Source: Spirochaetota bacterium (lineage in GTDB: Bacteria; Spirochaetota; Spirochaetia; Treponematales; UBA12059). From it: 43,627 bases of DNA. The position numbers and the translations under genes were made by a program. The notes under the pieces were generated by a model. That model did no database searches and was not told where the DNA came from. It was given only the letters and a program-made list of their open reading frames with translations. Below, one piece after another: positions 1-43,627 of this stretch. Each line of letters begins with the position of its first letter. The stretch's first letter is position 1. Location: the NCBI GenBank assembly GCA_018816345.1, contig JAHIWG010000039.1, positions 1-43,627 on the forward strand. The letters run 5' to 3'.

Positions 1-1
1 C

Positions 2-931
2 ATCGCGTCCGTGGGCCTGGCCGCCGCCGGCGGCCAGGAGGCGGCGCTGTCGAAGGTCCTGGACGACGCCGCGTCGGACTACTACCTGCCTAGCGTGCGC
101 GCCGTCTTCGGGACCTTTACCTACGAGTACTCCGGCTTGCCGACTCCTTTCTCCCGGTGGGTGGAGGACCGCGTCGCGCTCGCCGCGTCGGCCTCGTCCC
201 GCGTCGGCGTCCTTAACAGGAACGCGGCGGCGGCGATGGATCCCGTCCTCAAGGACAGCTACGGCGAGTTCATACGGGAGACCGGCGCCGAGGCTCTGCT
301 GTCCGGCCGGTTCTTCCCGGAGGAGGCGCGCGTCCGCGTCCGCCTCGAGCTTACCGAGCTATCGAGCGGTACGCTCATAGGGGCCGCCGACTGGTTCGTG
401 CGCGCCGATTCCATACCCCCGTACGCCTCCGTGCGGCCGGCGGGGAACGTCGCGGATCGGGCGCGCGAGCTCGCCAGCATCTCCGGCTCCTCGCCGGGCG
501 GACTGGCCGTTTCGGTCAGTACCGATAGGGGGGCGAGCGGGGCGTACCGGGTCGGCGAGTCCCTGGCCGTCATCGTGGGCGTGAGCAAGGACGCCTACGC
601 GCGCGTCTACCACGTCGACGGCTCCGGGCGCATCCAGCTCATATGGCCTAATCGCTTCGGCGGGGGCGACGGCAGGATAGCGTCCGGGGCCCCGGTCAGG
701 CTGCCCCCGGACGGCGCGGCCCCGTACTCGTTCGTGATGGAGCCTCCGTACGGTACGGAATTCATAAAGGTCGTAGCCTCCACCGCCCCGTTCACCGACG
801 GCCAGGCCGACTTCAGCGACCTGGGCACGAGCGCTCGCGGCGTTATGACGCGGGGCCTCTCGGTGACCGGCGCCGGAGCCGTCAAGGTCGAGGCGGCCGA
901 GGCGCTCGCCAGCTACTATATAGGGCCGTAA
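2..931 (+). CDS. DUF4384-type secreted protein, 5' truncated
   Basis: The reading frame is open from the window edge (base 2), so the true start lies outside; the GTG at 11 is probably internal. The first visible residues (IASVGLAAAGGQEA) look like the end of a signal peptide, so export is inferred. The first half resembles lipoprotein or FlgO/CsgG-like domains (SGRFFPEEARVRVRLELTEL). The second half, from GLAVSVSTDRG through GSGRIQLIWPN, matches the DUF4384 pattern, a beta-rich domain seen in bacterial surface and signalling proteins. Specific function is unknown. It ends about 96 bp before murJ and may be co-transcribed with it. Confidence 0.6.
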   Translation: MASVGLAAAGGQEAALSKVLDDAASDYYLPSVRAVFGTFTYEYSGLPTPFSRWVEDRVALAASASSRVGVLNRNAAAAMDPVLKDSYGEFIRETGAEALLSGRFFPEEARVRVRLELTELSSGTLIGAADWFVRADSIPPYASVRPAGNVADRARELASISGSSPGGLAVSVSTDRGASGAYRVGESLAVIVGVSKDAYARVYHVDGSGRIQLIWPNRFGGGDGRIASGAPVRLPPDGAAPYSFVMEPPYGTEFIKVVASTAPFTDGQADFSDLGTSARGVMTRGLSVTGAGAVKVEAAEALASYYIGP

Positions 932-1027
932 CCCGGGCCGGGGCGGGCGTCGCCGGCCGGCGTCGCCGGCGGGGCGGCTCCCGTCGGCGCTTGTCCGCGG
1001 CCTCCGTTTCGGGATACCCTCGGGCCC

Positions 1028-2620
1028 ATGAGCGACGAATCGGGGGCGACCGGCCGCCTCGTCCGCGAGAGCGGCAAACTGTCGGTGCTGACGATGACGT
1101 CGAGGGTTCTCGGCTTGATACGCGAGCGTACGCGCGGCGGGCTCATGGGGACCGGGGCGCTGGCGGACGCGTTCACCGTTGCCTTCAACGTGCCCAACCT
1201 GTTCCGCCGCCTCTTCGCGGAAGGCTCCATGTCGGTCGCGTTCATCCCTACGGTCAAGGCCTACTTCTCCGAGGGCGACCGCGAGAAGACGGAGGAATTC
1301 CTCTCGGCCACCTTCACCGCGCTCTCGGTGGCGGTCTGCGCCGTGGTCGCGGCGGGCATAGCCGCCTCCCCCCTGCTCGCACGGCTATTCATGTCGGAGC
1401 CCGTGGAGACCGCGGTCCTGATGCGCGTCATGTTCCCCTTCCTCGCCCTAGTCTCCATGGCGGCCTTCTTCCAGGGCATTCTGAACGCCCTCGGCTCGTT
1501 CGCCCCGTCCGGTTTCGCGCCTATCCTCTTCAACCTGAGCTTCATATTCGTCCCTGTGCTAGTAGGCCCTCTTACGGCCAACCCCGCGCGCGCCATGGCG
1601 GTCGGCGTCGTCGTAGGCGGATCGCTGCAGGCGCTGTGCCAGCTGCCCTACGTCATCCGCCTCGGCGCCAGGTTCCGCTTCGTATCGCCCGGGAAGGCCT
1701 TCGCCAATCCGGGCATGCGCCGCGTCATGTCGCTCATAGCCCCGACCATACTCGGGATGGCCGCGTACGAGGTCAACGGGCTGGTGTCTACCTCCTTGGC
1801 GACGGGGGCCGGCACCGGCGCCGCGACGGCGCTGAGCTTCTCCATACGCCTCATGGAGCTCGTGCTTGGCGTGTTCGTCGTGTCCGTCGGCACGGTGCTC
1901 CTGCCTGAGCTATCGGGGCTCGCCGCTACGGCCCGCTGGAAGGAATACCGGCAGACGCTCGCGCGGGCCCTCGAGGTAATAGCGCTCATCACCGTGCCCG
2001 TGGCGGTATTCTCCGTATGCGAGCGGGTCGATATCGTCTCCCTCGTATTCAGGACCCGGGAATTCGGCGACGATTCGGTAAGGCAGACGGCCGGCGCCTT
2101 CTTCTACCATATGATGGGCCTGCCGTTCATAGGGGCCAATCGCATCCTCGCCCCGGCGTTCTACGCCCGAGGCGATACGAGGACGCCCGCGTGGTCGGGC
2201 ATACTATCCGTGGCCGTTAACATAGCGGCCGCTTTCGCGCTCCAGCGCCTCATGGGGGGCTCGGGCATAGCCCTGGCGCTGACTATAGCCGGGGCCGTCA
2301 ATACGGCAGCGCTCCTCGTCATGCTGACGCGGATGGGCATCGACGGGCTCGGGGCGTCGCTCGCCTCGGTAGCGTTGTACGTCGCCAGGCTCGCCGGGTT
2401 CTCGGCGATCGCGGCGCTTCCCGTGCTCGCCCTGCGAGGGCCGCTCCGCGCCCTGTTCGGCGGCTCGGGGTCCGGCCTCGTCGCGTACGGGGTGCCTTTC
2501 GCCCTGTCCGCCGTCGCGTTCGCCGCCGTCGGCGTAGGCCTATTGGCGTTGACGAAGGATCCCCAGGCGGCGTTCCTCTTGTCTTCAATCGGGCGTAGAA
2601 GCAAAAGGCGTTCCAACTAG
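1028..2620 (+). CDS. murJ: Lipid II flippase MurJ (MviN)
   Basis: Polytopic inner-membrane MOP-superfamily protein of 530 aa, the usual length, that flips lipid II outward for peptidoglycan synthesis. The N-terminus has the MurJ signature SRVLGLIRERTRGG followed by ADAFTVAFNVPNLFRRLFAEG, holding the conserved Arg and Asp residues of the central cavity. Many hydrophobic helices follow (about 14 expected in the family), and the C-terminus is basic (GRRSKRRSN). No clear Shine-Dalgarno precedes the ATG, but the conserved family start lies just after it. The gene lies upstream of the tRNA-Thr promoter, so it is probably transcribed separately from the translation genes. Confidence 0.93.
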   Translation: MSDESGATGRLVRESGKLSVLTMTSRVLGLIRERTRGGLMGTGALADAFTVAFNVPNLFRRLFAEGSMSVAFIPTVKAYFSEGDREKTEEFLSATFTALSVAVCAVVAAGIAASPLLARLFMSEPVETAVLMRVMFPFLALVSMAAFFQGILNALGSFAPSGFAPILFNLSFIFVPVLVGPLTANPARAMAVGVVVGGSLQALCQLPYVIRLGARFRFVSPGKAFANPGMRRVMSLIAPTILGMAAYEVNGLVSTSLATGAGTGAATALSFSIRLMELVLGVFVVSVGTVLLPELSGLAATARWKEYRQTLARALEVIALITVPVAVFSVCERVDIVSLVFRTREFGDDSVRQTAGAFFYHMMGLPFIGANRILAPAFYARGDTRTPAWSGILSVAVNIAAAFALQRLMGGSGIALALTIAGAVNTAALLVMLTRMGIDGLGASLASVALYVARLAGFSAIAALPVLALRGPLRALFGGSGSGLVAYGVPFALSAVAFAAVGVGLLALTKDPQAAFLLSSIGRRSKRRSN

Positions 2621-2653
2621 TGGTAATCGCCGGTAAATTACCCTGCGTCGGTA

Positions 2654-2682
2654 TTGACAAAGGCTTCGACGGTTGGTATTGT
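2654..2682 (+). promoter_or_regulatory. Sigma70-type promoter of tRNA-Thr/rpmG/secE/nusG
   Basis: The -35 TTGACA (2654-2659) is a consensus match, followed by a 17-bp spacer and -10 TATTGT (2677-2682) with an extended TGG just upstream. Predicted start is near 2689, about 9 nt before the tRNA. The discriminator is GC-rich (ACCGGCGC), as in stringently controlled promoters. The -35 sits in the 16-nt loop of a CGTCG/CGACG inverted repeat (2646-2650, 2667-2671). Confidence 0.85.
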
Positions 2683-2697
2683 ACCGGCGCTTATAAA

Positions 2698-2770
2698 GCC
2701 CTTGTAGCTCAGTTGGCAGAGCACATCCATGGTAAGGATGAGGTCATCGGTTCGATTCCGATCGAGGGCT
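2698..2770 (+). tRNA. tRNA-Thr (anticodon GGT)
   Basis: Full cloverleaf of 73 nt. The 7-bp acceptor stem pairs GCCCTTG with CGAGGGC (one G-T pair), the D stem is GCTC/GAGC, the anticodon stem CATCC/GGATG with loop ATGGTAA gives anticodon GGT at 2731-2733, and the T stem is ATCGG/CCGAT with loop TTCGATT. The CCA end is not encoded. It is the first gene of the secE-nusG transcript. Confidence 0.97.
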
Positions 2771-2961
2771 CTTCGTTCGCCGGCTGGCGGACAGCGGCCC
2801 CCGCGGGACGGCCATCGCTACGCGCTGACCGGCCTGGGGCCAATAGGGAAGTTCAGGGGGCTGATCGGCGCGATTGACGCGACGCGTCGCGGCGTACCGG
2901 GGCTCCATTTTTTTTCGACGCTCGCGCAGGCGGTCGTTAATTCTCCGGGAGGGATCGGACC

Positions 2962-3135
2962 ATGGCTGGAAAGAAGCAGGTAGTCGAGATCATCGCCCTT
3001 GCATGCAGCGAGTGCAAGCGCCGAAATTATACTACGACGAAGAACCGAAAGACCAAGCAGGAAAAGCTCGAGCTTATGAAGTACTGTAAGTGGGATCATA
3101 AGCACACGCTCCATAAGGAAACGAAGGTAAAGTAG
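2962..3135 (+). CDS. rpmG: 50S ribosomal protein bL33
   Basis: 57-residue bL33, part of the large subunit near the E site. The sequence has the family pattern [16 protein letters not shown], then [18 protein letters not shown]. Zinc-type bL33 carries two Cys pairs; here the first pair is intact (C15, C18) but the second reads C42-K-W-D45, so the fourth cysteine is replaced by Asp. Start chosen at the ATG after GGAGGGATCGGACC. It lies between tRNA-Thr and tRNA-Trp, a common arrangement upstream of secE. Confidence 0.95.
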
Positions 3136-3225
3136 CGAAAGCTGTAGCCGACGGCCGCGATTCCCGCTCCGCGAGGATCGCGCCGCGATCGTAGCGGGTT
3201 CATGGAGCCCGCCTCGGTCGCGACT

Positions 3226-3298
3226 AGGCCAGTAGCTCTAATGGTAGAGCGCCGGTCTCCAAAACCGGATGTTGAGGGTTCGAGTCCTTCCTGGCCTG
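3226..3298 (+). tRNA. tRNA-Trp (anticodon CCA)
   Basis: Complete cloverleaf. The acceptor stem AGGCCAG/CTGGCCT is perfectly paired, the anticodon stem CCGGT/ACCGG has loop CTCCAAA giving anticodon CCA, and the T arm contains GGTTCGAGTCC. The discriminator is G and the CCA end is not encoded. It lies between rpmG and secE, and is presumably cut out of the same transcript. Confidence 0.97.
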
Positions 3299-3429
3299 TA
3301 TACATAGAAGAGACCGGCCGACGGTCGTTCGTACGGTGCCGCGCCGGTCAGGCGCGGTAGCGCAGTTTGCGGGCTATCGGACGGTACGGCCTCTCGCGTC
3401 CGATTCGATTCCGCCGTCAAGGAGCTAGC

Positions 3430-3609
3430 ATGAAAAAGATAGTCCAATTCTTCAAGGATAGTTACGGCGAGCTTAAGAAGGTCGTTTGGCCTTCCAAGGA
3501 TAGCGTCATAGCATCGACCAAGGTAGTGCTCGTCTCTACCCTCATCGTGGCGCTGTTCCTCGGCGTCGTGGACCTCCTCTTGGTCCGCGGCATCGACCTC
3601 CTATTCTGA
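3430..3609 (+). CDS. secE: Preprotein translocase subunit SecE
   Basis: Short, 59-residue SecE of the one-helix type. An amphipathic N-terminal helix with the signature ELKKVVWPSKDSV is followed by one membrane segment (STKVVLVSTLIVALFLGVVD). SecE clamps SecY, encoded at 30401, to form the Sec channel for protein export. The start follows AAGGAG with good spacing; an upstream in-frame start at 3367 has no such site and lacks family similarity. It is followed 14 bp later by nusG, the near-universal partner order. Confidence 0.95.
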   Translation: MKKIVQFFKDSYGELKKVVWPSKDSVIASTKVVLVSTLIVALFLGVVDLLLVRGIDLLF

Positions 3610-3623
3610 GCCGGGCGTAGCTA

Positions 3624-4181
3624 ATGGCTAAGTCCTGGTACGTCTTGCACGTCTACTCCGGCTACGAGGCTAAGATCGAGCGGACGATTCGCATGCTCCT
3701 CGCGAATAACGACCTCGACCCCGCCGTAGTCAACGATATAAAGATACCGAGCGAGGAAGTCGTCGACGTCAAGGACGGCAAGCGGCGCACCTCTTCGAGG
3801 AAGATGCTCCCCGGTTATATCCTCGTGGAGATGGACCTCCCGGAGAACAACTGGAAGGCGACCTGCTCCGCCATCAGGAAGATAACAGGCGTGACCGGGT
3901 TCGTCGGCGCGACCATGCATCATAAGCCCGCCCCTATATCCGGCGAGGAGGCCAGGCATATCCTGCAGCGCGCCGGCGAGATCAAGGGCGACAGGCCCGC
4001 CAAGTCGCGGCAGAATTTCTCCGTCGGCGAGCAGGTCAAGATAATCGAGGGGCCGTTCGACTCGTTCACCGGGACGATAGAGGAAGTGAGCCCGGATAAG
4101 AATAAGCTCCGCGTCATGGTCGGCATCTTCGGGCGGGCGACCCCCGTCGAGGTCGACATGCTCCAGGTGGAGAAGGTCTAG
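3624..4181 (+). CDS. nusG: Transcription elongation/termination factor NusG
   Basis: 185 aa, close to the usual 180. The N-terminal NGN domain begins [20 protein letters not shown] and binds the RNA polymerase clamp. The C-terminal KOW domain ([22 protein letters not shown]) binds Rho or ribosomal protein uS10, linking transcription to translation. It closes the tRNA-Thr-rpmG-tRNA-Trp-secE-nusG transcript; an imperfect GC hairpin follows at about 4196-4215 without a clear T-run. Confidence 0.96.
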
Positions 4182-4477
4182 TAATTTTTGAACGCGGCGC
4201 TCCCCCGAGGGGCGCTTCTCATAGATTCGGGTACTAAGTAGGATCGCGCCTGACCGCGCGCCGCGCCTTAGGGCGCGGAAACCGGCCGGCCGTTAATTCG
4301 GCCGCCGGGTTGTCCTCTCCGTATGATGGGAGCTTTCCGTACTTCGAGCGCGCGGCCGCAGGGCCGGCGCTTACCCGACGGAAGGCGCTATCCCCGGCAA
4401 CCGACCCCGCGTACAGCGGGGCGGACCGGGGCCCGGTCGCCGGAAGGCGTCACGGGACACCACGAAAGGAGTCGATT
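4182..4477 (+). promoter_or_regulatory. Leader region upstream of rplK
   Basis: No gene is visible in these 296 bp. Several GC-rich hairpins can form, including CCGCGCC-TTA-GGGCGCGG near 4260-4278 and a longer one around 4282-4308. This is where L11/L1 operons usually carry a promoter and the uL1 binding site. I could not find a convincing -35/-10 pair; a TATGAT at 4322 lacks a partner. An rplK Shine-Dalgarno (AAAGGAG) ends the region. Confidence 0.4.
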
Positions 4478-4909
4478 ATGGCTAAGAAAGTGGTCACCGC
4501 GATCGTTAAGTTGCAGTGCCCCGCAGGCAAGGCTACGCCCGCGCCGCCCGTAGGACCCGCGCTCGGTCCCCACGGCGTCAGCGCCCCGCAGTTCTGCCAG
4601 CAGTTCAACGACAGGACGAAGGCGATGGAGCAGGGGCTCACCATTCCCTGCGTAATCACCATCTACAAGGACAAGTCCTTCACCTTCATCACCAAGACGC
4701 CGCCCGCGGCCGTGCTCATCAAGAAGGCTATCGGGCTCGACAAGGGATCGGCTATTCCGCATAAGCAGAAGGTCGGCACGATCCCCCACGCGAAGGTGAC
4801 TGAGATCGCCAAGCTCAAGCTCAAGGATCTCTCGGCCAACGATGTCGAAGCCGCCGAGCGCATCATAGCCGGAACTGCCCGCGCCATGGGCGTCGAAGTG
4901 GAGTGGTAA
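4478..4909 (+). CDS. rplK: 50S ribosomal protein uL11
   Basis: 143 aa, the usual length. uL11 forms the GTPase-associated centre with 23S rRNA and is needed for RelA-dependent stringent response. The N-terminal domain shows the proline-rich segment [20 protein letters not shown], and the C-terminal rRNA-binding domain ends in [10 protein letters not shown]. The ATG is placed after AAAGGAG; the longer in-frame extension to 4310 has no family similarity. rplA follows after 3 bp. Confidence 0.97.
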
Positions 4910-4912
4910 GCG

Positions 4913-5596
4913 ATGAAGCACGGTAAGAAATACAGGGAAGCGGTCAAGAAGGTCGACGCCGAGAAGACGTACGACGTATCGAGCGCCTGCGCCCTCATCA
5001 AGGAGCTCAAGGTCGCCAAGTTCGACGAGACCGTCGAGGTGCACGTCAGGCTCAACCTCAAGAAGAGCCAGTCGGTACGCGACACCGTCGTCCTCCCGCA
5101 CCAGTTCCGGGCCGAGAAGAAGGTCCTCGTCTTCTGCAAGGGCGAGAAGGAGAAAGAGGCCCTCGACGCCGGCGCGACCTACGTCGGAAGCGACGAGCTT
5201 ATTGAGAAGATCAAGGGCGGCTGGATGGACTTCGATATCGCGGTGGCGACTCCCGATATGATGAAGGACGTCGGCAAGCTCGGTATGGTGCTCGGCCGAC
5301 GCGGCCTCATGCCCAACCCGAAGACGGGTACCGTCACCTTCGACGTCAAGGCCGCCATCGCGGAGCTCAAGAAGGGCCGGACCGAGTTCAGGACGGATAA
5401 GTCCAGCATCATACATATCGCCGTAGGCAAGATCTCCATGGAGGCCGCGCACGTGGCCGAGAACCTCGAGGCCCTGCTCGGCGAGATTAACCGCAAGCGC
5501 CCGTCCGACGTGAAGGGCGAGTTCGTCCAGTCTATTTACCTGGCCGGTACCATGACGCCGAGCGTCAAGGTGACCCCGGCGAAGGCAGAGAGGTAA
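4913..5596 (+). CDS. rplA: 50S ribosomal protein uL1
   Basis: 227 aa, typical length (E. coli 234). uL1 forms the mobile L1 stalk at the E site and in many bacteria represses its own L11-L1 operon by binding the mRNA leader. The signature [18 protein letters not shown] near residues 129-146 is clear. Only 3 bp separate it from rplK and from rplJ, which suggests translational coupling and means there is no separate rplJ leader here. Confidence 0.97.
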
Positions 5597-5599
5597 GAT

Positions 5600-6136
5600 A
5601 TGGCCCTACGAGCGAAGAAGACCCAGCCCAGCAAGGTAGAGGCTATCGAGGCCGTCGGCGCCAAGATCGCCGCCTCGAGCGACTTCATATTCACCGATTA
5701 CCGCGGCCTGACCGTGGAGCAGATAACCGCCCTGCGCGGCCAGCTCCGCGCCAAGAACGCCGAGTACCATATCGTCAAGAACAACTTCGCGCGCATCGCG
5801 TTCGAGCAGAAGCAGTTCCCCGACGTTACCGGCCTGCTCGTCGGGCCCACGGCGGTCGCTTTCGCCAAGGCGGATTCCAACGAGGTCGCCAAGATCATCC
5901 TGGAGTTCGGCAAGGAAGCCTCCGTCAAGCTCAAGGGCGGCTTGGTCGACAAGGCGTTCTACGATCAGGCGCAGATGGAGGCGTTCTCCAAGCTTCCCGG
6001 CAAGAGCCAGCTCCTGTCGATGCTCATGAGCGCCATGAACGCTCCCTTGCAGAACCTCGTGTACGCTATCAACGGCGTGCCCACGAAGCTCGTGAGGACG
6101 CTCCAGGCCGTGGCCGACCAGAAGGCCGGTCAGTAA
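5600..6136 (+). CDS. rplJ: 50S ribosomal protein uL10
   Basis: 178 aa, slightly longer than E. coli (165). uL10 anchors bL12 dimers on the ribosome stalk. The N-terminal rRNA-binding domain includes FTDYRGLTVEQITALRGQLR and the KNNFARIAF motif; the C-terminal helix (NLVYAINGVPTKLVRTLQAV) is the bL12 dock. It follows rplA by 3 bp, whereas in E. coli a long autoregulatory leader precedes rplJ. Confidence 0.96.
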   Translation: MALRAKKTQPSKVEAIEAVGAKIAASSDFIFTDYRGLTVEQITALRGQLRAKNAEYHIVKNNFARIAFEQKQFPDVTGLLVGPTAVAFAKADSNEVAKIILEFGKEASVKLKGGLVDKAFYDQAQMEAFSKLPGKSQLLSMLMSAMNAPLQNLVYAINGVPTKLVRTLQAVADQKAGQ

Positions 6137-6190
6137 CCTTTAACTCGCGGCGCTCAGGCTTCGGTAGCTGCCGTACCTGTTCGCCTTGAT

Positions 6191-6241
6191 GCCGTCCCGT
6201 CGCCCCCGCGGCTCCGGGACGGCGCCTTCCCCTAGGGAGGG
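6191..6241 (+). promoter_or_regulatory. Paired hairpins between rplJ and rplL
   Basis: Two stem-loops lie in the 135-bp rplJ-rplL gap: a perfect 9-bp stem GCCGTCCCG/CGGGACGGC (6191-6199, 6215-6223) and a 7-bp stem CCTTCCC/GGGAGGG (6225-6231, 6235-6241). There is no T-run, so these are more likely mRNA processing or regulatory structures than a full terminator. Control of the bL12:uL10 ratio is inferred. Confidence 0.45.
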
Positions 6242-6271
6242 CAATCGTTTTAGCCATAAGGAGAAGATAAT

Positions 6272-6655
6272 ATGGCAGCACTTACCACCGACCAGATCCT
6301 GGACGCCATCGCCGGGATGACCGTCCTCGAGGTTTCCGCCCTCGTCAAGGCCATGGAGGAGAAGTTCGGCGTCACCGCCGCCGCCCCCGTAGCCATGGTA
6401 GCCGGCGGCGCCGCCGCCGCGGCCCCCGTCGAGGAGCAGACCGAGTTCAACGTCATCCTCAAGGGCAACGTCCCCGCCGATAAGAAGATCGCGATCATCA
6501 AGGAAGTCCGGACCATCACGGGCCTCGGCCTCAAGGAGGCCAAGGATCTCGTCGAGGCCGGCGACAAGGCCCTCAAGGAGGGCGTGTCCAAGGACGAGGC
6601 CGAGAAGATCAAGAAGGCGATCACCGAAGCCGGTGGCGCCGTCGAGATAAAGTAA
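6272..6655 (+). CDS. rplL: 50S ribosomal protein bL12 (L7/L12)
   Basis: 127 aa. The N-terminal dimerisation domain ([20 protein letters not shown]) is joined by an Ala-rich hinge (residues about 40-55) to the C-terminal domain that recruits translational GTPases ([20 protein letters not shown]). It is present in several copies on the ribosome stalk. The start follows AAGGAG. It has its own 5' spacer with hairpins and is followed by an attenuator-like structure before rpoB. Confidence 0.97.
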
Positions 6656-6716
6656 GGATCTTGAAGAAAGCGTCGAAACAACGCTACTCCCGCCGCGGCC
6701 GCGCGCCGCGGTTCGA

Positions 6717-6749
6717 GGTACCGGGCGCCGGGCGCGCCCGGTACCTTTT
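6717..6749 (+). terminator. Attenuator between rplL and rpoB
   Basis: Perfect 11-bp stem GGTACCGGGCG/CGCCCGGTACC with a 7-nt loop, followed by TTTT (6746-6749). The short T-run suggests partial termination. A comparable partial terminator between rplL and rpoB sets RNA polymerase expression in E. coli; the same role here is inferred from position. Confidence 0.7.
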
Positions 6750-6802
6750 CGCGCCTTCCTCGCCGGCACGGGGGGAAGGCGCCCCGAGCGAAGCAAGTTG
6801 CC

Positions 6803-6830
6803 GCGACTAATCCCTCGCGGGATTGGTCGC
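6803..6830 (+). other. 12-bp stem-loop in the rpoB leader
   Basis: GCGACTAATCCC pairs with GGGATTGGTCGC (12 bp, one G-T pair) around loop TCGC, about 57 bp before the rpoB start. There is no T-run directly after it; an AT-rich stretch (TATAGATTTAG) follows at 6837. It could be an RNase processing site, as known in the E. coli rplL-rpoB gap, or part of a promoter region. Confidence 0.5.
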
Positions 6831-6886
6831 GTTCACTATAGATTTAGTTAAAAACGCCTTCACCGGAACCACGAGAGGGGGTAACG

Positions 6887-10387
<3,501 letters not shown>

Positions 10388-10521
10388 GAAATTTGAACAC
10401 GGAGACGCAGAGACACAGAGGTATGATGGAAGAAAGAATGACCGGATCGGGAAGGAGTTCATCAACTCGATTTTTTCCTTTCCGTCCTTCTCATCTTCTC
10501 TGTGTCTCTGTGCTTGATTTC
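10388..10521 (+). repeat. Palindromic interspersed repeat, copy 1 (rpoB-rpoC gap)
   Basis: A 134-bp imperfect palindrome that begins at the base after the rpoB stop. Outer ends are GAAAT (10388-10392) and ATTTC (10517-10521). The purine-rich left arm ACACGGAGACGCAGAG..ACACAGAG mirrors the right arm CTCTGTGTCTCTGTGC (10498-10513). The same arms occur at 20867-21002 and at the right edge of the window. The look is that of a non-coding, MITE-like mobile palindrome. It leaves about 32 bp before rpoC, including the ribosome binding site. Confidence 0.85.
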
Positions 10522-10553
10522 GTCCTATACGGCCCTTTCAAGGGGGAGACTGC

Positions 10554-14939
<4,386 letters not shown>

Positions 14940-14986
14940 TCCCCGGGCGCGCCAAGACGAGAGTCGGCGCGCTCGTTATAACGAGG

Positions 14987-15022
14987 CCCCGGCGGCGACC
15001 GATTGACAAGGTGCCGCCGGGG
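14987..15022 (+). other. Inverted repeat enclosing the rpsL -35 box
   Basis: CCCCGGCGGC (14987-14996) is the exact reverse complement of GCCGCCGGGG (15013-15022). The 16-nt loop contains TTGACA (15003-15008). In RNA from rpoC it would form a stable stem, but no T-run follows. It may be a weak rpoC terminator, an operator for the rpsL promoter, or both. Confidence 0.55.
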
Positions 15023-15032
15023 ACCCTATTGT
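15003..15032 (+). promoter_or_regulatory. Promoter of rpsL-rpsG
   Basis: TTGACA (15003-15008), an 18-bp spacer and TATTGT (15027-15032). These are the same two hexamers as the tRNA-Thr promoter. The predicted start near 15039 would give an untranslated leader of about 100 nt before rpsL. Confidence 0.75.
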
Positions 15033-15138
15033 CTATGCTCGTCGCGCTCCGAGAGCGCGGCGATTAAACGTAACTCGTGTACCTAAGGAATACGCCGGGC
15101 GATGCTGAAGTCCGGCCACAACAGGAGACCATGGTTTA

Positions 15139-15513
15139 ATGCCTACGATCAACCAGCTTATCCGGATGGGCCGCAAACAGTCCATCTGGAAGACCAAGAG
15201 CCCGGCGCTCAACGAGTGCCCGCAGAAACGCGGCGTTTGCACCCGCGTCATGACGGTCACCCCGAAGAAGCCGAATTCGGCCCTCCGGAAGGTCGCCCGC
15301 GTACGCCTGTCCCACGGCATCGAGGTGACGGCGTACATCCCGGGCGTTGGCCACAACCTGCAGGAGCACTCAGTCGTGCTGCTGCGCGGAGGACGCGTCA
15401 AGGACCTTCCTGGCGTTCGCTACCACATCATCCGCGGCGCGAAGGATACCCTCGGCGTCGCTGACCGCAAGCAGGCGCGCTCCAAGTACGGCGCCAAGCG
15501 GCCTAAGGCCTAA
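15139..15513 (+). CDS. rpsL: 30S ribosomal protein uS12
   Basis: 124 aa, exactly the usual length. uS12 lies at the decoding centre and controls accuracy. The streptomycin-related segments are wild type ([12 protein letters not shown] and [13 protein letters not shown] with both Lys present), so no resistance change is seen. The start follows AGGAG; a two-codon ATG-GTT-TAA lies directly before it (15131-15139) and shares a base with the ATG. rpsG follows after 11 bp. Confidence 0.97.
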
Positions 15514-15524
15514 GGGGGGCGATC

Positions 15525-15995
15525 ATGGGACGGAAAAAGAAGTCCGAGGATCGCGGCCACCAGCCCGATGCCCGCTATAACAGCGTCATTGTCACCAAGT
15601 TCATCTGCAGGATGATGTGGCAGGGCAAGAAGTCCACCGTGACCTCGATAATGTACGACGCGCTCGGCCAGCTCCAGGAGAAGTCCGGGACCCCGGCGCT
15701 CGAGGCGTTCTTGAAGGCCCTGGAGAACGTGAAGCCGGTCGTGGAGGTCAAGTCCCGCCGAGTCGGCGGCGCTACCTACCAGGTGCCCATCGAGATCCGC
15801 GACGTCCGCCGCGACGCCTTGGCGATGCGCTGGATAATCGCCGCTTCGCGCAACAGGTCGGGCAAGTCCATGGCGGACCGCCTGGCGGCCGAGCTGACCG
15901 ATGCCTTCAATAGCACCGGAACCGCGGTCAAGAAGCGCGAAGATACGCACCGGATGGCGGAAGCCAATAAGGCGTTCGCTCACTACCGCTGGTAA
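15525..15995 (+). CDS. rpsG: 30S ribosomal protein uS7
   Basis: 156 aa, the common bacterial length. uS7 starts assembly of the 30S head by binding the 3' domain of 16S rRNA. Family segments are clear: [16 protein letters not shown], then [11 protein letters not shown], and the C-terminal [20 protein letters not shown]. In most bacteria fusA follows; here tuf is next, after a terminator-like hairpin and a new promoter. Confidence 0.97.
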
Positions 15996-16031
15996 GGCGG
16001 GAGGCGCGGGGGCGAGCCCCGGGCGCGGCCC

Positions 16032-16060
16032 TTGATAAGGCCGCGCTGGCCTATTATACT
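16032..16060 (+). promoter_or_regulatory. Promoter of tuf
   Basis: TTGATA (16032-16037), a 17-bp spacer and TATACT (16055-16060), with discriminator ACCGGAACC. The -35 box is in the 8-nt loop of a perfect 8-bp inverted repeat GCGCGGCC/GGCCGCGC (16023-16030, 16039-16046). The predicted start near 16067 lies within the 5' arm of the terminator at 16064-16094. Confidence 0.8.
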
Positions 16061-16063
16061 ACC

Positions 16064-16094
16064 GGAACCTGCGCTCGGCGCCGGTTCCCTTTTT
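16064..16094 (+). terminator. Terminator for rpsG read-through, overlapping the tuf start site
   Basis: GGAACC (16064-16069) pairs with GGTTCC (16083-16088), with an inner GCGC/GCGC stem, and CTTTTT follows. Because the tuf transcript should begin at about 16067, it would lack part of the 5' arm, so only RNA coming from rpsL-rpsG would form the complete hairpin. That would separate the rpsLG and tuf transcripts. Confidence 0.65.
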
Positions 16095-16120
16095 CGTAAT
16101 ACCAGGCTAGGAGGATACGA

Positions 16121-17311
<1,191 letters not shown>

Positions 17312-17330
17312 GTAGCCGTAATCGTCAATC

Positions 17331-17365
17331 AAGGGCCGTTCCTCCGGGATCGGCCCTTTTTTTTT
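17331..17365 (+). terminator. Rho-independent terminator of tuf
   Basis: 8-bp stem AAGGGCCG/CGGCCCTT with a 12-nt loop, overlapping a run of nine T (17357-17365). It is 20 bp after the tuf stop. This is the strongest intrinsic terminator in the window. Confidence 0.92.
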
Positions 17366-17403
17366 ACGCGCCATCGCGGGACCGAGGGAATGGTAGTGAT
17401 CGT

Positions 17404-17420
17404 CGCCGCAGAAAGCGGCG
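17404..17420 (+). other. Small hairpin upstream of the tuf remnant
   Basis: CGCCGC/GCGGCG stem of 6 bp with loop AGAAA. Its style, a GC stem closed by a GAAA-like loop, resembles the second hairpin inside the insert at 17453-17516, so the two may belong to one small repeat family. Confidence 0.45.
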
Positions 17421-17427
17421 TGAGTTG

Positions 17428-17545
17428 CCGCGAAGGCGGACGCACCGTGGCTATCGCCCTTCGGGCGAAGCGCGCGAGGAAGTATTATCGTGCGCGCTGA
17501 AAGCGCGCGGCGCGGACCGGCCAGGTCGTCGAGATCATCGCCTAA
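17428..17545 (+). pseudogene. Duplicated tuf 3' end, interrupted by an insert
   Basis: Bases 17428-17452 are identical to tuf 17257-17281 and bases 17517-17541 are identical to tuf 17283-17307; the stop context (cTAAG versus gTAAG) also matches. Between them are 64 bp (17453-17516) absent from tuf. This insert forms two hairpins, TCGCCC/GGGCGA (17454-17468) and GCGCGCT/AGCGCGC (17492-17508). The net gain of 63 bp keeps the frame, but a TGA in the insert would stop translation. A second terminator follows. This looks like the scar of a second tuf copy or of an element that used the tuf 3' end. Confidence 0.85.
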
Positions 17546-17569
17546 GCTAGCTTTTCCTTGACTACGGGG

Positions 17570-17594
17570 CCGTCCCCTTGGGGGCGGTTTTTTT
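17570..17594 (+). terminator. Terminator after the tuf remnant
   Basis: Stem CCGTCCC/GGGGCGG (7 bp with one T-G pair) with a 4-nt loop, followed by seven T (17588-17594). It sits 26 bp after the remnant stop, as expected if the remnant once ended a complete tuf gene. It also insulates the ugp genes from tuf. Confidence 0.8.
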
Positions 17595-17620
17595 ATTGAA
17601 TGAGTATTAATTTATATTTA

Positions 17621-17649
17621 TTGCATTCCTCACATTACCCATTTACACT
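17621..17649 (+). promoter_or_regulatory. Candidate promoter of ugpB
   Basis: TTGCAT (17621-17626), 17 bp, TACACT (17644-17649), in the only clearly AT-rich stretch of the window (17588-17660). An alternative pair is TTGAAT (17596) with TATTGC (17619). Both are weak matches, so the exact promoter is uncertain. The ugpB Shine-Dalgarno AAGGAGG is at 17681-17687. Confidence 0.35.
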
Positions 17650-17692
17650 GATGCCAGTAAATCGAATCGATGCTCACCTTAAGGAGGATGCT

Positions 17693-19036
17693 ATGAAAAA
17701 GCGTAATCTCGTCGCGATAGCCGCGGTCGCGACGATCGCGTCGACCATGTTCTTCGCGTCGTGCCAGAAGAAAGAAGAGGCGCCGACCGGTCCCGTGACG
17801 ATCGAATTCTGGCACGCGATGACGGGTAAGAACGGCGATATGGTCAAGAACCTCGCGGATAAATTCAACGCGTCGCAGCAGAACTATATCGTCAATCCCG
17901 TGTATAAGGGCTCGTACAGCGACACCATGAACGCCGGCATAGCCGCTTTCAGGGCTAACGCCGCTCCGGCGATCATCCAGGTGTACGAGGTGGGCACCGC
18001 GACGATGATGTCCGCGAAGGGCGCCATAAAGCCGGTGTACCAGCTGATGAAGGAAGCCGGGCAGAAATTCGACCCGAAGATATATATACCGACGATCACG
18101 AGCTACTATTCGACCTCCAAGGGAGAGATGCTCTCCCTGCCGTTCAACTCCTCGACCTCGGTCATGTACTATAACAAGGACGCCTTCCGCAAGGCCGGCC
18201 TCGACCCCGAGAAGCCTCCCGTCACGTGGCCCGAGTTCTTCGACGTGGCCAAGAAGCTCAAGGCCTCCGGCATGGAGGGCGGCTTCTCTACCAACTGGAT
18301 CTCCTGGATACAGCTGGAGAATTTCTCCGCGTGGCACAATCAGCCGTTCGGCACGAAGTCCAACGGCTTCGACGGGCTCGACACCGAGCTCGAGTTCAAT
18401 ACCCCCCTGACGCTCAAGCACTTCGAGACCATCTACAAGCTGTCCCAGGACAAGGTATTCCTGTACGGCGGCCGCGAGAACAAGGCCAATCCGCTGTTCT
18501 CCTCCGGTCAGGTAGGCATGCATTTCGAGTCCATCGGCGGATACGCCAACTTCAAGAACACCTGCAAGTTCGAGTTCGGCGTCGCGCGGCTGCCCTATTA
18601 TCCCGAGGTCTCGGGAGCCCCGCAGAACTCGATCATCGGCGGCGCGAGCCTCTGGGTGTTCAGCGGCAAGTCCAAGGAAGAGAACAAGGCCGTCGCGTCG
18701 TTCTTCTCCTTCCTGTCGCTCCCCGAGACCCAGGCGTATTGGCACCAGAATACCGGTTACCTGCCCATCACGACCGCCGCCTACGAGCTCACCAAGTCTC
18801 AGGGCTTCTATAATACCAATCCCGGTCCCGAGGTCGCGATCAAGCAGCTGCTGAACAAGGCCCCGACAAAATCGTCCATGGGTATCAGGTTCGGCAACTT
18901 CAACATAATAAGGGAGATCGAGGACCAGACCTGGGAGGACATCCTGGCCGGCAAGGTTTCCGTCAAGGACGGCCTCGACAGGATGGTCAGGGAGGGCAAC
19001 GCCAAGCTGCGCGAATTCGAGCAGCTCAATAAGTAA
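17693..19036 (+). CDS. ugpB: Glycerol-3-phosphate ABC importer, binding lipoprotein UgpB
   Basis: 447 aa. A lipoprotein signal peptide ends at lipobox FASC, with Cys24 as the lipidation site, so the protein is anchored at the outer face of the inner membrane. The mature sequence follows E. coli UgpB closely: WHAMTGKNGDMV, GIAAFRANAAPAIIQVYEVG, LPFNSSTSVMYYNKDAFRKA, WIQLENFSAWHNQPF, NSIIGGASLWV and YWHQNTGYLPITTAAYELT. It should bind glycerol-3-phosphate or glycerophosphodiesters. The start is fixed by AAGGAGG at 17681; an upstream in-frame ATG at 17600 would ruin the signal peptide. First gene of ugpBAE. Confidence 0.92.
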   Translation: MKKRNLVAIAAVATIASTMFFASCQKKEEAPTGPVTIEFWHAMTGKNGDMVKNLADKFNASQQNYIVNPVYKGSYSDTMNAGIAAFRANAAPAIIQVYEVGTATMMSAKGAIKPVYQLMKEAGQKFDPKIYIPTITSYYSTSKGEMLSLPFNSSTSVMYYNKDAFRKAGLDPEKPPVTWPEFFDVAKKLKASGMEGGFSTNWISWIQLENFSAWHNQPFGTKSNGFDGLDTELEFNTPLTLKHFETIYKLSQDKVFLYGGRENKANPLFSSGQVGMHFESIGGYANFKNTCKFEFGVARLPYYPEVSGAPQNSIIGGASLWVFSGKSKEENKAVASFFSFLSLPETQAYWHQNTGYLPITTAAYELTKSQGFYNTNPGPEVAIKQLLNKAPTKSSMGIRFGNFNIIREIEDQTWEDILAGKVSVKDGLDRMVREGNAKLREFEQLNK

Positions 19037-19062
19037 GGCTTAGGTCCGCTATCCCGCATCGC

Positions 19063-19084
19063 GGGGCCGGCCTCGGCCGGCCCC
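19063..19084 (+). other. Intercistronic hairpin between ugpB and ugpA
   Basis: Perfect 9-bp stem GGGGCCGGC/GCCGGCCCC with loop CTCG and no T-run. Hairpins at this position often protect the binding-protein mRNA so that it is made in excess over the permeases; that role is inferred. Confidence 0.6.
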
Positions 19085-19107
19085 GAATCTTCAGCCCAGG
19101 ACGCTAC

Positions 19108-19998
19108 ATGGTTCAACAATACGAATTCAAGACGAAAGGCCTTCCGTACCTTCTCGTCCTACCCCAGATGGTCATAGTTTTCGTCTTCTTCTTCTGGCCG
19201 TCTCTGCAGGGCCTCTGGCAATCGTTCTTCCTCCAGGATCCCTTCGGCGGAAGGCTGCTCTTCGTCGGCCTCGATAACTATACGAGGCTGTTCACGGATC
19301 CGTCGTACGGATACGGCGAGTCGTTCAGGATATCGATAGCGTTCGCCGCCGCGGTAACCCTCTTGGCCATGAGCATAGCGCTCTTCCTCGCCACGCAGGC
19401 GAACAAGAAGATCCGATTCGCGTCGTTCTATAAGACGATGATGATCTGGCCGTACGCCGTCGCGACGATGGTCGCCGGCGTGCTGTGGCTGTTCATGTTC
19501 AACCCGAACGTAGGCGTCATAGCCTGGTTCCTCAAGCATAGGCTAGGGATCGAGTGGCAGCATCTGTTGAATACCGGGCAGGCGTTCCTCCTCGTGACCC
19601 TCGCCGCCAGCTGGAAGCAGATATCGTATAATTTCGTCTTCTTCCTGGCTGGGCTCCAGAGCGTCCCTAACGACCTCATCGAGGCCGCCGCGATCGACGG
19701 CGCGGGCCCGGCGCGCAGGTTCTGGAAGATAGTATTCCCGCTCCTGTCGCCGACGACCTTCTATCTATTGGTCATGAACCTCGTATACGGTTTCTTCGAG
19801 ACCTTCCCGATAATCCATCAGGTGACGGCCGGCGGGCCGGGGAAGTCTACGAGCATCCTCGTGTATAAGGTATGGCGCGACGGCGTCATCAACCTGGACC
19901 TGGGAGGATCGTCCGCCCAGTCGGTGATACTCATGGTCATGGTCATGGCGTTGACCGTCGTGCAGTTCCGCTTCATCGAGCGGCGCGTGCATTATTAA
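19108..19998 (+). CDS. ugpA: Glycerol-3-phosphate ABC importer, permease UgpA
   Basis: 296 aa with about six membrane helices, the MalF-type permease of a carbohydrate uptake (CUT1) importer. The cytoplasmic EAA loop that docks the ATPase is DLIEAAAIDGAGPARRFWKI followed by VFPLLSPTT. Together with UgpE it forms the channel served by UgpB. It lies 71 bp after ugpB and 10 bp before ugpE. No ATPase (UgpC) is encoded here, so a shared ATPase elsewhere must energise it. Confidence 0.92.
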   Translation: MVQQYEFKTKGLPYLLVLPQMVIVFVFFFWPSLQGLWQSFFLQDPFGGRLLFVGLDNYTRLFTDPSYGYGESFRISIAFAAAVTLLAMSIALFLATQANKKIRFASFYKTMMIWPYAVATMVAGVLWLFMFNPNVGVIAWFLKHRLGIEWQHLLNTGQAFLLVTLAASWKQISYNFVFFLAGLQSVPNDLIEAAAIDGAGPARRFWKIVFPLLSPTTFYLLVMNLVYGFFETFPIIHQVTAGGPGKSTSILVYKVWRDGVINLDLGGSSAQSVILMVMVMALTVVQFRFIERRVHY

Positions 19999-20008
19999 GG
20001 AGCCCGCT

Positions 20009-20854
20009 ATGACCGAATATTCGCCCCTGCGGCGCGCGTTGCCGCATGTCTTCCTGGTGCTCGCCATCGCCGTGATCTTGTTCCCCATCTATATCGTCCT
20101 GATCGCTTCCACCCGCACGAGCTCGGATATCCTCTCCGCGCCCATGCCCCTGACGCCGGGGACGCATATGGCCGAGAACTACTCGAGGGCGGTGCTCGAG
20201 GGCAACCAGAACCTAGGCTCGTCGGCCCTGTCGATGATGAAGAACTCGTTGATCATGGCCTTGGGCATCTCTGTCGGCAAGATAGTCGTGTCGCTCCTCG
20301 CGGCGTACGCGATAGTCTTCTTCAGGTTCAAGCTTCGCGGCTTCTGCTTCTGGAGCATCTTCGTCACGCTGATGCTGCCCGTGGAGGTCCGTATAATGCC
20401 GACGTATAAGGTGGTCTCCGACCTCGGACTCCTCAATAGCTACGCGGGGCTCATCCTGCCGATGATCGTGTCCGCGACCGCGGTGTTCCTGTTCAGGCAG
20501 TTCTTCATGCAGGTGCCGAGGGAGATCGCCGAGGCGTCCCAGATCGACGGAGCCGGCCCGATGCAGTTCTTCTGGCGCATACTCCTCCCGATGACGCGGA
20601 CGCCTATCGCGGCTATGTTCGTGATTCAGTTCATCTACGGATGGAACCAGTACCTGTGGCCGCTCTTGATCACCACGAAGCAGGAATACTATACGATCCT
20701 CATAGGCATAAACCGCATGCTCTCCGGGGCCGACGTCCAGATCGAGTGGCAGATAGTGATGGCCACCACCTTGCTGGCCATGATACCGCCCGCCTTGATC
20801 GTCGTAATCATGCAGAAGCAGTTCATAGCCGGCATGACCGACCGGGAAAAATAG
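20009..20854 (+). CDS. ugpE: Glycerol-3-phosphate ABC importer, permease UgpE
   Basis: 281 aa, MalG-type partner permease with about six helices. The EAA loop reads EIAEASQIDGAGPMQFFWRI then LLPMTRTP. The region FIYGWNQYLWPLLITTKQEYYTILIGINRM is characteristic of UgpE-like proteins. The start follows AAGGAG. It ends the operon; a palindromic repeat begins 12 bp after its stop, and neither ugpC nor ugpQ follows. Confidence 0.92.
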   Translation: MTEYSPLRRALPHVFLVLAIAVILFPIYIVLIASTRTSSDILSAPMPLTPGTHMAENYSRAVLEGNQNLGSSALSMMKNSLIMALGISVGKIVVSLLAAYAIVFFRFKLRGFCFWSIFVTLMLPVEVRIMPTYKVVSDLGLLNSYAGLILPMIVSATAVFLFRQFFMQVPREIAEASQIDGAGPMQFFWRILLPMTRTPIAAMFVIQFIYGWNQYLWPLLITTKQEYYTILIGINRMLSGADVQIEWQIVMATTLLAMIPPALIVVIMQKQFIAGMTDREK

Positions 20855-20866
20855 CCTTAAAGACAA

Positions 20867-21002
20867 AGATTTTGCACAGAGCCACAGAGAAGACGAGAAG
20901 AATGGATGAGAGCAAAGAAAGAACAGGAAAGAAGCATTTTCTGATCCTTCATCACCTTCATTTTTCTCCCTCACCTTCTCTGTGCCTCTTTGCTCGAAAT
21001 CT
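20867..21002 (+). repeat. Palindromic interspersed repeat, copy 2
   Basis: A 136-bp imperfect palindrome with outer ends AGATTT and AAATCT. The left arm GCACAGAGCCACAGAGAAG (from 20874) mirrors the right arm CTTCTCTGTGCCTCTTTGC (ending 20993). It has the same plan and almost the same length as copy 1 at 10388-10521. It fills most of the ugpE-rpsJ gap that is not promoter or leader and may supply a transcript end for ugpE. Confidence 0.85.
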
Positions 21003-21030
21003 CGCATCCTTTCCGGACCGCTCGGTAGGC

Positions 21031-21059
21031 TTGACATTTATTGCCAAGCGATGCATAAT
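21031..21059 (+). promoter_or_regulatory. Promoter of the S10-spc-alpha ribosomal cluster
   Basis: TTGACA (21031-21036), a 17-bp spacer and CATAAT (21054-21059). Predicted start is near 21066. A short inverted repeat GCTTG/CAAGC (21029-21033, 21045-21049) overlaps the -35. It is the only good promoter seen before a run of about 30 co-directional genes. Confidence 0.85.
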
Positions 21060-21065
21060 CCCCGG

Positions 21066-21231
21066 GCTATTCGTCTGGGCGCCGTGGCGCCCGCGAAGGA
21101 CGGGGAGTCGCGATTCACGTGTTTCGTGAAACGCGTCGCGAGGTTCCACGACCTCGAGCGTCAGGGTTCATGGGCACGCCCGCCAGGGTACGGCCCGCCG
21201 GATGCCTGCGCAAGCGATCTTTGGAGGACAC
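21066..21231 (+). promoter_or_regulatory. Structured 5' leader of rpsJ
   Basis: About 165 nt of leader with at least two stems: GGGCGC/GCGCCC with tetraloop CGTG (21077-21092), and TTCACG/CGTGAA (21114-21130) with a possible outer TCGCGA pairing (21108-21113 with 21136-21141). In E. coli, uL4 binds the S10 leader to repress the operon; a similar role here is only inferred from position. Confidence 0.45.
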
Positions 21232-21537
21232 ATGAAAGACAGGATCCGTGTCAGGCTCAGGGGTTTCGACGTTCGTCTTATAGACGATAGCGCGAAATCA
21301 ATCGTTTCAACCGTTCAGAGGGCAGGGGCGAAGGTCTCGGGACCGATCCCGTTGCCCACGAAGATCAGCAAGTATACGGTGCTTCGTTCTCCTCACGTGC
21401 ATAAGAAGGCGCGCGAGCAGTTCGAGATGCGCACGCATAAGAGGCTGATCGATATTCTGAGCCCGACTCCCGATGTCATGGATGCGCTGATGAAGCTCGA
21501 GCTGCCCGCAGGGGTGGACGTCGAGATCAAGCAGTAA
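21232..21537 (+). CDS. rpsJ: 30S ribosomal protein uS10
   Basis: 101 aa, usual length. uS10 is in the 30S head and, as NusE, binds NusG and NusB during transcription. The sequence has the family run [20 protein letters not shown] and the loop [20 protein letters not shown]. The start at 21232 follows TTGGAGGA; the upstream in-frame ATG at 21202 has no such site. First gene of the cluster. Confidence 0.97.
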
Positions 21538-21581
21538 ACGGACGGTTTCGTACCGTACCGTTCAACGCTTAGGAGAGACCG

Positions 21582-22208
21582 ATGATTGGATTGATCGGAA
21601 AGAAGATCGGCATGACCCAGGTCTTCGACGACGCCGGCCGGCTAACCCCGGTTACGGTAATAGCCGTCGAGCCTAATAAGGTCGTAGGTCGAAAAACCGC
21701 TAAGGAAGACGGCTACGACGCCGTCGTGCTCGGCTATAGGGATATGAAGAAGATCCAGATAACCAAGCCGTACGCGGGACAGTTCCCTGAGGGCATCGCC
21801 CCGACGAAGATCCTCCGCGAGCTGCGGGACTTCACCGGAGAGGCGGAGGTCGGCAAGGAGCTCGGAGTTTCCCTGTTCGAAGGCACTCGTTTCGTAGACG
21901 TTGTCGCCGTCAGCAAGGGAAAGGGCTTCCAGGGCGTGATTAAGCGCTGGGGTTTCGGGGGCGGTCGTAATACGCACGGCTCTAAGTTCCACCGCGAGCC
22001 CGGTTCGACCGGTATGAGCACTTACCCGCACAAGACCTTCAAGAATAAGAAGATGCCTGGCCGGATGGGCAGGGAGCGGGTAACCGTTCAGAACCTGAAG
22101 CTGGTCAAGATCGACGTCGAGAACGGATTCATGCTGATTCGCGGCGCCGTTCCCGGTCCGCGCAACTGCGTCGTCGTCGTTCGCTCGGCCGTCAAGAAAG
22201 CTAAGTGA
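21582..22208 (+). CDS. rplC: 50S ribosomal protein uL3
   Basis: 208 aa, usual length. It starts [20 protein letters not shown] and contains the internal loop that reaches the peptidyl-transferase centre ([20 protein letters not shown]). uL3 is one of the two proteins that begin 23S rRNA assembly. It lies 44 bp after rpsJ and 12 bp before rplD. Confidence 0.97.
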
Positions 22209-22220
22209 GGATAGACTGAT

Positions 22221-22856
22221 ATGGAAGGCAAAGTCTTTTCCGTACAGGGCAAGGAGCTTCGGTCGATCGAGCTATCCGATGACGTGTTTGGCCTGCCGGT
22301 CAACGAGGACGTCATCTGGTACGCGATAAACAACGAGCTCGCAAACGCCCGCGTCGGCACCGCCGATACAAAGACGCGTTCAGACGTGCACGGCACGAAT
22401 CGCCGTCCCTATGCCCAGAAGGGTACCGGCCGAGCCCGCCAGGGCGACGTCAAGTCCCCGATCTTCGTCGGCGGCGGTACCGTGTTCGGCCCGCATCCGA
22501 GGGACTATTCGTACTCGATCAACAAGAAGGCCAAGCGCCTCGCGATGAAGAGCATCCTGAGCCTCAAGGCCCAGAACGCGACCATGAAGGTCGTCGAGGA
22601 CTTCTCCGTGGAGAGCGGCAAGACGAAGGACCTGGCGTCCGTGCTGTCCAGCCTGCTCCCGAGGGACAAGGACGAGAGGACCGTCGTAATACTCAACGAC
22701 GACGACGCGATGGTGAAGCGCGCCGGCCGGAACATCCCCTGGCTGCACTTCCTCTCGTACAATCGCCTGCGGGCCCATGACCTCTTCTACGGCAGGACCG
22801 TGATAGTGATGGAATCCGCGGTGAAGAGCCTCAACGAATTCTACGCGGATAAGTAA
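22221..22856 (+). CDS. rplD: 50S ribosomal protein uL4
   Basis: 211 aa. The extended loop lining the exit tunnel is visible ([19 protein letters not shown]), followed by [15 protein letters not shown]. uL4 is the feedback repressor of the S10 operon in some bacteria and a site of macrolide-resistance changes; the loop looks normal here. It lies 12 bp after rplC and 13 bp before rplW. Confidence 0.97.
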
Positions 22857-22869
22857 GGAAGGCTGAAAC

Positions 22870-23154
22870 ATGCAGTACGAAAGCATACTGATAGAGCCTG
22901 TTCTCAGCGAGAAGACCAACGTCCTCCGCGAGGAGGGACAGTACGTGTTCCGCGTGGATCCTAGGGCGAACAAGACCCAGGTCAAGGAAGCCGTGAGAAG
23001 GCTCTTCGAGGTGCACCCGATCTCGTGCACTATCATGAACGTGAAGGGCAAGCCCAAGAGGCTTCGCTACCGCTCCGGCTACACCGCTTCGTGGAAGAAG
23101 GCCATCGTACGTCTTTCTAAGGGCGAGACGATCAAGGCCTTCGAGGGCGCGTGA
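22870..23154 (+). CDS. rplW: 50S ribosomal protein uL23
   Basis: 94 aa. It begins SILIEPVLSEKTNVL, the family N-terminus, followed by FRVDPRANKTQVKEAVRRLF. uL23 lies at the tunnel exit and is the docking site for trigger factor and SRP. It is in the standard order between rplD and rplB, with gaps of 13 and 18 bp. Confidence 0.96.
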   Translation: MQYESILIEPVLSEKTNVLREEGQYVFRVDPRANKTQVKEAVRRLFEVHPISCTIMNVKGKPKRLRYRSGYTASWKKAIVRLSKGETIKAFEGA

Positions 23155-23172
23155 GCGGAATAGGGGAATACT

Positions 23173-24000
<828 letters not shown>

Positions 24001-24017
24001 AAGGATAGGAGCGAACC

Positions 24018-24299
24018 GTGTCCAGGTCAGTCAAGAAGGGCCCGTTCATAGAGAAGAGCCTCTACAAGAAGATAATCGAGGCGTCGAAGGCGGGCGACAA
24101 GAAGGTCATAAAGACGTTCTCCCGCTGCTCCACGATCATCCCCGAGATGGTCGGCCTCACGTTGTCGGTCTATAACGGAAAGAGCTGGGTTCCGGTCTAC
24201 GTGACCGAGAACCTCGTCGGGCACAAGCTGGGCGAGTTCTCGCCGACGCGCGTGTTCCGCGGGCACGCCGGCTCCGACAAGAAAGCCGACAGGAGATAG
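24018..24299 (+). CDS. rpsS: 30S ribosomal protein uS19
   Basis: 93 aa, starting at GTG after AGGAGCGAACC. Sequence [18 protein letters not shown] and the motif [17 protein letters not shown] are diagnostic. uS19 sits in the 30S head near uS13. Its TAG stop directly abuts the GTG of rplV. Confidence 0.97.
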
Positions 24300-24671
24300 G
24301 TGGCTACCATGGCAAAGATTACCGGTTATCCGGCGTGCGCCAAGTACCTGATGGGATCGCCGTCCAAGATCCGGCCCGTCGCGGACCTCGTCCGCAACAA
24401 GCCGTATAACGAGGCGATAGCCATCCTCGAGCACATGCCCCAGAAGGGCGCCGGCCTCATCAGGAAGGTCGTCGTGTCCGCCGCCTCTAACGCGCTTAAC
24501 CAGAACCGCAAGCTGGGCGAAGACATGCTGTACGTCAAAGAGGTCCAGGTTAACGACGGTCCGCGCATGCGCCGCGTATGGTTCCGCGCTCGCGGAAGGG
24601 CCGATATGCTCGTTAAGCAGATGTGCCACATAAGCGTGGTCGTCGACGAAATCGCTAGGTCGGAGGCGTAA
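24300..24671 (+). CDS. rplV: 50S ribosomal protein uL22
   Basis: 123 aa from GTG at 24300; an ATG at 24309 (MAKITG) is an alternative start. AGGAG at 24291-24295 is rather close to the GTG and rather far from the ATG, so the start is undecided. The sequence contains [20 protein letters not shown], and the tunnel-lining hairpin is near [19 protein letters not shown]. It is translationally coupled to rpsS and followed by rpsC after 1 bp. Confidence 0.94.
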
Positions 24672-24672
24672 C

Positions 24673-25440
24673 GTGGGCCAGAAAGTAAATCCAATCGGGC
24701 TCAGGCTCGGCATCAACAAGGATTGGAAGTCTCGCTGGTACGTAGATCCCCGCGACTACGCGAAGACCCTCCACGAGGACCTGGCCCTGCGCAAGCGCAT
24801 GTACCAGCTCCCCGAGGCGAAGAACGCCGATATCTCCGAGATAGAGATCATCAGGCATCCGCAGAAGGTGACCATCGTCATCCATACCGCGAAGCCCGGC
24901 GTGCTCATCGGCCAGAAGGGCGCGAACATAGAGCGCATCGGCCTCGAGCTCCAGAAGTACGCTTCCAAGAAGATCAATATCAAGATCAAGGAAGTTAAGA
25001 AGGTCGAGACCAACTCGCAGATCGTCGCGCAGAGCGTATGCCGCCAGCTCGAGGGCCGCGGGTCGTTCCGCAGGACCATGAAGATGGCCGTCACGACCGC
25101 GATGAAGTGCGGGGCCCAGGGCTGCAAGGTCCGCATGTCGGGCCGCCTCGGCGGCGCCGACATGAGCCGCACCGAGGAGTACAAGGAAGGCCGCGTGCCG
25201 CTCCATACCCTCCGCGCCGACATCGACTACGGCTTCTACGAGGCCAACACGACCTACGGCAAGATAGGCGTGAAGGTGTGGATCTGCAAGAGCGACAATG
25301 CGATGATGGGCGATAAGAAGGAAGACGCCGGCCTCATGCCCGGACGACCTCGCCGGGATCACGGCGACAGGCCCGAGCGCGGCGGCGATCGAGGATCGCG
25401 CCCTGCCTTCAACCGAGGGCCGCGCGAGGCTAGGAGCTAA
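24673..25440 (+). CDS. rpsC: 30S ribosomal protein uS3
   Basis: 255 aa from a GTG start, longer than E. coli (233). The KH RNA-binding motif [17 protein letters not shown] is clear, and the C-terminal domain ends with [12 protein letters not shown]. After about residue 214 comes an Arg/Gly-rich, probably disordered tail ([20 protein letters not shown]). uS3 is part of the mRNA entry channel and its helicase site. Confidence 0.97.
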
Positions 25441-25442
25441 AG

Positions 25443-25865
25443 ATGCTTTCACCTAAGAGAGTCAAGCACCGCAAGGTGCAGCGCGGCAGGGTAAAGGGCA
25501 ACGCCACCGCCGGCAACGAGGTATCGTTCGGCGAGTTCGGCCTCGTCTGCCAGGAGCCGATGTGGATCACCAACCGCCAGCTCGAGGCCGCGCGCGTCGC
25601 CCTGAACAGGTCGATCAAGCGCGGAGGCAAGCTGTGGATCCGCGTGTTCCCGGACAAGCCGTTCTGTAAGAAGCCGCTCGAGGTCCGCATGGGCAAGGGC
25701 AAGGGCGGGCCTGAGTATTGGGTCGCGGTCGTTAAGCCCGGAACCGTCATGTTCGAGCTCGCGGGAGTGCCTCGCGACGCCGCCGCCGAGGCCATGCGCC
25801 TCGCCGGCAGCAAGCTTCCGATCAAGACGAAGTTCGTCGTCCGCGCCGACATGGAGATGGAGTGA
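25443..25865 (+). CDS. rplP: 50S ribosomal protein uL16
   Basis: 140 aa, starting [19 protein letters not shown], the family N-terminus. The segment [20 protein letters not shown] precedes [13 protein letters not shown]. uL16 contacts A-site tRNA and is a late assembly protein. It is 2 bp after rpsC and 4 bp before rpmC, so probably translationally coupled. Confidence 0.97.
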
Positions 25866-25869
25866 GCGC

Positions 25870-26085
25870 ATGAAGAACTCGTTTAAGGAGCTTAAGCTCG
25901 AGGAGCTCGTGGCGAAGCGCGAGGAGCTCAGGAAGAAGTATTTCGACCTGCGTTTCCAGATGGTCATCGGCCACGTGGAGAACCCGCTGCAGAAGCGGAC
26001 GATACGAAGGCAGATCGCCAGGCTCAACACGCTAATCAGCGAGCGCGAGCGCGGCGTCAGCGCCGTCGCGAGCGTCAAGGCCTAA
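25870..26085 (+). CDS. rpmC: 50S ribosomal protein uL29
   Basis: 71 aa, two helices ([20 protein letters not shown], then [17 protein letters not shown]). uL29 binds next to uL23 at the tunnel exit. A short tail ([10 protein letters not shown]) extends past the usual end. Standard order between rplP and rpsQ. Confidence 0.95.
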
Positions 26086-26099
26086 CGGAGGGCGGGATC

Positions 26100-26363
26100 A
26101 TGGAAGCTAAGGTCAGGAAAGAGAAGCAGGTCCTGCAGGGCATCGTAGTGAGCGACAAGATGGAGAAGACCATCGTCGTCGAGATCATGATGCGCAAGCT
26201 GCACCCTCTCTATAAGAAGTACTTAACCAGGAGCAAGAAGGTTAAGGCCCACGACGAGACGAACGACGCCAAGACGGGCGATACCGTCCGCGTCGTAGAG
26301 TGCAGGCCGCTGTCGCGCGATAAGCGCTGGCGCCTCGCCGAAATCGTCGAGCGCGCGAAGTAA
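26100..26363 (+). CDS. rpsQ: 30S ribosomal protein uS17
   Basis: 87 aa. OB-fold protein with the family segments [18 protein letters not shown] and [20 protein letters not shown]. It binds 16S rRNA early in assembly. Preceded by a GGAGG ribosome binding site; gaps are 14 bp before and 18 bp after. Confidence 0.97.
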
Positions 26364-26381
26364 GAGTCGGAGAGGACCGGT

Positions 26382-26750
26382 ATGATACAGGTTGAATCCA
26401 AGCTGAACGTCGCGGACAACTCGGGCGCCAAGACGGTGCAATGCATCAAGGTGCTCGGCGGGTCGAAGCGCCGCTACGCTAGCATCGGCGATATTATCGT
26501 GGTGGCCGTCAAGGCGACCCTGCCTAATTCCGCCATCAAGAAGGGAACCGTAGAGAAGGCCGTCGTGGTCCGGGTACACAAAGAGTACCGCAGGCCCGAC
26601 GGAACCTACATTCGGTTCGACGACAACGCCTGCGTCATCATTGACGCGAACAAGAACCCGAAGGGTAAGCGAATCTTCGGTCCGGTCGCGAGGGAACTCC
26701 GCGACAAGGACTACATGAAGATCGTATCGCTCGCCCCCGAGGTCCTCTAA
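26382..26750 (+). CDS. rplN: 50S ribosomal protein uL14
   Basis: 122 aa, beginning [20 protein letters not shown], which is nearly invariant in bacteria. [20 protein letters not shown] is the usual C-terminus. uL14 forms part of the bridge to the 30S subunit and binds the silencing factor RsfS. It is 18 bp after rpsQ. Confidence 0.98.
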
Positions 26751-26760
26751 GGAGCGGGCG

Positions 26761-27084
26761 ATGACAGAAGCGAACGTCAAGACGAAGCTGAAGAAGGAAG
26801 ATCTCGTGCAGGTCATCTCCGGCAAGGAGAAGGGCAAGCAGGGAAAGATCGTACGGATAGAACGGGATAAGGGTCGGGCGATCGTCCAGGGCGTCAACAT
26901 GGTCAAGAAGGCCATGAAGAAGAAGTCCCAGAACGACCGCGGCGGGATCATAGAGATAGAGGCGCCCGTGCGGCTCTGCAACATGATGATCGTCTGCAAG
27001 AAGTGCGGTCCGACCCGCCTCGGCTATAAGCTAGAGGGCGACGCCAAGAAGCGCGTCTGCCGCAAGTGCGGGGAGGCGCTCTGA
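26761..27084 (+). CDS. rplX: 50S ribosomal protein uL24
   Basis: 107 aa. The KOW motif lies near the N-terminus ([20 protein letters not shown]). The C-terminus has two Cys pairs, CKKC (79-82) and CRKC (100-103), with C73 nearby, so this is a zinc-binding form. uL24 starts 50S assembly. Its TGA overlaps the rplE ATG by one base. Confidence 0.96.
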
Positions 27085-27650
27085 TGGCCGAGAAGCAGAA
27101 GAACGCGTACGTTCCGAGGCTCAAGAAGATCTACGCCGACAAGATAGCTCCGGAACTCAAGGGCGAGTTCGGCTACGAGTCGACGATGCAGATCCCGAAG
27201 CTCGTCAAGGTCATCGTATCGATGGGCGTCGGCGAGGCCAAGGAAAACAAGAAGATCCTCGACGCCGCCGTAGAGGACGTAGGGATCATCACCGGCCAGA
27301 AGGCCGTAAAGACGAAGTCCAGGAAGTCGATAGCCACGTTCAAGATCCGCGAGGGTCAGGAGATCGGCTGTCGGGTGACGCTTCGCGGGGCCCATATGTG
27401 GGAATTCCTCGACAGGCTCCTTAACGTCGCGCTGCCGCGCGTTAAGGACTTCAGGGGGACGAATCCGAACGCCTTCGACGGGCACGGAAACTACTCAATG
27501 GGTCTCACGGAGCAGATCATCTTCCCGGAGATCGACTATGATAAGATCGAGAAGGTGATGGGCATGAACGTGGCCATCGTTACGAGCGCTCGGACCGACA
27601 AGGAAGCCAAAAGCCTCCTTGCCAAGCTGGGCATGCCGTTCAGGAAGTAG
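27084..27650 (+). CDS. rplE: 50S ribosomal protein uL5
   Basis: 188 aa, starting inside the rplX stop (TGATG), which implies translational coupling. Family segments: [36 protein letters not shown] and [20 protein letters not shown]. uL5 holds 5S rRNA on the central protuberance. The Shine-Dalgarno (GGGGAGG) lies in the rplX coding end; an in-frame GTG-type start at 27066 is not needed. Confidence 0.97.
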
Positions 27651-27662
27651 GAGAGGATTCTA

Positions 27663-27848
27663 ATGGCCAGGAAAGCTATGATACTGAAGGCGCTCGCAAA
27701 GCCGAAGTACATGACCAGGCACGTTAACCGCTGTAAGATCTGCGGTCGGCCCCGGGGGTATCTCCGGAAGTTCGACATGTGCCGTATTTGCTTCCGGAAG
27801 CTCGCGAGCGAGGGCCTCATTCCGGGCGTAACCAAATCGAGCTGGTAG
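27663..27848 (+). CDS. rpsZ: 30S ribosomal protein uS14, zinc-binding type
   Basis: 61 aa, the length of the zinc-type uS14. Four cysteines (C24, C27, C40, C43) form CKIC and CRIC pairs. The C-terminus [11 protein letters not shown] matches the family. Only the zinc-containing form is present at this locus. Confidence 0.97.
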
Positions 27849-27858
27849 GAGGACTGGA

Positions 27859-28257
27859 ATGAGCGTTTCCGATCCCATCTCCGATATGCTGACCAAGGTC
27901 CGCAACGCGAGCATGGCTCGCCACGAGAAGGTAGATATCCCAACCTCGCGGCTCAAGCTCGAGATCGTCAAGATTCTCAAGACCGAGGGCTTCATCAAGA
28001 ACTTCAAGAAGCTCGTTCAGGAGAATCAGAATTTCATTCGTATCTTCCTCAAGTACGACGAGGAGAACGAGCCGATCCTTCACGGAATCGAGAAGGTCTC
28101 GAAGCCTGGACGAAGGGTTTATACCGGCTACAAGGGCCTGCCGCGCGTGCATAACGGCTACGGCACCCTTATCGTCTCGACCTCCGAGGGCGTGACCACC
28201 GGCAAGAAGGCCGCCGAGAAGAAGGTCGGCGGCGAACTCATCTGCACCGTTTGGTAA
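27859..28257 (+). CDS. rpsH: 30S ribosomal protein uS8
   Basis: 132 aa. Begins [20 protein letters not shown] and ends with the conserved loop [20 protein letters not shown] then ELICTVW. uS8 binds the 16S central domain and in E. coli represses the spc operon by binding near the rplE start. It is 10 bp after rpsZ. Confidence 0.97.
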
Positions 28258-28272
28258 TAGAGGGGAACCGCC

Positions 28273-28818
28273 ATGTCGAGGATAGGCTATAAGCCGATAA
28301 CGGTACCGAAGGGCGTGAAGATCGCCGTACAGGGAAACAAGGTCAACGTGGAAGGCCCGAAGGGCAAGCTCTCCGAAGAGCTCGCCACGTCTCTCGTCAC
28401 CATCGCCGTAGCGGGCGAGGAGGTCAACGTAGACCGGGCCAACGACGAGAAGCAGACGAAGGCTTTCCACGGCCTGTACCGCAATCTGATCAATAATATG
28501 GTTGTCGGCGTCACCGAGGGCTTCAAGAAGACCCTCGTCATCAACGGCGTCGGCTTCAAGGCCGAGGTCCAGGGCAAGCTCCTGGTGCTCAGCCTCGGAT
28601 TCTCGAGCGACGTGTACGTCGGCATCCCCGAGGGGCTCGCCGTGACCGTGGAGGCGAACAACCAGAAGGTCGTCGTCGCGGGCATAGACAAGCAGCTCGT
28701 AGGGCAGTTCGCGAGCGAGATTCGCGGGCTACGCAAGCCCGAGCCGTACAAGGGCAAGGGAATTCGCTACGAGACCGAGACCATCCGCAAGAAGGTCGGC
28801 AAGACCGGCGTGAAGTAG
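28273..28818 (+). CDS. rplF: 50S ribosomal protein uL6
   Basis: 181 aa. Two similar alpha/beta domains; the N-terminus is SRIGYKPITVPKGVKI and the C-terminal signature is RKPEPYKGKGIRYETETIRK. uL6 supports the sarcin-ricin loop and factor-binding site. It lies 15 bp after rpsH and 9 bp before rplR. Confidence 0.97.
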   Translation: MSRIGYKPITVPKGVKIAVQGNKVNVEGPKGKLSEELATSLVTIAVAGEEVNVDRANDEKQTKAFHGLYRNLINNMVVGVTEGFKKTLVINGVGFKAEVQGKLLVLSLGFSSDVYVGIPEGLAVTVEANNQKVVVAGIDKQLVGQFASEIRGLRKPEPYKGKGIRYETETIRKKVGKTGVK

Positions 28819-28827
28819 GGGACGTCC

Positions 28828-29193
28828 ATGAGCACGAAAGAACTTTCTGAGAAGATAAGGCGACGGGGGGCCAGGAAGGTCCACGTACGCAAGACGATAA
28901 GCGGAACCGCCGAGCGCCCGCGCCTGACGGTGTTCAAGTCTAACAAGTACCTCTATATCCAGGCGATAGACGACGAGTCGGGCGTGACGCTCGCTTCCGC
29001 CAGCACCCTGGAGAAGGCCCTCGAAGGCACGAGGCCGACCGTAGAGGGCGGCGGCAAGCTCGGCGAGCTCATGGGAGCCCGCCTCAGCGAGAAGAAGATC
29101 GGCGCCGTCCTGTTCGACAGGAACGGCTACCACTACCACGGCGTCGTCAAGGCCATCGCCGACGGAACCCGCAAGGCCGGGATCAAATTCTAG
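28828..29193 (+). CDS. rplR: 50S ribosomal protein uL18
   Basis: 121 aa. The basic N-terminus ([20 protein letters not shown]) binds 5S rRNA; the core has [19 protein letters not shown] and ends [20 protein letters not shown]. It forms the central protuberance with uL5 and 5S rRNA. Confidence 0.97.
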
Positions 29194-29202
29194 GGGGAAC
29201 TC

Positions 29203-29712
29203 GTGGATAGGAGAGACAGGGACGACAGGTCCCGCGATATCTACGTCGAGAAGCTCGTAAAGCTGAACCGCACAGCCAAGGTCGCAAAGGGCGGTCGCAG
29301 GTTCTCGTTCTCGGCCCTGACCGTCGTCGGAGACCGGAGCGGGAACGTCGGGTACGGCTTCGGCAAGGCGAAAGACGTCACCGAGGCGATCCGAAAGAGC
29401 ATCGACAAGGCCAAGAGGAGCATGGTGAAGCTGCCCGTCAAGAACGGCACCATACCTCACGACATCGTGGGCGAGTACAAGGCCTCGCGCGTCATCATGA
29501 AGCCCGCCTGCCCCGGTTCCGGTATCATAGCCGGCGGAGCGGTCAGGGCGATCATGGAAGCCGGCGGCATCACCGACATCCAGGCGAAGAGCATCGGAAG
29601 CCGCTCGTCGATTAACGTGATCCGCGCCACCTTCAACGGTCTCGAGTGCATTCTCGACGCCCGCGCCGTAGCACACAACCGTGGTAAGGCGCTCAAGGAC
29701 ATGTGGGGTTAA
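29203..29712 (+). CDS. rpsE: 30S ribosomal protein uS5
   Basis: 169 aa from a GTG start. A charged N-terminus ([16 protein letters not shown]) precedes the double-stranded-RNA-binding-like domain with [20 protein letters not shown] and the loop around [14 protein letters not shown]. The C-terminal domain includes [17 protein letters not shown]. It lies at the mRNA entry channel and affects accuracy. rpmD follows after 2 bp. Confidence 0.97.
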
Positions 29713-29714
29713 TC

Positions 29715-29921
29715 ATGGCCGAAATGATAGAGATCAGGCTGGTAAAGAGCCTCATCGGGCACAAGCCGGAGCAGCGCGCCACGGTGCGCTCGCTAGGGCT
29801 GCGTAAAATAAGCTCGTGCACGGTCAAGGAGGCTACTCCCTCCATACTGGGCATGGTCCACGCGGTTAAGCACCTCGTGGAGGTTAGGCCCTACGCCCCG
29901 GGCCAGGAGCAGAAGAAATGA
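29715..29921 (+). CDS. rpmD: 50S ribosomal protein uL30
   Basis: 68 aa. [20 protein letters not shown] and the segment [20 protein letters not shown] fit uL30, which is absent from some bacteria. The start chosen is the ATG at 29715, which is past the rpsE stop; an ATG at 29703 would overlap rpsE. Its last four bases overlap the start of rplO (ATGA). Confidence 0.95.
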
Positions 29922-30364
29922 GCGACTTCAACCTACATCCGCCCGTAGGGGCTACGCACCGGAAGAAGATCGTAGGCCGCGGCCAGGGTTCCGGGCTCGG
30001 AACCACGGCGGGCAAGGGAAACAAGGGCCAGCAATCGCGCTCGGGCGGCAAGACCTACCCGGGCTTCGAGGGCGGCCAGATGCCCCTCTACAGGCGGCTG
30101 GCTCACCGGGGGTTCAATAACAAGAACTTCCGCGTCGATTTCCAGATCGTCAACCTCAACGACGTCGATAGCCGCTTCGAGGCGGGAGAGATCGTCGACG
30201 GGGTTTCGCTGGTCATCAAGGGTCTCGTCCGCAAGGCGGAGAAGCCAGTCAAGATTCTCGGCAACGGCGCGCTGTCAAAGGCGCTCACCTTCGTCGTGGA
30301 TAAGGTATCCGCCTCCGCTAAGGCCAAGATCGAGGCGGCCGGCGGCAAGGTCGAGACGCCCTGA
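29918..30364 (+). CDS. rplO: 50S ribosomal protein uL15
   Basis: 148 aa. The long N-terminal extension rich in Gly and Arg is typical ([20 protein letters not shown]), followed by [20 protein letters not shown]. It begins inside the rpmD stop, implying coupling. uL15 is a late 50S assembly protein. It lies 36 bp before secY. Confidence 0.97.
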
Positions 30365-30400
30365 AAAGGGCCGTCGCGATAAGAAAGAAGGTAGCGGTCT

Positions 30401-31729
30401 ATGGCTGGTAACGCGTTGACGGACGTGTTCCGTATAAAGGAACTGCGGGAACGCATTCTCTATACCCTCACCTGGCTCGTCGTGTTCAGGATCGGGGCCT
30501 TCCTCCCGATCCCCGGAATCAACGCCGGCGCGCTGAAGAGTTATTTCGCCTCGGTGAGCTCCCAGGGCGGGATCACCGATTACCTCGATTTCTTCGCGGG
30601 CGGCGCGTTCAAGAACTTCTCCGTCTTCATGCTCGGCGTGATGCCGTACATCTCGACGCAGATCATAATGCAGCTGCTGCTCGTCGTCTTCCCCAGCCTT
30701 AAGAAACTGGCCGAGGAAGAGGGCGGACGTAAGAAGATCGCCCTGTACACGAGGCTCGGAGCCATCCTGGTCGCGGTCCTTCAGTCGTTCGCGCTCGTCG
30801 CCTACGCCAAGACCATAGCCAAGACTAATCCCGACGTGCTCATGATAAGCCCGCAGGCGTATACGATACTCGCGATGGCGACCGTGACCACGGGAACGAT
30901 GTTCCTCGTATGGATAGGCGAGCAGATCACCAAGCGCGGCATCGGAAACGGCATCTCGCTCATCATCTTCTCGGGGATCGTGGCGAGGCTGCCGAACGCG
31001 CTGTACGCGCTGATCCAGAAGATGCTGTCCGGCGAGATCAACGCCGTCGTGACCATCTTCGTGCTTCTGCTCTTCGTGTCGGTCGTGGTACTCGTGATAT
31101 TCGAGCAGCAGGGTCAGAGGAAGATACCCGTCAATTACGCCAAGCGCGTGGTCGGCAGGAAAATGTACGGCGCGCAGAACACGTATATCCCGTTCAAGAT
31201 CAACCCCTCGGGAGTAATCCCCGTGATCTTCGCGTCCAGCCTCCTGACATTCCCCCTGCAGATCGCCCAGAGCCTGGGCGGCGGAGCCAAGTGGCTACGC
31301 GATTTCGCGTACTTCCTGCGCCCCGAGGGCTGGTGGTACAATATCTTCTACGTTCTGTTCATCGTCTTCTTCGCGTACTTCTACACGCAGGTGTCGCTGA
31401 ACCCGCAGGAGATCAGCAAGAATATCCGCGAGAACGGCGGCTCGATACCGGGCATCCGTTCCGAGAAGATGGAAGAGTACCTGTCGAAGATCCTCAACAG
31501 GATCGTGCTGCCTGGCGCCCTGTACCTAGCGCTTATCGCCCTGATACCGACGATAGTGCAGCGGATATTCAATTTCCCGAGCGAGCTCGCCTACCTGTTA
31601 GGCGGTACCTCGCTCCTCATTCTCGTCGGCGTCGATTTGGATACGATGTCGCAGGTAGAGGCCCAGCTTAAGATGCACCATCACGACGGCCTCACGAAGC
31701 GCGGGCACATCAAGTCGCGCAACCTGTAG
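30401..31729 (+). CDS. secY: Preprotein translocase channel SecY
   Basis: 442 aa with ten predicted helices, the pore of the Sec translocon. The N-terminus FRIKELRERILYTLTWLVVF and plug region (FFAGGAFKNFSVFMLGVMPY) are clear. The cytoplasmic loop GQRKIPVNYAKRVVGRKMYG and the loop QEISKNIRENGGSIPGIR that contacts SecA and the ribosome are conserved. It pairs with SecE at 3430. adk, map and infA, which follow secY in many bacteria, are absent; rpmJ comes next. Confidence 0.98.
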   Translation: MAGNALTDVFRIKELRERILYTLTWLVVFRIGAFLPIPGINAGALKSYFASVSSQGGITDYLDFFAGGAFKNFSVFMLGVMPYISTQIIMQLLLVVFPSLKKLAEEEGGRKKIALYTRLGAILVAVLQSFALVAYAKTIAKTNPDVLMISPQAYTILAMATVTTGTMFLVWIGEQITKRGIGNGISLIIFSGIVARLPNALYALIQKMLSGEINAVVTIFVLLLFVSVVVLVIFEQQGQRKIPVNYAKRVVGRKMYGAQNTYIPFKINPSGVIPVIFASSLLTFPLQIAQSLGGGAKWLRDFAYFLRPEGWWYNIFYVLFIVFFAYFYTQVSLNPQEISKNIRENGGSIPGIRSEKMEEYLSKILNRIVLPGALYLALIALIPTIVQRIFNFPSELAYLLGGTSLLILVGVDLDTMSQVEAQLKMHHHDGLTKRGHIKSRNL

Positions 31730-31795
31730 CATGGTAGACGAGGGCGGCCACGGCGTGGTACAAAACTTTTTCGATAGCTTACGGAGGAATCGGCG

Positions 31796-31912
31796 ATGAA
31801 GGTCAGGACCAGCGTTAAGCGCATGTGCGATAAATGCAAGGTTATCAAGCGGAACGGAATAGTCCGCATTATCTGCGAGAGCAATCCCAAGCACAAGCAG
31901 AAGCAGGGATGA
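31796..31912 (+). CDS. rpmJ: 50S ribosomal protein bL36
   Basis: 38 aa, the exact family length. Sequence [20 protein letters not shown] carries the zinc ligands C11 and C14, with C27 and H33 completing the site. The start follows CGGAGGAATCGGCG. It is short but fully supported by position, ribosome binding site and sequence. Confidence 0.97.
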
Positions 31913-31926
31913 GGAGGTAGGCCCCT

Positions 31927-32295
31927 ATGGCACGTATAGCGGGAGTCGACCTCCCCAATAAGCACGTCGAGATCTCTCTAACGTACATCTACGGAATCGG
32001 AAGGACGAGCGCCCGCAAGATCTGCGAGGCCGTCAAGATCGACCCGTACCGGAATATCAACGATCTCTCGAACGAGGAGATCAACGAGCTCCGGAAGCTC
32101 ATAGAGAACGATTACAAGGTCGAGGGTCGTCTCCGCTCGGAGACCTCTCTCAACATCAAGAGGCTCATGGATATCGGCTGTTACCGGGGCCTCAGGCACC
32201 GGAGAGGCCTGCCCGTTCGAGGCCAGCGCACGCGGACGAACGCGCGCACGCGCAAGGGTAAGAAGAAGACCGTGGCCAATAAGAAGAAGGCCTAA
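31927..32295 (+). CDS. rpsM: 30S ribosomal protein uS13
   Basis: 122 aa. [20 protein letters not shown] and the helix-hairpin region [14 protein letters not shown] are diagnostic, as is the basic tail [18 protein letters not shown]. uS13 forms bridges to the 50S subunit and contacts P-site tRNA. The start follows GAGGAGG. Confidence 0.97.
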
Positions 32296-32309
32296 GGAGG
32301 GTAGGGCTC

Positions 32310-32690
32310 GTGGCTCAGACCAAGAAACGAAAAGAGAAGAAGAGCGTATACGAGGGTAACGTCTATATTCAGGCGACCTTCAACAATACCATCATTACCG
32401 TAACCGACCTTAACGGTAACGCGATTTCCTGGGGATCCTCCGGTGGCCTCGGCTTCCGCGGCGCGAAGAAATCCACCCCCTTCGCTGCCCAGTCGGTCAC
32501 GGAGCAGGCGGTTTCGAAGGCGCTCAACGTGGGCCTTCGCGAGGTGCACGTGTACGTAAAGGGCCCGGGCGTCGGCCGCGAATCCGCGATCCGTCAGCTG
32601 GGCGCTCTGGGGCTCAAGATAAAGAGCATCAGCGACGTAACGCCCATTCCGCACAACGGCTGCCGCCCCCCGAAAGCGCGCAGGATGTAA
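32310..32690 (+). CDS. rpsK: 30S ribosomal protein uS11
   Basis: 126 aa from GTG. The core contains [20 protein letters not shown] and [19 protein letters not shown], and the C-terminus is [16 protein letters not shown]. It lies on the 30S platform near the mRNA exit. AAGGAGGG precedes the start. Confidence 0.97.
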
Positions 32691-32707
32691 GGTAGGGGGA
32701 GAAAAGA

Positions 32708-33343
32708 ATGGCACGTTACATTGGTCCTCGCTGCAGGCTATGCCGCACCGAGAACAAGAGGCTTTTTCTCAAGGGCGATAAGTGCAAGAGCGATAAGTGC
32801 CCGGTAAACCGTAAGCGGATGCCGCCTGGAAAGGATCCCAAGACCAGGCAGAAGAAGCAGTCCGAGTACGCCGTGCAGCTGCGCGAGAAGCAGAAGCTCA
32901 AGAGGTCGTACGGCCTGCTCGAGAAGCAGTTCAAGCTGACCTTCGAGAAGGCTCTCAAGATGCCCGGAAAGACCGGCGAGAACCTCTTCGCGCTGCTCGA
33001 GCGCAGGCTCGACAGCGTGGTCTTCAGGCTCCGCTTCGCGACGAGCCGCTCCCAGGCCAGGCAGGTCGTGTTGCACGGCCACGTCCTCGTCAACGGCAAG
33101 CGCGTCGATATCCCGTCGTACCAGGTCAAGCCCGGCGACGCGATAACGATCCACCAGTCGTACAAGACGAACAAGGTGCTCCTCGCCGCGCTCTCCGAGC
33201 ACGAGAAGAGCGGGGTCATGCCCTGGCTATCGCTCGACGTGGATAAGCTGGAAGGTAAATTCAACCTGATCCCGCAGCGCCAGGACATAGTCGACATGGC
33301 CGATATCCGCGAACAGCTCGTGGTAGAGCTCTATTCGAAGTAA
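32708..33343 (+). CDS. rpsD: 30S ribosomal protein uS4, zinc-binding type
   Basis: 211 aa. The N-terminus holds four cysteines (C9, C12, C26, C31), the zinc-binding form. The S4 RNA-binding domain is near RRLDSVVFRLRFATSRSQAR and VLVNGKRVDIPSYQVKPGD. uS4 starts 30S assembly and represses the alpha operon in E. coli. It is 9 bp before rpoA. Confidence 0.97.
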   Translation: MARYIGPRCRLCRTENKRLFLKGDKCKSDKCPVNRKRMPPGKDPKTRQKKQSEYAVQLREKQKLKRSYGLLEKQFKLTFEKALKMPGKTGENLFALLERRLDSVVFRLRFATSRSQARQVVLHGHVLVNGKRVDIPSYQVKPGDAITIHQSYKTNKVLLAALSEHEKSGVMPWLSLDVDKLEGKFNLIPQRQDIVDMADIREQLVVELYSK

Positions 33344-33352
33344 GGAGTGGAC

Positions 33353-34408
33353 ATGGCGCGAAAGAACCTGCTCAAGGGATTCAAGAGGCCGAAAGGCATC
33401 ACGTACGAGCAGAGCGAGAGCTCTACCGATTACGGAAAGTTCATAGCATATCCCTTCGAGCCCGGGTACGGTACCACTATCGGCAACACCCTGCGCCGTA
33501 TACTCCTCTCGTCGATACAGGGCTACGCCATAAGCGCCGTGCGCATCACCAGGCACGACGCGGACGGCGCCCAGCACGTGGTATCATCCGAATTCGAGAC
33601 TATACCCGGCGTTTCCGAGGATACTATTGAGCTGCTCAACAACCTGAAGCAGCTCAGGCTCCAGCTCCCCGATGACGAGGAGCAGGCGACGTTCCTGTAC
33701 GAGTTCTCCGGCCCGGCCGACGTCAAGGGCTCCGACCTGATGAAGGATAAGGCCCTCAAGGTCTTCAATCCCAATACTCATCTCATGAGCATGATGGAAG
33801 GCGTGAGGCTGGACGTAGAGCTGCAGATAGACCTCGGCAGGGGCTACGTGCCCAGCGAGGTGAACGAGAAGTATATCGAGGTCGTAGGTACCATCCCGAT
33901 GGACGCCATCTTCTCGCCGGTCAGCAAGGCGCGCTACTCGGTGGAGCCGACCCGCGTCGGCCACCGCTCCGACTACGACAAGCTCATCCTCGAGATCTGG
34001 ACCGACGGGACGCTGAGGCCCGAGGACGCGCTCGCCGAGGCCGCTAAGATCGCCAAGGACCATTTCTCCATATTCGTCAACTTCGACGAGGGGGAACCGG
34101 GCATGGACGAGGAGAGCGACGAGCTTGACGAGCGGATAAAGGCCATACTCGCCACGCCCGTCGAGGAGCTGGAGCTCTCGGTGCGGTCCTCTAATTGCCT
34201 GAAGAACGCCAATATCAAGACGATAGGCGACCTGACTCGCAAGACCGAGGACGATATCGCCAAGACGAGGAACTTCGGTAAGAAGTCCTTGCAGGAGATC
34301 AAGGACCGCCTCAAGGAATGGAACCTGGGCCTCGGCATGACCGACTACGCCGAGCTCAGGGATCACTTGAAGCTGGAGAAGCAGAAGGAAGACATCCATG
34401 AACCATAA
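33353..34408 (+). CDS. rpoA: RNA polymerase alpha subunit
   Basis: 351 aa. The N-terminal dimerisation domain shows [20 protein letters not shown]; the C-terminal domain that binds promoter UP elements shows [20 protein letters not shown] and [15 protein letters not shown]. The ATG at 33353 is favoured because GGAG lies 5 bp upstream; the GTG at 33347 overlaps that site. Its end overlaps rplQ by 11 bp, suggesting coupled translation. Confidence 0.97.
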
Positions 34409-34949
34409 GAAGGGCTTCAATAAGCTGAACCGGAACGCCTCTCACCGTAAGGCTTTGCTCCGGAACATGGCTACCGTACTCTTCAAGCACGAGCGCATCG
34501 TCACTACCAAGGCCAAGGCCATCGAGGTCCGCAGGGTAGCCGAGAAGATGATAACCCGGGCCAAGGAAGATAGCGTCCACAATAGGCGCGTCGTCGGCGA
34601 GAAGATCGCCGACCAGGCCGTGCTCGCCAAGCTGTTCACCGACATCGGACCCAGGATGAAGGAGCGCAACGGCGGGTATACTCGCATACTAAAGATCGGC
34701 TTCAGGGATCAGGACGTTGCGAGCATGGTCGTGCTGGAGCTGGTAGACCATAAGCTGGCCGACGATAAGAAGGCCGATAAGAAGAAGGCCGCCGAGAAGC
34801 CGAAGAAGGCAGAGCCCAAGGCGGCCTCCAAGGCGAAGAAGACGGATTCCAAGCCGGATACCAAGTCCAAGGCCAAGGCGCCTCGGGCCACGAAGAAGGC
34901 CGCGGAACCGGCCGAAGCCAAGCCCGCCGCTCCTAAGTCGGCCGAGTAA
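34398..34949 (+). CDS. rplQ: 50S ribosomal protein bL17 with Lys/Ala-rich tail
   Basis: 183 aa. Residues 1-120 are normal bL17 ([20 protein letters not shown], then [19 protein letters not shown]). Residues 121-183 are a low-complexity Lys/Ala/Pro-rich tail, about 60 residues longer than E. coli bL17, probably disordered and RNA-binding. bL17 lies near the tunnel exit. The start overlaps rpoA by 11 bp. Confidence 0.96.
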
Positions 34950-34963
34950 GGGGAGGAAACCAT

Positions 34964-35134
34964 ATGTCCAAGGCCCATCGCGGTAAGGGAATAGCCGATC
35001 TAGCGTCCGGCGGTCGCGGAGAATGCCCCGTGTGCAAGCGCGGCGGCGTGAAGCTGCTCTACGAGCAGGAGATCGACGGCCAGAAGACTAAGATCTGCAA
35101 GACCTGCAAGGCGACCATAGCCAATAAGAAATAA
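34964..35134 (+). CDS. Small zinc-ribbon protein at the end of the alpha operon
   Basis: 56 aa; not a named ribosomal protein that I recognise. Start ATG at 34964 follows GGGGAGG with good spacing, 14 bp after rplQ. Two Cys pairs, CPVC (21-24) and CKTC (45-48), would form a zinc ribbon. The protein is basic, and the N-terminus (SKAHRGKGIADLASGGRGE) looks flexible. Size, charge, zinc site and operon position suggest a ribosome-associated or RNA-binding role, by inference only. A perfect 8-bp hairpin begins at the last base of its stop codon. Confidence 0.8.
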   Translation: MSKAHRGKGIADLASGGRGECPVCKRGGVKLLYEQEIDGQKTKICKTCKATIANKK

Positions 35135-35206
35135 TCGTCGCCCGTAGCGACGATAGCCGGCGGATACCGTCCCCGGAACCGAGAGGCCGCTTGATAGCGG
35201 CCTCTC
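35134..35206 (+). terminator. Tandem hairpins ending the alpha operon
   Basis: First stem ATCGTCGC/GCGACGAT (35134-35154, loop CCGTA) begins within the stop codon. The second is a perfect 10-bp stem GAGAGGCCGC/GCGGCCTCTC (35181-35206, loop TTGATA). T-runs are absent, so termination strength is uncertain, but this is the only strong structure between the ribosomal cluster and rarD. Confidence 0.55.
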
Positions 35207-35241
35207 GTCATATAGCGCGCTATCGGACGTTGGAGGACAGT

Positions 35242-36141
35242 ATGGGCGCAAGGCGCGCCGGGAATCGAAATCCTGAGTCCGCGGGGATGCTGTACGGAAT
35301 CGGGGCCTACGGAATGTGGGGCCTGTTCCCGTTGTACTGGAAGCGGCTGGCGGACGTACCGTCGGTACAGATATTGATGCATCGGGTGCTTTGGGCCTTC
35401 ATATTCACCCTCGCGCTATCGCTCGCGCTCGGCCGGAGGAAGACGATAGTCGCCCTCCTTAGGCAGCCGCGGCGCCTGCTGGCCACCGTGACCGCTGGGC
35501 TGCTCGTCACTATGAACTGGGGCATCTACATTTGGGCCGTCAATTCCGGCAATATCATCGAGACGAGCCTCGGCTATTACCTGAACCCCCTCGTGTCGGT
35601 CGCGCTAGGCGGCGCGGTGCTGAAGGAAAAGATAGACAAGGGAATGCTCGCCGCCTGCGGTATCGCGACGATAGGCATCGTTATCCTCACGGTATCTCTC
35701 GGCCGCCTCCCTTGGGTGGCGCTGACGCTCGCCGTGACCTTCGCGTCTTACGGCCTCATTAAGAAGATGGTGGGCCTGGACGCCCTCGCCGGACTAGCGA
35801 TGGAAACCGCGCCGGTGTTCCCGATAGCCTTGGCCTACTTGCTCTTCGAGCAGGCGGCTGGGAGGGGCGCGTTCGGCGCGGCGGGCGTCGCCGAGACGGT
35901 CATGCTGGTCTTGGCCGGAGCCGTCACCGCAATACCGCTGTTCCTCTACGCGGAAGGCGTTAAGCGCATACCGCTCTCGAAGATGGGGTTCCTCCAGTAT
36001 ATATCGCCGACCTCCCAGCTGCTACTCGGCGTGCTGGTCTTCGGGGAGACGATGGGCGGGATCAAGGCCATCGCCTTCGGCTGCATCATATCGGCCTTGG
36101 CCGTGTTCGCCGTGACGAGGAGGAGGGCTCCGGAGGCTTAG
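35242..36141 (+). CDS. rarD: RarD-family EamA transporter
   Basis: 299 aa, polytopic inner-membrane protein of the drug/metabolite transporter superfamily. RarD hallmarks: YGMWGLFPLYWKRLADVPS, LMHRVLWAF, then NWGIYIWAVNSGNIIETSLG, YYLNPLVSVALG and LSKMGFLQYISPTSQLLLGV. Substrate is unknown; RarD proteins were linked to chloramphenicol sensitivity in Pseudomonas. GGAGG at 35232-35236 sets the ATG at 35242 rather than an earlier in-frame ATG at 35191. It converges with hutI. Confidence 0.9.
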   Translation: MGARRAGNRNPESAGMLYGIGAYGMWGLFPLYWKRLADVPSVQILMHRVLWAFIFTLALSLALGRRKTIVALLRQPRRLLATVTAGLLVTMNWGIYIWAVNSGNIIETSLGYYLNPLVSVALGGAVLKEKIDKGMLAACGIATIGIVILTVSLGRLPWVALTLAVTFASYGLIKKMVGLDALAGLAMETAPVFPIALAYLLFEQAAGRGAFGAAGVAETVMLVLAGAVTAIPLFLYAEGVKRIPLSKMGFLQYISPTSQLLLGVLVFGETMGGIKAIAFGCIISALAVFAVTRRRAPEA

Positions 36142-36192
36142 ATCCGCCCCGCGGAGCCTCGGGCGCGCTAAGCCTCGGAGGCCTTATCCCGT

Positions 36193-36221
36193 CGGCCGGC
36201 CCCCGCCGCGCGGGCCGGCCG
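36193..36221. terminator. Bidirectional hairpin between rarD and hutI
   Basis: Perfect 10-bp stem CGGCCGGCCC/GGGCCGGCCG with a 9-nt loop, in the 150-bp gap between the convergent ends of rarD and hutI. There is no T-run on either side. Placement suggests transcript ends for both genes. Confidence 0.55.
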
Positions 36222-36291
36222 AGACGCTGGCTCGCCGAACCGCAGACCTGCTAGGCCGCGGCTCGGCTACGCAGCCATGCCGCTGGCGCGG

Positions 36292-37542
36292 CTACGTCCG
36301 TACGCTGACTACCTTGCCTCTCTTGATGACCGTGCCTACGACGTTCATGCCGACGTTATAGGCCAGGTGGCGGTACGACGGTGCGTCCAGGATCAGCATG
36401 TCGGCGAGCTTGCCCGGCTCTATAGAGCCGCGGTCTTCGGCGAGGCCTACGGCGGCGGCGCCGTTGAGCGTTAGGGCGGTGAGCGTCTCTTCAACGGACA
36501 TGCGCATATACAGGACGGCGAGCGCCGCCGCGAGCGGGATCGATTGGCTGTAGCACGACCCGGGATTGAGGTCGCTCGCGAGGGCCACCGCGAGCCCTAG
36601 GTCTATCATCGACCTGGCGTCCGCGTACGGCTCCCTCAGCGAGAAGGCCGTGATGGGCAGGCAGGTGGCCACGACGCCAGCCGCGGCCATCGCCGCGAGG
36701 TCGTCGGGCGAGGCCTTGAGCAGGTGATCGGCGCTCGTCGCCCCGAGCTCCGCCGCGAGCCCGGCTCCGCCTATGCGGACGATCTCGTCGGCGTGCAATT
36801 TCAGCCCGAAGCCGAGGCGGCGGGCGGCCTCGAGGAAGCGCCTGGAGTCGTCGAGCTCGAATACGCCGCGCTCGCAGAATACGTCGCAGAATCGGGCCAG
36901 GCCCCGCTCCTTGACCGCGGGCAGGACCTCCCTCGCGACGAAGTCGACGTAGGCCGAGGGCGAGCCGGAGAATTCCCTGGGGATCGAGTGCGGGCCCATG
37001 AACGTCTGGACTATGTCGACCGGTTGCCTCGCGTCGAGGGTGCGCATGGCCCCGAGCTGGCGCAGCTCTGTCTCGAGGTCGAGCCCGTAGCCCGATTTCC
37101 CCTCTACCGTCGTGACGCCCAGCTCCAGCATGCGCTCTAGCCTAGGGGCGCCCGACGCCACGAGCTCGTCCTCCGTCGCCCCCCTGGTGGCGGCTACGGT
37201 GCTGGCGATGCCGCCGCCGCGGGCGTGTATCTCCATGTACGGCAGGCCGGAGGCCCGCCAGTAGAACTCCTCGTCGCGGTAGCCGCCGAAGACGAAATGG
37301 GTGTGAGAGTCGACGAAGCCCGGGACGACCGATCGGCCCCCCGCGTCCACGACCTCGGGCGCCGGGCCCTCGAGGCGAGGGAGCTCCGAGGCGGGCCCGG
37401 CCCAAACCACCGTCTCTACGTCGACGGCGACGGCCGCGTCCGCGACGACGCGGATCGCGGACATGTCGGCGCCGCGCCGCGCGGCGCGCCCGATCGGCGT
37501 GGCGAGCTCCCCTATGTTCCTTACGAGCAGTGTCGCCTTCAT
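36292..37542 (-). CDS. hutI: Imidazolonepropionase
   Basis: 416 aa, usual length. Third enzyme of histidine breakdown: hydrolyses imidazolone-5-propionate to N-formimino-L-glutamate. The amidohydrolase metal site is visible as PGFVDSHTHFVFGG (H80, H82), with later ligands in KLHADE and ASDLNPGS; MGPHSIP and LPITAFSL are also family segments. It starts 14 bp after the stop of the PPi-PEPCK gene on the same strand, so the two are likely co-transcribed. hutH is nearby but divergent; hutU is not in the window. Confidence 0.95.
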   Translation of the reverse strand: MKATLLVRNIGELATPIGRAARRGADMSAIRVVADAAVAVDVETVVWAGPASELPRLEGPAPEVVDAGGRSVVPGFVDSHTHFVFGGYRDEEFYWRASGLPYMEIHARGGGIASTVAATRGATEDELVASGAPRLERMLELGVTTVEGKSGYGLDLETELRQLGAMRTLDARQPVDIVQTFMGPHSIPREFSGSPSAYVDFVAREVLPAVKERGLARFCDVFCERGVFELDDSRRFLEAARRLGFGLKLHADEIVRIGGAGLAAELGATSADHLLKASPDDLAAMAAAGVVATCLPITAFSLREPYADARSMIDLGLAVALASDLNPGSCYSQSIPLAAALAVLYMRMSVEETLTALTLNGAAAVGLAEDRGSIEPGKLADMLILDAPSYRHLAYNVGMNVVGTVIKRGKVVSVRT

Positions 37543-37556
37543 GCCTTGGCGCCTTG

Positions 37557-40500
37557 CTACCGGCCCCGGTAGAGGGGGTCTAGGCCGATCGTGCCCTCTA
37601 ACGACGCCGCGAAGGTCGATAGCGACGCCTTCTCCAGCTTTTCCTTGACGGTCGCTAGCTCGCGCCTCGCCCTGGCTAGCTCTCGCTCGTCGCGGCCCAG
37701 CGGCGATCCCAGGAATTCCTCCAGGTAGGCGACTCCCTCGGAAAGCCTCTTCCGCTCAGCGTCGGCGAAGGCCGAGAGCCGTTCCTTGTACCAGTCCGAG
37801 CCTATGACGTAGTCGCGGTCGAATAGCCGCCGCAGGGACGGGTCGTCGAGGCCCTTCCCGTTCCAGGAACCCTCGGCCATGACCCGCAATATGGCCTGTA
37901 GCGGCGGTATGGCCGCGGCGATCGAGCCGTCCTCGATATAGTCCCTGGCGACCCTCTCCTGGGCCTCGGCTATATTCAGTATCCCGTCCGCGAAGTACTC
38001 GACGCTCTGCAACTCAGGCCGTAGCACCTCCTCGGGGAATACCGCCGAGGGGGCGTCGAAGATCCGCCCTAGGAAGTGCGACGCGAACAGCGGCGTTATG
38101 CGCCAGCCTAGCCTGCCGGCGGGTATCTTCTTCCCGCCGTACTCGAAGTCGGCGATCCGCTCGAGGTAACCGTTCTTCGATAGGAAGGCGGGATCGCGCT
38201 CATCGGGGGTCAGCCTCGCCCAGAGCTCCGGTACGAGGAGCGATATATCGTGGTCTACCTTGTACTTATGGCCAATATGGCCCGCGGCCGTGGAGAAGCC
38301 GTTGTAGCCGCCGAGTATGAAGCCTAGGAGGGCGTTATTGAGGTCGGTCGTCGGGCAGAGCGAGTTGAACGGCCCCTTCGTAAGCGCGCCCTCGGAACCG
38401 GCGCCTGTCGTGGACGGGCTCTTCCCGGTCAGGGAGCAGATGAAGTCCATGAAGAGCTCGGGCAGTTCCTGGTAATGAACCGGCCCGTAGACGGCGAGCG
38501 GCCGGATCCTGGCCTCCGGCTCCGGCGGATTATTGCGCCTGCCCGGAAGGATGGCCCCCACGGGATGGTGCACGGGGGCCTCGGCCTTGACCATCCGGAA
38601 GAGCCGTGCGCCGACGTCGGCTAGGTACCTGTCCATAGGCTTCGTGTAGTTTGGGTCCAGCTGGAGATAACGGGGGTTCTTGGAAGGCTTGCCGTCGACG
38701 ATGCGCGGGTTCGACGAGACGACGAAATAGCGGAAGCCCTCGTCCTTCTCCGCCTCGACTATCATCGATCGCATCGGTACGGTGTATTCCGACAGCTCTA
38801 TGGTCCTCTCGACCATCTCGTTAGCGCGGGCGCGGGTCAGGGGCTCGAAGTTGGATATGAAGTTATCCATCCTGGCCATGTCGGCCTCGGCCTGCTTATC
38901 GTACCCGCGATGGATGGCGTCGTCGGGGCGCTGGAAGAACCTCGCCTCGCAGTTCCTGGCGAATTTGACGGAGGCTCCCCTGACGTCGTCCGGCAGGCCC
39001 GATAGCGACGCGACGGGCGCCAGCACCGAGCAGGTTATGTCGTCCTCCCACTGGATCTTCTCGGCGGGCATGTAATCCTGCCTGAGCTTGTGGATGGAGC
39101 GGGCGCCCTCGGGCGTCGTGCCGATGCGGAGGTAGGCGGCCTGGACCGGCCTGCCCTCGTACTTCACCACGTTGCCGGCCGCGCCGTTGACGACGTCGGT
39201 GCCGAAATGGCTGGCCCAATCCTCGCCCCAGTCGGGCTGGTAGAAGCGCTTGACCAGGAATACCAGCGCCTTGACCCTCTCGGGTATCGAGGCGAGCCAG
39301 GCGTTGTACTCGTCGGTGTGGAGAGGAGAAGGGGAGAGGAGCTTGATGACGCTGCCGAGGGAGCGCTTCTCGGAGAGGATGGAGCGGCTGTCAGCGCCGT
39401 GGTTCTCCGCGGCGTCCTTGAAGCGCGTGCCGTAGGGGTAGTCTATCACCGACTTCACGGCGGCCATGTCCGCCGCGAAGTCCCCGGTCACGATGGGGCC
39501 GTCGCTCATCGCGTCCGTGATCTGCTTGGATATCTCAGACTTGCCCCCGCCCGACACGGTGCACGGCTTGTGGCAGAGGAGGCCGTCGGCCTGGGTGCCT
39601 ACTAGCCGCCACGATCCGGTCTTGGGATGCTGGTCCATGCGCACCCGGTAGCCCGACGGGTGCACGTATATCTCGTCGGGGAGGATGCGCAGGTCGTGCT
39701 TCTGCCCGCCCCGCGTCCAGCTCGCCTTCTGAGTCGCCAGCGATATGACGGCGTCCTCCGGGAGGTAGACGATCCTAGGGAACATGCGGTCTATGGCGTA
39801 GCCCGCGGGATTGAGCTCCACCCTGCCTTCGAGGAGCTTGAGGACGTCGTCCAGGGTCTGTCCCCTGGAGCGGAGGTTGGTGTCGGGGATGAACCTGACG
39901 CCGAGGTTGAAGCTCGGTAGGACGAGCGCGCCGCCGGAGTGCTCCTCCTCGGTAAGGCCCGAGAGGTTGGACGAATAGGAGATCTGGGTCTTGATCTCCT
40001 TCTTCGAGTACCCGAAGTAGTTATCGGCGATTATGGTAACGATGACGCCTCGCTCGTCTCGGGCGCAGATCTTGAACGGCTTGCCCTCGTTATACCTCTC
40101 GGAGGGGTCCTTCCAGGCCATGCCGTCGCGGCGCTGCCGGTCGGTGGCGTCGTCCCAGGCGGGAAGGCCCAGATCCTTCTTCAGGAGGTTCACGAGGTGC
40201 GTCGCGAGGATTATGCAGCCGGTATGGCCGGTCCAGTGCAGGGGATCGAGGGCCGCGTCGTTGATCGACACGTAGGGATCGCCCGAGTTCCCGAAGATGC
40301 TCTCCACGAAGTCCAGGTTGGCCGCGAGGGAGGCGGGCGCGAAGAACCTGGTCTCCATCGACAGCTCCTCGAAGAGGCCGGGGACCTCCGGCCTGACGGC
40401 CGGGCGCATGAGGAGGGACAGGAAGGTGCGCGCGGGCTCGGGCTCGCCGGCCGAGAAGGGCAGGGTCAGCATATCCTCGGGAGGGGCGAACGCGGCCTTG

Positions 40501-41015
40501 AGGAGGCGGGCGAAGGCGAGCTTCGGCACGGCCTTCTTGTCGAGGGGGACGGGGAGCCCTCCCTCGGCCACGTGGAACACGCCCTGCGTCGTGCGGCGGT
40601 CGTTTGAGGGATTATGCAGGACGCCGTTGCGTATGCGGTACGACGAGAGGGTAGGAGACTTGTACTCGTGCGCGTCCGGGGGCAGCGACAGCTCCCGAGC
40701 CATGCCGTAGCGATCGAGCACCATGGTCTTCGACGGAAGCCTGGGCCTGTCGGAGGCCGGTAGGTCCGACAGGTAGGCGTCCAGGAACGCCTGGATGCGC
40801 GAATCCGCGGGCGGCAGGTAGTCCGCCAGCAGTCGCTCCTTCTCCCGGTAGTTGGATAGCATGTCGTTCGCTAGCTCGAGGAAGGCGGTACCCTCCTTCG
40901 AATAGACGGGCAGGCCGAGGGAGGCTAGCTTCAGGTTGATGTAGGCTATGAGCCTGCCCCGCTCGACTGGCGAGCGGCGGTCTAAATTCACTCCGAAATC
41001 TCTTTTCGCGGGCAT
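37557..41015 (-). CDS. PPi-type phosphoenolpyruvate carboxykinase (probable)
   Basis: 1152 aa, cytoplasmic, no signal peptide or membrane segments. Size and sequence match the diphosphate-dependent PEPCK family known from Entamoeba and Propionibacterium, unlike the 530-600 aa ATP or GTP enzymes. Segments I recognise: GVFHVAEGGLPVPLDKKAVP, HWTGHTGC (260-267), DATDRQRRDGM, a P-loop-like SGGGKSEIS around K492, and SLTGKSPSTTGAGSEGALTK with K865. The reaction is oxaloacetate + PPi to PEP + CO2 + Pi, reversible. The start has GGAGG 6 nt upstream. The C-terminus has a charged helix (GRDERELARARRELATVKEK). First gene before hutI. Identification is from memory of the family, without a database search. 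Confidence 0.75.
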   Translation of the reverse strand: MPAKRDFGVNLDRRSPVERGRLIAYINLKLASLGLPVYSKEGTAFLELANDMLSNYREKERLLADYLPPADSRIQAFLDAYLSDLPASDRPRLPSKTMVLDRYGMARELSLPPDAHEYKSPTLSSYRIRNGVLHNPSNDRRTTQGVFHVAEGGLPVPLDKKAVPKLAFARLLKAAFAPPEDMLTLPFSAGEPEPARTFLSLLMRPAVRPEVPGLFEELSMETRFFAPASLAANLDFVESIFGNSGDPYVSINDAALDPLHWTGHTGCIILATHLVNLLKKDLGLPAWDDATDRQRRDGMAWKDPSERYNEGKPFKICARDERGVIVTIIADNYFGYSKKEIKTQISYSSNLSGLTEEEHSGGALVLPSFNLGVRFIPDTNLRSRGQTLDDVLKLLEGRVELNPAGYAIDRMFPRIVYLPEDAVISLATQKASWTRGGQKHDLRILPDEIYVHPSGYRVRMDQHPKTGSWRLVGTQADGLLCHKPCTVSGGGKSEISKQITDAMSDGPIVTGDFAADMAAVKSVIDYPYGTRFKDAAENHGADSRSILSEKRSLGSVIKLLSPSPLHTDEYNAWLASIPERVKALVFLVKRFYQPDWGEDWASHFGTDVVNGAAGNVVKYEGRPVQAAYLRIGTTPEGARSIHKLRQDYMPAEKIQWEDDITCSVLAPVASLSGLPDDVRGASVKFARNCEARFFQRPDDAIHRGYDKQAEADMARMDNFISNFEPLTRARANEMVERTIELSEYTVPMRSMIVEAEKDEGFRYFVVSSNPRIVDGKPSKNPRYLQLDPNYTKPMDRYLADVGARLFRMVKAEAPVHHPVGAILPGRRNNPPEPEARIRPLAVYGPVHYQELPELFMDFICSLTGKSPSTTGAGSEGALTKGPFNSLCPTTDLNNALLGFILGGYNGFSTAAGHIGHKYKVDHDISLLVPELWARLTPDERDPAFLSKNGYLERIADFEYGGKKIPAGRLGWRITPLFASHFLGRIFDAPSAVFPEEVLRPELQSVEYFADGILNIAEAQERVARDYIEDGSIAAAIPPLQAILRVMAEGSWNGKGLDDPSLRRLFDRDYVIGSDWYKERLSAFADAERKRLSEGVAYLEEFLGSPLGRDERELARARRELATVKEKLEKASLSTFAASLEGTIGLDPLYRGR

Positions 41016-41133
41016 ACGAGCCTCCGTGTCGCTTGATTAGGACGGGCCATCGGCCCCGTATCATCCTAGTATGAACGGGCGCTTTGTACCAGTACGACCC
41101 CTGCGTGGAGCGCGTTATGGTATAGTATTCGGT

Positions 41134-41757
41134 ATGGGTAGAAGCGAGCTCGAATCGGTCGTGGAATACATTCTCAACAGGGCGAGCCCCGGCGAATTCG
41201 AGGTTATCGCCAAGGCCTGCGAGCGGCGCCGCCGGGACATGGGGAAATACGCCGGGCTGGGCGGGGTCAACCCCGGCGCCTTGGCGGAGAAGATGGCCGC
41301 CTCGGTACGGCAAGGAGTCGACTCCAGCCTCGAGGGCCTGCGGGACACCGTCCGGGACTACGTAGCCCGCATCGTAAGGCGGCAGGAGCCCAACGCCAGC
41401 GACGAGGAGATAGAGGCGATCCTGGACCAGTGCCTGCCCGACCGCTCGGGCCCCTCCTCAGGCGCTCCCTCGGGCGCTCCCGGCCGCGGCGATCCTGAAG
41501 GCGGCGAAGGCGGCCGCGGCGCGGAGGCCCTGCCCCCGGAGGCCGTCGTCATGATGATACGCGACTTCTGCGACTTCTCGCTGGGCATGATGCCCCCCTC
41601 CAAGCAGCAGGAGCTATGGGAAGGCATACCACAGTGGCAGGACGCGTACTGGTCGGCCTTCTCCCCGGAGCTGAGGGCCTTCGTCAAGGCGAGGCTCGAG
41701 GGCCGGCTGCGGGAGGACGAATTCTGGTCGGCGGTCTTCAGCGTCCTGGGCCTGTAG
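41134..41757 (+). CDS. Conserved-looking protein of unknown function
   Basis: 207 aa from the ATG at 41134 (an in-frame ATG at 41071 would add 21 residues unlike a conserved start). I do not recognise a domain. Residues 1-103 are mostly helical and charged (VVEYILNRASPGEFEVIAKA), residues 104-133 are a Gly/Pro/Ser-rich linker, and 134-207 are a second helical block with many aromatics (QWQDAYWSAFSPELRAFVKA). No signal peptide or membrane segment. Neither start has a Shine-Dalgarno; a TATAGT at 41121-41126 is close enough for a leaderless mRNA. Divergent from the PEPCK gene. Confidence 0.7.
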   Translation: MGRSELESVVEYILNRASPGEFEVIAKACERRRRDMGKYAGLGGVNPGALAEKMAASVRQGVDSSLEGLRDTVRDYVARIVRRQEPNASDEEIEAILDQCLPDRSGPSSGAPSGAPGRGDPEGGEGGRGAEALPPEAVVMMIRDFCDFSLGMMPPSKQQELWEGIPQWQDAYWSAFSPELRAFVKARLEGRLREDEFWSAVFSVLGL

Positions 41758-41800
41758 CCTGTAGCCTGTAGCCTGGGTCCCGGGCGTCCCGGGCGTCCCC
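41751..41800 (+). repeat. Two adjacent short tandem repeats
   Basis: CCTGTAG is repeated three times (41751-41771) plus a partial unit, followed at once by GTCCCGGGC twice and a partial third (41777-41800). The first TAG is the stop codon of the upstream gene, and the 7-bp period puts further TAGs in the other frames. Such repeats can change length by slippage. Confidence 0.85.
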
Positions 41801-41882
41801 GGCCCGCGGCGCGGGGCTTCCCGGCAACCCGGTATTACGATGAGGAGAATCGTCGGGACGCCTCGCCCAGGCTACCCGCCCG

Positions 41883-41891
41883 TGGTATACT
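41883..41891 (+). promoter_or_regulatory. Extended -10 promoter of hutH
   Basis: TGGTATACT: TATACT at 41886-41891 with the TGn extension. No good -35 at the expected distance (41863-41868). Predicted start near 41898, giving a leader of about 50 nt. Confidence 0.5.
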
Positions 41892-41905
41892 GGCTCCAAG
41901 CTAGG

Positions 41906-41933
41906 GCGCGTCCCGGCCGAGGGCCGGGCGCGC
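41906..41933 (+). other. Hairpin in the hutH leader
   Basis: GCGCG and CCCGGCC pair with GGCCGGG and CGCGC, giving a 12-bp stem with one bulged T and loop GAG. It would lie in the 5' leader, about 16 nt before the hutH start, just upstream of the ribosome binding site, and might limit translation. No T-run follows. Confidence 0.45.
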
Positions 41934-41949
41934 GACATGAAAGGTCCCC

Positions 41950-43506
41950 ATGGAAACGGTTGTTCTAGACGGTCGCGAAGCCAGCATCAAGGACGTAGTG
42001 CTCGTCGCCAGGTACGGAGCCTCCGCGGAGCTCGCGCTGGAGGCCGTCCCGAGGATAGAGGCGTCCCGCGAGATTGTCGAGCGCTGTGTCGACGAGTCGT
42101 TGATACGCTACGGCATCACGACGGGCTTCGGCAAATTCTGCGACGTCGTCATAAGCCGAGAGAGCAACGCCCTCCTCCAGCGCAATCTGATCATGAGCCA
42201 CGCGGTAGGCGTCGGGGATCCCTTGCCTGAGGAGGTCGTGCGGGCCATGATGCTCCTTCGGGCGAACGCTATCGCCGTCGGCAACTCGGGAGCCCGCCTC
42301 TCCACGGTGATGGCCCTCCTGGATATGCTAAACGCGGGCATAGTCCCCGTCGTGCCGGAGAAGGGCTCCCTAGGGGCCTCGGGAGACCTCGCGCCGCTAT
42401 CCCATATGGCTCTTTCCCTATGCGGCATGGGCGAGTGCTCCTATAAGGGCCGCCGCGTGCCGTCCGCCGACGCCTTGGCGGACGCGGGCCTCGAGCCCGT
42501 GGAGCTCGCGGCCAAGGAAGGCCTCGCGCTCATCAACGGCACCCAGTGCATGACCGCCATAGCGGCCCTCGCCAGCTTCGACGCGTGGAAGCTGGCGCGC
42601 ACGGCCGACGTCGTATCGATGCTGACCATGCAGGCCCTCCGAGGCGTCACCGACGCCTTCGACCCCCGCGTCCACGAGGCCCGCGGCCAGTTCGGCCAGA
42701 TAGAGTGCGCCGCCAACCTGCGCGCCCTCCTGGGCGGCTCGACCTGCGTCACCAGGCAGGGCCAGGAGCGCGTCCAGGACCCGTATACCCTCAGGTGCAT
42801 TCCCCAGATACACGGGGCCTCCCGCGACGCCATCGGCTACGCCTTCGACGTGGTCTCGCGCGAGATCAACGCCGCTACCGACAACCCTCTCATATTCGCC
42901 AATCCCGAGGACCCCTCGGGAGGCGACATCATCTCCGGCGGCAACTTCCACGGCCAGCCCGTCGCCTTCGCGATGGACTTCCTGGGCATAGCCGTCGCCG
43001 AGCTGGCCAACGTCTCGGAGCGCCGCATAGAGCGCCTCGTCAACCCGGCCCTTTCTAACGGCTTGCCCGCCTTCCTCGTGCAGGACGGGGGCCTCAACTC
43101 CGGCTTCATGATAGTCCAGTACAGCGCCGCCTCGCTCGTCTCCGAGAACAAGGTGCTGGCCCATCCCGCCAGCGTCGACTCCATCCCGTCGAGCGCCAAC
43201 CAGGAGGACCACGTCTCGATGGGAACGATAGCGGCCCGGAAGGCGAGGGAGATCCTGGGGAACGCCCGGGCCGTCATCGCCATGGAGCTCCTCGCGGCCT
43301 GCCAGGCCGTCGACCTGCGCGGCGGCCCCGATTCGCTGTCGCCGGCGACCCGGGCGGCCTACCGGGTGCTCAGGTCGGCCGCCCCGATGGTGGACAAGGA
43401 CAGGATCATGCAGGACGATATCCAGGCCGCCATCGCGCTCGTCGCCGACGGCGCCATACTGCGCGCGGCCGAGGACGCCCTCGACGCCTCGGCTGATGAA
43501 GAATAG
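41950..43506 (+). CDS. hutH: Histidine ammonia-lyase
   Basis: 518 aa, usual length. First enzyme of histidine breakdown: L-histidine to urocanate plus ammonia. The self-processing MIO cofactor triad Ala143-Ser144-Gly145 lies in GSLGASGDLAPLSH. Other family segments are YGITTGFGKF, QRNLIMSHAVG, NGTQCMTA, QDPYTLRCIPQIHGASRD, ATDNPLIF and GGNFHGQPVAF. The start follows a short AAAGG. It is on the opposite strand from hutI, so the hut genes here are not one operon. Confidence 0.96.
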   Translation: METVVLDGREASIKDVVLVARYGASAELALEAVPRIEASREIVERCVDESLIRYGITTGFGKFCDVVISRESNALLQRNLIMSHAVGVGDPLPEEVVRAMMLLRANAIAVGNSGARLSTVMALLDMLNAGIVPVVPEKGSLGASGDLAPLSHMALSLCGMGECSYKGRRVPSADALADAGLEPVELAAKEGLALINGTQCMTAIAALASFDAWKLARTADVVSMLTMQALRGVTDAFDPRVHEARGQFGQIECAANLRALLGGSTCVTRQGQERVQDPYTLRCIPQIHGASRDAIGYAFDVVSREINAATDNPLIFANPEDPSGGDIISGGNFHGQPVAFAMDFLGIAVAELANVSERRIERLVNPALSNGLPAFLVQDGGLNSGFMIVQYSAASLVSENKVLAHPASVDSIPSSANQEDHVSMGTIAARKAREILGNARAVIAMELLAACQAVDLRGGPDSLSPATRAAYRVLRSAAPMVDKDRIMQDDIQAAIALVADGAILRAAEDALDASADEE

Positions 43507-43572
43507 GGAACTGGGGCGCGGAGCCAGAGAGTAGAATAGGCAATAGAGGATTTGGGTCAGGAGAAGATAGGA

Positions 43573-43627
43573 GATCCGGCACGGAGACGCAGAGAAGTAG
43601 AGATAAAAGATGGACAGAGTGTAGGAG
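43573..43627 (+). repeat. Palindromic interspersed repeat, copy 3 (cut by the window edge)
   Basis: The left arm GATCCGGCACGGAGACGCAGAG (in two parts: 43573-43580 and 43581-43594) matches copy 1 with ACGGAGACGCAGAG exact. The purine-rich interior continues to the window end; the right arm is not included. The preceding bases 43507-43572 are also purine-rich and may hold a degraded relative, but the match is weak. Confidence 0.65.

Follow-up and report, generated by a model that had tools for sequence, protein, structure and literature searches.

The rpoB and rpoC genes are usually thought to need matched expression. Why, then, should a large palindrome lie between them? The question is raised by a contig of an uncultured spirochaete (GenBank JAHIWG010000039.1; the window, 43,627 nt), whose 3.8-Mb draft genome, here G000, is 96% complete. 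The original prediction was that a mobile-looking element had inserted into a small rpoB-rpoC spacer and now forms a large hairpin in the rpoBC mRNA, with a possible influence on the beta:beta' ratio, on mRNA cleavage or on transcription into rpoC.

Anatomy of the rpoB-rpoC gap

The ORF calls leave 166 nt between the two genes, and the palindrome begins directly after the rpoB stop codon (Table 1). The gap starts with GAAATTTGAA-CACGGAGACGCAGAGACACAGAG (10388-10420), and CTCATCTTCTCTGTGTCTCTGTG-CTTGATTTC is found at 10490-10521. The RNA fold has -59.3 kcal/mol, compared with -38.8 +/- 3.7 kcal/mol for shuffled sequences (z = -5.5), and none of 200 shuffles folded as well. The gene boundaries and the fold confirm that a palindrome separates rpoB from rpoC, and the large hairpin proposed for the mRNA would, according to the predicted folding energy, form. 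There are seven matches to the arm motif in the window against 0.75 expected. The element is not an assembly artifact of the window's genome, because G006, an independent draft from the genus, has a homologous element at the same place.

Table 1. Positions in the window of the rpoB-rpoC palindrome, its parts, its neighbors and its further copies
Feature	Coordinates	Strand	Evidence
rpoB (1166 aa), upstream neighbor	6887..10387	+	ORF call; C-terminus recognized across relatives
Palindromic element, imperfect hairpin, 134 bp	10388..10521	.	Sequence, fold, arm-motif count, comparison with relatives
Left arm, made of three periodic units of ~8 nt (CACGGAGA CGCAGAGA CACAGAG)	10398..10420	+	Sequence, motif scan
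Right arm; its minus strand is the genome's canonical arm CACAGAGACACAGAGAAGATGAG	10490..10512	-	Sequence, genome search
CCCTTTCAAGGGGG, a possible small hairpin that overlaps the Shine-Dalgarno of rpoC (AAGGGGGAG, 10540-10548)	10533..10546	+	Sequence; function inferred
rpoC (1461 aa), downstream neighbor	10554..14939	+	ORF call
Second copy, after an ABC-transporter permease-like ORF	20867..21002	.	Sequence, motif scan
Third copy or copies, truncated where the contig ends	43515..43627	.	Sequence, genome search

The Shine-Dalgarno of rpoC lies outside the large hairpin, downstream of it, and judging from its sequence could itself be covered by a small GCCC...AAGGGGGAG hairpin. As a separate observation, the stretch GCCC...AAGGGGGAG before rpoC (10532-10548) is kept in the element-bearing congeners that were aligned. 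An Rfam scan of the window at the gathering score returned two tRNAs only and nothing at the palindrome, and a known RNA family was rejected on that basis.

Because the stem is strong and the gap is presumably cotranscribed, an intrinsic terminator or attenuator might be suspected here. However, simple consensus scans of 10300-10620 returned no terminator-like site, and those of the gap no promoter-like site that would restart rpoC transcription. The stem has no U-tract; an intrinsic terminator, which combines a GC-rich hairpin with a U-tract, was therefore rejected, and we regard transcriptional arrest of either kind as highly improbable. Read-through of the hairpin is expected because no terminator-like site was found.

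A family of intergenic palindromes in one genome

A whole-genome search of G000 detected approximately 20 palindromes with shared arms of the GCACAGAGACACAGAGAAGATGAG type, in agreement with the mobile appearance first ascribed to the element. The relative proposed at 20867-21002 is evident in the sequence; at 43573 there is arm-like sequence, but only the left part of a copy, which begins at approximately 43515, is present before the contig ends. Elements are ~110-160 bp long, and their arms are made of periodic 7-9-bp units. The copies examined in G000 are all intergenic, often between co-directional genes (hslU-flgB, flgB-flgC and flgK-flgL, with gene names read from sequence), mostly some tens of bases from the neighboring genes, and variable in their middle part. 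One longer copy (C100:16306-16792) encloses an ORF of 123 aa that matches TIGR04256, GxxExxY, with an E value of 1e-40 in a profile search of G000; the gene itself occupies L062:251-619 (G000:C100:16350-16718). The ends of this copy are common to the rpoBC-type copies.

The most suitable reading of the rpoBC copy is a MITE-like element without an ORF, belonging to an intergenic palindrome family that has a longer, GxxExxY-bearing form. The family is short and noncoding, with inverted terminal repeats and many copies; like MITEs, it consists of ORF-less elements in tens of copies whose ends are common with a longer ORF-bearing copy. It differs from MITEs in that the arms are species-specific while the sites are shared. 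Among the places listed in the draft genome, no transposase-bearing copy with the same arms was seen. A genome with tens of short palindromes between its genes also recalls REP/BIME elements mobilized by a RAYT (Y1) transposase, and the likeness to REP/BIME/REPIN systems (PMC2817692, PMC3116915) extends to a presumed driver gene in the same genome. The element here is, however, larger (~110-160 bp), its periodic arms have another architecture and the enclosed gene is GxxExxY. The lack of any Y1_Tnp (PF01797) match in the 96% complete draft of G000 largely refutes a REP/RAYT origin, which we consider to have almost no likelihood.

GxxExxY genes and inverted arms

All 14 GxxExxY matches of more than 100 bits in the bacterial family to which the spirochaete belongs are flanked by inverted arms, mostly of periodic 7-9-bp units such as CCACGGAGACACGGAGGCACGGAG, ACAGGATGGACAGGAT and CGCGAAGGCGCGAAG; arms are absent around L089, a partial match of 96 bits, and around most weaker fragments. 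Among plasmid GxxExxY loci, mostly from other phyla, arms were found at six of eight, some of them weak, and in a Sphingomonas one such locus is flanked by fabD and fabG. Across 12 aligned GxxExxY proteins the D and ExK residues, hallmarks of PD-(D/E)XK nucleases, are invariant. The GxxExxY family may be the coding component of a palindromic element that is widespread. The enclosed ORF is a clear member of the GxxExxY proteins (TIGR04256, PF13366). In the literature searched we found neither a link of GxxExxY to palindromic arms and ORF-less copies nor the arm sequence CACAGAGACACAGAG, and a sequence search returned no solved GxxExxY structure. We also observed GxxExxY genes of spirochaetes, and several from Bacteroidota, Sphingomonas and Gemmatirosa (L077-L088, L092, L093, L316-L323) inside inverted arms that are mostly periodic, at loci that are sometimes inside operons.

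The rpoBC arms of G000 score 26 against the arms of its own GxxExxY gene and at most 18 against those of other genomes' GxxExxY genes. At other sites the arms of ORF-less copies match the GxxExxY arms of their own genome best in G000 and in G019, which belongs to another genus, and nearly so in the congener G003. At rpoBC the own GxxExxY is the best fit in some genomes only, and not in G008, G020 and G022. A full GxxExxY gene is associated with more arm motifs among genomes at least 90% complete (one-sided p = 0.014), an association that is not significant when incomplete genomes are included (p = 0.105). Some element-rich genomes have no GxxExxY: G001 and G006, which are both incomplete, and G015, which has IVP genes instead.

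Occupied and empty rpoB-rpoC gaps in relatives

The family sample comprises 23 genomes including G000, most of them draft metagenome-assembled genomes, where assembly may have collapsed or lost repeats, and arms and sites were scored with simple purpose-written scripts. Twenty-one were scored for the rpoBC gap, leaving out G013, with several small hairpins, and G014, which could not be scored. A strong palindrome is present in 16 of the 21, from seven genera, and CACRGAG-type arms are recognizable in 13 of these 16, including G002, where the left arm alone remains and is followed by other palindromes. The gap is empty in the other five, measuring 9-13 nt in G004, G009, G010 and G018, and 36 nt in G021. 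The spacer into which the element was proposed to have inserted is indeed small in these relatives, but the insertion is not private to the window's genome: seven of the eight genomes of the genus, G000 included, are occupied, as are genomes of other genera, and a purely private insertion was rejected. Nor do all relatives share one conserved palindrome at this position, the finding that would have pointed to an ancestral regulatory element, since five family members are empty and both arms and interiors differ between species.

Among the named spirochaetes of a wider set, most have a short gap, and other palindromes recur at this position. We observed in addition a second repeat type, GGAGCGA(A)GGGGGAGACTTCCCCC, in the rpoB-rpoC gap of G002 (L034) and upstream of rpoC at L150, in two distant spirochaetes. 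In the spirochaete record MS499-40 (L137), rpoB and rpoC are separated by 824 nt that include what look like small ORFs.

Probable turnover of the rpoBC element

The grouping of rpoBC elements conflicts with the species tree. Between G000 and G006 the gap is 0.81 identical at a 4-fold site identity of 0.59, and between G000 and G003 it is 0.62 identical at a 4-fold identity of 0.69, among the lowest of the gaps compared; G001 and G003 share a gap identity of 0.79 although they are distant (4-fold identity about 0.6). In the RpoB-RpoC tree, some nodes of which are weak and in which the branch of G006 is long, G000 groups with G003 and G005, apart from G006. Gap identity thus runs against both 4-fold identity and the species tree, and for this reason it looks as though the element of some lineages has been replaced, its site staying fixed, rather than having drifted. 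A purely vertical conserved element was rejected by the empty family members, the differing arms and the relation of gap identity to 4-fold identity.

It could be argued that the palindrome is an ancestral, domesticated regulatory hairpin kept by selection, of which only the letters change. The gap is occupied in most of the family and is the only recurrently occupied gap of the surrounding region in the genomes scanned, and in the sister species G003 and G005 it is 99% identical while flanking 4-fold sites are 78-88% identical. Such identity is, however, not peculiar to rpoBC: between the same species, with several 4-fold values from misread frames left out, other element copies are 91-98% identical and regional gaps about 91% on average, at a 4-fold identity of 0.86. 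Slow evolution of the gap was accordingly rejected as proof of function, and we do not claim selection on the element, because other copies and gaps likewise exceed the 4-fold identity. The empty family members, the low G000-G003 identity and arms that are those of a genome-wide repeat family also speak against a domesticated hairpin, which we judge unlikely.

Shared sites with private arms

A composite query built from gene ends located the orthologous gaps of 15 other G000 copies in eight relatives; palindromes were called at a score threshold of 30 (coding controls reach 26 and shuffles 27). In G006 all seven orthologous gaps are palindromic, with arms of the window genome's type. In G003, leaving site E5 aside, 11 of 14 are palindromic with a differing arm type of its own; E10 scores 29, and the gap at E5 holds a GxxExxY copy, as it does in G000. 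A palindrome of the G003 type was seen in none of about 94 other G003 gaps (p about 1e-12), counted with a simple gene caller over 240 kb of contigs chosen for holding known sites. In G019 five of 14 orthologous gaps are palindromic. Homology between the interiors of G000 and G006 copies is recognizable at a few sites only, and beyond that pair interiors are mostly uninformative; interior similarity was therefore set aside as proof of descent. Since several interiors are unrecognizable even between G000 and G006, it is hard to rule out for any one site that the copy is simply old and decayed. Judged from these sequence comparisons, plain vertical inheritance does not explain shared sites with differing arms, and repeated replacement does.

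Replacement without exchange among copies would amount to a pure insertion hotspot, in which different palindromes would each arrive on their own behind the rpoB stop codon. Unrelated-looking palindromes do occupy the gap, namely periodic CGCGAAT-type hairpins in two spirochaetes (L123, L135), a GC-rich one (G012) and a GATAAGAG-type one (G007), and at E6 and E13 G015 has GTGGACGG-type palindromes where other genomes have the CACRGAG type. Yet the rpoBC interiors can be aligned in two pairs, G000 with G006 and G001 with G003, which indicates that some copies were inherited, and no target-site duplication was recognized by eye in the copies examined or in the comparison of occupied G019 with empty G021. 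We regard independent landing alone as a rather doubtful explanation.

A model for overwriting at fixed sites

We consider it probable that the rpoBC palindrome is an ORF-less member of a selfish, GxxExxY-linked palindrome family, the copies of which are repeatedly overwritten at fixed sites. These sites would be tolerated intergenic positions, where resident copies give way to the genome's current version, either by conversion, which homing-style cleavage of the arms by GxxExxY may initiate, or because new copies re-insert there. More tentatively, GxxExxY might be the nuclease of widespread homing-like palindromic elements, whose cutting of arms and repair from other copies would produce species-specific versions at fixed sites, including rpoBC. 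Species-specific arms at shared sites would make this an unusual example of bacterial concerted turnover, one that reaches into the rpoB-rpoC gap. If GxxExxY drives such palindromic repeats, it becomes possible to test what its role is and how periodic CACAGAG-like repeats arose.

In the RNA the element would be a long stem without U-tract between the presumably cotranscribed rpoB and rpoC, with rpoC probably translated from its own Shine-Dalgarno. In most empty relatives the rpoC Shine-Dalgarno follows immediately on the stop codon of rpoB, whereas in the window's genome it lies downstream of the hairpin, and translational coupling of the two genes may for that reason have been lost there. 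Processing of the hairpin by RNase III is plausible by analogy with the intervening sequences (IVS) of 23S rRNA, which are bounded by palindromes; excision of the stem-bounded IVS RNA of Coxiella 23S rRNA by RNase III has been demonstrated experimentally (PMC4990558). In Coxiella and Leptospira the IVS with an S23p/23S_rRNA_IVP ORF has, as here, complementary ends that form a long stem around a small ORF, and it has been called selfish (PMC4990558). The present copies differ in that they lie between protein genes, such as rpoB and rpoC rather than in the 23S rRNA gene, in that most are ORF-less, and in that the enclosed gene is the nuclease-like GxxExxY, the arms consist of periodic 7-9-bp units and cutting by RNase III is a prediction. 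Three of the four 23S_rRNA_IVP-family ORFs in G020 and G015 are bracketed by inverted or periodic repeats. In two relatives, four-helix-bundle 23S_rRNA_IVP ORFs (L099, L101 and L102) have such inverted or periodic repeats around them, for example GTGAATAGGTGAAT and GTGGACAGTGGAC.
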